Assembly (NCBI GenBank): GCA_018266795.1
Contig: JAFDZV010000026.1
Location: 22,941 to 86,940, forward strand
Direction: 5' to 3'
From: Bacteroidota bacterium
Lineage (GTDB): Bacteria; Bacteroidota; Ignavibacteria; OLB7
Length of the DNA: 64,000 nucleotides
Part shown: piece by piece, positions 1 to 64,000 of the stretch
Position numbering within the stretch: the first letter of the stretch is position 1
Layout of the letters: every line of letters starts with the position of its first letter
Program-made: the position numbers and the translations under genes
The notes under the pieces: model-generated
Told to the model about the DNA's origin: nothing
Seen by the model: the letters and a program-made list of their open reading frames with translations, nothing else
Databases searched by the model: none

Positions 1-22
1 CTACTGACTACTGACTACTGAC
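1..22. repeat. Heptanucleotide repeat, class A (window edge)
   Basis: Three perfect tandem copies of CTACTGA (on the minus strand TCAGTAG) lie just downstream of trpS and run off the window edge. The unit matches the degenerate TCAGTNG heptads at 40532-40629, 43711-43745 and 48884-48972. The array may extend further left. Confidence 0.75.
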
Positions 23-52
23 CTTCGTGGCCGTTGCCGGAAGTACCAGGCA

Positions 53-1087
53 CTACGCCACAACCAACCCCATCTTCTCCATCATCTCACGCACCTTCGG
101 GGCCGCAACGGAGCGGGCGCGCTCGGCACCGATCGCCAGCAGCCGGTCCAGTTCCGCCGGCTCCGCAATCAACTGATGATAGCGCTCGCGAATCGGCCCC
201 AGCTCCTCGATCACCACCTCGGCAACCCTCATCTTCAGATCGCCGTAGCCGCGGGCGCTCGCAAAGTCCGCAAGCACCTGTTCCTCGCTCCTCCCCGTGA
301 TCACCTTGTAGATGCCGAGGAGGTTGTTCACACCTGCGCGCTCGGGATCGTCGGAGAATCGGATCTCACCATGCGAGTCCGTCACGGCCCGCTTGAAGAC
401 GTATTCGATCTCCTTCGGCTCGTCCAGCAGGCGCACGGCATGCCCGCGAATGTGAGCGTTCGATCCGGACATCTTCCTGGAAGCATCGTCCAGCCCCATG
501 ATGCGCGCGCCCACCTTCGGAATCATCGGCTCGGGGATGGCGAATGTCTCGCCGTAGAGATGATTGAAACGTTCCCCGATATTGCGCGCCAGTTCCACAT
601 GCTGCTTCTGATCCTCCCCCACCGGCACCTCGTTGGCATCGTAGAGAAGAATATCCGCAGCCATCAGCACGGGATAATCCAGCAGTGCGGCGGAGACGCT
701 CTCCTGCCGCGCGGCCTTGTCCTTGAACTGGGTCATCTTCTGAAGCCAGCCCAATGGTGTCACGCAATTCAACAGCCAGCATCCTTCGGCGTGCGCCGCC
801 ACATGACTCTGGATGAAGAGTGAGCAGCGATCCGGGTTGATGCCCGCCGCGAGATACATGGCGGCGAACTCGCGCGTACGCTGCCGCAGGGCCGCGGGGT
901 CCTGCTGCACCGTAAGGCTGTGCAGATCCACGATGCAGAAGAAATTCTCCTTCTCATCCTGACCCTGCACCCACTGCTTCAGAGCACCCAGGTAGTTGCC
1001 GAGATGAAACGCCCCTGAGGGCTGCATCCCGCTGAACACGCGCGGGCGCCGGGCCGGTGTCTGGTTTGCGGTTGTCATGTCGTCCAT
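53..1087 (-). CDS. trpS: Tryptophanyl-tRNA synthetase
   Basis: This cytoplasmic class I aminoacyl-tRNA synthetase charges tRNA-Trp with tryptophan. The 344-residue length is normal for bacterial TrpRS. The HIGH-type signature is HLGN (residues 28-31) in the context GAFHLGNY, and the KMSKS loop reads KMSGS (205-209), a usual TrpRS variant. The Trp-pocket context PVGEDQKQH (155-163) is also present. An ATG nine bases further in (1078) is an equally possible start, since neither has a strong ribosome binding site. It is a single gene on the minus strand followed by a heptad repeat. A housekeeping function is certain at family level. Confidence 0.97.
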   Translation of the reverse strand: MDDMTTANQTPARRPRVFSGMQPSGAFHLGNYLGALKQWVQGQDEKENFFCIVDLHSLTVQQDPAALRQRTREFAAMYLAAGINPDRCSLFIQSHVAAHAEGCWLLNCVTPLGWLQKMTQFKDKAARQESVSAALLDYPVLMAADILLYDANEVPVGEDQKQHVELARNIGERFNHLYGETFAIPEPMIPKVGARIMGLDDASRKMSGSNAHIRGHAVRLLDEPKEIEYVFKRAVTDSHGEIRFSDDPERAGVNNLLGIYKVITGRSEEQVLADFASARGYGDLKMRVAEVVIEELGPIRERYHQLIAEPAELDRLLAIGAERARSVAAPKVREMMEKMGLVVA

Positions 1088-1403
1088 TGGTCCAATGTAC
1101 TGGGTTCGATATTCACGATCTCACGTAAGAGTTCCAAACACAACCGGACGGCAATGGCCTGCCTTCAGGCCCTGCAGCGACAAGAGGTAGGAACTCGTGG
1201 GACGTCCATCCGCCGGACACGGGTTACCGGCATCCGACGAGAAAATGCATGCCGCGGGGCCATCGCCGCAACGATCACATGGATCGGTGACGAGAGGGCG
1301 CAGGCGGCGGGCGCCGTTGTCCGGAGTGTATTCCAGTGAGCGGCCTTTCGCGCTCCCGCTGAACCGGTGCGCGACGTTCGAGGCACGGTTTGCGGCAATC
1401 GGT
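1088..1403. other. Intergenic gap, no gene seen
   Basis: About 316 bases separate trpS from the DinB-like gene. Short open frames on both strands here are Arg-rich and show no family resemblance. I see no strong terminator, repeat or RNA gene. Confidence 0.5.
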
Positions 1404-1937
1404 TCAGTGTGATGGCGCGGTCTCTTGCACGCGGCGCAGTTGCTCTACGTGCCACTCCTCGTGCACGGTGATCATGCGCAGCCAGCCGAGCCCGGTAAGC
1501 GGACCGTAGAAGGGATGATCCATGGTGGCAGCCCCCTCGAGATCCGACCGGTGTTCCCCGATGGCCTGAAGAAGCTCCATGCGGGAAATGCTCAACAGGT
1601 CCATGATGTCACGGCGCGCAGCATCGGCCGGCGGCGTAACGCTGGCCGGCGCGATCATGCGTCCGTCCTCGCGACGCCGCCCCTGCGGCACCTGCACCTG
1701 AAGCTGGGTACCGCGCTGCGAAGCAACACCCAGCATCCGCACGATGCGGGCGGTCCCCTTCTCCACCATGCCGATGTGATGCGCAATCATTCCGGCGCTC
1801 CATACTTCCTGATCGGGCCGCCAGACGAACTGATCGTCGCTCAGCACGGCGAGGATGGAGAGGAGTTCGCCGCGCGAGGCGGCCAGGCGCGCAAGGCAGG
1901 CGTCGGCATCGCCAACGCCGTCGAGATGTTCAATCAT
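1404..1937 (-). CDS. DinB-superfamily protein
   Basis: A 177-residue protein of the DinB/YfiT-like four-helix-bundle superfamily, many of whose members bind a divalent metal and act as thiol-dependent transferases or have no known reaction. Visible family marks are the first-helix His pair in AGMIAHHIGMVE and the C-terminal HEEWHVEQL, which gives the H-x3-H ligand pattern. The start chosen (MIEHLDG) overlaps the lysA stop by eight bases, suggesting translational coupling. An upstream start at 1967 would lie deeper within lysA and is less likely. The substrate is unknown. A second, distant DinB protein lies at 30418-30906. Confidence 0.8.
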   Translation of the reverse strand: MIEHLDGVGDADACLARLAASRGELLSILAVLSDDQFVWRPDQEVWSAGMIAHHIGMVEKGTARIVRMLGVASQRGTQLQVQVPQGRRREDGRMIAPASVTPPADAARRDIMDLLSISRMELLQAIGEHRSDLEGAATMDHPFYGPLTGLGWLRMITVHEEWHVEQLRRVQETAPSH

Positions 1938-3183
1938 GATGTGGCTCCATCGGAGTGAACGCATCAACCGGCAACGGTATCTGCGTGGCCAGGATGTCGT
2001 CCAGCGTCTCGCGCCGGCGAATCAGGTGCGCAACGCCCTCCAGCATCATCACTTCCGCAGGCCGCGGGCGCGAGTTGTAGTTGCTGGACATCGCGAAGCC
2101 GTATGCGCCGGCGTTGCGGATCGCGAGCACGTCCCCCTCCATCGTCTCGGCCAGCCTTCTGTCCGTGCCGAACGTATCGGTCTCGCAGATGCATCCAACC
2201 ACCGTGTAGATCCGTTCGATCCCTCCCAGCCTGTCCGCATTCACGATGGTGTGATAGGAGTTGTAGAGCATCGGCCGGATAAGATGATGCAGGCCGGAGT
2301 CCGTGCCGATGAAGACACATGACGGCGTCTGCTTCAACACCGTCGCAGTGGTGAGCAGGAATCCGGATTCACTCACAAGGAACTTGCCGGGCTCGAACCA
2401 GAGCTCCAGATCGCGCCCGTAGTCGTAGCAGAACGCGAGGAAGCGTTCGGTGAGACGGCGGCCAAGCGTCTCCACATCGGTGGAAACGTCGTCCGGCTTG
2501 TACGGCACCTTGAAGCCGCTGCCGAAATCGATGAAGCGAAGATCGGGGAAGTCCACGGCGTGATCGAACAGGATCTCCGCACCCGTAAGGAAGGTCTCGG
2601 CATCCAGGATATCGCTGCCGGTATGCATGTGCAGCCCGGTGATGTTCATGCCGTAGGCCTGAACGATCCGGAGGATGTGCCGCATCTGATGTATGGAGAT
2701 CCCGAACTTGGAATCGATGTGGCCCGTCTGGATGTGCGCATTGCCGCCGGCCAGGATGTGCGGATTGATCCGGATGGCGCACGGCACCGATGCATACTTC
2801 TGCCCGAAACGCTCCAGCACGGAGATGTTGTCGATGTTGACAAGCACACCGAGTTCCACCGCCCGCTCGATCTCGGAGAACGCCACACAGTTCGGCGTGT
2901 AGAGGATCTCGGAGGCGGGCACGCCGCAGCGCATCGCCAGATCGATCTCGTGAATCGAGACGGCGTCGATCCCGGCGCCGAGCGAATGCAGCAGGCGAAT
3001 CATCGCCATGTTGCTGTTCGCCTTGCACGCATACAGCAGCCGATGCCTGAGCCCGGAGAAGGCGGAGTCCAGCCGGTTGAATTGCCGGCGCACCGTGGAT
3101 GCATCGTAGACATAGAGCGGACTGCCGAACTCCTCGACGAGAGAACGGGCAGTGCGACCGCCGATTTCGAGAACGTTGTTCAT
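1930..3183 (-). CDS. lysA: Diaminopimelate decarboxylase
   Basis: This PLP-dependent fold-type III decarboxylase performs the last step of lysine synthesis, meso-diaminopimelate to L-lysine plus CO2. The protein has 417 residues. The PLP lysine is K54 in YACKANSN. HMHTGS (185-190), the glycine loop GSGF (221-224) and EPGK (264-267) bind the cofactor phosphate region. CE (333-334) is the catalytic Cys and Glu supplied across the dimer interface, and YGF (361-363) follows. These residues favour LysA over ornithine/arginine decarboxylases, although carboxynorspermidine decarboxylase is a more distant relative. The DinB-like gene follows with overlapping codons. Confidence 0.93.
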   Translation of the reverse strand: MNNVLEIGGRTARSLVEEFGSPLYVYDASTVRRQFNRLDSAFSGLRHRLLYACKANSNMAMIRLLHSLGAGIDAVSIHEIDLAMRCGVPASEILYTPNCVAFSEIERAVELGVLVNIDNISVLERFGQKYASVPCAIRINPHILAGGNAHIQTGHIDSKFGISIHQMRHILRIVQAYGMNITGLHMHTGSDILDAETFLTGAEILFDHAVDFPDLRFIDFGSGFKVPYKPDDVSTDVETLGRRLTERFLAFCYDYGRDLELWFEPGKFLVSESGFLLTTATVLKQTPSCVFIGTDSGLHHLIRPMLYNSYHTIVNADRLGGIERIYTVVGCICETDTFGTDRRLAETMEGDVLAIRNAGAYGFAMSSNYNSRPRPAEVMMLEGVAHLIRRRETLDDILATQIPLPVDAFTPMEPHHD

Positions 3184-3204
3184 TGCGCTGACTCGCGATG
3201 CGTG

Positions 3205-4668
3205 CTAGAAGTGGAGCGCGGCCCCGATCTGGAGATCGCCGCCATCGAACGTAACGTCGTACGCCTGATGGCGCCTGACGACGTACTGGGGCGACGTTGC
3301 GCTCAGCATTTCAACGGAATCTATGTGTTGCGATGGGTGATCCGCAAGATGCGCCTGCACTCGCAACGAGAGATTACGATTCAGATAGAACGATGCGCTT
3401 CCTTCCACCATCGGGCCAAGCGTCACATAGCCCTCATGGGTTGTGCTGTAGGTCAACGGGGAGCCGGGGGACGTAAGATGACGGTCAACACCGATAACAT
3501 GTACGGCAAGGCCCGCTCCAACTGCCAGCTCGATCCTGGCCCATGTGTTCGCGAAGTGCGCATCGGGCTTGAATATCAGCAGCTCGGCCATTGCAAAACC
3601 CGTATTGTCCGTGGATCGCTCGTAGTCTTTCAACGTATCGGGCGTCGAATCGAAATGAACGGGAATGGCATAGGAGAGGCCAACGCGCAATCTGGAGAAC
3701 AGGCTATAGTCCACGCCGACCTGAAAGCGTGCGCCCCCGGGCACCAGAAGCGGGATCACCTTGTCCGGTGGCGGATAGAACGGCTGCGGCAGCCATGTCT
3801 TCAGAACAAACGAACCATTTGCCGCAGGCGTTGCAAGCGCAGACGTCACCGAGATCTGCCACCGCGGTACCGATCCCATCCGCTCGTACTCCTCCATCGT
3901 CAATTGCGGTGGAAGCTCGGCAACACGGATTCCATGAATGCTGTCGAGCGCGGCAACAAGCTCCGGGGCTCGCGGCGACGTATAGAGTCCGCTCGATGCG
4001 AGATGTGGGAACAGATGCTTCAGATAGATCGAATCGTTGCCGCCAACCGGAATATCCAGGCTGCTGATCAGATGCGCGAAGTACACATGCGGGTCCTCCA
4101 CTCTCATCAGATCAGCAATCGGTACCGCCCGCGCCCGCTTGATGGCCTCCATCGGTGCCCAGCGGTCCAGATCCGGAGCAACGATCAGAGCGCTGGAATC
4201 CACATAGACGAGCATGCCGGTAAACTGTTCGCTGCGCGTCGTGATCTTCAGGCGTATCCAGTCGGACTCGATCGGATTCGTAGGATGCACGAGCCAGGAG
4301 ATGTCGCTCCAAACCGGCGCTTCGCGATCGCCCGCAAGCGCATACTCATACCCGTCGACATAGGCGCGCATCTTGGAGAGCACGGCCTTCGGGAACGTGA
4401 TCACGGTATCCCTCATCCCGCCGGACGGCTCGCGAACCGTCACCACCGCCCGAATGCTTCCACCGCCGTCATCGTGGAAGGAGGCGTGATCGAAGCGGTC
4501 CACATTCGGAAACAGCCCGAAGTAGTCACGCTCCTCGCGGCTCACCTCCGCGCCCACGCGATTGCTGAGCACAACGGCATCGCCGGCACGCTGTGCATGC
4601 ATTGATGATGAATACGACAGGAACATGCTCAGCACGATGAGCACGGCAACGCTTGAACGGTTGTACAT
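3205..4668 (-). CDS. Secreted paralogue 1, YFGLFP family
   Basis: This 487-residue protein of unknown function is the third member in transcription order of a tandem family (with 4860-6260 and 6605-8113). Translation is taken from the ATG giving MYNRSSVAVLIVL, a signal peptide ending near HAQ. After the signal comes VVLSNRVGAEVS, then the family hallmark YFGLFPNVDRF. A second shared block is VGGNDSIYLKHLFPHL followed by PRAPELVAAL. The C-terminal third has alternating hydrophobic and aromatic residues and ends IGAALHF, as outer-membrane barrels do. The family probably combines a periplasmic N-terminal domain with a small barrel or envelope anchor. In-frame sequence upstream of the chosen start is an antisense-like frame over the next gene and is not counted. 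The start lacks a clear ribosome binding site. Confidence 0.75.
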   Translation of the reverse strand: MYNRSSVAVLIVLSMFLSYSSSMHAQRAGDAVVLSNRVGAEVSREERDYFGLFPNVDRFDHASFHDDGGGSIRAVVTVREPSGGMRDTVITFPKAVLSKMRAYVDGYEYALAGDREAPVWSDISWLVHPTNPIESDWIRLKITTRSEQFTGMLVYVDSSALIVAPDLDRWAPMEAIKRARAVPIADLMRVEDPHVYFAHLISSLDIPVGGNDSIYLKHLFPHLASSGLYTSPRAPELVAALDSIHGIRVAELPPQLTMEEYERMGSVPRWQISVTSALATPAANGSFVLKTWLPQPFYPPPDKVIPLLVPGGARFQVGVDYSLFSRLRVGLSYAIPVHFDSTPDTLKDYERSTDNTGFAMAELLIFKPDAHFANTWARIELAVGAGLAVHVIGVDRHLTSPGSPLTYSTTHEGYVTLGPMVEGSASFYLNRNLSLRVQAHLADHPSQHIDSVEMLSATSPQYVVRRHQAYDVTFDGGDLQIGAALHF

Positions 4669-4859
4669 GCCTGGAGGGTATGGATTGATCCGACGTGAGA
4701 CCTCGATGCACGTTCGCCGGATGCATGCGTGAAGCCTCGGGAATTCCTGATGAACGATCGGGCGCCGTTCGCCTGACATCGCGTGCGCACCCCGGTGACT
4801 GCGCACGCTGCCCGGAGATGCGGGCGGGAGATCTGTCCCGAATCCGGGCGCGGCGATCC

Positions 4860-6260
4860 TCAAAGATGAACGCCAACGCCGATCGCGAGCTCCGCATGCG
4901 ATAGATTCAGGCTGTACGGATAATGTGTCCCGATCTGGCCCATCCGCACCATCGGAAAGATCATCGCGCGGCACTCCGTGTCGAGCGAGAAACGGTTCGA
5001 AAGGAAGAAGCGCACATCCGACGTGAGCACCCCGCCGAATACCGTCCTGCCGAGGGTGAATCGATTGTCCGTCCACTCTACCGCCTCCCGGCTCAACCAC
5101 TGCACGGCCGGCCCGATACCGAACCCGGCCTCGATACGGTCGGCATCCGTGAACGCAATCGCCGGCACCGTGAAGATCATCCAGCGGAACGAAAGCGCGA
5201 TCGTCTGCGCAGAGATGGACTCGTAGTCCGATAGATTGAGCGCCTTGTCCGAACTCGCGGACGCGAACGACACCGAGACCCCAAGACGAAACGAGGGGAA
5301 CAGATCGTACTCCAGTCCGAAGAGAGGAAGGCACTTGCCCGGTACGTTGACGTAGTCGACTTCCTCGACGTATTCCGGTGTGATGTAACCGTACACGGAT
5401 ACCGGATTCCCGCCCATGATCTGAGCCAGGCACGACAGGTGGAGGCCATACGTTCGATGCGCCTCATGAAAGGCCGCAACGGTAACTGTTGGGGACGCCG
5501 TGTCGTGCAGGGCCCCCTCCGCATCCCGTATCAAACGAGACAGCTCCGGCGACGGGTACGGTGAATAAACGCTGACGGAACGCAGATGGTCCAGAAGATA
5601 ATCGCGGTAGATCGTATCGTTTCTCCCAACAGTCATGTCGCCATCGCCGAATCCACGTGCTCCCCAGTCCGGATTGTCGCTGATGCGAACGATATCACGA
5701 GGTCGAAGCACCGTCACCCATTTCATGAATGAGTCGCGATCCGCTCTGAACCCCACAGGACCGATCACCAACGAGGAAACGTCAGCATACACCGGCACGC
5801 CTTGAACGATGCCGCCGCCTGCAACTTCAATCGTCAGTTGCGGGCCGTCCACGGTGAACAGGTTCACCGGGCGCGCAAGGCCCCGGATACTGGCCCCGCC
5901 CGATTCGGCAGAGTCTCGGTAGAAACGCCCCTCGAACCCGTTCACGTATCTGCCGAGCACTGCATACGCCGTACGCGACAACACAACGACGGTATCCTCC
6001 TGCCGGGGTTCGGCGGACCGCCTGATTATCGCCTTCACCGAGTCCCCGCTGCCTACGAAGAGCGCGGATGCGTACCGGTCAACGTTGGGGAACAATCCGA
6101 AGTACGCCCGCTCCAGCGGCGATATCACCGTGCCCAGGCGCGGGCTCAATTGCAGTGTGTCCTGCGCCGGCAACGATGCCGCACACAGAACGGAAAGAAT
6201 AGTCGGGGCAAGCAGCCAGGCCGCACGCCGGCTTGAAGAGGGAAAACAATGGTTCGTCAT
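4860..6260 (-). CDS. Secreted paralogue 2, YFGLFP family
   Basis: The middle paralogue, about 466 residues, starting at MTNHCFPSS (an ATG five codons further upstream, at 6275, is possible). A hydrophobic signal segment (AAWLLAPTILSVLCAASLPAQ) precedes DTLQLSPRLGTVIS and the hallmark ERAYFGLFPNVDRY. The blocks LARPVNLF, VGRNDTIYRDYLLDHL and YPSPELSRL align with the other two copies. The carboxy end LAIGVGVHL is again barrel-like. Compared with its neighbours the central region has extra cysteines (LHLSCLAQ, PGKCLPLF). The function is unknown. Tandem duplication followed by divergence is the simplest origin. Confidence 0.75.
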   Translation of the reverse strand: MTNHCFPSSSRRAAWLLAPTILSVLCAASLPAQDTLQLSPRLGTVISPLERAYFGLFPNVDRYASALFVGSGDSVKAIIRRSAEPRQEDTVVVLSRTAYAVLGRYVNGFEGRFYRDSAESGGASIRGLARPVNLFTVDGPQLTIEVAGGGIVQGVPVYADVSSLVIGPVGFRADRDSFMKWVTVLRPRDIVRISDNPDWGARGFGDGDMTVGRNDTIYRDYLLDHLRSVSVYSPYPSPELSRLIRDAEGALHDTASPTVTVAAFHEAHRTYGLHLSCLAQIMGGNPVSVYGYITPEYVEEVDYVNVPGKCLPLFGLEYDLFPSFRLGVSVSFASASSDKALNLSDYESISAQTIALSFRWMIFTVPAIAFTDADRIEAGFGIGPAVQWLSREAVEWTDNRFTLGRTVFGGVLTSDVRFFLSNRFSLDTECRAMIFPMVRMGQIGTHYPYSLNLSHAELAIGVGVHL

Positions 6261-6604
6261 GATGATGCCATGCATTGGGTTACGGAAATCAGGTGCATTG
6301 TCATCGCGGTGGCTCGATATCCAGGCGATGTGCTCCACGTTGTGGTCGTACCCAATCACACAGCGAGTGGCGCAGGAAGATACTGGAATGCAATCGTCAT
6401 ATGCCAGCACGGAATGCATCTTACCGGCGGCTGCAATCGGACCGGCTCAGGGGGGGGGAGGCTGGCAGCGGGCATACCGGCGGAAGGCAGCGCCGGGGAA
6501 TCCACGGATCCGCCCCTCCGTTGAGAAGGCCGCCGCATCACGGCATCCGCATCACGGCCGCAGAACGCACGGCCTGCCAGGTCGAGCGGCGGACGAATGA
6601 ACGC
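6261..6604. other. Intergenic gap with G9 tract and short direct repeat
   Basis: The 344 bases between paralogues 2 and 3 contain a run of nine G (6450-6458) and a 15-bp-spaced direct repeat CCGCATCACGG near 6532 and 6547. I see no gene. Confidence 0.5.
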
Positions 6605-8113
6605 CTACAGATGGACGCGCAGCCCGATGCCGACCTCGGGCCGCGACAGCTTTATATCGAACGCAGCATGCGATGCCAGCACAAGGTCCGGAGCGTTTGG
6701 ATGCGTGATCGTGAGCGTATCGGATTTCACCGTCGGGAAGATGTAGTAACGCCCCTCCAGGTTGATCGAGACCATATCGCTCACATAGTAATCCACGCCC
6801 GCCAGCACGGCCCAGCCGAGCACCGTCTTCGAGATGGTGAAGATCTGATAGAAGTTGTTGCTCCCCGGGGACTGGAGCGCCGCGTCGCGCTCGAGAAACT
6901 GGCATGCAAGGCCGGCGCCAACCGAGATGTCGAACCGGTCCGCAGTCGAATACTTGAACCGGCTGCTGGTAAGAGGAAGATATCGCAGGCTCAGCAGGCC
7001 GGTTGCCCCATACTTCGTCTCGTAGTCGCGCACGGTGTCCGTCGGGGCATTGCTGGAGATCCATTCTCCCCACAGACCAAGCCGCAGCGACGATGCGAGA
7101 TCGTACTCGACGCTGGCAACCGGCAGCATCGTTCCCGTTGGACGCACCTGCGCCGAGGCAAAGAGCGAGCCATCGTGCATGGACTTGTAGACATCCTCAT
7201 GCAGATCGCCAATCACCGGATAGTAGAGGCCGATATGCATCGAGGCGCGCGCGTGCGCGGCCTCGAACGCCTCGACGCCAACGGGCGCTGCGCCGCCGGA
7301 TTGCTCCGCCCGGTTCGCCTTCTGTATGGCCCGAAGAAGCTCCGGCGACGGATATGGATAGAAGACGGCGCGCCACGACAGATAATCGAGCCCCTCGGTG
7401 CGGTAGACCGCGGCATTGCGGCCGACCGGCAGATCCACATCGTTGAACATGTGCCCGATCGTGCCGCGGACATCGTGCAGACGGAGGATGTTCCCCGGCA
7501 CCAGCACCTGCACGCTCTCCACGTCACCAGGCCTGTAGGCCAGAAAGTGCGGCACGCCCAGAACGATCACGCTGTCGTCCGCATACACGAGCGATCCGCT
7601 CACAACGCGTCCGTCCGCCATCTCGGCCTCCAGCGGAAGGGCGTCCTCCTGAAACAGGTTCACCGGACGTGCCAGATGCCGGATACTTTTTCCGCTCGCC
7701 GTCGAGGAGTCCTTGTAGAAGAGCGACTCGAACTCGTTGACGTAGACGCGGAGAAGATTGAACGCCCGGAGCGACATCGTAATCGTTGTATCGAACGGAC
7801 GCCCGGCATCGTTCCCGGATATGACGGCGCGCATCGTGGAGTCGCTCGCCTTCACGATGTGGGCCGTCCGGAACCCCTCCACCGTTGGGAACAGTCCGAA
7901 GTACGCCCGTTCCGAAGCGGAGATCTCCTCGCCAACCCGCTCGCTCAGTACAACCTTCTCCTGGCCGTAGGCATGGATTGAAGCGCACAGAAGCAGAGCA
8001 ACGGCAATTGTGCCGCGAAGAGATGTGATGGCGATGCGTGCAACGGAGCGTTGAACGCCGCGGCGGCCGTGCAACGGTCCGCCGACCGGCGGATGAATGG
8101 AATGAATGTTCAT
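6605..8113 (-). CDS. Secreted paralogue 3, YFGLFP family
   Basis: This 502-residue protein is the first of the tandem family in transcription order. The start chosen gives MNIHSIHPPVGG, with a somewhat long n-region before the hydrophobic stretch (GTIAVALLLCASIHAYGQ). Mature sequence begins EKVVLSERVGEEIS and then ERAYFGLFPTVEGF. LARPVNLFQEDALPLEAEM and VGRNAAVYRTEGLDYL followed by YPYPSPELL are shared with paralogue 2. The carboxy end GIGLRVHL fits a barrel. It is closer to paralogue 2 than to paralogue 1, judged by these blocks. No known domain is recognised. An outer-membrane or surface role is an inference from the signal peptide and the terminal beta pattern. Confidence 0.75.
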   Translation of the reverse strand: MNIHSIHPPVGGPLHGRRGVQRSVARIAITSLRGTIAVALLLCASIHAYGQEKVVLSERVGEEISASERAYFGLFPTVEGFRTAHIVKASDSTMRAVISGNDAGRPFDTTITMSLRAFNLLRVYVNEFESLFYKDSSTASGKSIRHLARPVNLFQEDALPLEAEMADGRVVSGSLVYADDSVIVLGVPHFLAYRPGDVESVQVLVPGNILRLHDVRGTIGHMFNDVDLPVGRNAAVYRTEGLDYLSWRAVFYPYPSPELLRAIQKANRAEQSGGAAPVGVEAFEAAHARASMHIGLYYPVIGDLHEDVYKSMHDGSLFASAQVRPTGTMLPVASVEYDLASSLRLGLWGEWISSNAPTDTVRDYETKYGATGLLSLRYLPLTSSRFKYSTADRFDISVGAGLACQFLERDAALQSPGSNNFYQIFTISKTVLGWAVLAGVDYYVSDMVSINLEGRYYIFPTVKSDTLTITHPNAPDLVLASHAAFDIKLSRPEVGIGLRVHL

Positions 8114-8244
8114 GATCTCGTGAACGAAAATCGGAGTGGGGCATCGCTCCGCGTGAACCGGGCGAGCGGCCGGGCGCTCGCAGCATTGAAGGATGTCCCT
8201 GATACTCCCTGGGCGGAAGATACAGAGCATGTACACTCAATACA

Positions 8245-8577
8245 TCACGCAGGATACTGGTATGCCCCATCGGCGTCCGGCTTCAACGGCTCCACGCCGG
8301 TAACCGCGTCCAGATTGAGCCGGCCGTAGATATGCGGGAACAGTTCGCCGTGCGCCGGCTCGTACTTCAACTCGCTCCGAAGCAGGGCGGGATCGATGGC
8401 GAGGAGCAGCACGCCCGACACGCCCCGGTAGAAACGATTCAGGCTCCGCGCAACCTGCGCCACTGTTGAACAGTGAATGAACCCTTCGCTCAGGAGGGAG
8501 TCGGCAGCATACTCGCCGGCGGCCCGGGCCTCCTGCCAGCGTTCGGGAAGAGTGATATGATAGATGGTCTGGTTCAT
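8245..8577 (-). CDS. DUF952 family protein
   Basis: A 110-residue protein of the DUF952 family, found in many bacteria with no proven reaction. The family pattern is clear: YHIT near the start, EGFIHCST in the first third, LLLAIDP in the middle, then YEPAHGELFPHIYGRLNLDAV. The start at MNQTIYHIT fits the family length. The conserved His of FIHCS and the His/Glu of HGELFPHIYG are the likely functional residues. It lies just downstream of paralogue 3's promoter side and is divergent from the osmoprotectant transporter operon, with about 150 bases between for both promoters. Confidence 0.88.
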   Translation of the reverse strand: MNQTIYHITLPERWQEARAAGEYAADSLLSEGFIHCSTVAQVARSLNRFYRGVSGVLLLAIDPALLRSELKYEPAHGELFPHIYGRLNLDAVTGVEPLKPDADGAYQYPA

Positions 8578-8730
8578 CTCGATGTTTGCATCGATGGGTT
8601 GGGAACTGTTCGTGCGCCGCACGAAACGGCGGCCAAGATAGCGCAATCGCGGAGAGGCACCAGCGTATCGATTATTCGATGCAATCCCCTATGTTCGCGC
8701 ACTGTAGAAAGCCGCATTCATCTGCCCGCC

Positions 8731-9681
8731 ATGATCGCATTCACGGACGTCCGCAAGCAGTACGAGAACCACGCCGCGCTGAACGGCGTGACCCTGAACG
8801 TGGAGGAAGGCACGCTCTGCGTGCTGCTGGGCCCGAGCGGCTGCGGGAAGACTACCCTGCTCCGAACAGTGAACCGTCTGGTGGACCCCACATCGGGAAC
8901 GATCACCGTAAACGGGCGCGACATCCGGAACGAAAACCCGGTTGAGCTGCGCAGGGGAATCGGCTACGCCATTCAGAGCGTGGGACTGTTTCCGCACCGC
9001 ACCGTTGCGGAGAACATCGCGACCACGCCCGATCTTCTGGGAATGCCCAGGGCAAGCGTGAGCGCCCGGGTTGACGAGCTGCTTGGGATGATGAAACTGG
9101 ATCCCGCACGCTATCGCGGGCGATACCCCGCGGAGCTCTCCGGGGGCGAGGCGCAGCGCGTGGGCGTGGCGCGCGCGCTGGCTGCCGACCCGCCGATCCT
9201 GCTGATGGATGAGCCGTTCGGCGCCGTGGACCCGATCAATCGCGCCGCGATACGATCCGAGTTTCTGGAACTGCAGCGCCGGCTGCGCAAAACCATCCTC
9301 TTCGTCTCGCACGACATCCAGGAGGCGATACTCCTCGCAGACCGGATCACGCTGATGCGCAACGGAGCGATAGAACAGCACGGCACTCCGGCGGAAGTGG
9401 TGGGCTCACCAGCTTCGCCGTTCGTGGAGGAGTTCTTCGGCAGCGACCGGCAGATGCTGTTGCTGGAGACTCTGCGTGCAGCCGATACGGCAACGCCCGA
9501 AGCGCTGCATGCCGGAGCACCCACGATCGCGTACGGCAGCTCGCTGCGGGATGCTCTGCTCCGCCTGCTTGCAGACGGGGCTCCCTCGGTAACCGTGCTC
9601 GATGCGAACGGAGCGGCGATGGGGGGCGTCACCGTCGATTCCATCCAGCGCCATCTGGCAGCACGGGGGGAAATGCGATGA
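8731..9681 (+). CDS. Osmoprotectant ABC importer, ATP-binding subunit
   Basis: This 316-residue nucleotide-binding subunit energises uptake of quaternary amines such as glycine betaine, choline or a related compatible solute (OpuC/YehX type). It carries Walker A GPSGCGKT (34-41), ABC signature LSGGEAQ (136-142) and Walker B ILLMDEPFGAVDP with the D-loop. A C-terminal stretch of about 70 residues resembles a single CBS-type regulatory unit (SVTVLDANGAAMGGV). OpuC-class ATPases often have such CBS domains as ionic-strength sensors. The start at ATG 8731 follows a 150-base divergent promoter region. The stop overlaps the next gene by four bases (ATGA), marking a tight operon. Confidence 0.92.
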   Translation: MIAFTDVRKQYENHAALNGVTLNVEEGTLCVLLGPSGCGKTTLLRTVNRLVDPTSGTITVNGRDIRNENPVELRRGIGYAIQSVGLFPHRTVAENIATTPDLLGMPRASVSARVDELLGMMKLDPARYRGRYPAELSGGEAQRVGVARALAADPPILLMDEPFGAVDPINRAAIRSEFLELQRRLRKTILFVSHDIQEAILLADRITLMRNGAIEQHGTPAEVVGSPASPFVEEFFGSDRQMLLLETLRAADTATPEALHAGAPTIAYGSSLRDALLRLLADGAPSVTVLDANGAAMGGVTVDSIQRHLAARGEMR

Positions 9682-10346
9682 GCGTCCTCCAGTTCCTGCA
9701 GGAGTACGACACGAGTCTGTTGATTGCGCTGGCGGAGCATGTGCGAATGATCGCGATCGCACTGGCCATCGCCACGCTCGCGGGCGTTCCGCTCGGCGTC
9801 TGGGGAACGCGCAACAGCCGCGCGGGAGGCATCGTGCTCGCGTTCGCGAACGTGATTCAGACGATACCGAGCATCGCGCTGTTCGGATTGATGATCCCGG
9901 TACTCGCGCTGGTGAACCGGGGCATCGGAACATTCCCCGCCATCATCGCGCTGGTGCTCTATGCGCTGCTGCCCATCGTCCGCAACACCATGGTATCGCT
10001 CCTCGGCATTCCGCACGCAACAGTGGATGCCGCCCGTGGCCTGGGGATGACCGAAGGGGAGATTTTCCGGCATGTGATGCTGCCGCTTGCTCTGCCCGGC
10101 ATCGTCTCGGGTATCAGGATCGCGGCAACGATGAGCGTGGGCGTGGCGGCAGTGGCGGCCTTCATCGGCGCCGGCGGCATGGGGCACTTCATCCTGCGCG
10201 GGATCCAGACAACGTGGCCGATGATGACGATCGCAGGCGCCGTTGGAAACGCCCTGCTGGCGCTCATCGTTGAACTGTTGCTGGAGTGGGTGGAGCGCGC
10301 GCTCACGCCGCGCGGTGTTCGAATCGCAGCGGAGCGACCGGCATGA
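9678..10346 (+). CDS. Osmoprotectant ABC importer, permease 1
   Basis: A 222-residue integral inner-membrane subunit with about six hydrophobic segments. The cytoplasmic coupling motif DAARGLGMTEGEIFRHVMLPLALPGIVSG is the EAA loop, the family mark of binding-protein-dependent permeases. It overlaps both the ATPase gene and the second permease gene by ATGA. OpuCB-, YehW- and YehY-type permeases have this size, and two different permeases in the operon fit the heterodimeric membrane core of OpuC/Yeh systems. Confidence 0.9.
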   Translation: MSVLQFLQEYDTSLLIALAEHVRMIAIALAIATLAGVPLGVWGTRNSRAGGIVLAFANVIQTIPSIALFGLMIPVLALVNRGIGTFPAIIALVLYALLPIVRNTMVSLLGIPHATVDAARGLGMTEGEIFRHVMLPLALPGIVSGIRIAATMSVGVAAVAAFIGAGGMGHFILRGIQTTWPMMTIAGAVGNALLALIVELLLEWVERALTPRGVRIAAERPA

Positions 10347-10978
10347 GTACGTTCTTCGCCTATATCGCGGACAACGCGGGTGCGATCGGCATTGCGATCG
10401 CACAGCATATCGGCATCGTGGCAGCGGCGCTTGCCGTGGCGGTTCCCATCGGGATCGCTTCCGGCATCGCGCTTGCCCACGCGCGCAGCCGCGCCGCACG
10501 AACGGCGGTCTTCTACCTGCTCGGGCTGGGGCAGACCATCCCCTCGCTCGCACTGCTCGCGCTTGCCGTGGGCCTGCTGGGCGTCGGGCTGCTTCCGGCG
10601 GTCGTTGCGCTGCTCCTGTACGCCATCCTTCCGATTGCACGCAACGCGTGCACCGGCGTTCAGGCGGTCCCGGAGGCGACCCGCGACGCCGCACGCGGGC
10701 TGGGAATGACCAACATGCAGATCATCCGCCGCGTCGAGCTTCCTCTCGCACGGCCGTTCATCATCGCCGGCCTGCGAACGGCGACGGTGGTCACCATCTC
10801 CTCCTGCGCGCTCGCCTCGCTGATCGGAGCCGGAGGCCTTGGAGACTTCATCTTCATCGGCATCAGTCTCTTCAAGCCGGAGGCAATGTTTGCCGGCGCA
10901 ATTCCCACCGCCGTGCTCGCGCTCGCCGCCGACTGGTTTCTCGGGCGCTGGGCGGCCCGCGGCCACGCCGTACGGTAA
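10343..10978 (+). CDS. Osmoprotectant ABC importer, permease 2
   Basis: The second permease, 211 residues from MSTFFAYIADN, has the EAA loop DAARGLGMTNMQIIRRVELPLARPFIIAG and several alternating hydrophobic segments. It is paralogous to permease 1 and overlaps it by four bases. Together they should form the membrane channel, with the ATPase on the cytoplasmic face and the downstream lipoprotein as the substrate receptor. The substrate cannot be told from the permeases alone. Confidence 0.9.
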   Translation: MSTFFAYIADNAGAIGIAIAQHIGIVAAALAVAVPIGIASGIALAHARSRAARTAVFYLLGLGQTIPSLALLALAVGLLGVGLLPAVVALLLYAILPIARNACTGVQAVPEATRDAARGLGMTNMQIIRRVELPLARPFIIAGLRTATVVTISSCALASLIGAGGLGDFIFIGISLFKPEAMFAGAIPTAVLALAADWFLGRWAARGHAVR

Positions 10979-11052
10979 TCAGAATCGAAACGGACGCCGG
11001 CCGGGTTGCCGCCGCAGCCGTTCACGATACTCGAACCAACCTCCTCCGATCG

Positions 11053-11973
11053 GTGAAGACATTGCAGAACATTCATCGCCTGCTCATCGCCCTCCTTCCG
11101 CTGGCCGGACTCTCCTGCTCGCGGGGAGACACGATCGTAGTGGGCGCGAAGGCGTTCAGCGAGGGTTATATCCTCGGGCACATGGCGGTGCTGGTTCTCC
11201 GGCACGACGGGTTCGATGTGGATGAACAGTTCGGCCTTGCTACAACGGCGATGCGGAGCGCACTGGAGACGGGGCAGATCGATCTCTACTACGAGTATAC
11301 CGGCACCGCCTACACGGTCTATGCGAAGGGCACGGACCAATCCGTGATGACGGACTCCGCACGTGTGCTGGACGCGGTTCGCCGCTTCGACAGCACACAG
11401 CATGGCCTGATCTGGCTTGCGCCCATTCCCTTCAACGACACGTATGCGCTGCTGATGCGGAAGGACGCCTCGGCCCGGGAGCGTCTGGCCACGCTTACGG
11501 ATCTGGCATCCGCGATCAACGCGGGACGGGATCTGAAGGTGGGAGTGGATGCGGAGTTCTACGAGCGCCCCGATGGATGGAAGGCTCTCGCGGCGCGCTA
11601 CGGATTTCCGGAGCGGAACATTGTGAAGCTGGATGCGGGATTGATCTACGATGCCCTGGCCGCCGGCAAGATCGACATCGGCATGGGCTACTCCACCGAC
11701 GGCCAGATAGCGGCGTTGAACCTGATTGCGCTCGAGGATGATCGCCGGTTCTTTCCGGCGTACAATCCCGCCGCCGTGGTGCGGGCGGAATTGCTGGCGC
11801 GGCAGCCCGGTGTACGCGCCTCGCTGGAACGGCTCAATCGCATCGTCACACCCGAAGCGATCCGGGCGCTCAACGCGGAGGTGGCCATGCAGCATCACGA
11901 TCCGCGCAAGGTGGCGGAGCGCTGGCTGCGCGAGAAGGGAATGCTGGGGCCTGCTGCGCCGCAGGCGCGGTAG
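11053..11973 (+). CDS. Osmoprotectant-binding lipoprotein
   Basis: This substrate-binding component, about 306 residues, starts at a GTG (VKTLQNIHRLL); a TTG nine bases on is an alternative, and no ATG fits. A lipoprotein signal ends with the lipobox LAGLSC, so the protein should be acylated and membrane-anchored. The mature protein belongs to the OpuAC/OsmF family: VVGAKAFSEGYILGHM at the start, then DLYYEYTGTAYTVY, where aromatic side chains line the quaternary-amine pocket, and the second-lobe DIGMGYSTDGQI. It lies 74 bases after permease 2 in the same operon and converges on glgA. Confidence 0.9.
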   Translation: MKTLQNIHRLLIALLPLAGLSCSRGDTIVVGAKAFSEGYILGHMAVLVLRHDGFDVDEQFGLATTAMRSALETGQIDLYYEYTGTAYTVYAKGTDQSVMTDSARVLDAVRRFDSTQHGLIWLAPIPFNDTYALLMRKDASARERLATLTDLASAINAGRDLKVGVDAEFYERPDGWKALAARYGFPERNIVKLDAGLIYDALAAGKIDIGMGYSTDGQIAALNLIALEDDRRFFPAYNPAAVVRAELLARQPGVRASLERLNRIVTPEAIRALNAEVAMQHHDPRKVAERWLREKGMLGPAAPQAR

Positions 11974-11990
11974 GTGCCCGCGGCTCCACT

Positions 11991-13454
11991 CTACCCTGCC
12001 AGCCCATCGTACAGAGCCAGGTACTGCATCACCTGCACCTCCCACGAATAATTCTTCGCCATCCCGTTCAGCATCAACCGCTCCCACGCAGGCTTGTTGT
12101 GCCACAGCTCCGTTGCGGACCGCATCCCCCAGAACAGGCCATCGGGTGTGAAGTGGTCGAACACGAAGCCGGTTCCCTCGCCCGTTGCCGTATCGAACTG
12201 CTGCACCGTATCGGCCAGCCCGCCTGTTCTGCGAACTACCGGCACGGTGCCGTAGCGCAGGCTGTAGATCTGATTGAGGCCGCATGGTTCGAAGCGCGAC
12301 GGCATCAGGAAGATGTCGCTCCCGGCTTCGATCAGATGGGCCAGCTCGTTCTGAAAGCCCCGGTAGAAACAGACCCGGCCATGGAAGTCGTGCTGCAGGC
12401 CGGTGAAGAAGTCCTCGTACCGCGGCTCGCCGCTCCCGAGCACGGCAAGGCGTACGTTGGTTGCAGCAAGGAAGGGGCGCAGGATGTCGAAGAAGAGATC
12501 GAATCCCTTCTGCCCGGTCAGGCGGGAGACGATGCCGAGCAGGGGCGCATCGGAGTCGTAGGTGAGATTGATCCTTCCAAGGAGATACTTCTTGTTCTCC
12601 TCCTTCCAGCTCAGCTCCTCCGCCGAATAGGGATACGGTATCCAGACGTCGCACTCCGGGCTCCACTCGTTGTAGTCAACACCGTTTACGATGCCGTGCA
12701 GCGCATTACCGCGCCAGCGAAGGAAGTCCTGGAGCCCCGAGCCAAACTCCGGCGTCTGGATCTCGCGCGCATACGTCACGCTCACCGTGGTCAGCAGGTC
12801 GGCGTAGAAGATCCCGGTCTTCATGAAGTTCACGATGCCGTCGCGCAGATCCTCCGCGCTGAACATCTCCCGATAATTCCCCAGCCCAAGATGCTCGATG
12901 GCCTTGGAGGAGAATACTCCCTGATAGGCGATGTTGTGGATGGTCAGCACGGTACGGCTTCGCTCGAACAGTTCGTCCCACTTGTAGACGGTCTTCAGAT
13001 AGAGCGGCACCAGCGCGGTCTGCCAGTCGTTGCAGTGAAACACATCCGGGCTCCACCCCATGTGCTGGCAGCACTCAATGGCCGCCCTCGAGAGAAGGGC
13101 GAAGCGAAGGTACTCGTCCTCGTGATCGGTGTACACCGTACCACGGTGGTAGAGCCGGGGACAGTCCACCAGATAGAGATCGACATCCGAATCGTGGAGC
13201 TTCGTGGTCACCACATCGAACGTAACGGCATCGCCGCCGAAGTCGATGGTGAGATTCCGAAGGAAGTCCACGCGGTGGAATCGGCCGTTCGATACGTCGA
13301 TGGTGGAATAGAGAGGCATGAAGACGCGGATGTCGTTTCCGGCCTGCCCGACATATCGCGGAAGGGCCCCGGAAACGTCGGCGAGGCCGCCGGTCTTGGC
13401 GTACGGCGCAATCTCGGAGGAGATGAAACAGATACGGCGTCCGGACATCGGCAT
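11991..13454 (-). CDS. glgA: Glycogen synthase (ADP-glucose type)
   Basis: This GT5-family retaining glucosyltransferase extends alpha-1,4-glucan from ADP-glucose in the cytoplasm. Its 487 residues are typical of GlgA. The N-terminal sugar-nucleotide loop KTGGLADV (20-27) and HCNDWQTALVP identify the family, and the catalytic C-terminal half shows VSRLTGQKGFDL and PSRFEPCGLNQIYSLRYGTVPVVRRTGGLADTV with the E-x7-E pattern. The start is at MPMSGRR (MSGRR six bases in is possible). The gene stands alone, with no glgB, glgC or glgP within the window, and converges on the osmoprotectant operon. Confidence 0.95.
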   Translation of the reverse strand: MPMSGRRICFISSEIAPYAKTGGLADVSGALPRYVGQAGNDIRVFMPLYSTIDVSNGRFHRVDFLRNLTIDFGGDAVTFDVVTTKLHDSDVDLYLVDCPRLYHRGTVYTDHEDEYLRFALLSRAAIECCQHMGWSPDVFHCNDWQTALVPLYLKTVYKWDELFERSRTVLTIHNIAYQGVFSSKAIEHLGLGNYREMFSAEDLRDGIVNFMKTGIFYADLLTTVSVTYAREIQTPEFGSGLQDFLRWRGNALHGIVNGVDYNEWSPECDVWIPYPYSAEELSWKEENKKYLLGRINLTYDSDAPLLGIVSRLTGQKGFDLFFDILRPFLAATNVRLAVLGSGEPRYEDFFTGLQHDFHGRVCFYRGFQNELAHLIEAGSDIFLMPSRFEPCGLNQIYSLRYGTVPVVRRTGGLADTVQQFDTATGEGTGFVFDHFTPDGLFWGMRSATELWHNKPAWERLMLNGMAKNYSWEVQVMQYLALYDGLAG

Positions 13455-13521
13455 GACTGTCTGTGTGAGGAAGGGATTCGGTACGGCGTGCCCCGAACAA
13501 CTGTGGAGCGAAGCCCGCGTA

Positions 13522-13559
13522 AGCGGCTGGCGCGCCTCGGAGCGGCTGGCGCGCCTCGG
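13522..13559. repeat. 19-bp tandem duplication
   Basis: Two perfect adjacent copies of AGCGGCTGGCGCGCCTCGG lie upstream of glgA. Confidence 0.9.
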
Positions 13560-14188
13560 AGCCAATGATAAGGGTTTCCGGCAGAACGCCTGTCCGGGTT
13601 GACGAAGCGGAGTTCGATTGCGGGTGACGTGCAGGGAGTGGCGGATACAGCACGCGCCCCGGTCTCTCGGGGCGCGTGAACACTTCACTTCGTGCGTGGC
13701 GAGTATGGTTCTCTTCGGGTTCTCATCAACGGCTGCAGCCAAGAACAGCCGCCTCTCTCTTCCTCTCACTTCAGTGGATGCCGCAACATCGGTGCCTGTT
13801 ATTCCGATCTCGTCTCTCGTTCATCTGTTGCGGACCATTCACTGAACGTCGTATCAACCTCTCCGGTTCTCTCTCTACTCCTTCACATCGACACGGTGAT
13901 ATCTCTCATCCGTATATCCATCTATTTCGTTCACTCTGCATTTGCATTCCGTTCAACCTCCGGTGCCTCGAGCGTGCACTCACGATGCACCGGTTTCGTT
14001 TCATCGAATCACTCTGCTGTCAATTCCCGTTCATCGTGTCCCGGGCCGGTATACCGATTCGCGGAGGCGGTCGGCATCGCCCGTTCTCATCATCGGATTA
14101 TCATCCGTTCATCTCACCGTCAGTCTCTGCGGCGATTGCCTCGCGCTCTCCGCCTGCATTGCCTTCAACCGCACATGCCTACCAATGG

Positions 14189-14263
14189 TTAGTACGTAAT
14201 GATCGCGATGCAAAGCCACGCGAGTACGGCCGAGATCACACATGTGACAAATGACCTGTTCAT
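14189..14263 (-). CDS. Small predicted membrane peptide (24 aa)
   Basis: A 24-codon ORF starts MNRSFV and ends IAIITY. A perfect AGGAGG ribosome binding site (14269-14274) stands five bases before the ATG. After a short charged start, residues 5-23 form one hydrophobic segment with two Cys and one Trp, so a single-span membrane peptide is predicted. It lies inside the otherwise gene-free, purine-rich (minus strand) region. I recognise no family. It could be a toxin-like or stress-related small membrane protein, or a chance ORF; the ideal binding site argues for translation. Confidence 0.5.
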   Translation of the reverse strand: MNRSFVTCVISAVLAWLCIAIITY

Positions 14264-14388
14264 AATAGCCTCCTTTACTTCACCATCGGTTTACGTTGCC
14301 TTCGCTTCGATCCTCTTCACGCTCGTCGTGCATCTATTGACAACCTCATGCGTCCCGTGTGACCCCTGCTCACTCCCCGCTTCACTGC

Positions 14389-14409
14389 GCTTTGTCTAAT
14401 TAACAAAGC
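14389..14409. promoter_or_regulatory. Inverted repeat GCTTTGT-N7-ACAAAGC
   Basis: A perfect 7-bp dyad with a 7-base A/T-rich centre lies 126 bases upstream of the small membrane-peptide ORF. It could be an operator or a weak terminator; no T-tract follows. Confidence 0.45.
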
Positions 14410-14560
14410 TGTTGCGCTTTTGTTACACCGGGGATGATTTTCTACCCTCCGCATCACCACGCCATCCTCGTCCCTGGTTGGGCCGCCGCCCTGGAGCCCG
14501 CCTCAATGAAGGGCTTCACGTCGCATGAGAAATCCGTTCATCGTTTCGCATCTGCCGGAT

Positions 14561-14576
14561 GTTATGACAGCATAAC
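14561..14576. promoter_or_regulatory. Inverted repeat GTTATG-ACAG-CATAAC
   Basis: A perfect 6-bp dyad in the pyrimidine-skewed intergenic region. It is operator-like; its role is unknown. Confidence 0.4.
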
Positions 14577-14691
14577 GACAACAAACGCTTAACCTGCCAA
14601 CCCCGCTTCGTGCATTCTCCTCGCTTCCCCCTGCCTGCCCACTCTGTTCGCTTAGTGCCGCCATCGCGCCATCGGTTCCCGCTGCGTTCAT

Positions 14692-14708
14692 CGTGACGCT
14701 TCGTCACG
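14692..14708. promoter_or_regulatory. Inverted repeat CGTGACG-CTT-CGTCACG
   Basis: A perfect 7-bp dyad with a 3-base centre in the same region. It could be an RNA hairpin or an operator. Confidence 0.4.
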
Positions 14709-15056
14709 CATGCAACATCCCGTTCGCCGAAGCACAGCACTCCTACCGGCGCGCATGCACCGAAGTGCTCATTGCACGGAGGCCGATCGATGCATCTCCG
14801 GGTTCAAAGAACTGTCTTGCTATATGACCGTTCAAAGGGCCTCGAGGTCACGGCCTGCATTCCTATCAGACGAATAAATTCTCATGTGCAACGGATACGA
14901 AGCTGCCGGCGTTCCGGATGCCGGACGGGCCGCCTCCGTTGCAACCGAATGGTAATGGAGCGAAGGGGAACAATTATTTCCTTGGTTGTTCAATCGCGGC
15001 TTCGTTAATTCGCAGCCCGAGATTTTGGAATCAAATCCCAACAGGAGACAGCACAC

Positions 15057-15119
15057 ATGATTCAGTACACACTCACCCAGCCGATCGCTCTTCCGTTTGC
15101 GACCCGCTTCGCGGAGTAA
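15057..15119 (+). CDS. Leader peptide (20 aa) of ABC exporter operon
   Basis: A 20-codon ORF encodes MIQYTLTQPIALPFATRFAE. A strong ribosome binding site AGGAG (15043-15047) lies nine bases before the ATG. The ORF is followed within 45 bases by a hairpin (15163-15192) and then an intrinsic terminator (15234-15264), and next on the same strand is a heterodimeric ABC exporter operon. This order (leader ORF, alternative hairpins, terminator, exporter) is that of ribosome-mediated attenuators such as bmrB-bmrC-bmrD of Bacillus subtilis. The peptide itself resembles nothing I recognise. An independent small peptide gene is the alternative. Confidence 0.5.
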   Translation: MIQYTLTQPIALPFATRFAE

Positions 15120-15162
15120 CTGCGCGTTGTTGTTTGCTGTTTCGATGACACTGTAAACACTC

Positions 15163-15195
15163 GGCCGCAGGGAGCTCCAGCAACCCGCGGCCTTG
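15163..15195 (+). promoter_or_regulatory. Anti-antiterminator hairpin / antiterminator strand
   Basis: GGCCGC(A)GGG (15163-15172) can pair with CCCGCGGCC (15184-15192), giving nine base pairs with one bulged A and an 11-base loop. The 3' part, CCGCGGCCTTG (15185-15195), can instead pair with 15231-15243, giving eleven pairs with a two-base bulge and one G-U. That pairing would occupy the 5' arm of the terminator at 15234. The two pairings exclude each other. Confidence 0.5.
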
Positions 15196-15233
15196 GTATT
15201 GTAGCCCGTCATATCGGGCATACATGAATTCAA

Positions 15234-15264
15234 GAAGCCGTGGGTGCACAACGCCCACGGCTTC
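15234..15264 (+). terminator. Intrinsic terminator in exporter leader
   Basis: A perfect 11-bp stem, GAAGCCGTGGG / CCCACGGCTTC, with a 9-base loop is followed by TGTGTTTCT. It lies between the 20-codon leader ORF and the ABC exporter genes, so termination here would prevent their expression. Confidence 0.75.
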
Positions 15265-15518
15265 TGTGTTTCTGCCCATCAGCAAGGGCGCCCCCGAACA
15301 GGCGGGCAATGATAACCAGCACAGCCTCCCGGAAAACGGGCGTGGACGATCGGCCTCGACAGGCGATTCCCATCGGTACCGCATCGGGCCTGCGGCCTGC
15401 AGGTCGTTCGGTACACGGCATCGGGAACAACCGGGCCGCCGCATGATGTCATGACCCAACATGAACGTGCGCCGTGTATCCGCATTCGCGGAACATCGGC
15501 GCAGAATGGATTCATCGC

Positions 15519-17261
15519 ATGAACATGCAATTGAAACGATACGGAGCTCTGCTCTTCAGATACCTGCGCCCGCAGTGGCGCCGGGCGCTGGTGCTGGCGA
15601 TTCTGGTGGTGGCCAACATCGCGTTGCAGCTTCTCAGCCCGCAGCTCCTTCGAACCTTCATCGATTCGGCACTTGCCGGCGGCGTTACCTCCGGATTGAT
15701 CGGGCTTGCCCTCGCCTTCCTGGCGGTTGGCTTCAGCCAGCAGATCTTCTCCGTACTGGCCACCTACATCGGCACCGATGTTGGATGGACCGCCACGAAC
15801 AAGCTTCGCGTGGACCTGGCGGAGCATTGCCTGGCACTGGACATGGGCTTCCACAACGAGCGCACGCCGGGCGAGCTCATCGAGCGGATCGATGGCGACA
15901 TCACCGCCCTCTCCAATTTCTTCTCGCAGTTCGTGATCAAGATCGCCGGCAGCGTGCTGATGATCGGCGGGATACTGGTGGTGCTGACTATCGAGAATCG
16001 CCTGCTTGGCCTGGTGCTCGCCGGCTATGCGATACTCTCGCTCTTCGCGCTCAACTCCAGCCGCGAGATCGCCGTGAAGGCAACGGCGGAGGAACGAGAG
16101 TCCACCGCGGCACTCTTCGGATTCGTCGAGGAACGTCTGGCCGGCATCGACGATATCCGCGCGAACGGCGGCGGCGCGTTCACGCTCCGCAAGTTCTACG
16201 AGCTATCGCAGCACCTGCTCACGGCCGGACGCCGTGCCTGGATCAAGCACTCGCTGATGTGGGTGATCGTGGTTGGCCTCTTCACCGTGGGCGACCTCCT
16301 CTCGCTCGGCTTCGGCATCTACCTGTTCGGACAGCACCTGATCACGATCGGAACGGTGTATCTCTTCTTCCAGTACACGCAGATCATGGCGGACTTCGTG
16401 GACGAGCTCACGCATCAGCTGCAGGACATGCAGAAGGCGGGTGCAAGCATCGGCCGCGTGCAGGAGTTGCTGAGCACGACCAACCGGATGGTGGACGGCG
16501 AAGGGACAGCAATTCCCGACGGGCCGCTGGGCGTGGAGTTCGAGAAGCTGACCTTCGCATATGGAGAGGCAACGATTCTGAAGGATCTCTCCTTCTCCCT
16601 CCGGCCCGGCACGGTGCTGGGGCTGCTGGGGCGCACGGGAAGCGGCAAGACCACGCTCACGCGCATGCTCTTCCGGTTGTACGATCCGGTATCCGGCTCC
16701 ATCCGGATCTCCGGCGTGGACCTGCGCGATACCCGCCTGGAGCACGTACGGCAGCGCATCGCCATGGTGACGCAGGAGGTGCAGTTGTTCCACGCATCGG
16801 TGCGCGACAACCTCACCTTCTTCAACCGCGATGTCACGGACCAGCGCATCCTTGCAGTGATCGGGGAGCTGGGTCTCGATGAATGGTTCCGCGCGCTTCC
16901 GAACGGGCTGGATACGATGCTCGGTGCCGGCGGAAGCGGGATCTCCGCGGGCGAGGCGCAGTTGCTTGCGTTCGTGCGGGTGTTCCTCCGCAATCCCGGC
17001 CTCGTGATTCTGGACGAGCCGTCCTCACGGATGGATCTCGCAACGGAACGATTGCTGGAACGTGCCATGCACCGGCTGTTGAAGGGGCGCACGGCGATCA
17101 TCATCGCGCACCGGCTCTCCACGGTGCGGCGTGCGGACGAGATCATGATCCTGGATCACGGAACGATTCAGGAGCACGGCAACCGTGCGGGCCTTGCCGA
17201 TGATCCCTCCTCGCGTTTCTCGGCGCTCCTCCAGACGGGGATGGAACATATGGCGGCCTAG
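15519..17261 (+). CDS. ABC exporter half-transporter A (heterodimer)
   Basis: A 580-residue type IV (B-family) ABC half-transporter starting at MNMQLKRYG (MQLK two codons on is possible). Residues 1 to about 320 form the six-helix membrane domain; the rest is the nucleotide-binding domain. Walker A is GRTGSGKT (about 371-378). The ABC signature is degenerate, ISAGEAQ (475-481) in place of LSGGQ, while Walker B keeps the catalytic glutamate, LDE with E500, and the H-loop AHRLST is intact. The partner (17408-19195) has the opposite changes, so the two should form a heterodimer with one working and one degenerate ATP site. The substrate is unknown; drug, lipid or peptide export are all compatible. 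An attenuator-like leader lies upstream. Confidence 0.88.
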   Translation: MNMQLKRYGALLFRYLRPQWRRALVLAILVVANIALQLLSPQLLRTFIDSALAGGVTSGLIGLALAFLAVGFSQQIFSVLATYIGTDVGWTATNKLRVDLAEHCLALDMGFHNERTPGELIERIDGDITALSNFFSQFVIKIAGSVLMIGGILVVLTIENRLLGLVLAGYAILSLFALNSSREIAVKATAEERESTAALFGFVEERLAGIDDIRANGGGAFTLRKFYELSQHLLTAGRRAWIKHSLMWVIVVGLFTVGDLLSLGFGIYLFGQHLITIGTVYLFFQYTQIMADFVDELTHQLQDMQKAGASIGRVQELLSTTNRMVDGEGTAIPDGPLGVEFEKLTFAYGEATILKDLSFSLRPGTVLGLLGRTGSGKTTLTRMLFRLYDPVSGSIRISGVDLRDTRLEHVRQRIAMVTQEVQLFHASVRDNLTFFNRDVTDQRILAVIGELGLDEWFRALPNGLDTMLGAGGSGISAGEAQLLAFVRVFLRNPGLVILDEPSSRMDLATERLLERAMHRLLKGRTAIIIAHRLSTVRRADEIMILDHGTIQEHGNRAGLADDPSSRFSALLQTGMEHMAA

Positions 17262-17304
17262 CGGCCGGAACGGCACTGCAGCAGAAGACGATGCGGCGTG
17301 CAGC

Positions 17305-17334
17305 GCGCGGACGGCCGCCGCGCGGACGGCCGCC
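17305..17334. repeat. 15-bp tandem duplication
   Basis: Two perfect adjacent copies of GCGCGGACGGCCGCC in the 146-base gap between the two exporter genes. Confidence 0.85.
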
Positions 17335-17407
17335 GCTGCGGGGCCGGCGCATGCGCTCCGGCGGCGTTCGACGAAAACATGCGGAATGAACGTTTGAAGA
17401 ACGAACC

Positions 17408-19195
17408 ATGAAAACGCTACGCTACACACTTGCGTTGATTCGATACAACCCCGGACTCTTTCTGCTGAACTGTCTGGTCTGGGGACTGCATCATTCCCTG
17501 CCGGTACTCACCGGCCTGCTGACCCGTGAGGTATTCAACACGCTCTCGGGGAACGCAACCACGGGCATCAATGTCTGGACGCTGCTGGTGCTGATAGCGG
17601 CCGTTGCCGCCGCGCGCATCTCGATCATGGCCTACGGCGTTCGGCAGTGGAGCACATACTACTTCGAGGCGAGCGCCGTGCTGCGCCGCAACCTTCTGCG
17701 CTGGCTGGTGAGCGGCTATGGCTCGCGCGTTCTCGCGGACTCCCCCGGCGAGGCCGTGAGCCGCTTTCGCGACGACGTGGACGACGTTGTGCGCTACATC
17801 GAGAACTGGACGGACAGCGCAGGGCACATTCTTCTGATGCTGGTGGCGCTCGGTGTGATGTATGCAACCGCGCCGCTCATCACACTGGCAGTAATCGTGC
17901 CGCTCGTGGCCATTGCCGTGTTCACGCAGCGCGTCAGCGGACGGATTCGCAAGTATCGCCGTGCGATGCGTGAGGCAACAGGGCGCGTGACGGCCTTCAT
18001 CGGCGAGATCTTCGGCTCCGTTCAGGCGTTGAAGGTGGCCTCGGCGGAGCAGCATGTGGTTGCACAGTTCCGCCGCCTGAACGACGAGCGGCATCATGTG
18101 GCGCTGAAGGACAGCGTGCTTCGCGAGATCGTTCGTTCGCTGGATACCAGCATCGTGAACGTGAGCACCGGGGCGATTCTGATCATGCTCGCCTCCGCCG
18201 CCCAGCACGGCGCATTCTCCGTGGGCGACTTCGCTCTGTTCATCTTCTTCCTGAACAGGATCACTCGCAGCCTGTCGCTGATCGGCGACCTGCTTGCTTC
18301 GCACAGACGTTCCGGCGTCTCGTACGAGCGAATGACGGCAATGATGGCGAACGCTCCGTCCGGCTCGATCGTCGCTTCGGACCCTATGCCGCTGAGCGTG
18401 AAGGGACTTCAACCGTTCGAGATCGAAGCGGACCGTCCGCCGTATGTTGAGCGGTTGCGAACGCTCGAGGTGAGGGATCTGATCTACCTCCACCCCACAA
18501 CCGGACGCGGTATCGCCAACGTCACGTTCAGCGTGGCGCGCGGCGAGTTCGTGGTGATCACCGGACGGATCGGTGCAGGGAAGACAACACTGCTCCGAAC
18601 GCTGCTCGGGCTTCTGCCCAGGCAGTCCGGGGAGATTTTGTGGAACGACCGGCCGGTGCACGATCCAGCATCGTTCCTTCGCCCGCCGCATGCGGCCTAC
18701 ACGCCGCAGGTGCCGCGCCTGTTCAGCGACACTCTGCGGAGCAATATCCTGCTGGGAGAGGAAGGCGGCGATGAGGCTCTGGCCGAGTCGGTACGACTTG
18801 CAGTGCTGCAGCCGGACGTGGACGATCTTGAACTGGGACTGGAGACCACGGTGGGTCCGCGCGGCGTGAAGCTTTCCGGCGGCCAGGTGCAGCGGGGCGC
18901 GGCGGCGCGCATGCTGATGCGGAGCGCGGACCTGATGATCTTCGACGATATCTCGAGCGCGCTGGATGTGGAGACGGAGCGGACGCTGTGGGAGGGATTG
19001 TTCGAGCAGCGCGAGGCAACCTGCATCGTGGCGTCGCACCGTCGCGCCGCATTGCAGCGCGCCGATCGCATCATCGTGCTGTTCGAAGGCGAGGTAGTGG
19101 CCGAGGGAAGGCTGGATGCATTGCTCCGCACCTGCGTCGAGATGCGAATGTTGTGGAATACATCTCATGAAGAGGAGTTGCCGACGATCGCCTAG
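17408..19195 (+). CDS. ABC exporter half-transporter B (heterodimer)
   Basis: A 595-residue half-transporter, partner of 15519-17261. The membrane domain covers about residues 1-310, with hydrophobic segments such as LLVLIAAVAAARISIMAYG. The nucleotide-binding domain has Walker A GRIGAGKT (386-393), a canonical signature LSGGQ (489-493) and a Walker B in which the catalytic Glu is replaced by Asp (IFDD, D514). The H-loop ASHRR is kept. Together with the Glu-intact but signature-degenerate partner, this gives one consensus and one degenerate ATP site, as in TM287/288, BmrCD and TAP. An extra stretch of about 40 residues lies between the membrane and ATPase domains. Confidence 0.88.
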   Translation: MKTLRYTLALIRYNPGLFLLNCLVWGLHHSLPVLTGLLTREVFNTLSGNATTGINVWTLLVLIAAVAAARISIMAYGVRQWSTYYFEASAVLRRNLLRWLVSGYGSRVLADSPGEAVSRFRDDVDDVVRYIENWTDSAGHILLMLVALGVMYATAPLITLAVIVPLVAIAVFTQRVSGRIRKYRRAMREATGRVTAFIGEIFGSVQALKVASAEQHVVAQFRRLNDERHHVALKDSVLREIVRSLDTSIVNVSTGAILIMLASAAQHGAFSVGDFALFIFFLNRITRSLSLIGDLLASHRRSGVSYERMTAMMANAPSGSIVASDPMPLSVKGLQPFEIEADRPPYVERLRTLEVRDLIYLHPTTGRGIANVTFSVARGEFVVITGRIGAGKTTLLRTLLGLLPRQSGEILWNDRPVHDPASFLRPPHAAYTPQVPRLFSDTLRSNILLGEEGGDEALAESVRLAVLQPDVDDLELGLETTVGPRGVKLSGGQVQRGAAARMLMRSADLMIFDDISSALDVETERTLWEGLFEQREATCIVASHRRAALQRADRIIVLFEGEVVAEGRLDALLRTCVEMRMLWNTSHEEELPTIA

Positions 19196-19293
19196 CAGCC
19201 GGTTGAATTACTGGGTTGCCACAGGCCGTCCGGCAACAGCGGGATGCAAGGCGGGCCGAACGGAACCGGACGAGGCGCCCTGCCGGACGTCGT

Positions 19294-19325
19294 CGTGAGC
19301 GGACGTCGCCGTGAGCGGACGTGAA
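19294..19325. repeat. 16-bp imperfect tandem duplication
   Basis: CGTGAGCGGACGTCGC is followed directly by CGTGAGCGGACGTGAA; the first 13 bases are identical. Confidence 0.8.
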
Positions 19326-19404
19326 GGCCAACGAAACAGATGACGTTGTTGAGGGGCCTGCCAAGCCCGGTGATACAGAGCTTCTGAGGTGCGGTAGTAA
19401 AGGG

Positions 19405-19438
19405 ACGGGTCTGAATCGGCAATTCGATTCAGACCCGT
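19405..19438. terminator. 14-bp perfect hairpin downstream of exporter operon
   Basis: ACGGGTCTGAATCG pairs perfectly with CGATTCAGACCCGT across a 6-base loop. No T-tract follows on the plus strand. It sits 210 bases after the exporter operon and could end that transcript or act as a structured processing site. Confidence 0.5.
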
Positions 19439-19873
19439 ATCCCATCGCCTCTATGATTTCCAGACCATACACGTTCGCAGTTACGAGGGGGCACCGCCTT
19501 CGTAGCAGTATCCACGCAACGTATACTATCAGACCTCGGGGATGTTGGAGATGGAGGTGGCATTACATCGCATATCGGAATAACCACCGGCTCCGTACGA
19601 CAAGTAACGAACTTCCCCGTGAATGAGTTAGGGCAAAATGTACTTCGGGAAGAACAGATTCGATTTGCGCCGGAAAAAGCACGCGGCACAGCCATCAACA
19701 ATGATGGCCCAGACCGAACCGGAGGCCCCGTCCACAAGATTGCAGCGCCGCGCCCAGCGCCGGACAAGCCGTTCCCGGCAGGACTGCGCCCATCCACAAG
19801 ATTCGCCGGGCACGAGGTCCGCTTGGGGCCGGCTCGCGTGAAGCGCTCCGTGAAGCCATGCCGCAAATGCGAA

Positions 19874-19903
19874 GCGGGCACGCGTGTTGCCACGCGTGCC
19901 CGC
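19874..19903 (-). terminator. Terminator of Cys-rich gene pair
   Basis: A perfect 13-bp stem, GCGGGCACGCGTG / CACGCGTGCCCGC, has a 4-base loop and lies 24 bases beyond the stop of the minus-strand Cys-rich gene. On the minus strand it is followed by TTCGCATTTG. Confidence 0.65.
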
Positions 19904-19927
19904 CGGTTCGATTAATTCTGTGGACGT

Positions 19928-20140
19928 CTACTTGCTGCCGCAGCAACCGTTTCCACAGCTGTTGCAGGCACAGCCGGCATCACAGGTGCAGGCACCCTTG
20001 ACGCCGCCGCAGACGCAGGCACAGCCTGCCTTGCTGCAGCATGCGGCCGGGCATGTCGCGTTGTTCGAGGAGCCGAACGCCGACATCGAAACGATGACTG
20101 CAGTGGCAGTCACCGCGAGGGCTCCAATCAGCTTCTTCAT
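19928..20140 (-). CDS. Small exported Cys-rich protein (metallothionein-like)
   Basis: A 70-residue protein. The first ~25 residues (MKKLIGALAVTATAVIVSMSAFG) form a signal peptide. The mature part of about 45 residues holds 13 cysteines, mostly as CC, CxC and CxxC pairs (ATCPAACC, GCACVCGG, CTCDAGCACNSC, GNGCC). Such density suggests thiolate metal binding outside the cytoplasm, unlike classical cytoplasmic metallothioneins. The start is set by the signal peptide and an AGGA element eight bases before it. It lies 49 bases after the second Cys-rich gene on the same strand and ends in a strong hairpin, so the two form a small operon. Metal binding is inferred from composition only. Confidence 0.75.
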   Translation of the reverse strand: MKKLIGALAVTATAVIVSMSAFGSSNNATCPAACCSKAGCACVCGGVKGACTCDAGCACNSCGNGCCGSK

Positions 20141-20189
20141 CTGTCTATTCCTTGATTGAACGTTGCTCGTTAGGTTGATCAACCTGCCG

Positions 20190-20585
20190 TCACGATCGTG
20201 ACAGGCCATCGGGGCAAGCCCCGTTGTTGGCTTCGAGCAATGTCCGCGGAGGATGAAACGGCGCCCTCCCCGGAAGCACGATGATCGATTCGGCACGATC
20301 GGCCACCCTGTCGACAGAATGCGCAATCGCCCCGGATCCGTCCAGAGCGCTTACAAAGAACGTGAACATGGTAAGGCAGCAGCAATCACCGCAATCGTTA
20401 CAGCAACTCCCGCTCTTCTGCTTCCCCGGTTCCGAGTGGCGAGGTGCGCAGCAGCTCTTTCGTTGAATACTCGCTCCCTGCACCGTGAGCGGGCAGCTGG
20501 CCTGCATGCGTGCGGCCGAGAGCTGCGGCATCGCCAGCACCAGGAGTACGAGGAAGAAAGCGATATGCCGTTGCATGCGAATCAT
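20190..20585 (-). CDS. Exported Cys-rich protein, second of pair
   Basis: A 131-residue protein (MIRMQRHIAFF; a start three codons further in is possible). A hydrophobic signal, IAFFLVLLVLAMPQLSAA, is followed by a Cys-rich patch: SCCAPRHS, then SCCNDCGDCCCLTMFTFF. The second half is ordinary, ending ACPDGLSRS. Ten cysteines lie within about 40 residues around a KQKS linker. Proteins of this look are often found beside metal-efflux genes in Bacteroidota, but none is present here. I do not recognise a named family. With its neighbour it may form a periplasmic metal-buffering pair. Confidence 0.65.
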   Translation of the reverse strand: MIRMQRHIAFFLVLLVLAMPQLSAARMQASCPLTVQGASIQRKSCCAPRHSEPGKQKSGSCCNDCGDCCCLTMFTFFVSALDGSGAIAHSVDRVADRAESIIVLPGRAPFHPPRTLLEANNGACPDGLSRS

Positions 20586-20687
20586 TCGGCTGGAAGTTAG
20601 CCTTCCTCCGTGAGAATTCCATAGCATCGGCCTCGCGCCGTTGCCCGCACGCCGGACACCGGCGCGAGGCCGGCGGTGGCGAACGGT

Positions 20688-21251
20688 TCACCACCTGGCG
20701 GCCGCTAGCGCCCCGCCGAACGCGATGTAGGAGCTCACCATGGCCTGAAGCCGGCCGGCCAGCGCCTGGTCATTGAGCGAACCATCGTCCGCAAATGCGT
20801 TCTGCGCGGCAGCCAGTGCGAACATGTCCGGATGCAGCGCCACGCCGCAGCCCTCCAGCGGCACCCGCAGTTGCCACAGTCCGCGGATGCCCCCCACCAT
20901 CGACGTGGAGGCCGCCATGAGCAGCCCCGTCTTGCGCTGCAGCGGAATGGGGCGCATCCTGGAGACCCAGTCGATCGCGTTCTTCAGGGTGCCGGCCATC
21001 GAGAAGTTGTATTCGGGTGACGAGATGATGATCCCGTCCGCCGCCTTGATCCTCTCCGCAAGCGCCAAGGCTCCGGATGGGAAGCCCTGGTTCTCCTGCA
21101 TATCGCCGTCGTAGATCGGCATGGCGAACTCCGCGAAGTCCGCATGGTCAACCTCGGCACCTGCCTCGCGAGCGATATCGATTGCGAGGCGCAGCAGCTT
21201 CTTGTTCAATGACTCGCGCCGCAGCGAAGCGGCAAATGCAAGAATCTTCAT
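20688..21251 (-). CDS. NADPH-dependent FMN reductase
   Basis: A 187-residue flavodoxin-fold reductase of the ArsH/ChrR/YieF group, which passes electrons from NAD(P)H through FMN to quinones, chromate or azo compounds. The FMN phosphate loop is SLRRESLNKKL (9-19). The typical SSPEYNFSMAGTLKNAIDW segment binds the isoalloxazine ring. The length is normal. It follows the Cys-rich genes on the same strand after about 100 bases, and the pirin gene lies upstream. A redox-stress role is likely; the exact substrate is not. Confidence 0.9.
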   Translation of the reverse strand: MKILAFAASLRRESLNKKLLRLAIDIAREAGAEVDHADFAEFAMPIYDGDMQENQGFPSGALALAERIKAADGIIISSPEYNFSMAGTLKNAIDWVSRMRPIPLQRKTGLLMAASTSMVGGIRGLWQLRVPLEGCGVALHPDMFALAAAQNAFADDGSLNDQALAGRLQAMVSSYIAFGGALAAARW

Positions 21252-21334
21252 CCTTCGGGCTCCTGGTCACGTTTCGTTGATCGTTGATTCGCGACGCTTG
21301 GTACGGGCCGGCACAACGCCTCAACGCCGGCGCA

Positions 21335-22033
21335 TCAGTTCAGATCGAACAGAAGCACCTCGGCCGGTTCGGTTGCCGCGATTGCGAGCGCAGACTCTCC
21401 CGAGACGGCGGCACCATCGCCTGCGCTCATCAACCCGCCATTCAAGGTAACCTTCCCGCCGGCAACCTGAACCCATGCATGGCGATCGGGATGCAACAAA
21501 TGCTCAACGCGTTCGCCCGGCTCCAGAAGCGTTGCGTAGAGATCCACATCCTGATTGATCGATACCGAACCGTCGCGGCCGTCGCGCGAGGCAATCAGCC
21601 GAAGCACTCCGCGCTTCTCGTCGGCCGTGAAGGCCTTCTGCTCGTATCCGGGCTTCAAGCCGGCCTGCTCCGGCAGCAGCCAGATCTGGAGCAGATGCAC
21701 GCGATCGGTCTTCGAATGATTGTATTCACTGTGCGTTACGCCGGTCCCCGCGCTCATGCGCTGCACGTCACCGGGTACCATCACCGAGCCGTTCCCCATG
21801 CTGTCGCGATGCTCCAGCGCCCCTTCGAGCACATAGGTGATGATCTCCATGTCGCGATGCGGATGCGTTCCGAACCCGTTCCCCCCCAGCACATAGTCCT
21901 CGTTGATCACACGGAGATCGCGAAAGCCCATGTGCGCAGGATCGTAGTAGCTGGCGAACGAAAATGTATGATAGGTATTCAGCCATCCATGATCGAAGTG
22001 GCCGCGTCGACTGGCAGGACGAAGAGTAATCAT
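21335..22033 (-). CDS. Pirin family protein
   Basis: A 232-residue bicupin of the pirin (YhhW-like) family. The N-terminal cupin has the metal ligands in FGTHPHRDMEIITYVLEG (H-x-H, then E) and HSEYNHS later (TGVTHSEYNHSK). Members show quercetin dioxygenase activity or regulate metabolic enzymes. The start is at MITLRPASRRG; frame sequence upstream is non-coding. The FMN reductase lies 83 bases downstream and the VOC protein 87 bases upstream, all on the minus strand, suggesting a small oxidative-metabolism cluster. Confidence 0.92.
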   Translation of the reverse strand: MITLRPASRRGHFDHGWLNTYHTFSFASYYDPAHMGFRDLRVINEDYVLGGNGFGTHPHRDMEIITYVLEGALEHRDSMGNGSVMVPGDVQRMSAGTGVTHSEYNHSKTDRVHLLQIWLLPEQAGLKPGYEQKAFTADEKRGVLRLIASRDGRDGSVSINQDVDLYATLLEPGERVEHLLHPDRHAWVQVAGGKVTLNGGLMSAGDGAAVSGESALAIAATEPAEVLLFDLN

Positions 22034-22120
22034 TGGCGTGTCCTCGTTATGTCGTTGGAAGAACATCGTTGCTCGATCACGTGCCCCCTGCGGGCGGCAC
22101 GCCATGGTGCGCTTGCGGGC

Positions 22121-22561
22121 TCAGCCGGGAATGGCATAGGGGCGGTCGCCGGCGAACGCATCGGCCTCGCCGGCCCACTCATCGCGCGGGATATCCACAC
22201 CGAACTCCACCAGGTTGCCGTCGGGATCGCGAACGTAGAAGGAACGCATCACACCGTGATCCGCCGTCCCGCGCAGATCGGCGCCGGCGTCGCGCAGCCG
22301 ATGGTAGATCTCCGCCAGCGCAGCCTCGTCGCTCACGTCGAAACAGAAATGGAACAGCCCCACCTGGCGCCGCGACGGAACGGCCGCATCGGGCCCGACT
22401 TCGAGCAGCGCAAGATCGTGATGATGCGCCCCGGCGGAATAGAATCTCATCCCCGCCCTGGCTCCCACCAGTTCCAGCCCCACGAGCTCGCGATAGAACC
22501 GGTCCGCGACCGCAAGATCCCGAACCTTCAGTACCAGATGATTGATGCCCTGTAGCGCCAT
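22121..22561 (-). CDS. VOC-superfamily (glyoxalase/dioxygenase-like) protein
   Basis: A 146-residue vicinal-oxygen-chelate protein with two beta-alpha-beta-beta-beta units. Likely metal ligands are His in INHLVLKV (residue 8), His in LFHFCFDV and Glu in GNLVEFGVD, the usual H-H-E triad. It may be a catechol-type dioxygenase, glyoxalase or thiol transferase; the family alone does not decide. The start MALQGINHL is preceded by an excellent AAGGAGG ribosome binding site. A perfect 20-bp palindrome lies just upstream (22615-22634). Confidence 0.88.
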   Translation of the reverse strand: MALQGINHLVLKVRDLAVADRFYRELVGLELVGARAGMRFYSAGAHHHDLALLEVGPDAAVPSRRQVGLFHFCFDVSDEAALAEIYHRLRDAGADLRGTADHGVMRSFYVRDPDGNLVEFGVDIPRDEWAGEADAFAGDRPYAIPG

Positions 22562-22983
22562 CCCCTGCCTCCTTCTTTGACAATCGTGAATCGAGTGCAA
22601 TATACAACCAAACAATATTTGTCGCAACAAATATATCCGGCGCGATAGTTCCCCGGTGGCGCCGGATGCATACGAGATGGTCACTCTCACTACTGACCTG
22701 TAGCTACTAGATGATCAGTCCCCTCTGATCGGGACTCCAGCTTCGTAATGATCACCAACTAACGAACGCGGCCCTCCCTCTCACTCGCCACGATCTTGCA
22801 GGCCCGAGTGAATCGTCTATATTCGCTACGACCTTCACAATGTATGTGGCCCTCTCATACTTGCGTAGTATACGACTGCGCTCGACGACTGAATAGTGAT
22901 CCAACGGTCTATTGCAGCCTCCACCAAGAGCTGCCTTCCTATACATAAACATCCATTAGTTCACTTCACCGGGAGAGTTCGAA
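22562..22983. other. Divergent intergenic region
   Basis: 422 bases between the VOC gene (minus) and the PA14 lipoprotein gene (plus). It is distinctly AT-richer than the surroundings and carries the palindrome at 22615-22634. No gene is seen. Confidence 0.5.
22615..22634. promoter_or_regulatory. 20-bp palindromic operator candidate
   Basis: ATATTTGT-CGCA-ACAAATAT is a perfect 8-bp inverted repeat with a 4-base centre, 54 bases before the VOC gene start and in the most AT-rich part of its promoter region. This is the size and symmetry of a MarR-, TetR- or Fur-class binding site. Confidence 0.55.
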
Positions 22984-23571
22984 ATGAATCCACTTAGAAC
23001 CATTGTCGAAGTTTTGATCGTCAGCGCCGTGGCAATTGCGGTACCATCGTGCCGGAGCAGATCGAACGAATCGAGCAACCAGAAATCCGAAGAACAAACC
23101 AGCCAGAACGTTCCGCCCCCCAACATTCCTCATGCCCCGAGAACTATTCAGCGCGAGACCGTTTGGAATGCCACGTGGTTTACACTCAGTGGGGACATGA
23201 AGCGGGGTGGAAACGTAGGAACGGAATCATTCCCCTCTACCTTCGATTTTGAATGGGGTGAGGGTCCGGTTCATGACAGCTACAGTGACTACATCGGTTT
23301 CAGCGCGGATGCTGTTGTGTACGCCCCACGAAGTGGTCTCTTCGAGTTCACAGTCGGCTCGGACGATGGTATGAAACTAACTGTGGACAACAATCTGGCC
23401 ATCGACAACCAATGGGATGGTGGCGGCAGCCGTACAACCAAGACGTGCAAGGTTCAGCTTTCCAAGGGAATACACTATCTGAATCTTCTGTACTACGATC
23501 GAAGCGGCGGTGCCTCCGCAAGTTTCGACTGCGATCATGAACTGCTGACATGGACGGAGACCTCCGAGTGA
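22984..23571 (+). CDS. PA14-domain lipoprotein
   Basis: A 195-residue lipoprotein. The signal ends at the lipobox AVPSC (Cys23), followed by a polar linker rich in Ser, Gln and Glu. The rest is a PA14-like beta-barrel, a fold that commonly binds carbohydrate at the cell surface: GLFEFTVGSDDGMKLTVDN is the core strand pair with the DD motif, then GGSRTTK and HYLNLLYYDRSGGASASF. The gene is AT-richer than its neighbours and isolated by intergenic DNA on both sides, so recent acquisition is possible. The ligand is unknown. Confidence 0.75.
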   Translation: MNPLRTIVEVLIVSAVAIAVPSCRSRSNESSNQKSEEQTSQNVPPPNIPHAPRTIQRETVWNATWFTLSGDMKRGGNVGTESFPSTFDFEWGEGPVHDSYSDYIGFSADAVVYAPRSGLFEFTVGSDDGMKLTVDNNLAIDNQWDGGGSRTTKTCKVQLSKGIHYLNLLYYDRSGGASASFDCDHELLTWTETSE

Positions 23572-23887
23572 GTTTCGATCCGTGTCCAAACTCTATGAAG
23601 CCCGATATGCAAACCTATTGAGAAGCTCCTGAACATCTCAAGCTTGTAGCGGCGCTGGAATAGGCCTCAATCCTGAGCATCTGAGGTTTGCGGCTTTAGA
23701 TATCAATGCGTTTCTCAGTAATCATTGAACGAACCCGAGGCGTGGGAGCGAGCGGCCCTGTGGCGTGTGAAATTCGCGAACGCATAGTATCGTAGCCCGT
23801 GCATGCGTTCGCGACTTCGCGCGTCCACAATCTGCCGAGACGACATGGCGACGAAGAACTTGTTCGTTTTTATCCATGTAGGCTCCT
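23572..23887. other. Intergenic gap, no gene seen
   Basis: 316 AT-richer bases between the PA14 lipoprotein and the convergent hydroxylase gene. I see no strong terminator or repeat. Confidence 0.5.
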
Positions 23888-24733
23888 TCAATACCCAGCC
23901 ACCAATGTTGCCGCAATCAACAGGAGCACGAAGAACACGGCGGAGCGCTTCCACGCGAGCGAGAGTGGAAACAACTGCTGGCCGAGGAAGGTGGAGGGGA
24001 AGCTCTCGATCCCATCGAAGCCCAGGCGTTCCGGAGCCTGCAGTTCGTCCGCCCCCGGCAGGTATGCCGTGCGGAAGATCCAGTCCCACAGGCTGAGCCC
24101 GATGCCGAAGTTGACGTTGTGCGAGCCGGCTCCATCGCGATCGTGATGCCAGATATGCATCGCCGGCGAGTTGAACAGGTACTTCAGCGGACCGATATCC
24201 ACCTTCAGGTTCGCATGATTGAAGTGCCCGATGAACGTGTTGAACACCGTCACGGCCACCACGATCGATTCATCGGCGCCGAGGAGCATCAACGGCAGGA
24301 ACTTGATCAGCTCGTAAACCACCACCTCGCCCCAGTGATAACGCATGTTCCCGATCCAGTCCATCGTGGTGATGGAGTGGTGCACGCGATGGATGGACCA
24401 CAGAAACCCGACGCGATGAAGCAGGTTGTGCGTGCACCACATCAGGAAATCCTGCACCAGAAAGAAGAGGAGGAACTGAAGGATGAACGGCAGGCCGTTC
24501 AACAGATTTGCACCGAGCAGCCCTCCCACTCCCAGGGAGCGAAGCACGCCGATGAACCACGCGTAGGCCAGCCCCTTGACGAGGCTGTAGCCGAGGTAGT
24601 AGAAGGCGTATCCGTTGAACGCCCAGTGAACGATGTCCGTGATGATGCCGCGGCGGATCTGCGTCTGGTTCGGGCGGCGCGGCCACAGCCATTCCAGAAG
24701 GACGAACAGTATGGAAATGATCAGGTATGGCAT
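23888..24733 (-). CDS. Sterol desaturase / fatty acid hydroxylase family protein
   Basis: A 281-residue integral membrane di-iron enzyme of the fatty acid hydroxylase superfamily. Its histidine clusters are complete: HNLLH, HRVHH, HFNH and HIWHHD, which coordinate the di-iron site on the cytoplasmic face between hydrophobic segments such as FILQFLLFFLVQDFLMW. Bacterial members hydroxylate or desaturate lipids, carotenoids or hopanoid-like chains; the substrate here is unknown. The methyltransferase gene lies 20 bases upstream on the same strand, so the two are probably co-transcribed. Confidence 0.9.
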   Translation of the reverse strand: MPYLIISILFVLLEWLWPRRPNQTQIRRGIITDIVHWAFNGYAFYYLGYSLVKGLAYAWFIGVLRSLGVGGLLGANLLNGLPFILQFLLFFLVQDFLMWCTHNLLHRVGFLWSIHRVHHSITTMDWIGNMRYHWGEVVVYELIKFLPLMLLGADESIVVAVTVFNTFIGHFNHANLKVDIGPLKYLFNSPAMHIWHHDRDGAGSHNVNFGIGLSLWDWIFRTAYLPGADELQAPERLGFDGIESFPSTFLGQQLFPLSLAWKRSAVFFVLLLIAATLVAGY

Positions 24734-24753
24734 CGGTTCAACTTCGCATGCAA

Positions 24754-25530
24754 TCAGCGGCCGGGCTTCCGCAGATGAAAGGCCACGGAGTTCGGCATCA
24801 TTCGCAGACGGTTCAATGTCTGCGGATCGATCTCCGCGCCCGGCACCGGTTCAACCGTGGGCTCGCAGAACTCCACGATCTCGAATCCGGTGCCGGTGAA
24901 TGCCCGCCAGTACTCCGAGAGCGGGCGGTGATAACAGATGAACGGTGACGTGAAGTGCCCCCACTCCTCACGATACTCGTACTCGTCGAAATACGGCCGC
25001 CCCCAGCGAAACACGGCGCGCCCGTCCGGAAGCCGGGAGAAGCCGTTGTCCGGCGGGGAAAAGCAGGGATGGCTGAAGATGAGAACTGCACTGCCGTTCG
25101 GGCGCAGCACGCGGTGGAACTCCCGGACGGCGCCTCGCATGTCCGGCAGATCCATCAGCACGTAGTTCGAGACAACACGATCAATCGATGCGTCGCCGAT
25201 CCCGTTCAGTGCCGCGCAGTCGGCAACGCGTACGTCGGCATCGGCTCCGCGCGCGGCCGCATCGCGGCGCGCAACGGCGGCCATGCCGGCCGAGACATCC
25301 ACGCCGACGGCACGGGCGCCCTTCTCCATCAGCTTCAGCAGCAGATAGCCGGTGCCGCAACCGGCATCCAGCACGTCGAGACCGGCCACATCCCCAAGCA
25401 TGCGCCAGAGCACGGGATCGGAGTTGAGACGGCGGTTCGCGTCACCCTCCGCGCCAACCTGGCGATGCCATTCCTCCGCCTTTGCATCCCACGATGCGCT
25501 CAGTTGTTCCAACTCCGTATCCATGTTCAT
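24754..25530 (-). CDS. Class I SAM-dependent methyltransferase
   Basis: A 258-residue Rossmann-fold methyltransferase. Motif I is VLDAGCGTGYLLLKL, followed by the ribose-binding acidic end GVDVS and motif post-II DVRVADCAAL. After LIFSHPCFSP comes a long C-terminal cap (WGRPYFDEYEYREEWG) seen in small-molecule methyltransferases of the UbiE/BioC kind. The substrate is not evident. It is transcribed with the downstream fatty acid hydroxylase-type gene, so a lipid or quinone-like acceptor is a fair guess. The start MNMDTELEQ could be two codons later. Confidence 0.85.
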   Translation of the reverse strand: MNMDTELEQLSASWDAKAEEWHRQVGAEGDANRRLNSDPVLWRMLGDVAGLDVLDAGCGTGYLLLKLMEKGARAVGVDVSAGMAAVARRDAAARGADADVRVADCAALNGIGDASIDRVVSNYVLMDLPDMRGAVREFHRVLRPNGSAVLIFSHPCFSPPDNGFSRLPDGRAVFRWGRPYFDEYEYREEWGHFTSPFICYHRPLSEYWRAFTGTGFEIVEFCEPTVEPVPGAEIDPQTLNRLRMMPNSVAFHLRKPGR

Positions 25531-25568
25531 TCAGTGTGCGGTTCGTTGGCCGTAGATCACGAGTATCG

Positions 25569-26717
25569 CTATCCACCCTCCTTTCCTCCCGGGCGCTCCC
25601 CGCCAAGCGCCTGCTCGAGATCGGCGATGAGGTCGTCCGGATGCTCGAGGCCTATCGAGAGACGCAGCAGATTGCCCGGTGTTGAACTGCCGGGCGGCTC
25701 CACGGAGGCACGATGTTCCGCCAGGCTGTGAACCCCGCCAAGGCTGGTTGCCCGGATGAACAGCTTCAAACGAGCCGCGACGGCAATCGCATCGGCGGCG
25801 TCGCCGCGAACCTGCACGGAGAGCATTCCGCCGAAGCGCTCCATCTGTCGCACTGCGATATCATGCCCCGGATGCGACGCCAGGCCGGGATAGTGCACCC
25901 GCTCGACCCGCGGATGCGCCTCCAGCCGGCGCGCGATCGCCAGAGCGCTCTCGGACTGCGCTCGCACACGCAACGGAAGCGTCTTGATCCCCCGCATCAC
26001 CAGCCAGCAATCGAACGGCGACGCCACGCCGCCGAAACGCATCTGAACCGTGCGAACCCGCTCGGCCATGCCGGCCGCCTCTTTGAAGACAAGCACGCCG
26101 GCCATGACATCACTGTGTCCGCCGAGGTATTTGGTTGCCGAGTGCATCACGATGTCCGCTCCCAGCGCAAACGGGCGCTGGAGCACGGGGGTGGCAAACG
26201 TGTTGTCGATCCCGAGGAGCGCGCCGCCGGCATGGGCGATTGCAGCCACGCGTTCGACATCCACCACCTTGAGCATCGGATTGGTAGGGCTCTCCCCCCA
26301 GAGCAGGACCGTGTTGGGACGCATGGAGGCGGCCACGGCGTCGGAGTCCGTGAAGTCCACGAACGTATGCTCCAGCCCCCAACGCTCGAAGTGTCCCGTG
26401 AGAATCGTCGCGGTGCCGTAGTAGGCGTCCGATGCAACAACGACGTGGTCACCGGGAGCGAGGGATTCCAGCACGGCCGCGATGGCGGCCATTCCGGAGG
26501 CGAAGGCCATGCCGCACGCCCCCCCTTCCAGCGCCCGAACGCAGGCCTCGAGCGCGTCACGATTCGGATTGCTGTAGCGACTGTAGAGATGCCCGTGCGG
26601 GAGAGAGCCATCCTCCGCACGTTCGAACGTTGTCGAGAGCGATATGGGCGCCGCAACGGCTCCCGCATTCAGATCCGGCGCCTCTCCGGCGTGAACGGCA
26701 AGTGTGTCGATGGTCAT
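25569..26717 (-). CDS. Cystathionine gamma-synthase / trans-sulfuration PLP enzyme
   Basis: A 382-residue fold-type I PLP enzyme of the Cys/Met metabolism family. The PLP lysine is K196 in HSATKYLGGHSD, SRYSNPN (45-51) donates the Tyr/Arg that bind the cofactor phosphate of the neighbouring subunit, and the Asp of GIDNTFATP (171) contacts the pyridine nitrogen. SLGGVHSLAEHRAS near the C-terminus is typical of gamma-synthase and gamma-lyase groups. Cystathionine gamma-synthase (MetB), gamma-lyase and methionine gamma-lyase cannot be separated by eye. It lies 57 bases after the amidohydrolase gene on the same strand. Confidence 0.88.
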   Translation of the reverse strand: MTIDTLAVHAGEAPDLNAGAVAAPISLSTTFERAEDGSLPHGHLYSRYSNPNRDALEACVRALEGGACGMAFASGMAAIAAVLESLAPGDHVVVASDAYYGTATILTGHFERWGLEHTFVDFTDSDAVAASMRPNTVLLWGESPTNPMLKVVDVERVAAIAHAGGALLGIDNTFATPVLQRPFALGADIVMHSATKYLGGHSDVMAGVLVFKEAAGMAERVRTVQMRFGGVASPFDCWLVMRGIKTLPLRVRAQSESALAIARRLEAHPRVERVHYPGLASHPGHDIAVRQMERFGGMLSVQVRGDAADAIAVAARLKLFIRATSLGGVHSLAEHRASVEPPGSSTPGNLLRLSIGLEHPDDLIADLEQALGGERPGGKEGG

Positions 26718-26774
26718 GAGAACGGAACATCAATTGGTGGGCAGGTGTCCGGCATGCGCGATTCACCATCCGCT

Positions 26775-28331
26775 TCACGCGCCGCGTCCGTCGTAGGCGA
26801 CCGCGCCGCCGGCAATCGTGAGCAGGACTCGCGAATCGAGATTTTCGAACGGGTCCGAATCGAGCACCACGATATCGGCATCGTTCCCCGGCGCAAGCGC
26901 CCCACGACGATGCCTGCCGGGAATACCGAGCGGTGCCCATGCCGTGTATGCGTCCACGGCCTCCTCCGGCGATATCCGCTGCTCGCCGTGCCATGGGCCG
27001 TTGGCCCCCGGCGGCGTTCGGTCAGTGAATGCGCGCAGCCCGGCCAGCGGATCCGCGGACTCGATGGGGAAATCGGAACCGCCGAGAACCGGCAGCCCGT
27101 GCGAGCGAAGCGACTTCCACGGATACGCCGTGGCACAGCGTTCATCTCCCAACCGCGCCAGGGCCATCGCGGCATCGCTCGTGCAGTGCACCGCCTGCAC
27201 AGCGGGCACAACGTTCAGCCAGACGAAGCGTGCAAGATCATCCGGGTGCACCGTCTGCGCATGCTCCATCCGAAGTAGCGCGCCCGCATGACCGGAGCGC
27301 AGGCGCTCGTATCCGTCCAGAACAACGCGCGCGGCAGCATCGCCGATTGCATGCGTGGCCACGCCGTATCCGCGCTCCAGCGGCTCGGCCGCCGCTTCGG
27401 CAAGTTCGCCGGCCGTCATCAACTGAAGGCCGGATGTATCCGGCGCGTCGCTGTAGGGCGCCAGCAGCAGCGCGCCGCGCGAACCCAGCGCGCCGTCCGC
27501 AAAGTACTTCACGCCAACCGCGTGAACGTTCGGCCCCAGCACCGCAGGCTTCGGCACTGCCTTCCACGCATCGTTCCTGCCGGCGAGAAACACCTGGCAG
27601 CGCAGACGCATATCCCCACGGTCCGCAACGCCGGCCATGGCGTGCAGGCGCTCCGGCTCGACGTTCATGTCGTGCACCTCCGTGATGCCGAGGCGCAGGC
27701 AGGCGGCAATGCTCTCGCGGATCCAGCCGGCCTGCTGGTCCGTTGTCGGCGGCGGAATCACCCGCTCCATCAACGCCATCGCCGCGTCGATCAGGATGCC
27801 GGTGGGCCGGCCCGATGCATCGGCAACGATCGTTCCTCCATCCGGCTGGCGCTCCCGGGCCGCCGCCTCCGTGATCCCGGCGGCATGCAGCGCGGCCGTG
27901 TTGCACCACGACGCATGGCTGTCGATGCGGATCAGCACGGCCGGGTTGTCCGGCAGCACCGCATCGAGCACCGCGCGATCGGGCATCGCACCGCTCCCCC
28001 ACTCCTCCTGGTTCCAGCCGAATCCGATCACCCATTCTCCCGGAGGACGGGTCCGGGCACGCTCCGCCATGCGCCGCGCGCATTCGGCCGCGGAGGCGGC
28101 GCCGCGAAGCTGAACGCGGCTCGCCATCAGCCCAAGCCCCATCAGATGGCAATGGGTATCGACGAAGCCGGGAAGGATAAGCGCCCTCTCCGGCAGCTCC
28201 ACCAGACGGGCGTTGATGGAAAGAGCGAAGCGCCGCGTATCGGACACGGAGGCGATGCTCGCCCCCTCCACGTTCACGGCACGCGGCGCACGGAAGTCCA
28301 ATGATGTCGCGGCAGAGGCAGAGGAATTCAT
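26775..28331 (-). CDS. Amidohydrolase family protein (YtcJ-like)
   Basis: A 518-residue metal-dependent hydrolase of the amidohydrolase-3/YtcJ group. The metal ligands are DTHCH (59-63: H60, H62), with later His in ATHAIGDAA and MEHAQTV and Asp in GSDFPIES. The KYFADGALGSRGALL segment, with DG and SRGA, is the family's own signature. The N-terminus is short, starting within the small beta domain; an upstream start at 28397 exists but adds sequence without family resemblance. The substrate (N-acyl amine, formamide or cyclic amide) is unknown. Confidence 0.85.
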   Translation of the reverse strand: MNSSASAATSLDFRAPRAVNVEGASIASVSDTRRFALSINARLVELPERALILPGFVDTHCHLMGLGLMASRVQLRGAASAAECARRMAERARTRPPGEWVIGFGWNQEEWGSGAMPDRAVLDAVLPDNPAVLIRIDSHASWCNTAALHAAGITEAAARERQPDGGTIVADASGRPTGILIDAAMALMERVIPPPTTDQQAGWIRESIAACLRLGITEVHDMNVEPERLHAMAGVADRGDMRLRCQVFLAGRNDAWKAVPKPAVLGPNVHAVGVKYFADGALGSRGALLLAPYSDAPDTSGLQLMTAGELAEAAAEPLERGYGVATHAIGDAAARVVLDGYERLRSGHAGALLRMEHAQTVHPDDLARFVWLNVVPAVQAVHCTSDAAMALARLGDERCATAYPWKSLRSHGLPVLGGSDFPIESADPLAGLRAFTDRTPPGANGPWHGEQRISPEEAVDAYTAWAPLGIPGRHRRGALAPGNDADIVVLDSDPFENLDSRVLLTIAGGAVAYDGRGA

Positions 28332-28418
28332 GCCGGAAGATACGCGGAGCGCATCGAACGGGAGCGTGGAAGGACGCGCCGGCACAAGTGCCGACACTGC
28401 GGCACAATCACATGCGCC

Positions 28419-29018
28419 TCAGCGCTTCGCCCGGAAAGGCTTTGCGGAGCCCGCCTCCGCAGCCGCCACCTTCACATCGGCCGGATATTTCGCCGCCATC
28501 TTCCCCACGGTTGTCACCTTGCGCATCGTGGTGGGAACGCCGATAGCCTTTTCCAGCGCCGCACCGGAGAAGCCGGAGTCCGAAAACCTGGTGCGGCAGA
28601 GCATGTACAGCTCCCGGTTGTTGTGATGGAACAGGTACCTCTCCGTCTGGAACGCAGCCAGCTGCGCGTGCGCAGCCTTGCTCAACGCATCCTGGAGAAA
28701 ACCGATGTACACCGTGTTCTCCGGGTTGTCCAGCTCGGCATCGGGGAAGGGCCGGTAGCCGGCAACCCCGGCAAGCTCCGTCACCGATCGCACGAATGTG
28801 GCCACCTCGTATCCGAGCGCCGTACGGAGATGCGACTCGATCCTCTGCTCCAGCGAGGCCGCAGTGCGCACCGGCGTTTCGAAGATCACGTTGCCGCTGG
28901 CGATGAATGTCTCCACACTCTGAAATCCCAGCTCCTCGAAGAGCCTCTTCAGGTGATCCATCTTTACAACGTGGCCGCCAACATTGATGGCGCGCAGGAA
29001 GGCGATGTATCGGGGCAT
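28419..29018 (-). CDS. DUF1697 family protein
   Basis: A 199-residue protein of DUF1697, small cytoplasmic proteins with an alpha/beta fold and no assigned reaction. The family start is unmistakable: MPRYIAFLRAINVGGH, then MDHLKRLFEELGFQSVETFIASGNVIFET. The C-terminal half has RNWRT-like elements and ends in a Lys/Arg-rich tail. Frame sequence upstream of this ATG belongs to an antisense frame. It lies 87 bases before the amidohydrolase gene on the same strand and is divergent from the serine hydrolase gene. Confidence 0.93.
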   Translation of the reverse strand: MPRYIAFLRAINVGGHVVKMDHLKRLFEELGFQSVETFIASGNVIFETPVRTAASLEQRIESHLRTALGYEVATFVRSVTELAGVAGYRPFPDAELDNPENTVYIGFLQDALSKAAHAQLAAFQTERYLFHHNNRELYMLCRTRFSDSGFSGAALEKAIGVPTTMRKVTTVGKMAAKYPADVKVAAAEAGSAKPFRAKR

Positions 29019-29318
29019 CTCGCGATATCGATGATTGAAGTGAAGGAGTGTACGGACGTTGCCGGCGCAATCTACTGATCTCTTATCGTCGGCACCGAAT
29101 CCCCGTGGCCCTGCTCCCCGGGATTGTTCCCGCCGCCCCTTCAGGGTTGCTTCCCACTGGATCGTCACGTTGTCCCGCGCCGCATGAGGCAAACGATGCA
29201 CGTACGCAGTACCTTTGCACGCGCATGCAATCGCAAACCGGAAGGAATGATTCCTCCGGACCCCGCGCCCTGCGTACGCACTCACACCCGAACCGGTTCT
29301 GCTTCCCAGTCCACGCAC

Positions 29319-30398
29319 ATGCAACGCGCCCTTACGGTCCTTTCTTTCCTGCTCCTTCCGGTTGCAGCAGTCACGCTGCACGGCCAGCCGCTCGCCTCCC
29401 TCGCGGACAGCATCCGCATGCACTATCGGATACCGGAGATCGGCTACGCCGTGATCTCCTCGGACTCGATCATCGAGATCGGAACGATCGGCATCAAACG
29501 GTACGGCACCTCGATCGCAGCCGATGCAGGCGATCGCTTCCACCTGGGCTCGAACACGAAGGGAGTAACCGGCCTCATCGCCGCCCTGCTGGTGAAGCAG
29601 GGAGCAATCCGGTGGGACACGGGGCTCTTCGATCTCTGCCCCGAGTTGAAACGGCGTAGCAACCGCGCCTACCATCGCGTCACACTGCTCGATCTCCTCA
29701 CACATCGCGCCGGCATACCACGCATGTTCATCGGCGACAGATTCCCCTCGCCGGCCACCGTTCACGGAAGTGCCCGCGACAGAAGAGCGCAATTCTGTTC
29801 GCTGCTGCTCGGCCGGAAGCCGGCGGCACCGGTAGGGACGCCCTCCTTTTCCAACGGCGGCTTCATCGTTGCGGCCGTGATGCTGGAGCGCGCATCGGGC
29901 AGATCGTGGGAACAGCTGGTTGCCGACCTCGGCGGCCGGCTCGGCATCGGCCCGGGCTTCTTCTACCCCAACGACAGCGACACGCTTCAGCCATGGGGCC
30001 ACACATCCGATCTGGTTCCAGCGGCACCGGCCGATCACTACAAGGAGGGTCTGCTCTCCGCTGCGGGCAACGTCAACATGAATGTCGTGGACTATGCCCG
30101 ATTCATCCAGGAGCATCTGCGAGGATTGCGCGGACGCTCCAGCCTGCTCACGCAGCCGGAGTTCGAGTTCGTTCACTATGGGCGGGAGCGGTTCTCGGTG
30201 GGATGGGAATGGTATCGCGAGGCGAACGGCCGGCTGATCTCGCATCACACCGGAAGCGCCGGAACCTTCTGCAGCCAGGCCTACATCCTGCCGGCATCGG
30301 ATCGGGCGTACATCCTCCTCACCAACTCGGCGCCGGAGGCCGGGCTCGACGCAATGGACGCTCTGCGGAAGATCATGATGCAGAGGTACGGGGGATGA
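29319..30398 (+). CDS. Beta-lactamase-fold serine hydrolase
   Basis: A 359-residue exported class C beta-lactamase/penicillin-binding-protein-fold hydrolase. Translation from MQRALTVLSF gives a signal peptide ending HGQ. The catalytic SxxK is SNTK in HLGSNTKGVTG. The second motif (YxN in true class C enzymes) is FSN in PSFSNGG, and the third is HTG in SHHTGSAG. The Tyr-to-Phe change makes true beta-lactamase activity doubtful; esterase or D-aminopeptidase-like activity on peptidoglycan fragments is more usual. The next gene converges after 19 bases. Confidence 0.87.
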   Translation: MQRALTVLSFLLLPVAAVTLHGQPLASLADSIRMHYRIPEIGYAVISSDSIIEIGTIGIKRYGTSIAADAGDRFHLGSNTKGVTGLIAALLVKQGAIRWDTGLFDLCPELKRRSNRAYHRVTLLDLLTHRAGIPRMFIGDRFPSPATVHGSARDRRAQFCSLLLGRKPAAPVGTPSFSNGGFIVAAVMLERASGRSWEQLVADLGGRLGIGPGFFYPNDSDTLQPWGHTSDLVPAAPADHYKEGLLSAAGNVNMNVVDYARFIQEHLRGLRGRSSLLTQPEFEFVHYGRERFSVGWEWYREANGRLISHHTGSAGTFCSQAYILPASDRAYILLTNSAPEAGLDAMDALRKIMMQRYGG

Positions 30399-30417
30399 TG
30401 GCGCGGGCGGGAAGCGA

Positions 30418-30906
30418 TCATGCCGGCGGCCAGATGCCGAGGCCGCGCCGCACGATCACGAGCTGGCCGACATGGTAGGCGTTGTGATCCACAACCAGCA
30501 ACAGCTCGCGCAGAATGGTCTGTCCGTTGCCGTGCGGTATTCGTGCGAAGAGATCGATGGATGCGTCGCCGGCCATTCGCTTCAACTCCTCGCGATCCGC
30601 GATGAACGCGGCAACGCTTGCATCCCAGGCGTCGTCATCGGGAGGCGCAGCCGATGCCGGCCAGTAATCATCGGGCCACTTCTGCTCCCTGTAGTCCGCG
30701 TTGCGGCAGAAGTCCAGAATGTCCAGCTGCGAGAGCCGGAGATGCTCCAGGAGCTGCCACGGCGAGTGCGGAATTCCCGGCGCGCAGGCGCCGCGAAGCT
30801 CGGTGGGAATGCTCCGTACGGAATCTTCGAATGTGGCGTGAGCGCCATGCCAGTCCAGAACGCGCTGCAGCTGGCCTCTCAGTGGATCGTGCGACTCGGT
30901 ATGCAT
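30418..30906 (-). CDS. DinB-superfamily protein (second)
   Basis: A 162-residue DinB_2-type four-helix protein. Family features are SPWQLLEHLRLSQLDIL with the first His and VVDHNAYHVGQLVIVRRGLG near the end with H-x3-H. PDDYWP in the middle is common in the subfamily. The start MHTESHDPL is chosen because it begins the amphipathic first helix. It differs from the DinB protein at 1404-1937. The reaction is unknown. Confidence 0.87.
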   Translation of the reverse strand: MHTESHDPLRGQLQRVLDWHGAHATFEDSVRSIPTELRGACAPGIPHSPWQLLEHLRLSQLDILDFCRNADYREQKWPDDYWPASAAPPDDDAWDASVAAFIADREELKRMAGDASIDLFARIPHGNGQTILRELLLVVDHNAYHVGQLVIVRRGLGIWPPA

Positions 30907-31111
30907 GGCGCAAAGATAGTATCGGGCATCGTTCCGCATACGCCGCCGCCTGGAGATCCGATAGCGCCGGGGTACCACGACGCGGAGGCGGAAACGCCGG
31001 GAACTTCTTCACGCACAACGCGCCGCGCGATTCACACGGCAACCGGTCCGCCCTCCCGCACCGGTGCGAGCCCGCGGACGCCGCGGCGCCGGACGCTCCA
31101 TGCAGCAGGCA

Positions 31112-33643
31112 CTACTGCCCGCCGCCGCCGCCGTTTCCGCCGCCGGACCCGCCCCCGCCCTTCGTCTCGCTCTTCTGTTGATCGTGCTGCTCCAGACGCG
31201 GCACCGTGCCGAAGTTGTAGCTGAGGTTCAATCCAACGAAGCGCGTGATATGCTTGCTGGTGGACTCCGTGTAGAACTCCGGCGAGCTGTACGTGGAGTG
31301 CCAGCTTTGAAGATTGAACGGATCGTTCAGCCGCAGCGAGATCGAAAGCCTGTTCTCCAGCAGCTTCTGGCGCAGCGAGAAGTTCCAGAACACGAAGCGG
31401 CCCTGATGATTCCCCCCCACGGTTGGCGGACTGTTGAAGAACATGGACATCGAGAACGTCAGGCCGGTCATGAGATCGGCGCTGAAGGAGGCGTTGCCGT
31501 TGTACCCGACCGCCGAGCTGCGGATGTCGCCGGGGATCGCGCTGCCGCGATTGACCTTGTTGTAGATACTCCCGGAGGCGCGCACATTGAACCAGTCCGA
31601 CGGGCGAAACGAGAACGAGAGCTCGGACCCGATCGAATACGAGCCGTTGAAGTTCTCGGAGGTGGAGTACGTTGCCCCGTTGATCAACCGGTCGCTCTGC
31701 TCGATGTTGCCGAGGGTGGCCGCATAGTAGGGCCCGATCGTCACCATGTTCCCCATTCCCCAATACGTGTTGTAGTTCAGCTCGAATGTGTTCGTGAACT
31801 CCGGATTCAGATCGGGGTTGCCGGAGGATGTGTACAGATCGTTCCACTTCACCTTGATCGGATTCAGTGCGTCCACGTCTGGAAGCGCGATGCTTCTGCG
31901 ATAGCTCAGCGTGATCGTGTGGGCGCCGCCAACCGTCCAGGCCAGCGAGCCGCTCGGGAACAGGTTCGTGTAGGTTCGCGAGATGATCTCCGATCCCGAC
32001 ACGAAGTGTGCCGATACGTTCGCATGCTCCGCGCGGAGCCCGGCCTGCAGATTCAGCCCCTGGGTCACCATCCATGCCGCCTGCCCGTAGAGCGCGTAAA
32101 TAGTGTTCTTCGGCAGATAGTGATTCGTCTGCACCGTATCGGGCACGAACTCGCCGAGCGCCTGGTTCCAGTTGTTCGCGGCCGTGTTGTCATCCAGGCT
32201 GTTGATCTCGTCCTTCGCACCGAAGGTCAGCTTCAACATGTCGCTGATCGGGTTCTCGTAGTCCAGACGCGCGATCACCGTGGCGTTGGCGTAGCTGGAC
32301 CGGTTGAGGCGATTCGTGCTCCTCGACGAATCCATTCCGCCGTCGGGAAGGAAATAGGTGCTGACATACCGGCTCCCGTTATTGTAGGAGAAGGCGTTGT
32401 AGCTGACGTCGAGCGATAGCTTGTGGTCCTCGGAGAACGTGTGCTTCAACAGGAGTGATGCGGTTGAGTATCCGCCGCTGTTCGCCGCATCCGGATTCGG
32501 CGCGTTCGTATCGTAGAAGCGGCCGGTGATCAGATCGCCCGTGTCGTAGATGGTGTGGTCACCGTAGGACGTGTAACCGGACGACCACCGATTGGCGTTG
32601 AAGGAGAAGGAAGCGAGATCGCTCCTGGTGAGGTTGTAATCCGCCTGGCCATATGCGTACCAGGCATTGGACTCCGATGAGCTGGTGCCGCTGCCGGTAA
32701 TTCGCTGCTGGCTGGTATCGGTGTAGTTCAGCCGCAGGCTGCTGCTCGTTCCCTGCTCGGGGCCGTGATAGCCGCCTCCGCCGATCGAGGCGTTGAGTTC
32801 ATCGCCGTTGAAGTAGAGCCCTGCTCCGCCGCTCAACCTGCCGCGCGAATCCACGCCGGCATTGACGTTGCCGCCGATCACATCGCTCATGGTACGCCGC
32901 GTGACGATGTTGATGATCCCGCCCTGATTCTTCGCATCGAACTGCGCGCCGGGGTTGGTGCGGATCTCGACGCTCTTCACCATGTTCGCCGGAAGCGTTT
33001 GCAGATACTTCTCCAGTTGATCGCGCGGCATCGTCAGCGGGCGATCGTTCATCATGATCGTCACGTTCTCGCTTCCGCGAAGCGAGATCTTTCCATCCTG
33101 ATCCACCTGCACCGACGATATCTGTCCCAGCAGCTCGCTCACCGTTGTTGCAGTGTACACCGGATTGTTCTCCACCCCGTACACCATCTTGTCCGCGAAC
33201 ACCATCACCTGCTCGCGCGGCGCCGTCACCTCGATCGTTCCCTTCTCAACAGGCAGCGTCACCAGGGAGATCGTCCCCACATCCAGCGTCGGCTTCTCGG
33301 CGGCGATCACAATGTTCTCCGCCACGTATCGCTCGTATCCCGCGAAGCGAACCTCAAGCACGTACCGATGGCCGATGGGAACATGCCCGATGGAGAAGGC
33401 TCCGTTCTGGTCCGCGACATCGCCCAGCGGTTTCGCGTTCGAGTCTGCGGGATCGCGCAGCGTTGCGATGGCCCCCTTCAGCGGCGCTCCGCCGGCAGCA
33501 TCGTGCACAGCGCCGGCAACGGTTCCGGTGAATTGAGCTGCAGCCGCAAGCGGAAGCAACAGCACCAACAACATGGACGCAGCGAACGCACGGAGCGATA
33601 CGGAGCCGGATGCCGGTGCGGGATGATGTTGTTCGCGATTCAT
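31112..33643 (-). CDS. TonB-type outer-membrane receptor with Gly-rich tail
   Basis: An 843-residue outer-membrane protein. The order is signal peptide (LLVLLLPLAAAAQ), a carboxypeptidase-regulatory-like beta domain (AGAVHDAAGGAPLKGAIATL), the plug (SSVQVDQDGKISLRG, IEIRTNPGAQFDAKNQGGIINIVTR-type segment) and a long barrel of the OMP_b-brl_3 family, with many aromatic-ended strands. This type is common in Bacteroidota; its cargo is usually unknown. The barrel seems to end near the last strand GLNLSYNFG; beyond it lies an unusual tail of about 30 residues rich in Gln, Lys and then Gly/Ser (GGGGSGGGNGGGGGQ). No partner lipoprotein gene is adjacent. Confidence 0.88.
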   Translation of the reverse strand: MNREQHHPAPASGSVSLRAFAASMLLVLLLPLAAAAQFTGTVAGAVHDAAGGAPLKGAIATLRDPADSNAKPLGDVADQNGAFSIGHVPIGHRYVLEVRFAGYERYVAENIVIAAEKPTLDVGTISLVTLPVEKGTIEVTAPREQVMVFADKMVYGVENNPVYTATTVSELLGQISSVQVDQDGKISLRGSENVTIMMNDRPLTMPRDQLEKYLQTLPANMVKSVEIRTNPGAQFDAKNQGGIINIVTRRTMSDVIGGNVNAGVDSRGRLSGGAGLYFNGDELNASIGGGGYHGPEQGTSSSLRLNYTDTSQQRITGSGTSSSESNAWYAYGQADYNLTRSDLASFSFNANRWSSGYTSYGDHTIYDTGDLITGRFYDTNAPNPDAANSGGYSTASLLLKHTFSEDHKLSLDVSYNAFSYNNGSRYVSTYFLPDGGMDSSRSTNRLNRSSYANATVIARLDYENPISDMLKLTFGAKDEINSLDDNTAANNWNQALGEFVPDTVQTNHYLPKNTIYALYGQAAWMVTQGLNLQAGLRAEHANVSAHFVSGSEIISRTYTNLFPSGSLAWTVGGAHTITLSYRRSIALPDVDALNPIKVKWNDLYTSSGNPDLNPEFTNTFELNYNTYWGMGNMVTIGPYYAATLGNIEQSDRLINGATYSTSENFNGSYSIGSELSFSFRPSDWFNVRASGSIYNKVNRGSAIPGDIRSSAVGYNGNASFSADLMTGLTFSMSMFFNSPPTVGGNHQGRFVFWNFSLRQKLLENRLSISLRLNDPFNLQSWHSTYSSPEFYTESTSKHITRFVGLNLSYNFGTVPRLEQHDQQKSETKGGGGSGGGNGGGGGQ

Positions 33644-34739
33644 GGGCAAATGAACTGCCTGCAATGTTGATGCCGCGCATGCCGGATGCACGGCGGAAGG
33701 TTCGATTCAGTGCGATGCCGATCCGGAAATCCTACCACGATCCTGCCGGCCCCGCATGCCTGGCATCGGGCCGCGGGCACCCGCGGATCGCCACGAGCCG
33801 CGATCGCATCACGGCAAGGACGCCAACCACTACGCCCGATGCAAGGGAATTGCGAAGCCGCGGAAAGGAAGCGCGATGTGAGAATGCCCGGAAGCTCATG
33901 ACACCATGCATTGCGCACCGCGCACATCGATCGTCTTCGCAAGACCATGGATGTGAACATCCAGCAACGGCCGTTGCGAGGAGGGAGCCGCGAAGACCAC
34001 AGGTGAGTCATTGCCGAAGGATACCTCGACGTGGTCGGAGGTTGCGCGTCTCGCGAGGATGCACTTGCGACGCACGGAACCGCTCGCTGTTCCCCCTGGC
34101 TGCGCAGTCCGTTGTCCCGGCAGGCGCACGACCATGCCTGCGAACGGCAGGGCACGAGACAGCGCAAGTTCCGATAGTACATCCAGCCTCTTTCCGGGAT
34201 GAACGCAGCGCGGGCCGGCGTACCGGGAGCGGCCCGCAGGGTCGCTCCAAAGGCCGGAGGGATCCGCCATTGAAGCGGATACATCGTTCGGCCGCATATG
34301 AACGCGGCACGGACGGCAATTATACAAAAGTCGATCGACCTACGGGCTCACCTCTCCCGCTCTCCCTGCGGCATGCCGAACGCGATGCGGGACGAATCGA
34401 TTCGCACGGCGCCGGCCGGACATTCCGCCGCGATCACCAATCCGTGATATCGTAACCCGGAAGGTTGCATCGTTCGCGTGCGATGGTATATTGCGCGCTC
34501 CCCAACACCCCCGCGCACGGTTGGCTTCCCCGTACCGACCACGTTCCCCCGACACACGACTTCGTCCTTCGAATCGGCTGCGTCATTTCGCCGTCGGCAA
34601 TTCGCCTGCGGTATGGACGCCGGCTGCAATGCGCACGCGCTGGTGCCCGAGGCATTCGAGCATGTGGAGGCGCCGTGATGCATACAGTTCGTTTTCATCG
34701 TTCGATCTATTTCAATCATCAAATCCGCTGGAGACACGC
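33644..34739. other. Intergenic region upstream of lodA-like gene
   Basis: About 1.1 kb with no confident gene between the divergent receptor and lodA-like genes. A minus-strand frame at 33896-34327 has moderately coding-like third positions but no family resemblance. Its last part, with VRRKCILARR and LLDVHIHGLAK, could be a small unrecognised protein. Confidence 0.4.
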
Positions 34740-37700
34740 ATGGCCATCACCAGTATCAAGATTCACCCGGCGATCGGTTTCGCCCGCCTCGGAAACAGTC
34801 CGGACAGCTTCTTCGTCGGCCCGCAGCGTCCATGGGAGCGGCCGAATCCGCCCGGCGGCTTCAAGGACTCGAATTGCCGGGTCAAGCGCCAGGCAGCCGA
34901 GTTCCGGATATTCGCCTACCACGGCGACGGGACGGTAACGGAGGTGACGCGCGCCGAAGCCGATATCACGTGGACGGTTCACGTAGCAAACAAGAAGGCC
35001 GTTACGCGCAATACCGGAAGCGCAAGCGATCTGACAATCGATCCCGGCGTTCGCACGCTGGCCGGTCCGAACCAGATCTCGAAGCTGGACACGGGCACCA
35101 TCAAGTTTTCCGGCACGTCACCGGTCACCGTGCCGCTCGGCGAGCTGCGAACGGACAATCTGTCGCGGCTGCTCGTGCTCGGCGGCGCCGGGAAGTCCGC
35201 CTCGCCAACAGGTGCACCGATCACGAGTTTTCTGGACAACGCCTTCTGGTACGATGACGTGTGCGACGGATCGGTGAACGCGCACATCAAGCTGCGCGCC
35301 ACCGGCGACGTGTTCGACGCGGTCGGAGCATGGGTGATCGTTACGCCGCCGAAGTTCTCGCCACAGACGGACAACGTGATCACGCTCTACGACCGGATCT
35401 TTCAGATGGACGCGGACCAGCACTGGGCCTCCGGTCCTGCAACGCCATCGTACACGAACGACGTGTGGCCGATCCTGCAGCGGGCCCGCACCACGATGGC
35501 AACCGTAAACGTCTTCGGCGCCCACACTTGGCCCGATCCGGTCTACGATCCGCAGTCGGCACGCGACGAGATCTTCAACCGGCTCGCGAACCCCGCGGGC
35601 GGCGGCGGGAACATGCCCGAGCTGAACAGCGCCACCCTTACGCCAACACAGTACCAGGTGATGCTGAACTGGAAGAACAACAACTTCGTGCGCGACTGGG
35701 TTGCACCCCCAACGCCTCAGGCAACGATCACCGCGCCCGGCATGGATCACGCTGCGCTGGAGAACTGCGTGGGCGCCGCCTTCTTTCCCGGCATCGAGGC
35801 GGGCGGCATTGTTGCCCAGCCGATCATCGACCCAACGAAGTATGTCGGCGCCTCCGATCCGATGCGCCTGAATCAGAGTGCCGTGAAGCCGGGCGACATC
35901 GGCGCCTTCATGGCGTTGCCGTGGCAGGCGGACTTCAAGGCCTGCGGGTCCAACTGGTGGCCCGTGCCGCGCCCGAACTCCGTCATCCCGGAGGGGACCA
36001 CATCGTACCAGGCGTGGGATCGCGGCGTTGGAAGCATGCAGGACATGGTAACGGACTGGCCGATCCTCGGCTTCGTGGTGCAGCAGAACGGCTCCTTCGT
36101 GGAGGTGGAACGGTGTGATGTAACATTCATCACGCTCGTCACTCCGGGCCTGAACTTCCAGGACGTACCGCAGGGTCCGATGGGGATGTCGCGCAAGTCC
36201 GCGCTGGCGATCGCGTTCGAAGTGAAGTCAGCCGGCGCTCCGGTGACGCTCGAGGTGAACCCGGGGGACCTTCCGTCCAATCTCCGTCTGCGGCTGGACT
36301 CTGCATCCGTAACCGTTGGCCCCACAACCGGCAACGAGGTGGCGACGGCCTGGCTCTGGCTGATCTACGAGACCGGACCGGTGGGCGAGCATCTCACGGA
36401 TTCCATCACGGTGCGCCACGTTGCCAGCGGCCGCTCCTGGACGATCGGCATCACCGCGAACACCGTGGCGCGGAAAGTAACGGCGGCAGCGCTGGTGCTG
36501 GACCGTTCCGGAAGCATGGCGGAGGACCGCGGCGACGGACAGCCGAAGGTGCAGAGTCTCCGCGAGGCGGCTTCGATCTTCGTGGACGTGATGGTCGAGG
36601 GGGACGGCGTGGGCATCGTCGGCTACAATCAGGATGCGCTGTCGCTGGAGGGAATCACTCCGCTCGGCCCTGCTGGCGATCCGTTCGACGCGGCGCGCCA
36701 GCATGCGAAGGATGTCATCAACGGCACGGGACTCAACCCGGACGGATCGACGTCCATCGGCGACGGTATCTTCGAGGGGCGGCAGATTCTCGATGCGGCG
36801 GGACCGGGATTCGATCTGAAGTCGATGCTGGTGCTTACCGACGGAATGGAGAATCAGCCGCGCTGGATTGCGGACGTCGCACCGCAGATCGATGCGCAGA
36901 CCTACGCCATCGGGCTCGGCACTCCGCAGAACACCAGCGCGGCGGCGCTTCAGACCATTTCCGGAAACAACGGCGGCTACCTCCTCCTTACAGGCGCCAT
37001 CTCCGGCGACAATCGTTTCCTTCTGCAGAAGTACTTCCTGCAGATCCTCGCGGGCATCAGCAATGCCGAGGTAGTGCTCGATCCCGATGGAGTTCTGGTT
37101 CCGGGCCGCGAACAGAGCATTCCCTTCCTGGTAACCGAGGCGGACTCCGGCATCGACGTGATTCTGTTGACGGAGATCCCGGGCGCGGTGGATTTCAGAT
37201 TGCAGACGCCGACCGGTCTGATCCTGGAGCCGTGGCGGGCAACGGCGGAGCCGCAGATGGCGTGGGTGCAGTCGCACGGCGTCAGCTACTATCGCCTGGT
37301 GTTGCCGGCGGAGCTCGTGCCCGGACGCTTCGACCAGGCCGGCGTCTGGCATGCGCTGCTGACAATCGGCAGGCCGCGCACAACCGCACCGGCTCCCGCG
37401 ACGCAGCCTGGCTCCATTGCCGTTGCTCCGGAGGGGCAGGGGCGAATCGTGCGGCCGCGCGACACGCGATCGAATGTCGAGGGGCTTGCGACCACGACGA
37501 TCGACGGCTCATCGACGGACCGCCGCCTATCGGCAGGCCAGGGACGGCTTGCCTACAGCCTGGTTGTGCACAGCTATTCCAATCTCACCCTGCGTGCGTC
37601 GTGCCGCCAGTCCGGCAACGAGCCGGGGGCCGGGGTGACGCTGCACGCATCGCTCGCGGAGTCCGGCATGCCGGCACGGCCAGGCGCGCACGTGTGGGCG

Positions 37701-38135
37701 GAGATCGCACCGCCCGACGGCGGGATTACGTTCAACGTGACGCTGGGCGAAACAGGCGACGGGCGCTTTGCCGGCTCGTTCACCGCAACGGCAAGCGGGA
37801 TCTATCGTTGCCGCATCCGCGCATCGGGCCTGAGCGCGGCCGGGCATCCGTTCCTGCGCGAGCAGAGTCTTACTGCTGCCGTATGGCATGGAGGCAACCG
37901 GAGCGTCGATCCCGGCACCGTTCCGGGCGGCCCTTCACGCCACGGGGACGGCGATCGCGATGACCGGCTCTGCGGGCTGCTCCACTGCCTTCTTTCGGAG
38001 AAGGGATTGATGAGCTCCAAGCTGCAGAAGCAGTTGCGTGAGGCCGGCCTGGATCTCGATCACCTGCGCACGTGCATCGACGCGTATTGCAGGCGGGCAA
38101 AGGGGACCGGAGGGAACGAAGGAGAATGCTCGTGA
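34740..38135 (+). CDS. LodA/GoxA-like CTQ quinoprotein fused to VWA domain
   Basis: A 1131-residue multidomain protein. Residues 1 to about 570 match the LodA/GoxA family of amino-acid oxidases that use a cysteine tryptophylquinone made from their own side chains: the start IKIHPAIGFARLGNSPDSFF is the family's hallmark. The likely cofactor residues are Cys402 (DFKACGSNWWPVPRP) and Trp440 (TDWPILGFVV). A von Willebrand A domain follows: MIDAS DRSGS at 588-592 and LVLTDGMEN further on. A Pro/Thr linker, an Ig-like beta segment and a C-terminal helical tail with four Cys (CGLLHC, TCIDAYC) complete it. There is no signal peptide, as in LodA. The start has GGAGA a few bases upstream. The gene overlaps its flavoprotein partner by four bases. 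Classical LodA proteins are about 700 residues and lack VWA. Oxidase substrate is unknown. Confidence 0.85.
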   Translation: MAITSIKIHPAIGFARLGNSPDSFFVGPQRPWERPNPPGGFKDSNCRVKRQAAEFRIFAYHGDGTVTEVTRAEADITWTVHVANKKAVTRNTGSASDLTIDPGVRTLAGPNQISKLDTGTIKFSGTSPVTVPLGELRTDNLSRLLVLGGAGKSASPTGAPITSFLDNAFWYDDVCDGSVNAHIKLRATGDVFDAVGAWVIVTPPKFSPQTDNVITLYDRIFQMDADQHWASGPATPSYTNDVWPILQRARTTMATVNVFGAHTWPDPVYDPQSARDEIFNRLANPAGGGGNMPELNSATLTPTQYQVMLNWKNNNFVRDWVAPPTPQATITAPGMDHAALENCVGAAFFPGIEAGGIVAQPIIDPTKYVGASDPMRLNQSAVKPGDIGAFMALPWQADFKACGSNWWPVPRPNSVIPEGTTSYQAWDRGVGSMQDMVTDWPILGFVVQQNGSFVEVERCDVTFITLVTPGLNFQDVPQGPMGMSRKSALAIAFEVKSAGAPVTLEVNPGDLPSNLRLRLDSASVTVGPTTGNEVATAWLWLIYETGPVGEHLTDSITVRHVASGRSWTIGITANTVARKVTAAALVLDRSGSMAEDRGDGQPKVQSLREAASIFVDVMVEGDGVGIVGYNQDALSLEGITPLGPAGDPFDAARQHAKDVINGTGLNPDGSTSIGDGIFEGRQILDAAGPGFDLKSMLVLTDGMENQPRWIADVAPQIDAQTYAIGLGTPQNTSAAALQTISGNNGGYLLLTGAISGDNRFLLQKYFLQILAGISNAEVVLDPDGVLVPGREQSIPFLVTEADSGIDVILLTEIPGAVDFRLQTPTGLILEPWRATAEPQMAWVQSHGVSYYRLVLPAELVPGRFDQAGVWHALLTIGRPRTTAPAPATQPGSIAVAPEGQGRIVRPRDTRSNVEGLATTTIDGSSTDRRLSAGQGRLAYSLVVHSYSNLTLRASCRQSGNEPGAGVTLHASLAESGMPARPGAHVWAEIAPPDGGITFNVTLGETGDGRFAGSFTATASGIYRCRIRASGLSAAGHPFLREQSLTAAVWHGGNRSVDPGTVPGGPSRHGDGDRDDRLCGLLHCLLSEKGLMSSKLQKQLREAGLDLDHLRTCIDAYCRRAKGTGGNEGECS

Positions 38136-39283
38136 CATTCCCTGAACAGGCTGCATTGTCGACGATGGAAGCCGAATACGACGTCGCCGTGGTTGGCGCG
38201 GGTCCCGCGGGAGCCACGGCGGCGCTGGTGCTGGCGCGCTCGGGGTTCCGCGTGGCCCTGATCGAGAGCACCCGCTACGAGCGTTCGCGCCCGGGGGAGA
38301 CGCTCCCTCCTCCGGCGCGAATGCTGCTGGCCCGCCTCGGCGTCTGGGATGCCTTCTCGACGCTCGGTTCGCTCCCGTCGCATGGCAACCGGAGCATATG
38401 GGGAGGACCCGAGATCGCCGAGAGCTCCTTCATCTTTCATCCCTACGGCGAGGGCTGGCATGTGGACCGGCAGCGGTTCGACGCAATGCTTGCCAGCACG
38501 GCGGCAGATGCGGGAGCTGAGGTTCTCTATGGAATGTCCGTGGTGGACTGTTCGGCTCCGGACGCCGATCGCTGGCATATCGGTCTGCGCGGAGAGAGCG
38601 GAGAGGCCGGGACGATGGCCGCACGGGCGATCGTCGACGCCACCGGGCGCACGGCGCGCATTGCACGGCGACTGGGGGCAACGAGGCAACTGGCCGATCA
38701 TCTCGTGGGCGCCGCCGTTCACTACGCAGGCCCGCTGCGCGAGGATGGCTTCACGCTGGTCGAAGCGGCATCGAGCGGCTGGTGGTACTCCGCTCCCGTT
38801 CCGCCCGATCGTCTGGTTGTCATGTTCATGAGCGACGCCGATATCCACCGCAGCCTTCGCCTCACCGAAGGCGATCGATGGGAGCACCTGCTTGCGGAGG
38901 CGCCGCATACGATGGAACGCGTGGAGGGATGCAGACCGATCGCGCAGCCGGCGTTCTTCGCCGCAGTAAGCCATCGGCTCCGGCGCAACGGAGCCCGCGG
39001 TTGCTGGCTTGCCTGCGGCGACGCGGCAATCGGCGTGGACCCCCTCTCCTCGAGCGGCATCGTGCGGGCGATCCGCACCGGCGAGGGAGCCGGCCAGGCA
39101 ATCGGCAACTGGCTGCTGGGACGCACCGACGTCGCCGGAGCGTACGAACGCATTCTCGACGCGGAGTTCGAAGAGTATATGGCGGAACGCAGCGGCTACT
39201 ACGCGCTCGAAACACGCTGGCCGCACTCCACATTCTGGAACCGCCGCAGAACGATCGATGCCGCAATGCGGCAACAACCATAA
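38132..39283 (+). CDS. LodB-like FAD flavoprotein, CTQ maturation
   Basis: A 383-residue FAD-dependent protein of the tryptophan-halogenase/geranylgeranyl-reductase-like family, matching LodB. LodB is required to form the CTQ cofactor in LodA, acting as a modifying monooxygenase. The FAD-binding motif is VVGAGPAGATAALVLA near the start, and CGDAAIGVDPLSSSGIVRAI near the C-terminus is the second FAD motif. The GTG start overlaps the lodA-like stop (GTGA) and has AAGGAG seven bases before it; an ATG at 38126 is too close to that site. The tight coupling supports assembly of the partner protein. The ligand specificity is unknown. Confidence 0.87.
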   Translation: MTFPEQAALSTMEAEYDVAVVGAGPAGATAALVLARSGFRVALIESTRYERSRPGETLPPPARMLLARLGVWDAFSTLGSLPSHGNRSIWGGPEIAESSFIFHPYGEGWHVDRQRFDAMLASTAADAGAEVLYGMSVVDCSAPDADRWHIGLRGESGEAGTMAARAIVDATGRTARIARRLGATRQLADHLVGAAVHYAGPLREDGFTLVEAASSGWWYSAPVPPDRLVVMFMSDADIHRSLRLTEGDRWEHLLAEAPHTMERVEGCRPIAQPAFFAAVSHRLRRNGARGCWLACGDAAIGVDPLSSSGIVRAIRTGEGAGQAIGNWLLGRTDVAGAYERILDAEFEEYMAERSGYYALETRWPHSTFWNRRRTIDAAMRQQP

Positions 39284-39384
39284 CAACGGTCCGTTCTCCT
39301 TCGCCCCGGCGTCGTGCCGGCGTTGCACTCCGCACCCGGCCGCTCGCGGAGCGGAACGTCGCGAGAACAACGCAACCGAGCCCT

Positions 39385-40515
39385 CTACTCCAGATTCTTG
39401 CGGAAGCGAAGGAAGCTTGCGCCGAAGATCGCGATGCCGATGGCGAGCATGCCCAGAAGCTGCGGCCACAGCTCGTTCAGGCCAACCCCCTGCAGGAAAA
39501 TGCCGCGCATGATGATCAGATAGTAGCGCAGCGGAATTGCGTAGGTAAGCGGCTGAATCCACGACGGCATGTTCTCGATCGGAAAGGAATAGCCGCTGAG
39601 GAAGAGGAACGGAGGAAGCACGAAGAACGACGTTGTGAAGCTTGCCTGCTGCTGGGTCTTGGAGATCGTGGAGATGAACAGGCCCAGCCCGAGAATCGTC
39701 ACCAGGAAGCAGAACGTCATCGCGAAGAAGAGGAGGATATTGCCGCGCATCGAAATGCCGAACACCAGCGATGCAAGGATCAGCAGGTTCATCGTGGTGA
39801 TCGTTGCGGTGATGGCGAACGGAGCCAGCTTGCCGATGATGATCTGGTAGGGCCGGATGGGGCTCACCACCAGCTGCTCCAGCGTGCCGACCTCGCGTTC
39901 CTTCACGATGGCGGTGGAACTGGCGATCACGGTGGTGATCAATATCAGCAGTCCGAGAATTCCCGGAATGAAGAAGCGCCGGCTTGCGAGGTCCGGATTG
40001 TACCACACGCGTGTCTGCGTAACCACTCCCGGAACCCTCAGCCCGCTTGCGGCAAGCCGCGTCTGCACATCCAGCAACGCCTGCTGAGAGTACGATGCAA
40101 CCACGGCGCCTGCATAGCCGGAGGCGATGCGCGCCGAGTTGCCGTCCGATCCGTCGAACAGCGCCTGCAGCGGGGCGCTCTCGTGCGCGACGATCTTCGC
40201 TCCGAAATTGGGGGGAATCACCAGCACCATCTTCGCCTCGCCATCCTGCAGCACCGTATCGGCCGATGTGTAGCGGTCCAGGTTCCGAACGATGGTAAAG
40301 TATTCGGAATTGGTGAAGCTCTGCACCAGGCGCCGGCTCTCTACGGTGTGATCGTAGTCCAGCACCGCCATCGTGATATTCTTCACGTCGAGGCTTGCAG
40401 CAAACCCGAACAGCACGAGCTGCATCAGCGGCGCAATCAGGGTAAGACTGCGCAACTGCGTGGAGCCCATGATCTCCAGGAACTGTTTCCGTATCAGCGC
40501 GAGTATCGGTTGCAT
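39385..40515 (-). CDS. ABC-2 type export permease (YhhJ/YbhR-like)
   Basis: A 376-residue membrane protein of the ABC-2 permease class. An N-terminal helix and a large extracytoplasmic region (DVKNITMAVLDYDHTVESR...) precede five C-terminal transmembrane helices (GILGLLILITTVIASSTAIVKEREVGTLEQLVVSPIRP contains the family's ERE-GT-EQ-SP motif). It is the last gene of the operon reading tetR-hlyD-ATPase-ATPase-permease-permease. The two permeases are paralogues and would form a heterodimeric channel. Substrate is unknown; drug efflux is usual for this group. About 100 bases separate it from the convergent lodB-like gene. Confidence 0.93.
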   Translation of the reverse strand: MQPILALIRKQFLEIMGSTQLRSLTLIAPLMQLVLFGFAASLDVKNITMAVLDYDHTVESRRLVQSFTNSEYFTIVRNLDRYTSADTVLQDGEAKMVLVIPPNFGAKIVAHESAPLQALFDGSDGNSARIASGYAGAVVASYSQQALLDVQTRLAASGLRVPGVVTQTRVWYNPDLASRRFFIPGILGLLILITTVIASSTAIVKEREVGTLEQLVVSPIRPYQIIIGKLAPFAITATITTMNLLILASLVFGISMRGNILLFFAMTFCFLVTILGLGLFISTISKTQQQASFTTSFFVLPPFLFLSGYSFPIENMPSWIQPLTYAIPLRYYLIIMRGIFLQGVGLNELWPQLLGMLAIGIAIFGASFLRFRKNLE

Positions 40516-40531
40516 GGGAGTAGAATCGGTT

Positions 40532-40629
40532 GTCAGTAGTCCGTGGTTAGTCAGTAGTCAGTAGTCCGTGGTTAGTAGTCAGTTGAGAAGAAGTCTTCCC
40601 TTGTCCCACTGACCAATGACCACTAACCA
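40532..40629. repeat. Heptanucleotide repeat array, class A, with dyad
   Basis: The gap between the two permease genes is filled with degenerate 7-bp units: TCAGTAG, TCCGTGG, TCAGTAG, TCAGTAG, TCCGTGG, TTAGTAG, TCAGTTG, then a short spacer and their reverse complements CACTGAC, CAATGAC, CACTAAC. TGGTTAGTAGTCA (40569-40581) can pair with TGACCACTAACCA (40617-40629), 12 of 13 bases. Two arms separated by 35 bases could form a hairpin within the operon message. Confidence 0.8.
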
Positions 40630-40633
40630 TTAT

Positions 40634-41758
40634 CTACACCGTCTTCCGCAGACGTCTGATGGCAAGGGTCATGGTCAGATTGGCGAAGATGATCAATGCC
40701 GCGAACGACGGCCAGTAGGCAGAGATCGGCGCCCCCTTCAGAAGAATGGAGCGGAGCACGATCAACAGGTACTTCGCCGGCACGATGGTTGTTATCGCAC
40801 GAAGCACCACCGGCATGTTCTCGATCGGAAAGATGAAGCCGGAGAGGAGTTGCGTTGGAAGTACGGTGGCGAAGGTCGCGAGGAAGAATGCACTCTCCTG
40901 CGTCTGCGCAACCGTGGAGATCGCCAGCCCCATGCCGAGCCCGCCGATGATGAAGAACAGCAGCGCGGCCGCGAGTACGAAGAGATTCCCCTTCACCGGA
41001 ACATCGAACAGAAGCCAGCCGGCGAGAATCATCAACGTTGCGAGAACCACTGCCACGATGAAGTACGGGATCGTTTTCCCGAACATGAACTCGCGGCTGG
41101 AGACGGGCGACACCATGATCTGCTCGATCGTTCCGCGTTCCTTCTCCCGTACGATGGAGAGGGCCGTGGAGATCACCGTGGAGATGATCATCACGTAGCC
41201 CATCAGCCCCGGGACCAGATAGCGGGAGCTTTTCAGTTCCGGGTTGAACCAGATCCGCGGCCGATAGTCCACCGGTACGTAGGCGTTCACACCCGTTCGC
41301 TCGAGCACCTGCAGGCGAAGCTGTGTGGAGTAGTCCTGCGCGAAGACGTCCGCATAGGCCGCGGCGTTGGTGGCAACGTTGGAGTTGCCGCCATTGACGA
41401 TCGCCTGCACGTTCACCGTCTCGTTCGCAAGGATCTTCCTCGAGAAGTCCGCCGGGATCACCAGGATCACATCGGCCGTCCCCCGTTCGATCAGCTCCTG
41501 CGCCCTCTCCTCCGACGGGACATAGCCCACGAGATCGAAATACTCCGAGTGCAGATACGATCCGATGAAGCGCTGCGACTCCACGGTCCTGTCCTGATCC
41601 ACCACGGCGAGCTTGACATGCTTGGTGTCCAGGTTGAGCACGAAGCCGAACAGGAGCAGGGTGAAGGTCGGGACGAAGGCGAGCATTCCCAGGGAGCGCT
41701 TGTCGCGCCAGATCTGGTAGAACTCCTTCTGCGCTATCGCCAGAATTCTCTCTATCAT
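40634..41758 (-). CDS. ABC-2 type export permease (YbhS-like)
   Basis: A 374-residue ABC-2 permease, paralogue of 39385-40515. The large periplasmic loop after the first helix contains VKLAVVDQDRTVESQRF. The family motif VREKERGTIEQIMVSPVSSREFMFGK precedes the helices. It overlaps the upstream ATPase gene by four bases and is separated from the second permease by the heptad repeat array. The pair corresponds to YbhS and YbhR of Escherichia coli. Confidence 0.93.
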   Translation of the reverse strand: MIERILAIAQKEFYQIWRDKRSLGMLAFVPTFTLLLFGFVLNLDTKHVKLAVVDQDRTVESQRFIGSYLHSEYFDLVGYVPSEERAQELIERGTADVILVIPADFSRKILANETVNVQAIVNGGNSNVATNAAAYADVFAQDYSTQLRLQVLERTGVNAYVPVDYRPRIWFNPELKSSRYLVPGLMGYVMIISTVISTALSIVREKERGTIEQIMVSPVSSREFMFGKTIPYFIVAVVLATLMILAGWLLFDVPVKGNLFVLAAALLFFIIGGLGMGLAISTVAQTQESAFFLATFATVLPTQLLSGFIFPIENMPVVLRAITTIVPAKYLLIVLRSILLKGAPISAYWPSFAALIIFANLTMTLAIRRLRKTV

Positions 41759-42696
41759 CGCCTTCTGTTCTCCTCTTCGATCAGATAGATGAAGATGTCC
41801 TCGAGCGACGGCTCGATCCGCTCCACGCGCGCAACGCCGATGCCGTTCGACTCCAGCAGGCTTCGGGCGCGGCGCCCCCCCTCATCGGGATCGGGCACAC
41901 TGATATGAATGTTCGTGCCGAACATCGATGTCTCGCCGATCCAGTCCTTCTCCCCGCCAAGAATCGTCAGCGCGTCAGCGGGCTTCGTGGTCTCGACTTC
42001 CAGGATGGCATTCTTCATGGTGGAGACCTTCAATTCCTTCGGCGAGCCGAACGCGATCAGCCGCGCGAAGTAAAGGAAGCCGATGGTGTTGCAGTGTTCC
42101 GCCTCGTCCAGGAAGTGCGTGGTCACGAAGACGGTAACGCCCTCGTCGGAGAGGCGATAGATAAGGTCCCAGAAGTTCCGGCGGCTGATCGGATCAACGC
42201 CGCCGGTGGGCTCGTCCAAGAAGACGATGCGCGGCTCGTGGAGAATGGCTGTTGCCAGCGCCAGGCGCTGCCGCAGGCCGCCCGGCAGTTCGCGCGGGCG
42301 ACGCGACTCCATCCCCTTCAGATCGGCAACCTGAATAACGTGTGCCTTGCGGGCGGCGATATTCCGGCGGGGGATTTGATAGATGCCGGCAAAGAAGTCC
42401 AGGTTCTGCTCTATCGTCAGGTCCTCGTACAGCGAGAAGCGCTGCGACATGTAGCCGATGTTGGCCTTCACCAGATCCGGCTCGCGCGCCACGTCGTAAC
42501 CGGCAACGCGCGCACCGCCGGAGGTTGGGTCCAGCAATCCGCAGAGCATGCGGATCACCGTGGACTTCCCGGCGCCGTTGGGCCCAAGGAAACCGAAGAT
42601 CTCACCGGCGCGCACGTTGAAGGTGACATCATCGACCGCAACGAAACTGCCGAAACGCTTCGTGAGGTGCGAGACCTCGATGGATGTCTCACTCAT
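41755..42696 (-). CDS. ABC exporter ATPase 2 (YbhF half)
   Basis: A 313-residue ATP-binding subunit. Walker A is GPNGAGKS in FGFLGPNGAGKST. The ABC signature is LPGGLRQRL (Ser to Pro change from LSGG), Walker B is IVFLDEPTGGVDP and the H-loop is VTTHFLDEAEH. In E. coli YbhF two such domains are fused in one chain; here they are two genes, this one and 42689-43699. Start MSETSIEVS overlaps the first ATPase's stop by eight bases, so they are translationally coupled. Confidence 0.93.
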   Translation of the reverse strand: MSETSIEVSHLTKRFGSFVAVDDVTFNVRAGEIFGFLGPNGAGKSTVIRMLCGLLDPTSGGARVAGYDVAREPDLVKANIGYMSQRFSLYEDLTIEQNLDFFAGIYQIPRRNIAARKAHVIQVADLKGMESRRPRELPGGLRQRLALATAILHEPRIVFLDEPTGGVDPISRRNFWDLIYRLSDEGVTVFVTTHFLDEAEHCNTIGFLYFARLIAFGSPKELKVSTMKNAILEVETTKPADALTILGGEKDWIGETSMFGTNIHISVPDPDEGGRRARSLLESNGIGVARVERIEPSLEDIFIYLIEEENRRR

Positions 42697-43699
42697 GTGT
42701 GGTCTCCGCATTCGTCCTCTCCCCCTGCTCAACGGCCCCCTCTCCCTCCGGCTCGCCGGCGGCCGCGCGCGCGCGTTCGATCAGCGTGATGAATACGTTC
42801 TCGAGCGTCGGCGACTTGGTGCGGACCTCGACAATCGTGATGCCGGCGCCAACCAGCACGCTGCGAATCAGATCGTTGGCATCCGCATCGGCGCCGGCAG
42901 TGTAGATGAAGTCCAGCCGGTCGCCGAAAATCTGTATGTCGTCGAAGAACGTCTTCATTGCCTCGTTCTCCTGCACGAGACCGAACGCCCGGCGCGACGG
43001 GCTGCAGACCACCTCGATCACCTTCTGCCCCAATGAACCCTTGAGCGTAGCCGGCACATCGCATGCAAGGATCGCCCCCTGGTTCATCATCGCCACACGC
43101 GTGCAGCGCTCCGCCTCGTCCAGATACGGCGTGGTAAGCATGATCGTTGTTCCCCCCTTCATCAACTCGGCAAGGAGCTTCCAGAAGTCGCGGCGCGTCA
43201 CCGGATCCACACCGGTGGTCGGCTCGTCCAGGAAGATGATCTCCGGTGTGTGGATCAGCGTACAGGCAAGCGCAAGCTTCTGCTTCATGCCGCCGGAGAG
43301 CTTGTCCGCGAGGCGCGTGCGGAACGGGCCCAGGCGGGTGAACTCCAGCAACTCCTCGCGACGCTTCCGGAAATCCTTCACGCCGTTGATGCGTGCGAAG
43401 AACTCGATGTTCTCATCGATCGAGAGATCGGTATAGAGCGAGAAACGTTGCGAGAGATATCCAATGCGCCGCTTGATCTCCTCGGCCTCCGTAAGCACGT
43501 CGAACCCGAGCAGACGTGCGCCGCCGGAGTCCGGACGAAGAATCCCGCAGAGCATGCGGATGGTGGTGGTCTTCCCGGCACCGTCCGGACCCACCAGCGC
43601 GAACATCTGGCCGCGCTCCACTTCCAGCGAAACACCGGCAACGGCCTTCACCGGTCCGAACGATTTCGCGAGCGCGTCGGTATGGATTGCGAGTGCCAC
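42689..43699 (-). CDS. ABC exporter ATPase 1 (YbhF half)
   Basis: A 336-residue ATPase starting at GTG. Walker A is GPDGAGKTT in FALVGPDGAGKTT, the signature is LSGGMKQKL, and Walker B is IIFLDEPTTGVDP with TTPYLDEAERC after it. The C-terminus has about 30 extra residues rich in Gly, Ala and Glu. The signature is canonical here while its partner has LPGG. The two ATPases are expected to work as a heterodimer with the two ABC-2 permeases and the HlyD-type adaptor. Confidence 0.93.
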   Translation of the reverse strand: MALAIHTDALAKSFGPVKAVAGVSLEVERGQMFALVGPDGAGKTTTIRMLCGILRPDSGGARLLGFDVLTEAEEIKRRIGYLSQRFSLYTDLSIDENIEFFARINGVKDFRKRREELLEFTRLGPFRTRLADKLSGGMKQKLALACTLIHTPEIIFLDEPTTGVDPVTRRDFWKLLAELMKGGTTIMLTTPYLDEAERCTRVAMMNQGAILACDVPATLKGSLGQKVIEVVCSPSRRAFGLVQENEAMKTFFDDIQIFGDRLDFIYTAGADADANDLIRSVLVGAGITIVEVRTKSPTLENVFITLIERARAAAGEPEGEGAVEQGERTNAETTHE

Positions 43700-43710
43700 G
43701 ATCGAGTTGG

Positions 43711-43745
43711 TCAGTCGTTAATGGTCAGTTGTCAGTCGTCGGTCA
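43711..43745. repeat. Heptanucleotide repeat array, class A
   Basis: Five in-phase 7-bp units, TCAGTCG TTAATGG TCAGTTG TCAGTCG TCGGTCA, lie just upstream of the GTG start of ATPase 1, between it and the hlyD-like gene. Only one arm of the dyad is visible. Confidence 0.75.
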
Positions 43746-43773
43746 GGTACCGCGCTGGCCACGGGCGCAACAC

Positions 43774-44775
43774 CTATTTCGACGGCGCCGTGCGGGCGCC
43801 AAGCCTCGCCTCGGCGGTGATGCCGGTCTTGAGTTCGCCGTTGGGATTGGCAACGTCGATCTGCACCTCGAACACCAGCTTCACGCGGTCATCCTTCGTC
43901 TGCACATTCTTCGGCGTGAACTCCGCCGTCGGCGAGATGTAGGTAACACGGCCGCGATAGATCTTGTCGTTGAACGTGTCGATCTTCACATCCGCCGTAT
44001 CCCCCACTTTCACGCGCCCCAGCTCGTTCTCCGCCACATAGATCTTCAGCTTCACCGGATTGACCTTGGAGATCGTCACCACACCTGTGCCGATGTTCAC
44101 GAACTCTCCCTGATCGACCGCACGGCGGGTAACGATGCCGTCGCCGGGAGCAAGCGCCACACAGTCCTCGATCTTCTTGTCAAGCGCCACGACCTGTGCG
44201 GCGGCCTGCTCGCGCCGCGCCCGTGCGCTCGAGACATCCTCCGGCCGGGAACCTCTGCGCAGCTTCTCCAGTCCCAGCTTCGCAGCGTTGTACTGCCGCA
44301 CGGTGATGTCGTACCGGTTCTTCGCGTTCTCGTAATCCTTCTCGGCAACGCTTCCAACCTTCAGCAGATCACCCAGGCGCCGCACGTCGTCGCCGGCGTT
44401 GTCCATGGCGAGCTTTGCCTGGCGCAGCGCCTCGTCTGCCTGCCCGACATCCTCGGAGCGCGCGCCGTTCTTCACCAGGTCGTACTGGAAGCGCGCAACG
44501 TCGACGCCGGCCGCCAACTGGCTTCGCTGCAGCCGGAGATCGCTGTCGTCAACCGTGAAGAGGGTGTCGCCGGCATGCACCACGTCCCCCTCGTGCACGT
44601 ACATGTGCACCAGCGGTCCGGCAGCCCGGGCGCTGATGGTGATGTCGGTAGTCTCGATGATGCCGGACGCCTCCAGCGAGCCATCGTCCTTCTTCGAACA
44701 ACCGGTCACGGAAATCGCAACGATCGCCGCCGTGAGCGGAACAAACCGGAACACCAACCTTGAAAGAGCCTTCAT
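43774..44775 (-). CDS. HlyD-type membrane fusion lipoprotein (YbhG-like)
   Basis: A 333-residue periplasmic adaptor linking the inner-membrane ABC exporter to the outer membrane. The signal ends in a lipobox, VTGC. Then come the biotinyl-lipoyl half (ISARAAGPLVHMYVHEGDVVHAGDTL), a long coiled-coil (QRSQLAAGVDVARFQYDL to EKKIED) and the second lipoyl half with the beta-barrel (LAPGDGIVTRRAVDQGEFV, LKIYVAENELGRVKVG). It starts the structural genes of the exporter after tetR. YbhG of E. coli is the nearest named relative; an outer-membrane TolC-type partner is not encoded here. Confidence 0.93.
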   Translation of the reverse strand: MKALSRLVFRFVPLTAAIVAISVTGCSKKDDGSLEASGIIETTDITISARAAGPLVHMYVHEGDVVHAGDTLFTVDDSDLRLQRSQLAAGVDVARFQYDLVKNGARSEDVGQADEALRQAKLAMDNAGDDVRRLGDLLKVGSVAEKDYENAKNRYDITVRQYNAAKLGLEKLRRGSRPEDVSSARARREQAAAQVVALDKKIEDCVALAPGDGIVTRRAVDQGEFVNIGTGVVTISKVNPVKLKIYVAENELGRVKVGDTADVKIDTFNDKIYRGRVTYISPTAEFTPKNVQTKDDRVKLVFEVQIDVANPNGELKTGITAEARLGARTAPSK

Positions 44776-44858
44776 TGTATCGTCGTGTTCGTTGAACTGA
44801 ATCTGGGATCGTCCGTCCGTCGCGAGCCGCGGCCGTACGGCCGGCAGGCAGAGGCCCA

Positions 44859-45554
44859 TCAACGGCGCCGCGGGCGAGACTGGCCGGGAGGGCCGCCGCT
44901 GCCACCCGGCAGCGCAAAAAGTTTCGATGCAGGCCGCGTCTCATCTCCACCACCGATCAACTCGCTCTTGGCCTCCTCCGTCAGCATTCCCTCCAGCATC
45001 ACACGCAGGATGGAACGGAAGACGTCGGGAGGTGTATGCGGCACAAGCGCCAGGGTTTCCGGAGTCATCATGTGCTGCACCAGACCGTAGAACATCATCA
45101 CGAAGAGCTGCGGATCCACGTCGCGCCGGAGCTTGCCGCGGCGCGCACCCTGTGCGAAGAGCTGCTCGAAGAGAGGAAGTATCCGGTCGCGCCGGAACTC
45201 CTCCATCTCGCGGACGATATGCGGTGCCTTGCGCTGCATATCCTCGAAGTGAGATCGCCCTATGCGGGAGATCCGCATGCCGATCGTGGTCATGATCGTC
45301 CGCAGCTTCACCACGAACGGCATCTCGCGCGCCTCCACCAGCCGCTTGAGCTCCCCCTCAAGCTCGTCCTTCATCTGCCGCATGCAGACGGCCAGCATAT
45401 CATCCTTGCTCTCGAAGTGCAGGTAGAGCGTCTTCTTGCTGATGCCGAGCTCCGATGCGATCTCGTCGGTCGTTACGCTGCAGAAGCCGCGTGCGAAGAA
45501 GAGCTCCTGCGCCTTCCCGATAATCTGGTCACGTATGGTCTGGTCCGATTCCAT
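44859..45554 (-). CDS. TetR-family transcriptional regulator
   Basis: A 231-residue TetR regulator. The helix-turn-helix occupies about residues 8-52: IRDQIIGKAQELFFARGFCSVTTDEIASELGISKKTLYLHFESKDDM. The rest is the ligand-binding domain, with a Gly/Pro/Arg-rich tail. It is the first gene of the export operon and lies 83 bases before hlyD, like CecR before ybhGFSR in E. coli, so it likely represses its own operon. An inverted repeat lies upstream (45586-45613). Confidence 0.93.
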   Translation of the reverse strand: MESDQTIRDQIIGKAQELFFARGFCSVTTDEIASELGISKKTLYLHFESKDDMLAVCMRQMKDELEGELKRLVEAREMPFVVKLRTIMTTIGMRISRIGRSHFEDMQRKAPHIVREMEEFRRDRILPLFEQLFAQGARRGKLRRDVDPQLFVMMFYGLVQHMMTPETLALVPHTPPDVFRSILRVMLEGMLTEEAKSELIGGGDETRPASKLFALPGGSGGPPGQSRPRRR

Positions 45555-45585
45555 GCCTGCTCGGTCCGCATCGACGCGGGACCAT

Positions 45586-45613
45586 GGAAACTATTTTGGT
45601 TTCATGAGTTTCC
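45586..45613. promoter_or_regulatory. Operator candidate for the TetR regulator
   Basis: GGAAACT and AGTTTCC form a perfect 7-bp inverted repeat with a 14-base spacer. Inside it, GAAAC and GTTTC form a second, nested dyad. It lies 32 bases before the tetR ATG, as expected for autoregulation of the exporter operon. Confidence 0.55.
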
Positions 45614-45793
45614 GAACATACCGCCCCGCATACTACGGGCCAACGAAAAAGTTTCACGGGACAGTACGTGGGGCCTGAGGTGCACTCCGGCCCCTTCCTC
45701 CGAATGGACATCTCGTGGTCGCCGCGGATCGGTCGCGGAGGAAACGCCGCGACAACTCAGGGGAACGTATCAAGGATCGATCCCCTCCCGTAC

Positions 45794-46207
45794 TCAACGC
45801 TGCTTCCGGTCCCGTAGGCGGATAACAAACTTCAACGCGGTCCACGTTGCATCGATCGCGCAGATCTTCACGTCAACCAGTCCGGCACCGAGGCCGATAC
45901 TGTGGACAATGTCGAATGTGACGTCCGTCGCAACGCCCGAACTCTTCTTGGGCCATGCAACCCAGAGCATGCCGTTGGGGGCAAGCGTTGCAGCCAGCTT
46001 CGGGAATCGGGTCGCCAGTTCCCCGGCACGCGGTGTGAAGAAGAGAAGGAAGTCCATCGGCGCGCGAGGCATCTTCACGATCTTCAGGTCCGAAGGCAGC
46101 TCACCAAGCGTTCCGGAGAAGCCCTCCGGAGCGTTCACGAACGTCGCGCGCATTCCCTCCCTGATGCCGAGTTTCCTGATGAGCGGAGTCGAAGAATAGT
46201 CCGGCAT
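45794..46207 (-). CDS. DUF3052 family protein
   Basis: A 137-residue protein of the DUF3052 family. Visible marks are the start MPDYSSTPLIRKLGI, the block FLLFFTPRAGEL and the VAWPKKSSGVATDVTFDIV segment, followed by ATWTALKFVIR at the end. Members are small cytoplasmic proteins of unknown reaction. Frame sequence upstream of the chosen ATG lies in a repeat array. A class B heptad array separates it from the yraN gene on the same strand. Confidence 0.85.
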   Translation of the reverse strand: MPDYSSTPLIRKLGIREGMRATFVNAPEGFSGTLGELPSDLKIVKMPRAPMDFLLFFTPRAGELATRFPKLAATLAPNGMLWVAWPKKSSGVATDVTFDIVHSIGLGAGLVDVKICAIDATWTALKFVIRLRDRKQR

Positions 46208-46220
46208 GATGGCAGCAGCT

Positions 46221-46365
46221 GGTTCCTGGTTTGCAGTGCTTGGTATTTGGTTCCTGGCTCTTGGCGTTTGGTGCCTGGCGGCGCATCTGCCGGAGACAAC
46301 CGGATTGCGAAGCCTCAGGAACCAAGCACGAAACACAAGGCGCGAAGTACAACGCACCAGGATCA
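46221..46365. repeat. Heptanucleotide repeat array, class B, with dyad
   Basis: Left arm, nine in-phase 7-bp units: GGTTCCT GGTTTGC AGTGCTT GGTATTT GGTTCCT GGCTCTT GGCGTTT GGTGCCT GGCGGCG (46221-46283). Right arm, in reverse complement register: AGGAACC AAGCACG AAACACA AGGCGCG AAGTACA ACGCACC AGGATCA (46317-46365). The two arms share the heptad AAGNACC on opposite strands. It fills the gap between two minus-strand genes and touches the end of yraN. Confidence 0.8.
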
Positions 46366-46743
46366 GAACGCTCCGATGTAGTGCCGGATCTCCGGCCTGC
46401 CTCCCGTGCCGGTCACATAGTCTATCGCCACCACATCGAATCGGGCCTCGTAGTCCTCCACCTGATTGATGAAGACGAATCCCTGGGCCACCGCCCGGAT
46501 GGTACGCCGCTTCGCCATCGTGATGGACTCCTCCGGCAGCCCGAAGCCGTGGGAGCGCCGCGCCTTCACCTCCACGAACACGTACACGGCCCCATCGCGC
46601 ATTACGATGTCGATCTCTCCGGCCCGGCCGAATCGGAAGTTCTTCTTCACCAGCCGGTACCCCAGACCAAGCAGATAGTTCAGTGCGATCTCCTCGTGCT
46701 CCGCACCGAAATCCCGGCGATTGAATCCCCGGTGCTCATCCAT
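46363..46743 (-). CDS. YraN (UPF0102) family protein
   Basis: A 126-residue protein of the YraN/UPF0102 family, which has an endonuclease-like fold with the motif GEIDIVMRDGAVYVFVEVKAR. Its E-D-ExK pattern is seen in Holliday-junction resolvase-like nucleases. Start MDEHRGFNRRDFG matches the usual length. The biochemical role is unclear in all species. It is flanked by the class B heptad array downstream and a hairpin-rich gap upstream. Confidence 0.93.
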   Translation of the reverse strand: MDEHRGFNRRDFGAEHEEIALNYLLGLGYRLVKKNFRFGRAGEIDIVMRDGAVYVFVEVKARRSHGFGLPEESITMAKRRTIRAVAQGFVFINQVEDYEARFDVVAIDYVTGTGGRPEIRHYIGAF

Positions 46744-47082
46744 GACGCGCCTCCCGATAAGGGTATCATGGGGGAAGCCGCAGCAACATCGCCAAATCGG
46801 CCCAGAATTCCGCAATCGCTTCAAATACGCATTCAGACGCCGTTCCACGGCCGCCACTTATTCACCTCCCACCGCCACTTGCTCGATGGAATAGGCCAGT
46901 TGCTCGTTTGCCGTAACGGCCGCGAAATGCGAGCGCGATATTTGTGCCGTACCACGAAGGAAGCTCCCACACAATGAGCAGAGGATGGCGCCGTAACGGC
47001 GGCCGGGAAGGGATGGTGAACAAATCGGATAAGGGTTGGCCCGGAGCATAGCGCCGGAAGTTTCCGGATCAACCCACTCCCT

Positions 47083-47113
47083 CGATGGGTCAGGAGATTC
47101 TCCTGACCCATCG
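47083..47113. terminator. 14-bp perfect hairpin
   Basis: CGATGGGTCAGGAG pairs perfectly with CTCCTGACCCATCG across a 3-base loop and is followed on the plus strand by TTAATAT. It may be a terminator or a mobile palindrome; no plus-strand gene precedes it. Confidence 0.55.
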
Positions 47114-47361
47114 TTAATATCGGGCACGCCCCCTCCCCGCAATCACGCCGGCGAAGCCGCCCGGCCACCGAACAGTCCGTTGATGCCCCACCGGGCGACG
47201 GTCTTGATTGCCGGCATACCGGGAGGAACCGGCGGGACCAGGCCCCGCCTGCCAATCCTGTCCGGACCGGATTGCAAGCGATCGGCTCACGGAACAATCG
47301 GACCGAACCCGGCATTGTGCATGTGATCTGCGGTGGATGATCCTGGGGCACCGAACAGCCG

Positions 47362-47388
47362 GCGTATTCCGGGCAGGCCGGAATACGC
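47362..47388. repeat. 11-bp perfect hairpin
   Basis: GCGTATTCCGG pairs with CCGGAATACGC across a 5-base loop. It has no following T-tract and no adjacent gene end. The role is unknown. Confidence 0.5.
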
Positions 47389-47660
47389 ACGACTGCATCC
47401 GGAAGGAAAGAGTCGCTGCCGCTCCCCGTGATTCGCCGTGGCCCTTGATTCACCATGGAAGGGCAACGGTGATGGCCGGGGCCGCAAGACCCTTGAGGGG
47501 GCGGAACTGCGCGGATGGCGGGCACATTCGTCATACACGGTATGCACGCCGTCATACCCGATATGTGGGCTCCCCTTCGCAGCGGCAGACGCCCGCGTAG
47601 CCGGGGCTTCTCCCCTCGGAGCTGCATGCATTGAAGCGCCGAACGGTTCAACGAGAGCGG

Positions 47661-48872
47661 CTACTTCACCAGCCGGAGGAACTTGCGGCGCCCGACCTTC
47701 AGCACCGAATCGCCATCAGGCACGTGAACGAAGTTCACATCCTCCACCTTTGTTCCATCCAGCGAGACTCCGCCTCCCTGAATCAGACGGCGCGCCTCTC
47801 CTTTCGATGCCGCCAGCCCGGCGCGCACAATCAGGTCGATCAACGGTGTCGGCTCCTCAACGGCGAAGCTCTCCATCTCCTCCGGCACATCACGCTTCAC
47901 GAAGATCCGGTCGAACTCCTCCTCCGCCTTGGCAGCCGTTCCCTCACTGGTGTAGCGGGCAACCACCTCGCGAGCGAGACGCCGCTTGGCGTCGCGGGGA
48001 TGCAGCGCTCCGCTCTCGAGATCGGCAACGATCCCTGCAACCTGCGCGTTCGGGTAGAAGAGGGCCAGACGGAAGTACGTGGGCATCAGCTCATCCGGCA
48101 TCGAGAGCAGCTTGCCGAACATGTCGTTCGGAAAATCGTGCAGGCCCACGTAGTTGCCCAGCGACTTGGACATCTTCTCCCTGCCGTCCGTTCCGACAAG
48201 AAGGGGGCAGGTGATGATCGCCTGCGGATCGATACCGTAGGAGCGTTGAAGCTCGCGGCCCACGAGAAGGTTGAACTTCTGATCGGTGCCGCCAAGCTCT
48301 ACATCCGCCTTGATCGCAACGGAGTCCATTCCCTGTGCAAGCGGGTAGAGAAACTCGTGGAGCGAAATCGGCTGCTCCCCTTCGAAGCGCTTGTGGAAGT
48401 CATCACGCTCGAGCATCTGCGAGACGGTGTAACGCGAGGCCAGCGCGATCACTTCCGCGAAGTTCATCTTCGCCAGCCACTCGGAGTTGTACACCATCTG
48501 AATGCGCTTGCCGGCGAGCACCTTCGTGGCCTGTTCGAAGTAGCTCCGCCCATTGCGCTGCGTCTCCTCGATCGAAAGCGCGGGGCGAGTCTTGGAACGT
48601 CCGCTCGGGTCGCCGATCATCGCCGTGAAGTCCCCCACGATCAGGATGGCCTGGTGCCCCAGGTCCTGGAAGTCGCGCATCTTCTGCAGCACGACGGCGT
48701 GCCCCAGATGAAGATCGGGCGCTGACGGATCGGCTCCCAGCTTCACGTTGAGAGGCTTGCCGCTCGCGATCGAGCGCTCGAGCTTCTGCGCGAGTTCCTC
48801 CTCCGGGATGATCTCCTCCGTGCAGCGACGGATCAGATCCATCTGTTCGTTGACCGATGGGAAAGTGGGCAT
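47661..48872 (-). CDS. tyrS: Tyrosyl-tRNA synthetase
   Basis: A 403-residue class I synthetase that charges tRNA-Tyr. HIGH is HLGH (55-58) in DLHLGHAVV and KMSKS is at 233-237. GGTDQKFNLLVGREL binds tyrosine and ATP. The C-terminal S4-like RNA-binding domain carries LIQGGGVSLDGTKVEDV. The N-terminal spacing is that of the TyrZ-type branch. A class A heptad array lies upstream, between it and smpB. Confidence 0.97.
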   Translation of the reverse strand: MPTFPSVNEQMDLIRRCTEEIIPEEELAQKLERSIASGKPLNVKLGADPSAPDLHLGHAVVLQKMRDFQDLGHQAILIVGDFTAMIGDPSGRSKTRPALSIEETQRNGRSYFEQATKVLAGKRIQMVYNSEWLAKMNFAEVIALASRYTVSQMLERDDFHKRFEGEQPISLHEFLYPLAQGMDSVAIKADVELGGTDQKFNLLVGRELQRSYGIDPQAIITCPLLVGTDGREKMSKSLGNYVGLHDFPNDMFGKLLSMPDELMPTYFRLALFYPNAQVAGIVADLESGALHPRDAKRRLAREVVARYTSEGTAAKAEEEFDRIFVKRDVPEEMESFAVEEPTPLIDLIVRAGLAASKGEARRLIQGGGVSLDGTKVEDVNFVHVPDGDSVLKVGRRKFLRLVK

Positions 48873-48883
48873 CTCGATGTATC

Positions 48884-48972
48884 GTCAGTCGTTAGTAGTC
48901 AGTTGTCAGTAGTTCGTGGTCAGTTGTGTGCAGTCCGTATCAACTACTGACTACCGACAACTCACCACTGAC
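48884..48972. repeat. Heptanucleotide repeat array, class A, with dyad
   Basis: Units such as TCAGTCG, TTAGTAG, TCAGTTG and TCAGTAG make the left arm (48884-48914). Their reverse complements (TACTGAC, TACCGAC, AACTCAC, CACTGAC) make the right arm (48942-48972). The 31-base arms pair at 26 of 31 positions across a 27-base spacer, so a long imperfect hairpin can form between smpB and tyrS. Confidence 0.85.
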
Positions 48973-48979
48973 ACGGCTC

Positions 48980-49438
48980 TCATTCCTCCCCGCGCCTGGT
49001 GCGGCGTTCGTCGTCGCGCTTCTTTATGGTGTCGCGCTTGTCGTACAGCTTCTTGCCGCGAGCCACGCCGATCTGCACTTTGAGATTCGGTCCCTTGAAA
49101 TAGACCGAAAGCGGAACCAGCGTAAGCCCCTTCTCCGCGATGCGCTGGATGAGCTTGTCCAGCTCACGGCGATGCAGCAGCAGCTTGCGCGGGCGCGACG
49201 GCTCATGATTGTTCACGTTGCCGTGCGTGTACGGCTGGATGGTGCACCCCTCCAGCCACAGCTCGCTTCCACGTGCGGAGGCATAGCTCTCCTGCAGCGA
49301 TATGTGTCCCTCGCGCACGGATTTCACCTCCGTTCCAAGCAACACGATTCCCGCCTCGACGGTATCGAGGATCTCGAACTCGAACCGCGCCTTCCGATTG
49401 GAGGCAACGTTCTTTATGGCAAGCTTGTCATCGGCCAT
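48980..49438 (-). CDS. smpB: SsrA-binding protein
   Basis: A 152-residue OB-fold RNA-binding protein that delivers tmRNA to stalled ribosomes for trans-translation. Family segments include NVASNRKARFEFEILDTVEAGIVLLGTEVKSVREG, then LHRRELDKLIQRIAEKGLTLVPLSVYFKGPNLKVQIGVARGKKLYDKRD. The Lys/Arg-rich tail is typical. No tmRNA gene is seen in the window. tyrS follows downstream across the heptad array. Confidence 0.97.
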   Translation of the reverse strand: MADDKLAIKNVASNRKARFEFEILDTVEAGIVLLGTEVKSVREGHISLQESYASARGSELWLEGCTIQPYTHGNVNNHEPSRPRKLLLHRRELDKLIQRIAEKGLTLVPLSVYFKGPNLKVQIGVARGKKLYDKRDTIKKRDDERRTRRGEE

Positions 49439-49562
49439 GCTGCAAGGAAAAGGGTCACAAGATAGCGATGATAGTTCAGATGATCGACGACGGAAACGTG
49501 GTGATACATGAATCCCCGCGTGGCCGTGAACACGGCCGCCGCGGTCCCGTTTCGCAGCCGGT

Positions 49563-50855
49563 TCAACGCAGTGCCTGAAGAATCATCGCAGGCGGCAACG
49601 GCGGAGCATCGCTTACGGTGAAACAGGCCCGGAACGCGCGCGGATCGATCGCGCCCCCGCCGCGCCGATCCACAACCGAACAGATCGGGTCGCCGGGCCG
49701 GACCTCCTGGCCCAGATGCGCATGCACCACGATGCCGGCCTCCGGTGCAACGGCCTCGTTCATTGCGCGGCGTCCTGCGCCGAGGCCGATCGAGAGCAGG
49801 CCGAGACGAAGCGAGTCGATGGCCGCCACCCAGCCCGGGCGTTCGCTTCGAACAACCAGTGTGGCCGGCGGCTCCTCGGCCCGCTCCAGCGTCGCCACGT
49901 CTCCTCCCTGCCGCTCCACCATGCGGATGAAGGTCTGCCACGCCGAACCGTTCGCAATCGCTTCGCGAGCACGGACGGCTCCCTCACCCGGCGCCGCAGC
50001 GCCTCCGGCCTCGATCGCCTCGCCCGCGAGAGCAAGCGTAACCTCCATCAGCAGCGGCGGCTCCTCCTCGCCGCGCAGCACACGCACGGACTCGCAGACT
50101 TCGTGCCAGTTGCCGATGCGGCGCCCGAGCGGCGCATCCATCGTCGTGATCAGCGTCCGGCACGGGAGCCCGTTCGCGCCGGCGACCTCCGCGATCGAGG
50201 CCGCCAGCGCGCGCGCATCCGTCTCGCTCCGCATGAACGCAGCAGGACCGCACTTCACATCCATCACGAGAGCATCCAGATTCTCTGCAAACTTCTTGGA
50301 GAGGATGGAGGCGGTAATCAGCGGCAACGATTCCACCGTTGCGGTCACGTCGCGCAGTGCATACAGGCGTCGGTCCGCCGGCGCAAGCTCCTCGGTCTGC
50401 GCCGCCATCGCAATCCCGAGTTCGGCCACCTGCCGCTCCACCTCCTCGAGCGACAACATCGCTCGGAAGCCGGGTATGGACTCCAGCTTGTCCACCGTGC
50501 CACCGGTGTGGCCCAGGCCGCGGCCGGAGATCATCGGCACGGCAATGCCGCAGCTTGCAACGATCGGCGCCAGTATCAACGATACCTTGTCACCCACGCC
50601 GCCGGTGGAATGCTTGTCCACCTTGAGTGCTCCGGTTCCGGAGAGGTCGAGCACGGCGCCGGAACGGGCCATGGCCATCGTGAGAAGCGCCGTCTCGCCC
50701 GGCGTCATGCCGGCGAAGTAGACCGCCATGAGGAATGCACTGAGCTGATAGTCCGCAACCGAACCGGAGGCGGCGCCATCCACAACGGCCGCGATCTCCG
50801 CTTCGCTCAGTTCGCCGCCATCACGTTTTCTGCGAATGATCTCCGTGATCGACAT
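49563..50855 (-). CDS. Pyrimidine-nucleoside / thymidine phosphorylase
   Basis: A 430-residue nucleoside phosphorylase of the DeoA/Pdp family, splitting thymidine or uridine with phosphate to the base and (deoxy)ribose-1-phosphate. The phosphate-binding loop KHSTGGVGDK (81-90) and the following SGRGLGHTGGTVDKL are diagnostic. Later come MDVKCGPAAFM (Lys of the pyrimidine site) and the C-terminal biotin-carrier-like domain with AHLGQEVRPGDP. The start at MSITEIIRRKRDG is clear from the family. Whether it prefers thymidine or uridine cannot be told. Confidence 0.94.
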   Translation of the reverse strand: MSITEIIRRKRDGGELSEAEIAAVVDGAASGSVADYQLSAFLMAVYFAGMTPGETALLTMAMARSGAVLDLSGTGALKVDKHSTGGVGDKVSLILAPIVASCGIAVPMISGRGLGHTGGTVDKLESIPGFRAMLSLEEVERQVAELGIAMAAQTEELAPADRRLYALRDVTATVESLPLITASILSKKFAENLDALVMDVKCGPAAFMRSETDARALAASIAEVAGANGLPCRTLITTMDAPLGRRIGNWHEVCESVRVLRGEEEPPLLMEVTLALAGEAIEAGGAAAPGEGAVRAREAIANGSAWQTFIRMVERQGGDVATLERAEEPPATLVVRSERPGWVAAIDSLRLGLLSIGLGAGRRAMNEAVAPEAGIVVHAHLGQEVRPGDPICSVVDRRGGGAIDPRAFRACFTVSDAPPLPPAMILQALR

Positions 50856-51348
50856 GAGATGTTTGCAAGTGATCGATTGTTTCCCGCACGCCTTCAACCG
50901 GCGCCGCGGACGCCGCCCTCCTGGAACCCGTGCTGCGCCCGCCTCCGCGAGCGTTGCCGGACGCGGCCGCCTTCCCTCCGATCCCGCGCAGGACGCGCTC
51001 GCGGATGTATGCCGGCAAAGATAGTGTGACACATCGCGGAACGATGGGTCATGCCCGCATCGGAGCAGCGTTCAAGCTCTCCGTCCGCGGACGGGAAGTG
51101 CAGCAACCGAATCCCTCAGGGCCCTTGCGGATGCGTGCGGCTCCATGCAAATCCCCCTTGACTGGGGCGTAACTATCATCCATCTTTTTGGTTCATGATA
51201 GTGACGGGCGTTCTCCCGGCCCGACAGCTCGAGCACCGACCATCGATGGGATACGCTCACTCCGGCAGACAGGCGTACCAGTCGCACATTGGCGACCACC
51301 ATCGCGTTTCCTACAAGCTTCCGTTCAATCATTTTCAGTGAGAAGATC
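50856..51348. other. Divergent intergenic region with dyad
   Basis: About 490 bases between the phosphorylase (minus) and the lipoprotein gene (plus). The only clear signal is the dyad at 51172-51202, listed separately. The left part is GC-rich and the right part AT-richer, as expected for the lipoprotein promoter. Confidence 0.5.
51172..51202. promoter_or_regulatory. Inverted repeat ACTATCAT-N15-ATGATAGT
   Basis: A perfect 8-bp dyad with a 15-base spacer lies 147 bases before the lipoprotein ATG. It is operator-like or a leader hairpin; TTGACT at 51158 is a possible -35 box just before it. Confidence 0.4.
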
Positions 51349-52713
51349 ATGTCCACCATGAAGAAGTTCATGCTCGCCACAGTTCCGGTAATCATGCTGC
51401 CATGGTTGCTATGCTCGTGTACCACTGCCGAAATCGCGCGCGGTACGCGGCTCTCGTATGATATGGCACACGATCAATTCAGCACCTCGCCCCCGGGCGC
51501 AGGAAGTGTCAACGAAGGAGACATGGTGTCGCTCGAGCTGACGAACATCAATCCATTCGTTTATGATGTCGCGATCAACCAGCATTCGGTAACGTACAAC
51601 ACCTCGGTTCCGCCGATGCTGAAGCTTCCGCTGTTCGAGAACCAACAGCTCATGCAGAAGGGAGCACCGGTTATCGCGTCGAGCAGCGAGGAACTGACGC
51701 CCGAGCAGGCGCAGAAGGAGAACCCGGCGGCGGTAAGCCACTTCGCGGATCTCTACACGACATTCCGACAGAAGTACGCCGCCTTCGAAGCGTTCGCAAC
51801 GTTCGACAACTACCTCTACAGCGCGCTGCGCCGCCCGTTCGTCGATGAGGAGCACTTCAAGGAGGATCTGGGGAAGCACCTTTCCGAGGTGGCCGGCGGC
51901 CAGCAGCTCAGCACCAAGGCGGATTTCCTTACCCATGCCGAAACGCTTTTCGGCGACGTGGGCGCCGCCTACTTCGCGATGGCCGGCGCGCATGGCAAGC
52001 TGGAGGCCGCCGAAAAGGCGCGCGTGAAGGATGTGTTCACCAGCGCAACAGCGATCTACAACGAACTCCAGAGCAACTCGCTCTGGGCCATGAAGGTTGG
52101 CAACACTGCGGACGTCTATTTCTCGGTGATGAATACTCCGTTCCGCTTCTACTCCTTCAAGACACAGGCAAAGGGTGAGGCGGTACGCTTCGAAGTGGAG
52201 GGCCGCCGCAAGGAGTCCACCGATCTCAACGGACTCGAGGGCGTGCGTCCGTTCTCGCTGGACTACAGCGTGCCGGTAACGGGAGGATGGAAGATCGACT
52301 TCAGCGCCGGCATCTTCTTCAGTAATCTCGTGAACGATCAGTTCTCGCTGAAGGATGACAACGGCTCGCGATCCATTCTCAAGAAGAAGAGTGATGTGGC
52401 CAACTACGGCCCCGGTGCGCTGATGCACGTGTACTACAAGCCGATCGGCCTCGGGCTGAGTCTTGGAGCCTTCACCAACAACTTCACCAACGTGCAGTAT
52501 CTGCTGGGGCCCAGCATCATGTTCGGCGGATCGAACCGTTTCTGCATCAACGGCGGCGCCACGCTCGGCAAGGTTACGCGTCTCGCGGACGGCCTTGAAG
52601 TGGGCGCCACGATCCGCTCCGCAGACAGCGACCTCAACACCGTGCTCACCACGGAGCGCCTGGAGCTGGGTTGGTTTGTGGGCTTCAGCTACAATTTCAC
52701 GGCAGGCCTGTAG
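51349..52713 (+). CDS. Outer-membrane-like lipoprotein of unknown function
   Basis: A 454-residue protein beginning MSTMKKFMLATVPVIM, with a lipobox LLCSC (Cys ~23) for acylation. Residues ~120-300 are predicted helical and rich in Ala, Glu and Lys (TTFRQKYAAFEAFATFDN). The C-terminal ~180 residues look like beta-strands of an outer-membrane barrel: WKIDFSAGIFFSNLV, GLSLGAFTNNFT, LELGWFVGFSYNFTAGL. I recognise no named family. An intrinsic terminator follows at 52756. Start chosen at the ATG preceded by GAGAAGATC; MKKF nine bases further in is also possible. Confidence 0.8.
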   Translation: MSTMKKFMLATVPVIMLPWLLCSCTTAEIARGTRLSYDMAHDQFSTSPPGAGSVNEGDMVSLELTNINPFVYDVAINQHSVTYNTSVPPMLKLPLFENQQLMQKGAPVIASSSEELTPEQAQKENPAAVSHFADLYTTFRQKYAAFEAFATFDNYLYSALRRPFVDEEHFKEDLGKHLSEVAGGQQLSTKADFLTHAETLFGDVGAAYFAMAGAHGKLEAAEKARVKDVFTSATAIYNELQSNSLWAMKVGNTADVYFSVMNTPFRFYSFKTQAKGEAVRFEVEGRRKESTDLNGLEGVRPFSLDYSVPVTGGWKIDFSAGIFFSNLVNDQFSLKDDNGSRSILKKKSDVANYGPGALMHVYYKPIGLGLSLGAFTNNFTNVQYLLGPSIMFGGSNRFCINGGATLGKVTRLADGLEVGATIRSADSDLNTVLTTERLELGWFVGFSYNFTAGL

Positions 52714-53064
52714 TAATAGACGGGAGTGATCGGTGGTGGTGGATGCAATGGACAGCGGTCCGGAGATCTACTCCGGGCCGTTCTTTTTTCGGAACGCAGC
52801 CACATCAGGGACAGATCGCCACGCCCCCGCTTCGCGGGGTCTGCTCGTGACAATGGATGTGAAGGTCCACCAAGGGTCGTTGCCACGTCGGCAGCGGCTT
52901 CGCAGCGCGAAGACGGATTGCCTGTTCGCCCCTGGGCCGTTGCAAGCGAACGGAGTGAGCGCGGCAACCCTTTCCAACTGGCTCATTGAAGCCGCCTGCG
53001 GCTCGCAGTGCCGCCATCGAACGATCGCCATGGCCGCACCCGGTTCACAGCTCTCCGGCAAAGC
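52714..53064. other. Intergenic gap with terminator
   Basis: About 350 bases between the convergent lipoprotein and uvrB genes. Apart from the terminator at 52756-52789 I see nothing. Confidence 0.55.
52756..52789 (+). terminator. Intrinsic terminator of the lipoprotein gene
   Basis: CGGTCCGGAG pairs with CTCCGGGCCG (ten pairs, one G-U) across a 5-base loop and is followed directly by TTCTTTTTT. It lies 43 bases after the stop codon, a textbook rho-independent terminator. Confidence 0.9.
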
Positions 53065-55092
<2,028 letters not shown>

Positions 55093-55452
55093 GCGAACCC
55101 GTCCTGAAGAATGCTGGGATTCCCGACGTAGGCACGGCAGGGGCTGCGGCAGCAGGGCACACCGGGCCCGGGAGGAGCCGAACATCGAGAGCGAAGCAGC
55201 AAGATAGCGCCGAACATGCTTCGGTGGATGTGGCGGAGACGCCCGCAGAGTGTTTCAGTGTGAACAACGATCGGCGGCCGGCAACCGTGCCGATTACTGT
55301 TGCCTCGTAACCGCCGAGGACACATTTTCCGGCCGGCGATCACCCGTCTTCGAAGTCTCAATCTCCGGCGCAGTCAATTCATCAATTCTTCAGCATGAGG
55401 CTCGCGCGATAATGGCGTACCATGCCATGCCGGGCCACGGGAGAGCGGCTCC
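55093..55452. other. Divergent intergenic gap
   Basis: 360 bases between uvrB (minus) and the secreted protein gene (plus). No repeat or strong hairpin seen; both promoters must lie here. Confidence 0.45.
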
Positions 55453-57108
55453 ATGTTTCGAGCGTACCACTCGCGCACCGCTGTTCGCAGCACCACGCTT
55501 GCAATCCTCACGGCGCTTCTCTGCACGCGCGCAGTCAACGCCCAGGGAACGGCGCCAACCGTCGCGTTCAGTTTCAACACCCCGGGCAGATCAATCAACG
55601 ACATCAACGATGACCATCTCGCCGTCTCGGGGAGCGGCATCGTGGTATCGGTCAAGAACAACTGGATCACCATCGCGGACAGCATCGGCACCGTGCAGCG
55701 TTCGGAGCATATCTCGCAGTTCTTCGGTGTGGAACAGCCGCCGGATGTTGAATGCTACGATCCGCGGGTGTTGTTCGACCGGCGGCACAACCGCTTCATC
55801 GTATCGTTTCTCCGCGCCGACGTCGTGGATCCGGAGATTCTCAGCTCGCTCTTCGTCTGCTGCTCATCCGCGAACAACCCGCTCGCCCCGTGGCATGTCT
55901 ACAACCTCACGCAGGATGTCGGCCCGGAGGAACTCGACTTTCCACAGTTCTCCATCAACGAGCACGATCTCTTCCTCACATTGAACCTGAGTCCGGAGAT
56001 CTGGCAGATCGATCTTTCGGACTGCTACGCGGGCAATCCCTCGCCGCGACTGCTGAAGCATACGTTCCAGCTGGACGCACTCTCCGGCTACGTTGTCCCG
56101 ACGCCGGTTCGAATGGTGGAGCCGGACGGTGACCGCGCGTGGTTCCTGGTGCACTACGCGGACATGGACCAGGCCCGTACGGTTGTCTCGCTGGCATCGA
56201 TTGCGGGAGCCGTTGCGAACGGGCCGACTGTCGACAGCGTCTTCACACTCAGAACCGATATCCCGTACCTCCAGCCGCAGTCCGCAGTGCAGGTGCCGCC
56301 CATTTATTTCCAGACCGGCCCGAACTGGGGTCCTACCAGCGCATATCTGCATCATGGAAGCATTCAGTTTGTTCTGAACAATCGATACTCGCAGGCGAGT
56401 GTGGGAATCCTCTACGGCAGCCTGCCGCTTGATGGTGCCTATCCGCGAGACAGTGTGATTCACTGCGTGGAGCTCACGCCGGGCTCGCGCGTGATGGCGC
56501 ATGGAAGCATTGCGTACGCCGGTTGCACCTCCCCCTCCGGCGTCAATGCCTCCGTGGTTGCATTCAACTTTGCTTCCCCTACCGAGCTTCCCAGCACCGC
56601 CGTCGTCTACATCGACACGCTGGGCCACGCCAGCACATCGACCACCTGCAACCGGTCGCTGGCGCCTCCGTCGGTTGCCTTCTTCGTGCGCGGCGACTAC
56701 ACCGGCTGCGTGGAAAATCCCTCGCGCCCGGGTGAGGTCTGGGTGCAGGGTGCATCCACCTCCGCGGACGGCATCATGCTGAGCTGGATATCGAGGGTGG
56801 AAGCACCATGCGGCACATCGGGTGTCGGGGCACCGGACCGCGAGGCAGCCGGCGGACGCATCCGCGTTGCGCCGGATCACGGCGCGTACCGCCTTCTCTA
56901 TACGCTGGACATCCCAAGCTCCGGCGACTACACCATCACACTCCACGACGGCCTTGGCCAGTTGATGCGCCAGGAGCATCTGCACTTCGATGCCGGCACC
57001 TGGAGCGATGCGCTCTCGATCGACGATCTTCCCTCCGGACCGTATCTCTTCTCGCTTCTGCGCCGCGGCGAACGGCTTGGAACGGAGAAGGTGCTGGTGG
57101 CGCGGTAG
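55453..57108 (+). CDS. Secreted protein with T9SS sorting domain
   Basis: A 551-residue exported protein. The signal peptide (TTLAILTALLCTRAVNAQ) is followed by a probable beta-propeller or beta-sandwich region with repeated strands and many Ser/Thr. The last ~75 residues (from YRLLYTLDIPSSGDYTITL to KVLVAR) match the C-terminal sorting domain of type IX secretion cargo: the pattern DGLGQLMR, then LPSGPYLFSLLRRGERLGTEKVLVAR. The main domain resembles no family I can name. With the second cargo at 60552 it implies a T9SS elsewhere in the genome. Confidence 0.8.
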   Translation: MFRAYHSRTAVRSTTLAILTALLCTRAVNAQGTAPTVAFSFNTPGRSINDINDDHLAVSGSGIVVSVKNNWITIADSIGTVQRSEHISQFFGVEQPPDVECYDPRVLFDRRHNRFIVSFLRADVVDPEILSSLFVCCSSANNPLAPWHVYNLTQDVGPEELDFPQFSINEHDLFLTLNLSPEIWQIDLSDCYAGNPSPRLLKHTFQLDALSGYVVPTPVRMVEPDGDRAWFLVHYADMDQARTVVSLASIAGAVANGPTVDSVFTLRTDIPYLQPQSAVQVPPIYFQTGPNWGPTSAYLHHGSIQFVLNNRYSQASVGILYGSLPLDGAYPRDSVIHCVELTPGSRVMAHGSIAYAGCTSPSGVNASVVAFNFASPTELPSTAVVYIDTLGHASTSTTCNRSLAPPSVAFFVRGDYTGCVENPSRPGEVWVQGASTSADGIMLSWISRVEAPCGTSGVGAPDREAAGGRIRVAPDHGAYRLLYTLDIPSSGDYTITLHDGLGQLMRQEHLHFDAGTWSDALSIDDLPSGPYLFSLLRRGERLGTEKVLVAR

Positions 57109-57781
57109 GGAGATACGGATCTCTCAGTGTGACACGTGGGCCGAAGTGTTGCTGCGACGTCTGCTTCAATCAGACCAACTGCCGGATCAACATGGACATC
57201 CTGCAGCGTGCGTGGTGCCGTAGGCCCGCCTTGCAGGCGGTGAAGCACACGTACGCAGCCATCATCATGCGATCCCGGAATCAGGGGCGGCCAAACGGCC
57301 GGCCGCTCATGCGCCTTCTTTCGTGTGCATGGCCGTTCGCCCGGCGCGCGCGGACGGTTTTATCGTTATCTCACCGTCTATAGGCAGGCTTCCAAGTGCT
57401 CGCCCGCACCCTAGCGTACTCTCCACCACGATGCCGCCAATGGTCACACGTACGCGTCTTCATTCTTTCACCCTGTTCCCCCCATGTGTCGAGGTGCCGA
57501 AGCGGCGACGGACCACGATATGCTGGTAGCCGAGATCATGGGAAAGCCACGGCCGCTCGACATCGCATAGATGCAGCCGGCGGGCATCATTGCGAAGCAT
57601 TCAAGCCCCGTTCGCTTGCTCAGATCCATGAGAAGTGGTCGAGTGTGGAAAGATGTGGAAGAATCTGGCAATTGATTTTCCGGACGCATCAGGGGGCAAC
57701 CGGCCATTCGTGGCAGAACCCGCCTGTTTATGCCCCCGCTATGTATCAACCTTGCAGAACTGGAAAAATCTGGAAGCGCGG
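57109..57781. other. Intergenic gap, no confident gene
   Basis: About 670 bases. A plus-strand frame crossing 57635-57781 contains a repeated GTGGAA motif but runs antisense into the next gene and is not accepted. Composition is AT-richer from here to about 60400. Confidence 0.4.
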
Positions 57782-59188
57782 TCACACGGATTCGGCATCG
57801 TTACTGTTCAGAGCGTAAGTGGTGTTCGGCCCCCGGCCACGGCGGATAAGCCGCCCGATTCCGACCAGATACTGGAGGTCTGTACGAACAGTACGGGCGG
57901 TTACATCGGCGTCGAGAAGTTCTGCGACCCGCGGCGCCTTGAGGCTGCCGTGCGCCTCAATCGTTGAGAGAATCAGCAGGTGGCGCTCGCTCAGATCGGC
58001 GACACCAGCCGGTCCGGCCGGCTCGGTCGGCGCAAAGAACGTCAGCACCGTTGCAGCAGCGGCGCTCTGCCACCGCGGTTCGCGAAGGCCAGCCGCGCGG
58101 CAAGCTTCCACAATGCGTTGCGTTCCCCGGCCAACCTTCTCAATCATCCGGCTCAGGAAGAAAACGTGGGCAATGTCAGGATTGCGAGGTATCGACTGAT
58201 GCACCCGTTTCAAGTCCGCGGGCTTCAGTTGGCCGGGGAGCACGCCGGGATTCGAGACGCGCAGAGCATGCGGCAGAACTTCGATTACGACCGATCCACC
58301 ACTGTTGTAATCGCGATGCACCAACGCATTCATGATACCTTCACGCAGCGCGGCCTGCGGATACAGCACACGGTCTTCTCTGCGCCAGGACTCCTCCGGA
58401 AACCGGCTCTGCACTCCCGCAACATGTGACGAAAGCGCTGCAGGAAGGAGCGCCGCCACGCGTAGAAGATTCTCCTCGAATGTCTGGTCGACCGCATATC
58501 GATCACCAGTTTTTCCGTCGGGCGCCACCAGCAGCCGGATACGTGCCTGCGGCAGCCAACGCGCTGGCGTTGCGCCGAACAACAGAAGCGCGGCATTCGT
58601 AACGGCCCCGCTCTCGATCAAGCCGAGCGAATGGAGAAACGCCTCCGAATCCGTTGCGCTTCCCTCCCAGCGTCCCGCTTCGATCGCCAATCTCGCGGTG
58701 TCACGAACCAGCGCGGCATCAAGATCACCCAGATCCGCGCCGGGCATCAACACACGTTCCCAGCGTTGCTCCAGCCGAAGCCGCGCAGCAATTAAACGGC
58801 TGATCTCCTCTCTCGTCGCCGCAATGCACCGCCCCGCACGCCTCATGTAGATGCCGCCGCCTACGACGTACGGCTTGTCCATACCTTCCGGGATCTCCAT
58901 GACAAGAAGCACCCGGCCGTTGATATCCACCCTCTCAACGGTCCATAACGCCGACGGCGTGATCAGGCGCGACAGCATCGAGGGGAATGCCCTGGCTGCC
59001 GAATCTGCATTGGGAACGCCAAGGATTGTTCCGTCGTTCCCCACACCAAGAATCAGACGCCCGCCGTTACCGTTCAGAAATGCGCACAGATGCCGCGCAA
59101 TGATCTCGACCGGCATATCACCACCATAAAGCTCAAGGCGGTCGTTCTCGCCCTCCGATATGATCCTAAGAAGTTCATTTGTATTCAT
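57782..59188 (-). CDS. AlbA_2 / Schlafen-type ATP-binding protein
   Basis: A 468-residue protein of the AlbA_2 (Schlafen AAA_4) plus HATPase_c_4 family. The N-terminal AlbA_2 domain shows ESDRLELKE-type start (EGENDRLELYGGDMPVEII), then GNGGRLILGVGNDGTILGVPN. The C-terminal part carries an ATP-binding fold marked REGIMNALVHRDYNSGGSVVIEV and ending in a winged helix. Such proteins act as transcriptional regulators or nucleases in defence and signalling. It overlaps the DUF4062 gene by four bases (ATGA), so the two act together. Confidence 0.87.
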   Translation of the reverse strand: MNTNELLRIISEGENDRLELYGGDMPVEIIARHLCAFLNGNGGRLILGVGNDGTILGVPNADSAARAFPSMLSRLITPSALWTVERVDINGRVLLVMEIPEGMDKPYVVGGGIYMRRAGRCIAATREEISRLIAARLRLEQRWERVLMPGADLGDLDAALVRDTARLAIEAGRWEGSATDSEAFLHSLGLIESGAVTNAALLLFGATPARWLPQARIRLLVAPDGKTGDRYAVDQTFEENLLRVAALLPAALSSHVAGVQSRFPEESWRREDRVLYPQAALREGIMNALVHRDYNSGGSVVIEVLPHALRVSNPGVLPGQLKPADLKRVHQSIPRNPDIAHVFFLSRMIEKVGRGTQRIVEACRAAGLREPRWQSAAAATVLTFFAPTEPAGPAGVADLSERHLLILSTIEAHGSLKAPRVAELLDADVTARTVRTDLQYLVGIGRLIRRGRGPNTTYALNSNDAESV

Positions 59189-59787
59189 GGCCGCTTCACC
59201 TCCTCACAAATTGTTCGGATGCGCTCAGGGTCACGGAACTGGCTGTCGAGGTAGGTGAACACATCTGCGATGCGAAAGAACTCCTGAACCCAGTGCCCTC
59301 TGCGCTCGGCCGGTTTGATATCATTTTGAATCGCTTCGTGGTAGAGATCGATTACGCGCAGGTCGTCCAGCACCGGATTCCTTCGCAATTTGAACGTCGT
59401 CCGATTACCGTCGCGCTTGAACATGTACGGCTTCAGCAATTGACGCGCAAACGTCACGTCGCGGTGCACCATGCACCAGCGCGGCTTCGGACGCTGCAAC
59501 GCTGCCCTAAATTCTTCATGCGTAATGGAACGGTCGCCAATTTTGCCACTGCCGTAGAATGGCCGGATGATCCCGAAGAAGATGTCACATGCATGAACGG
59601 CCGCCACACACTTCTCGAGATTCGAGTGCATGGGATTCACCGGCGGCATCCTACCCAAATGAGAATTCCACACCTCGTATCCGAATCCCTCCAGAATGCT
59701 GCAAATCTGCGCAAGCTGGTCCTCGAAATGATACACCGACGAGGCAACCATGAGTGTCAGCCGCTTTTTTTGGCGCATGGGGTACAC
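59185..59787 (-). CDS. DUF4062 domain protein
   Basis: A 200-residue protein that is essentially one DUF4062 domain, a nucleotide-hydrolase-like alpha/beta fold related to TIR and nucleoside 2-deoxyribosyltransferase domains. Features are the start KKRLTLMVASSVYHFED, the acidic and His residues of VNPMHSNLEKCVAAVHACDIFFGIIRPFYGSG and SITHEEFRAAL. DUF4062 occurs next to NACHT, Schlafen and AlbA proteins in immune-like loci. Start MYPMRQKKR; MRQKK three codons on is possible. It lies upstream of its AlbA_2 partner. Confidence 0.85.
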   Translation of the reverse strand: MYPMRQKKRLTLMVASSVYHFEDQLAQICSILEGFGYEVWNSHLGRMPPVNPMHSNLEKCVAAVHACDIFFGIIRPFYGSGKIGDRSITHEEFRAALQRPKPRWCMVHRDVTFARQLLKPYMFKRDGNRTTFKLRRNPVLDDLRVIDLYHEAIQNDIKPAERRGHWVQEFFRIADVFTYLDSQFRDPERIRTICEEVKRP

Positions 59788-60551
59788 CTCCGCGAATACA
59801 TGATACTATGCCACCATACCCAGGACGATCAGCACGCACTTGCGCTGCAACCACGCGAATCGCGTTGCGCAGAACGCGCACGGCACTATTGCCCCGTCTT
59901 CCAGACATTCAGCATACAACGAAAGGAAAGCCACTCATACACTCCGGCCGACTACATCGGCAATTCACGTTGCCAGTGCCGAGGCCCCAGGTAAATAACA
60001 ATGTACAAAGACCCACACCCGCTGCGAACCGCGACATCCCGGCAATCTCGACATCCCGATATACACGCGCCCCCGCTGTTCATATACACCGGCACTACTT
60101 CTCCGGAGGCAGCGATGAGGAACTATCTCCGAACATTCTGAGCGTTGCGCAGATCCGCAAAGGTGCGACGGTCGTCAGTCGAGGAGTTTGACTTCACGAT
60201 CTCCATCAACAGGAAGGCGTCCGAGTACGACTCAGACGCAACGAGCTGTTGGGTGCATAGCAGAATACTTCTTCGCAAGTACCGAGGTCCTTCAGTTGCT
60301 TCGCACCTTCAAGATGACAACTGCGGGATGGTTCAGCCATGTTCCGTCCCCGGAGCTCCCAGCTACGTAGGTGCCTAATTGCTATACAATGGTCAGCATT
60401 TTTTTTGCAGGCCCGTTGATATTGGTTCGAAACGCCGCGAGCCGCGGTACACACGGCGTACTCGCGGCTCGCTCTCGATTCACATGTGGCAGGCAATTTT
60501 CTGCCGGCCCGTTGAGGCTTGCTCTCGATTCTCTGTAACGTCCCCTGCCGG
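59788..60551. other. AT-richer intergenic region with hairpins
   Basis: About 760 bases without an accepted gene. It contains an eight-base T run (60401 region), a strong GC-rich hairpin (60437-60472) and partial direct repeats GGCCCGTTGA and GCTCTCGATTC. No known RNA family is recognised. Confidence 0.45.
60437..60472. repeat. Imperfect palindrome, GC-rich hairpin
   Basis: GCGAGCCGCG and its complement CGCGGCTCGC pair perfectly for ten bases, then GTAC pairs with GTAC after one bulged base; the apical loop is about 7 bases. It lies about 90 bases beyond the stop of the minus-strand T9SS cargo gene region on its upstream side, and its role is unclear. Confidence 0.5.
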
Positions 60552-61766
60552 TTATCTGGCAACCTGCATCACACGCGAGGATACCTGCGCGCCGCTCTGG
60601 AACTGCGCTCTCAACTGGTACATGTACCATCCGGAACTCAGCTTCGAGACATCCACCGTTGCGGAATAACTGCCGGCCTCCTTCGCACCTTCGTTGACGT
60701 CCATCACCACCTCCCCTCTTGCATCCAACAGACGCAGCGAGGTCTGAGCGCTGGCCTCCGGCAGCGTGTATGCAATCGTGGTGGTGCCGGCAGCAGGGTT
60801 CGGGGAGTTGACCGCCAGCATGGAGTGGTCCGGCACGGGGCTGGCAGCGTGACGATCGGGACCGGCAATCATGCTTGCAAGAGCCTCGCCGCTGTAGAGC
60901 ATCGCGAGCGGCTCCAGCTTCTGCCGGTACATCTGCATGAAGAGGAGAGGATACTTGCGGGCCAGCACGCTCAGCTCGTCCATTTCCGAATACGAGTCCA
61001 CGCGCTGGCGCAGGTCAGGGAACTGTGCCAGCTCGACGGCATGGGCATCGGCGAAGTGACGACTGTGGCTGGCCATGCTGTCGGTGAAGGCAACCAGGTC
61101 CGCACGCACGCTTCCTTCCAGATTGTCCAGCGCAGCACGATAGTCGCGTGCCAGCCAGCGTGCAATCGCAGGCAGCTCCATCAGGTCCTGATATCCGGAC
61201 GGCATCCCGTCCTCGTCGTCACCGTCGAGCGCAGCAGACCCTCCCCGTGCAAGCACCTGCTCCAGCGAATCTCGCCGACGTTCCCGGCGAGCCTGGTATG
61301 TCCGCTGCTCGTCGGCTTCGCGACGCGCTATCTCCTCGGCATCCGGTTCACGCGGCGCCACGGTATCGGCGGCAGGCTCCGTCGCCGAAACTTCCACGGC
61401 CACCGTCGTATCCGGAACCACCTCTTCTCGTCCCTGCGACGCATACCGCCGCTCCTGCTCCTCGGCCATGTGCCGCATCCGCGCCACCATGATCGCATAG
61501 CGCGCGCGAAGTTCATCAAGTTGAGCAAGGTCATGCCCCGAGAGAACCTCGTCGATGCGGACCTTGTACGCATTCAGGCGTGTCTCCCAGAAGTGCAGCG
61601 CGATCTGGCCGAACTCGTCGCTGATGGATCGCGCGAAGCGGGCGCGAAGGGAGTCGTCGAACGGCGTGGTGTTGTCGGCGTCCTGGCTCTGCGCGTGCAA
61701 CGGCGCGGCCCAGATCGCCACCGTCGCCGCAGCCAGAAGCGCCGCGAAGTGGATACCACTCTTCAT
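60552..61766 (-). CDS. Secreted coiled-coil protein with T9SS sorting domain
   Basis: A 404-residue exported protein. The signal peptide MKSGIHFAALLAAATVAIWAAPLHA is followed by a long, charged, probably coiled-coil region (about residues 100-230; many Glu, Arg and Ala). The last ~85 residues form a type IX secretion sorting domain: SPNPAAGTTTIAYTLPE, then LRLLDARGEVVMDV and LSSGWYMYQLRAQFQSGAQVSSRVMQVAR. The cargo function is unknown. The stop is close to the hairpin and repeats of the preceding gap. Confidence 0.82.
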   Translation of the reverse strand: MKSGIHFAALLAAATVAIWAAPLHAQSQDADNTTPFDDSLRARFARSISDEFGQIALHFWETRLNAYKVRIDEVLSGHDLAQLDELRARYAIMVARMRHMAEEQERRYASQGREEVVPDTTVAVEVSATEPAADTVAPREPDAEEIARREADEQRTYQARRERRRDSLEQVLARGGSAALDGDDEDGMPSGYQDLMELPAIARWLARDYRAALDNLEGSVRADLVAFTDSMASHSRHFADAHAVELAQFPDLRQRVDSYSEMDELSVLARKYPLLFMQMYRQKLEPLAMLYSGEALASMIAGPDRHAASPVPDHSMLAVNSPNPAAGTTTIAYTLPEASAQTSLRLLDARGEVVMDVNEGAKEAGSYSATVDVSKLSSGWYMYQLRAQFQSGAQVSSRVMQVAR

Positions 61767-61993
61767 CTGAATCTCCAGTTGAGTGACTTCGCCGGAAAAT
61801 TTGTACCGGCCGCACTAGCGCACCCCACGGTGCACAACGGCCGGCGGCAAAGGTACGAACGGCGGCGCGATACAACTGCGCCATTCGCGGAGATGCGAGC
61901 GGAATCTGTTTTGTCCTGCATCCGAAGTGCGTCCGCGTGCAGGAAGGCGGGTGTGGCATATGCGCCTGTGCCGGCGCGGGGCGCATTCGAGAA

Positions 61994-63421
61994 TCAGAGT
62001 GATTCCAGAAACGCAATCAGGGCAGCCCGATCGGAAACGGAGAGTCGGCGATACAGTTCCTGCGACGCGGCCGCTTCGCCGCCATGCCAGAGGATCGCCT
62101 CCTCGAGATTGCGCGCGCGGCCATCGTGCAGAAACCGGGAATGTCCGTTGACGTTCTTCACGAGACCGATCCCCCATAGTGGCGGTGTCCGCCACTCGCT
62201 CCCGGATGCAACACCATCGGGCCGATTGTCGGCGAGCCCATCTCCCATGTCGTGGAGAAGAAGATCGGTGTACGGGTGGATCACCTGATGTGAAAGCTCC
62301 GGATACCCCGGCACGTCGCCGGTCTCGAAACGTGTTGTATGGCAGGATGCGCACTGTATGCCGTTGAAGACGGCACCACCATGCTGTACCACCGGGCTCT
62401 GCCAATTCCGCTGGCGCGGAACGGCAAGCAGACGCACGTATGTCACGATGGTCCTGAAGTCCTGCTCGCCCAACTCCGGTTGCGTCCGCCCGTTCGCGCT
62501 CGCATGCCCGGACACATCATCCGGATAGAGCGTGGAGGTAATTCCGATATCCGCGTTGAAGGCCTTCGCAATCTGCTGCTCGATCGTGGGCTGGCCGGCC
62601 TTCCATCCGAAGCGGCCCAGCGTCGTGCACTTGCGCGCAACATCCGGAACGCGATTGGCTCGTCCGGATATACCATCGTGGTTGGCGTCATCCGGATCGG
62701 CAGCCGCAAGTATATCCCGCTCGGGAATCGCCTCCAGAAGGCCGAGGCCGAAGTTGAACGGCGCGACGCGCGGCGAGAACCGAACGCGCTCGTTCATCGG
62801 TCCGAAACGAAGATGATGGAAGGAGTATTCCGGCTTCGCGAGCGTGAACGAACCGCCATCTGCGAATTCACCGGCAACATCGTCATATCGCACCTGTACG
62901 ATCCCCTCCCCCTGTTCGCCTCCGATGTGATACATGTCCAGTTGCTCGCCATAGACAGGATCGGGGACCCAACTCCCATCGGCATCCTGGAGACTGAAAC
63001 GCACGATCATGGACTCCGAGATGGCATTGGACTCGGGCGGGCGCCCGCGCCCGTCGTGATCGTGGCAGCGCTCGCAGCCTACGGCACTGAAGAACGGACC
63101 AACCGGTGCGGGCCCGCGATCCAGCATGCGGTCCCAATCGCGCTCGAACGGCACCTTCCCCTGATAGAACTCGTCCCAATGTCCGGTAACCAGGTTCCGC
63201 AGCGAGCGCCCGAACGCGTCCCTGCTGGTATCAACGATCGTTGTGCCGCCACCGAGGAGTTCATCTCCATTCCGATACACCGGCCTCATGGCAGCGGTAT
63301 TCAAAACGGCAGCTCCCCATCTGGTTGATGTCATCCGCTGATAAGCGAACACCAGCAGCGGAACCAGTAACAACAGTGCCATGTTGAAAAGCCTGCGGCG
63401 CGCCCAAACGTATTGCTTCAT
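61994..63421 (-). CDS. Di-haem oxidoreductase, DUF1111 family
   Basis: A 475-residue exported cytochrome c-type protein. The N-terminus has a hydrophobic signal or anchor (MALLLLVPLLVFAYQ). Two haem-binding sites are seen: CERCH (116-120) and CASCH (357-361). The family's DUF1111 block is FGWKAGQPTIEQQIAKAFNADIGIT, resembling the di-haem peroxidase MauG group but shorter. Role in thiosulfate, peroxide or metal redox is not known. It stands alone on the minus strand and is preceded by a small gap to the truncated gene. Confidence 0.9.
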   Translation of the reverse strand: MKQYVWARRRLFNMALLLLVPLLVFAYQRMTSTRWGAAVLNTAAMRPVYRNGDELLGGGTTIVDTSRDAFGRSLRNLVTGHWDEFYQGKVPFERDWDRMLDRGPAPVGPFFSAVGCERCHDHDGRGRPPESNAISESMIVRFSLQDADGSWVPDPVYGEQLDMYHIGGEQGEGIVQVRYDDVAGEFADGGSFTLAKPEYSFHHLRFGPMNERVRFSPRVAPFNFGLGLLEAIPERDILAAADPDDANHDGISGRANRVPDVARKCTTLGRFGWKAGQPTIEQQIAKAFNADIGITSTLYPDDVSGHASANGRTQPELGEQDFRTIVTYVRLLAVPRQRNWQSPVVQHGGAVFNGIQCASCHTTRFETGDVPGYPELSHQVIHPYTDLLLHDMGDGLADNRPDGVASGSEWRTPPLWGIGLVKNVNGHSRFLHDGRARNLEEAILWHGGEAAASQELYRRLSVSDRAALIAFLESL

Positions 63422-63532
63422 GACTGCTCCCCGGCGGATTGATCATCGAAGACGAACCGTTGCTGCAATCGTTCGTGCCGGAGGCGAAGGTTCGCGGGTG
63501 CGCCTTCCATCCTCCGGCACGATATCATCAGA

Positions 63533-63550
63533 CCTTCCGTGTCAGGAAGG
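63533..63550. terminator. Short hairpin after truncated gene
   Basis: CCTTCC pairs with GGAAGG across a 6-base loop, 17 bases beyond the stop of the minus-strand gene at the edge. An adjacent palindrome AGGATATCCT (63548-63557) could extend it. A weak terminator is possible. Confidence 0.45.
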
Positions 63551-63566
63551 ATATCCTAGTGCACGA

Positions 63567-64000
63567 TCACTCGCCGATCTGCTCGGAGAGCACGTCGAAC
63601 GAGCCCATGTTGCTCAACAGATCGAGGCGGCTGACGCTGTGATACGGATAGCGACCGGAGCCATCCACCTGCTCGGTGAATCGGATCTCGTCACCATGAA
63701 CCACCTGGCCATTCGGAAGTGTGAAGTCGTACGCGGGACCACCGTTCTGACCCAGGATCCACTCGCAGGCGCCGGCATCCACGTTCACCGCATTTGCATG
63801 CGTGCCCTTCTGCTGCTGCTCACCGAACTTGACCGTGATCACAACCCATCCGATCCTGATCGTGATCGTGACGCTGAAGAAGGCATACGTGGTGGAGCCA
63901 ACCGGAACGTTTTCCTGCGTTCCCACTACCGTGCCGCCGCTGAGGACGTTGATCTTGTAGATACCGTCACCGGCGTTGAAGGTTGGCCGCAGCGTGGAGC
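63567..64000 (-). CDS. Hypothetical protein, 5'-truncated by the window edge
   Basis: The frame is open without stop up to position 64000, so the gene starts outside the window; at least 144 codons are visible. The last stretch inside the window reads STLRPTFNAGDGIYKINVLSGG, followed by GTVVGTQENVPVGSTTYAFFSV. A GTG at 63926 is not needed as start. The visible part is beta-rich, with GQNGGPAYDFTLPNGQVVHGDEIRF. No family is recognised. Confidence 0.7.
   Translation of the reverse strand, partial: STLRPTFNAGDGIYKINVLSGGTVVGTQENVPVGSTTYAFFSVTITIRIGWVVITVKFGEQQQKGTHANAVNVDAGACEWILGQNGGPAYDFTLPNGQVVHGDEIRFTEQVDGSGRYPYHSVSRLDLLSNMGSFDVLSEQIGE

Follow-up and report, generated by a model that had tools for sequence, protein, structure and literature searches.

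The DNA at 15030-15268 of the window (the whole 64-kb stretch of DNA that was analysed) is likely, from the modelling of its RNA, to act as a ribosome-sensing transcription attenuator of the ABC exporter operon at 15519-19195. Three results of the computation carry this assignment: the alternative structures available to the leader RNA, their dependence on the position of a ribosome, and the association of comparable modules with the exporter clade. The leader ORF (15057-15119, plus strand) has 20 codons specifying the peptide MIQYTLTQPIALPFATRFAE, terminates in a TAA stop codon at 15117-15119, and is preceded on the same strand by a Shine-Dalgarno (SD) sequence, AGGAG, at 15043-15047. Both the ORF and its SD had been described in an earlier note on this DNA, as had the beginning of the exporter genes at 15519, where an ATG is present. 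Since the nearest upstream gene, glgA (11994-13445, minus strand), is divergent from the leader and the exporter, the terminator at 15233-15265 should not be the end of a neighbour's transcript; a plus-strand gene was looked for in the ~1.6 kb upstream of the leader and none was recognised. The attenuator element occurs as a single copy in the genome, for which reason its identity as a repeated or mobile element was rejected.

The operon encodes two exporter subunits on the plus strand, A (15519-17261, 580 aa) and B (17408-19195, 595 aa), each joining a transmembrane domain (TMD) to a nucleotide-binding domain (NBD) and matching Pfam PF00664 and PF00005. Subunit A possesses a degenerate signature (ISAGEAQ) together with a Walker B motif that retains the catalytic Glu (LDEPSS); subunit B has the canonical signature LSGGQ and a Walker B motif with Asp in the place of the catalytic Glu (FDDIS). 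The adjacent TMD-NBD halves with complementary degenerate NBD motifs bear out the previous designation of a heterodimeric exporter, and support the prediction of a type IV ABC exporter with one degenerate ATP site. In the subunit comparison BmrC (YheI) reached 217 bits, behind TM288 (252 bits) and also below TmrA; BmrC is not the nearest among the solved relatives, and the exporter is, as judged from such sequence comparison, not an orthologue of BmrCD. The substrate of the pump is probably a translation inhibitor or a similarly toxic compound.

Folding of the leader RNA revealed five pairing segments, as opposed to the three previously noted. The post-stop stem (segments 1:2, 15120-15141 with 15147-15170; 20 bp, -20.1 kcal/mol) begins at the base immediately 3' of the leader stop codon. 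The protector hairpin (segments 2:3, 15163-15175 with 15180-15192; -19.1 kcal/mol) is the hairpin formerly placed at 15163-15192, and the antiterminator (segments 3:4, 15180-15196 with 15230-15247) confirms the pairing of CCGCGGCCTTG (15185-15195) with 15231-15243 as part of a longer helix of 16 bp, enclosing a 9-bp hairpin at 15200-15224 and folding at -34.6 kcal/mol with this inner hairpin included. The stem of the intrinsic terminator (segments 4:5, 15233-15246/15252-15265) likewise stands, its length having been understated as 11 bp at 15234-15264; it comprises 14 bp around the loop CACAA (-27.4 kcal/mol), is followed by the tail GTGTTTCTG with an imperfect and mediocre U-tract, GUGUUUCUG, and exceeds in stability every other terminator-like hairpin found on the two strands of the window. 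It begins 113 nt 3' of the leader stop codon, with 254 nt separating its stem from the exporter ATG. Elsewhere in the window, a canonical U-tailed terminator (AGCGGTCCGGAG...CTCCGGGCCGTT CTTTTTT, 52754-52782) is situated just 3' of an ORF ending at 52713, and the host genome can therefore be taken to use ordinary intrinsic terminators.

By folding, the full post-stop stem and the protector are mutually exclusive, as are the protector and the antiterminator, and the antiterminator and the terminator. The protector cannot coexist with the antiterminator or with the base of the post-stop stem, yet is compatible with the upper part of that stem (15131-15159); only the base clashes, and this is the very part which a ribosome on the stop codon would cover. 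An additional helix, absent from the earlier note, is possible between the SD region (flanks 15035-15059) and 15123-15146.

The competing folds that had been proposed as a check were found as mutually exclusive sets within a region whose fold is far below those of shuffled sequences: the 261-nt leader region gave z = -4.7 versus dinucleotide shuffles, none of the 200 being as stable. When the terminator was kept and 15120-15232 was shuffled 600 times, an equally stable nascent fold was never obtained (0/600), an equally cheap full-length antiterminated state was reached once (1/600), and an equally large shift with ribosome position was seen in 7/600, with none of the 600 combining the cheap antiterminated state and the position shift. 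In a variant that also shuffled the ORF, 0/200 reached both. The mutual exclusion of antiterminator and terminator goes beyond what chance would give. The average probability with which the terminator 5' arm is paired was tried as a test statistic and rejected, 316 of 600 shuffles having reached the real 'flip'; it fails to separate because other pairings are counted, and energy gaps were used instead.

It had been suggested previously that stalling in the leader ORF frees the exporter from termination. The exclusive structures, the modelled position dependence, and the modules in relatives speak for this suggestion, whereas the link between the structures and the ribosome was missing from it, given that the protector, with its start 44 nt 3' of the stop codon, is out of reach of a stalled ribosome. 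The post-stop stem (15120-15170) would supply this link, its base being covered by a ribosome only when that ribosome has come to the end of the ORF. In the mechanism proposed here, the polymerase would transcribe the leader ORF with a translating ribosome trailing behind it. On arrival at the stop codon the ribosome would cover the base of the post-stop stem (15120-15129), so that 15163-15175 would be free, the protector would hide 15180-15192, the terminator at 15233-15265 would form in the cell, and the pump would be off. A stall at about codons 1-17 would instead expose 15120-15130 and permit the full post-stop stem to form at the expense of the protector, whereupon 15180-15196 could capture the terminator 5' arm, the polymerase would enter the exporter genes, and the pump would be on. 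Were the leader to remain untranslated, its SD region may pair with 15123-15146, with the protector preferred and the pump off.

The ribosome was modelled as an unpairable stretch moved codon by codon, using equilibrium energies, which ignore the kinetics that decide in the cell. With the nascent RNA ending at ~15240, the antiterminator is favoured by ~3 kcal/mol when the ribosome edge is at 15118, and the protector by 3-6 kcal/mol when the edge is at 15124-15140. At nascent end 15241, the antiterminator is favoured by 2.4 to 9.1 kcal/mol with any of codons 1-17 in the P site and the protector by 4.4 kcal/mol with codons 19-20, placing the modelled switch point at codons 18-19. In the full-length RNA the terminator is preferred over the antiterminator by 1.7-7.1 kcal/mol at codons 1-17 (least at Phe14) and by 12.3 kcal/mol at codons 19-20. 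At equilibrium, the antiterminator wins at nascent end 15248 and the terminator at full length whatever the position of the ribosome, which shifts those margins by ~6-10 kcal/mol; a true flip takes place only near 15240. In the absence of a ribosome, 15123-15146 is taken up by pairing with the SD region, and the protector has the lower energy at 15240 (-63.9 versus -60.1), the RNA start in this model being set at 15040, which may differ from the real start of the transcript. The modelling thus supports a dependence of the preferred structure on ribosome position within the ORF, in the predicted direction.

As to the signal, the leader codons (MIQYTLTQPIALPFATRFAE) contain no regulatory run of one amino acid, making slowed or drug-stalled translation the likely stimulus and ribosome-targeting drugs its presumed cause. 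The same attenuator might, however, answer to an amino acid or to the general rate of translation, as in starvation or slow initiation, a reading that is tentative but deserves the most consideration among the alternatives: in the model a ribosome anywhere in codons 1-17 trips the switch, which is accordingly not specific for one stall site. Weighing against it, besides the composition of the leader, are the nature of the target, an exporter rather than a biosynthetic operon, and the precedent of bmrB, the known exporter attenuator, which answers to ribosome-targeting drugs (PMC4191407).

The host genome measures 6 Mb, and the named assemblies closest to it are labelled 'Chlorobiota bacterium'. 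Every one of the five family genomes carries a subunit A orthologue (56-58% identity), and none was found in the rest of the 294 genomes of the class that were searched. Leader ORFs with a strong SD were found in a similar position in three of the four relatives (4/5 family genomes), the full module being seen in the species of the window and a same-genus relative. In the latter (loci L003/L032), AGGAG and an 18-codon ORF, MLISFIRVMNSTNSRRRS, are followed by two U-tailed terminators, the SD pairs with the 3' end of the leader ORF, and the antiterminator potential compared with shuffles gave joint values of 0.045 and 0.01. In L032 the two terminators lie 100-215 nt before the exporter, and the 5' arm of the second is nearly complementary to the 3' arm plus U-tract of the first, which would point to a cascade where the second opens once the first has opened. 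Genomes G003 and G004 share a 24-codon leader with an SD (22/24 residues identical), the reading frame of which is intact, without a frame-breaking indel, although its flanks have indels; no clear U-tailed terminator adjoining it was found. This leader, MLFT[TN]ILTTAFASRPHNSVMAL[GW]A with AGGAGG, sits ~440 nt before the exporter (L005/L004), and its SD could pair with GCCTTCTG ~200 nt downstream. The remaining genome, G002, carries two strong terminators in tandem, with no ORF with an SD found. As to the alignment of the leader among close relatives and the conservation of its codons, both put forward earlier as checks, the leaders of the window and of the same-genus relative do not align, and from one species of the family to another the peptide lacks conservation. 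The arrangement would appear to recur within the family with sequences that turn over fast.

Beyond the family, the exporter clade (39-55% identity) was present in 66 of 350 Chloroflexota genomes, and 110 upstream regions, mostly from Chloroflexota and in a few cases from other phyla, were surveyed. A strict module was defined as an ATG-initiated ORF of 8-45 codons with an SD of at least 5 bases and a hairpin of -12 kcal/mol or below with a U-rich tail within 130 nt, these thresholds having been set after a loose first pass. Strict modules were found in 23/110 upstream regions of the exporter clade, compared with 1/110 on the reverse strand, 0-1/110 in shuffles, 2/60 before other ABC exporters of the same genomes (one of them, L217, with the same leader family), and 0/18 before other exporters in the window's family. 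The loose criteria (any start codon, a 4-base SD, any hairpin) were dropped, as they returned 66/110 but also 39/110 on the reverse strand. Leader and terminator modules are associated with the exporter clade and rare before other ABC exporters.

A compact family of such leaders, termed RSAP, comprises L072, L073, L076, L093, and L097 in Chloroflexota and L217 before a different ABC exporter, with no Rfam match in the loci searched. Its C-terminal RSAP[IT] is encoded near the ORF 3' end by GAAGTGCGC, to which the SD segment GGAGCGCACTTC is fully or nearly complementary and which also pairs with the terminator 5' arm (GGTGCAC or GGCGCAC). Such a switch would be off when the leader is untranslated or completed, and on upon an early stall. 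Antiterminator potential exceeded that of shuffles in most cases of this family, and a scan of the 350 genomes with the RSAP pattern gave 4 elements, all upstream of the exporter clade, against 0 for the reversed pattern. RSAP was also considered as a peptide-level arrest motif and set aside, the RNA pairing of GAAGTGCGC with GGAGCGCACTTC explaining the conservation at least as well.

Other recurrent leaders were encountered upstream of the exporter clade. A short ORF of the MxxxTAKVLL type, with GGAGG and TTCATC before the ATG, is located 350-760 nt upstream in L100, L105, L107, L117, L118, and L149, loci that probably belong to Ktedonobacteria (L149 to Ktedonosporobacter). Leader ORFs with AHSRTMP-like stretches directly before a U-tailed terminator precede the exporter in L050, L052, L054, L067, and L077, and smaller leader groups are recognisable by (F/T)xTTSxRGAFxAS (L127, L129, L130), FGRLSKKV (L139, L142), and VLPQSSYGKV (L134, L154). 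The chances are about even that the exporter clade, which is spread over Chlorobiota-like bacteria, Chloroflexota, and other phyla, has repeatedly come under leader-peptide attenuators, built many times from unrelated peptides and RNA architectures and each tuned to stalled ribosomes; if true, environmental lineages from which no such drug-sensing system has been reported would commonly possess one.

The survey also bears on the possibility that 15233-15265 is a constitutive terminator after a small independent gene (for a small protein or an sRNA), the exporter being transcribed from a promoter of its own in 15266-15518. One could fit into the 254 nt that separate terminator and exporter, and the terminated state is the strongest of the full-length RNA; nevertheless, this account is unlikely, as it predicts neither that antiterminator and post-stop stem should so far exceed chance nor the repetition of ORF and terminator modules before the exporter clade, with their rarity before other exporters. 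A sigma-70 scan gave no promoter-like site, such a scan being uninformative here. A little less likely still is control by translation attenuation or by Rho in place of intrinsic termination, as might be read from the imperfect U-tract in the window and from the leaders of G003 and G004 that are kept without a clear U-tailed terminator nearby; against this, the terminator is 254 nt away from the exporter start, which no modelled helix includes, and no hairpin of the terminator kind in the window is more stable than its 14-bp stem. A riboswitch, T-box, or protein-binding leader with an incidental short ORF is the least probable of all, for although the strong structure between ORF and terminator and the tandem terminators of G002 without an evident SD and ORF would suit it, a search of the leader with Rfam covariance models matched no family, riboswitch or T-box even at E<=1, the post-stop stem starts right after the stop codon with the switch point at codons 18-19, and leader ORFs with a strong SD are found in 4/5 family genomes.

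The preferred reading, a ribosome-sensing attenuator, has several counterparts among known systems. Amino-acid leader attenuators of the trp and leu type are built from preemptor, protector, and terminator helices. The window's leader resembles them in its overlapping helices read by ribosome position, but differs in having no regulatory codon run and in having an exporter as its predicted target. Predicted attenuators before ABC transporters, named ABC-leaders, include one before a multidrug export operon of lactobacilli; in the parts consulted of that study, the examples come from Firmicutes and Gammaproteobacteria, and a case in the window's lineage was not found there (Naville and Gautheret 2010, PMC2965389). 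The vmlR, ermC, and msrD leaders similarly employ a short ORF whose ribosome senses translation inhibitors (e.g. PMC9226507, PMC10314930), a likeness which extends to the Chloroflexota relatives, in which the SD region pairs with the ORF 3' end; they control ABC-F proteins or rRNA methylases, whereas the leader in the window would control a membrane exporter.

In the open-access literature, no leader peptide with transcription attenuation was found for Chloroflexi and no recognised case with attenuation for Chlorobi, in agreement with the earlier statement that no such attenuator was known in this part of the tree. Transcription attenuation that senses antibiotics is best documented in Firmicutes; the present element would carry it into lineages for which metagenomes are the main source of knowledge, and would allow drug-responsive exporters to be found and labelled from sequence alone. 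It also offers several distinct leader peptides for identifying stalling drugs, and its five-segment layout, with a sensing stem that starts exactly after the stop codon, leads to sharp predictions testable by mutation.

By analogy, the closest working model is bmrB-bmrC-bmrD of B. subtilis, whose heterodimeric exporter answers to ribosome-targeting drugs by way of leader translation and an intrinsic terminator, as the earlier note had also described (Reilman et al. 2014, PMC4191407). A leader ORF, alternative stem-loops, an intrinsic terminator, a heterodimeric ABC exporter, and the ribosome as the sensor are common to both. The bmrB ORF, however, is 53 codons long and contains the terminator within its coding sequence (PMC4191407), unlike the 20-codon ORF of the window, whose terminator lies outside and would be reached by way of the post-stop stem and the protector, and the window's exporter is, by the same sequence comparison, not orthologous to BmrC and BmrD. 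The best reading is that the attenuator works in the manner of bmrB-bmrCD, in lineages where none was found described, with its own arrangement of helices between the ribosome and the terminator.

Follow-up and report, generated by a model that had tools for sequence, protein, structure and literature searches.

The window (the whole 64-kb stretch of DNA analysed here, taken from the genome that we label G000) carries arrays of seven-nucleotide units, or heptads, in the gaps between its genes. One such gap separates tyrS (47661..48872, minus strand; TIGR00234) from a gene on the same strand (48980..49438), which we take to be smpB from the relatives found, and holds two arms of the unit class that we call A. 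The arm on the stop side of smpB (48943..48972, minus strand) reads (TCAGTNG)n on the sense strand and that on the start side of tyrS (48882..48927, plus strand) reads (CNACTGA)n in the mRNA; together they form a dyad that begins 7 nt past the stop codon of smpB and ends 9 nt short of the tyrS ATG (48872). Two 31-nt arms within 48882-48972 agree at 26 of 31 positions (inverted score 20.0), just as the first-pass annotation had reported, and the degenerate TCAGTNG units that it had named at 1-22, 40532-40629, 43711-43745 and 48884-48972 are present at all four places. TRF detects arrays of period 7/14/21 in the window at 1-22, 40535-40583 and 48884-48927, and the curated families of Rfam give no match to the window at gathering scores.

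The region 39385-45554 is an RbbA-like export operon that comprises two ATPases, two permeases, a HlyD adaptor and a TetR-type regulator, and class A arrays are found in two of its gaps. In the first, an arm located 4 nt past the stop codon of an ABC permease gene (arm 40606..40629, minus strand; gene 40634-41758) faces an arm upstream of the next permease gene (arm 40548..40585, plus strand; gene 39385-40515), the degenerate units of which extend back to about 40526. The second gap, between the HlyD and ATPase genes, contains a single arm without a facing partner (43708..43743, plus strand). Arrays placed inside this ABC exporter operon argue against plain transcription termination, a point already made in the first-pass annotation.

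A further pair, missing from that annotation, consists of class B units: 46220..46278 (plus strand, CTTGGTN) is faced by 46316..46359 (minus strand), which lies 3 nt from the stop side of a UPF0102 gene (46363-46857). Another class A arm (1..22, minus strand) is located downstream of trpS, the stop codon of which is at 53, and its left neighbour is an assembly gap (Ns); since the array abuts the N run, its partner may be missing. Elsewhere in G000 arrays likewise sit at N runs or at a contig end (C28, about 96,379-96,442; C5:1-14), so that true array lengths and partners are probably underestimated.

Period, unit classes and polarity

The sampled part of G000 amounts to 1.226 of 5.97 Mb. Contigs C2, C5, C10 and C28 were picked for listed doublets, and array densities in this genome are therefore biased upward; order and position are less affected. 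For comparison, G001 is a relative from the same genus, and G003 and G004 belong to another genus of the same family. Genes were called with a small purpose-written codon-usage caller, and the annotation is uncurated.

Enrichment of TCAGTNG over shuffled sequence had been proposed as a check on the heptads. It is borne out genome-wide by tandem doublets, of which the 5.97 Mb of G000 contain 255 (153 + 102) against 0 + 0 for the reversed pattern, but not by single units in the window, which number 31 against 27.1 +/- 4.7 in shuffled sequence (26 of 100 shuffles reach 31); as proposed, the test would thus fail on single heptads. A class-free scan for identity at lag 7 detects 65 arrays in G000 (1.226 Mb scanned), 78 in G004 (365 kb) and 32 in G003 (391 kb). 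Control lags of 4, 5, 8, 10 and 11 give 1-3, 0-5 and 1-5 arrays in G000, G004 and G003, respectively, and lags 13 and 16 give 8 and 9 in G000, 11 and 3 in G004, and 9 and 1 in G003. One lag-7 array per genome falls inside a called gene.

The class scan of the 1.226 Mb of G000 yields 128 arms; 4 of these are unplaced and left out of the gap counts, and the rest lie in 72 gaps. No arm of the scanned classes falls within a called gene, in agreement with the intergenic placement described earlier. In this sample arrays are present in 17 of 76 convergent, 27 of 184 and 22 of 240 tandem, and 6 of 85 divergent gaps, and the constant association with minus-strand genes that was noted in the window is thus a local accident. 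The scan string CNTGGTT served poorly as a control, being almost class B read in another phase. When copies were compared beyond their arms, as for a MITE or dispersed repeat, 12 of 43 array-bearing G000 gaps had a masked segment in common with another gap, and certain modules in G004 and spacers in phages recur as well. Dispersed intergenic repeats of a separate family link 81 of 670 G000 gaps, only 6 of which contain heptad arrays.

The unit classes of G000 are A (GTCAGTN, 35 arrays), D (GAGTKAT-like, 13 arrays) and B (TTGGTNC, 9 arrays), while G004 has class A together with GAAGAGT, GAATGNC, GGGNATC, AGGAAGT and GGTNATT. Every class combines nearly invariant positions with one or two free ones. 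Among the 388 class A units of G000, successive positions are G (0.99), T (0.94), C (0.76) or T (0.22), A (0.77) or G (0.15), G (0.91) and T (0.95), and the seventh is occupied by all four bases. Adjacent units share their free base above expectation (0.372 vs 0.283), and one array (G000 C2:185375) contains 15 perfect TCAGTGG units. Slipped-strand expansion, which had been suggested for the heptads in general, might explain some arrays such as this one, but neither their polarity nor a seventh position that stays free next to four that are 91-99% fixed.

Neighbouring arms in G000 are directed inward, toward each other, in 41 cases and outward in none (6 are ++ and 5 --), and both arms are of the same class in all 41 inward pairs. 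Stop-side arms lie a median of 5 nt past the stop codon, with 54 of 71 within 12 nt, and start-side arms a median of 43 nt from the start. When polarity is scored without regard to class, the G-richer strand of the arrays points away from the nearest stop codon in ratios of 28:2 in G000, 21:5 in G004 and 14:2 in G003, whereas array-free flanks at stops give 238:241, 36:42 and 40:61; these lag-7 counts leave out ties, the one array per genome inside a called gene, and arrays situated over 60 bp away from the end of a gene (15, 26 and 9). Near starts the arrays give 14:2, 13:0 and 2:0 and array-free flanks 356:168, 70:17 and 101:27 (G000, G004 and G003), and since the latter already lean the same way, the start-side bias is partly general. 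Over the three genomes together, the order of arrays is inward in 34 cases and outward in 1, with 7 ++ and 13 --. No clear gradient of growth is seen at the inner array end, inner and outer units being about equally regular.

Relatives and phages

Doublets number 427 in G003 and 487 in G004 and are absent from the entire genome of G001, in 140 kb of which a single lag-7 array is found, inside a called gene. In the orthologous export operon of G001, the HlyD-ATPase gap is about 30 nt long and has no array. RAYT transposition was rejected as a source of the arrays, since G003 has no match to PF01797 (Y1 transposase) and the doublet-free genomes G001 and G002 have 3 and 4. Of 24 orthologous gaps in G003 and G004 (flanks about 88% identical), 7 contain arrays, 2 of them in both species; turnover this fast is not predicted by a conserved function. 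Other repeats are inserted into some arrays.

Mosaic repeats such as TTCGACGGGCTCAGCATGAGCGG and CCCTCTCCCACC recur beside heptads across G003 and G004 gaps. Some dyads have loops with inverted-repeat inserts of 100-250 bp (G000 C2:65350-65790 and C1:154420-155000; G003 C30:29829-30330), with ends such as TCTCATAA/TTATGAGA or CACCTTACGCA/TGCGTAAGGTG, as if MITE-like elements target arrays.

The inward pairs of G003 and G004 join different classes in 20 of 22 cases; in the class scan of G004, 24 inward pairs are of different classes and 1 of the same class, and 6 pairs are outward. Within the phylum at least one doublet is present in 117 of 395 genomes, with many doublets in few. Twenty stretches from nine further genomes of the phylum include 10 inward pairs and no outward pair; nearest-gene polarity in these stretches (stop 12:3, start 4:3) is less pronounced, an effect of counting merged arms as a single one. 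Among 79 loci fetched by smpB similarity there are only five lag-7 arrays (L080, L043, L083, L087 and L097), of other classes; at L080 (labelled Oscillospiraceae) GTTGACA-like units form an inward dyad.

Arrays are also carried by phages. A scan of IMG/VR with 3.7 TCAGTNG units matched 90 stretches, compared with 11 for the reversed string, and the 80 loci analysed (59 clusters) have 112 inward, 5 outward, 20 ++ and 16 -- neighbouring arms. A scan with TCAGTNA gave 80 loci from at least 120 stretches, and in the 74 that are new (34 clusters) the corresponding numbers are 69, 5, 6 and 21. Median distances in the TCAGTNG and TCAGTNA sets are 3 and 1 nt on the stop side and 17 and 15 nt on the start side, and lone arms are also common. 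The G-richer strand is the sense strand in the first arm after a stop in 97 of 153 cases (TCAGTNG) and 131 of 147 (TCAGTNA); for the last arm ahead of a start, it is the C-richer strand that is sense, in 121 of 141 and 66 of 139. In 90 phage dyads from tandem gaps, arrays fill a median of 86% of the gap.

Six clusters hold a contig with at least three dyad gaps. Among gaps of 25-500 nt, arms are present in 9 of 9 in the late operon of L290 (both arms in 8), 12 of 14 in L381 (both in 10), 9 of 11 in L271 (both in 5), 6 of 10 in L292 (both in 5), 6 of 8 in L286 (both in 4), and 4 of 10 in L406 (both in 4). PHROG matches identify phage genes in all of them. L290 has head-tail adaptor and neck genes, L271 a tape measure gene, L286 terminase and portal genes, L292 head and protease genes, and L406 portal and tail genes; L381 has transposition proteins and an endolysin, of families that make it presumably Mu-like.

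In L381, L290 and L301 a heptad dyad occupies most intergenic gaps, and many spacers share AAAGGCAAAA-like words, which suggests that the elements are partly copied from gap to gap within these phages. Viral array pairs about 1.7-1.8 kb apart were considered as transposon ends; this reading was discarded, as, of the intervals inspected, that in L290 is a structural-block gene between two dyads and that in L332 is ordinary sequence with several overlapping ORFs. A distant search of cultured phage records gave no match for L290:1800-3400, nor did these records match a 61-nt heptad query, for which the low-complexity filter may hide matches. Our literature search in PMC found no account of heptad pairs in phages.

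Pairing between facing arms

The dyads of G000 fold better than dinucleotide shuffles (median z -3.64, with 26 of 31 below -2), and the mixed-class pairs of G004 hardly fold (median z -1.5, with 5 of 19 below -2). Facing arms avoid complementarity, matching each other below chance. In G000, their agreement at free positions is 0.219 against 0.265 when permuted (183 of 5000 permutations are as low). For phages, the 90 tandem-gap dyads were oriented along the message before the arms were compared; within a dyad, the two free positions agree at 0.222, compared with 0.321 +/- 0.015 when the arms come from other dyads of that cluster (0 of 3000 permutations as low), figures that are inflated by the non-independence of related dyads.

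Predicted stems give the same picture when a dyad's own arms are compared with arms swapped between gaps, which pair more strongly. The values for phages are -27.6 vs -31.8 kcal/mol for inner and -25.3 vs -28.4 for outer halves (0 of 300 each), again inflated by related dyads, and for G000 they are -16.5 vs -18.7 kcal/mol for inner halves (0 of 300), with no difference for outer halves (74 of 300). With one contig per phage cluster (39 dyads), the inner halves give -19.5 vs -21.5 kcal/mol (0 of 2000) and the effect on outer halves is weaker (27 of 2000). Among six single phage contigs, the inner halves of L292 show the opposite direction and two contigs show no effect.

Because facing arms are alike less often than expected by chance, a simple hairpin fails as an explanation. 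A compensated hairpin was likewise rejected, given that arms match those of their own dyad no better than those of other dyads. At position 3 of class A in tandem gaps of G000, C-to-T variants make up 35 of 110 in start-side arms and 23 of 141 in stop-side arms (Fisher p = 0.004), a twofold excess on the start side; they are rarer, not commoner, in the stop-side arm, contrary to an asymmetry due to RNA G-U wobble. Copy-and-paste of arm sequences predicts shared unit orders, and the opposite is seen, with 2 shared three-unit words vs 16.5 in shuffles. A role in RNA stability, as put forward in the first-pass annotation, may still be envisaged, although the arms are not co-adapted for pairing.

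Known heptad systems and possible functions

The architecture of paired heptad arrays is already known. Rehm et al. (2015; PMC4692102) described GGGNATC and GGGGA(C/T)T heptads in Xanthomonas and Nostoc, with 70 and 75 convergent pairs in two Xanthomonas genomes. According to the available text of that paper, these heptads share with the arrays reported here the tandem seven-base unit with at least one free position, the intergenic location, convergent (inward) pairs, proximity to stop codons, a G-rich strand that is coding after stops and non-coding before starts, and rarity between divergent genes; class F of G004 (GGGNATC) is the same heptad as the Xanthomonas unit. GGG runs are absent from the consensus of classes A (GTCAGTN), B (TTGGTNC) and D (GAGTNAT), and only class F has one. 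In contrast to the published heptads, classes A, B, D and H, which have no GGG tracts, are unable to form the quadruplex proposed there; the arrays otherwise resemble that kind, without the quadruplex. They also differ in having several classes per genome and mixed-class pairs, in faster turnover (2 of 7 array gaps shared, compared with 83%), and in phage carriage and arm avoidance, the word "phage" being absent from the text available. The new features are unit classes that lack the quadruplex yet keep this polarity, pairs of mixed class, phage operons packed with pairs, and the avoidance between facing arms.

The TAACTGA direct repeats of Beggiatoaceae, Cyanobacteria and Bacteroidetes (MacGregor 2015, PMC4679880) are one base apart from class A read as CNACTGA, and both are mostly intergenic, directed toward start codons and sporadic across phyla. 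As far as that source describes them, the repeats of the BOGUAY genome are almost all single arrays before starts, with one inverted case in 170, whereas here pairs dominate and the stop-side arm is tightly placed. The unit here is CNACTGA rather than TAACTGA, and TCAGTNA units occur in viral contigs. In Geobacter metallireducens (PMC2700814, available in part), tandem 7- or 8-nt units similarly form mostly opposite-strand pairs at variable distance, with insertion sequences nearby; the units differ and were interpreted as sites of the global regulators IHF/HU. The relation to cyanobacterial heptanucleotide repeats (STRR) drawn in the first-pass annotation holds in that these, too, are seven-base units able to form a hairpin between genes, with other unit sequences in the accessible part of the report (PMC2670836). 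Nothing indicates that the DNA studied here is itself cyanobacterial; its nearest named relative is a MAG labelled Chlorobiota.

We favour, with somewhat less than even confidence, the interpretation that the arrays are gene-boundary elements, that is, transcribed intercistronic spacers that fold into an imperfect stem. Such an element would read stop codon, (TCAGTNG)n, spacer, (CNACTGA)n, start region, its G-richer strands running toward each other. Units might multiply by slippage in 7-nt steps, and arrays would be kept only in gaps, replacing unconstrained DNA up to the stop codon and the ribosome-binding region. With arms of the same class, the transcript could fold into a long stem, interrupted at the free positions. 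Without stopping RNA polymerase, this stem would keep neighbouring messages apart and shield them, as a spacer or insulator, from 3' decay and from ribosomes running on. Long perfect inverted repeats are unstable at the DNA level and, at the RNA level, a target of double-strand ribonucleases; perfectly complementary arms would therefore be lost by counter-selection or deletion, which would cause the variable positions of facing arms to differ. The strongest evidence against the stem as a general function comes from the mixed-class pairs of G003 and G004, which hardly fold and in which polarity persists without pairing.

A possible, if doubtful, alternative is that the arrays are a neutral filler, generated anywhere by 7-nt slippage, surviving only between genes and without function. 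Arrays would then gradually replace unconstrained DNA, and the stop-abutting position would merely mark where constraint starts. This leaves the inward polarity at stops unaccounted for (28:2 in G000 against near parity in array-free flanks), and it is difficult to reconcile with fixed positions beside a free seventh or with arrays in nearly all gaps of compact phage operons. It does agree with the perfect runs of up to 15 units, the free base shared by adjacent units, longer unit orders that are not copied between loci, the fast turnover between G003 and G004, and the absence of arrays in G001.

Each heptad could instead serve one subunit of a protein that binds DNA or RNA and loads from both gene ends, which we consider distinctly unlikely. 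At least three unrelated classes per genome would need as many proteins, and no candidate was found; a fixed core with free positions in every class is what such sites would look like, and binding has been proposed both for the Geobacter metallireducens pairs (IHF/HU; PMC2700814) and, in the form of a regulator, for TAACTGA (PMC4679880).

It is very unlikely that the arrays are transcription terminators after genes, acting two-way between convergent genes. Their stop-abutting position and their frequency in convergent relative to divergent gaps are compatible with such a role, and in the accessible account of Xanthomonas citri, quadruplex-forming heptads coincide with transcript starts or ends more often than control repeats do (PMC4692102). 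The location of arrays inside the export operon and between most genes of phage late operons, as well as mixed-class pairs that fail to fold, argues against it. Moreover, the U tract of an intrinsic terminator is nearly absent in G000: only 2 of 82 arm ends have at least 5 T in the next 10 nt, and U-tract hairpins follow 3 of 81 array-bearing vs 16 of 495 array-free stops, which further weakens the terminator idea of the first-pass annotation.

Barely plausible, finally, are end-healing scars, comparable to head-to-head telomere fusions, in which a polymerase would extend broken 3' ends with G-richer heptads before the ends are joined: this predicts arms born independent and inward order whatever their class, as in the mixed pairs of G003 and G004, but we know of no such enzyme (our search covered RAYT only), inner and outer units are about equally regular, arms in G000 always match in class, and the G004 class count has 6 outward beside 25 inward pairs.

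Beyond the gene-boundary interpretation favoured above, it is conceivable, though rather unlikely, that one gene-boundary element, specified by nothing but period 7 and polarity, is common to bacteria and their phages. Its base sequence would be interchangeable and its arms would avoid complementarity. The free positions seem to be present from birth, since arrays turn over within a genus and yet carry all four bases there, and some activity working in 7-nt steps would then build or maintain arrays on both sides of gaps. If so, this might be a templated or register-locked extension of 3' ends, or a periodic binding protein. Phage contigs with pairs in most gaps offer small systems suited to direct testing, and arm avoidance, a prediction that can be measured, distinguishes selection for a hairpin from other models. 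So far, heptameric repeats have been described case by case, each sequence with an explanation of its own (quadruplex, translational site, IHF site or hairpin). That the same architecture recurs here in several families and in phages, with units to which none of these explanations applies, suggests period and polarity, not sequence, as the shared cause.
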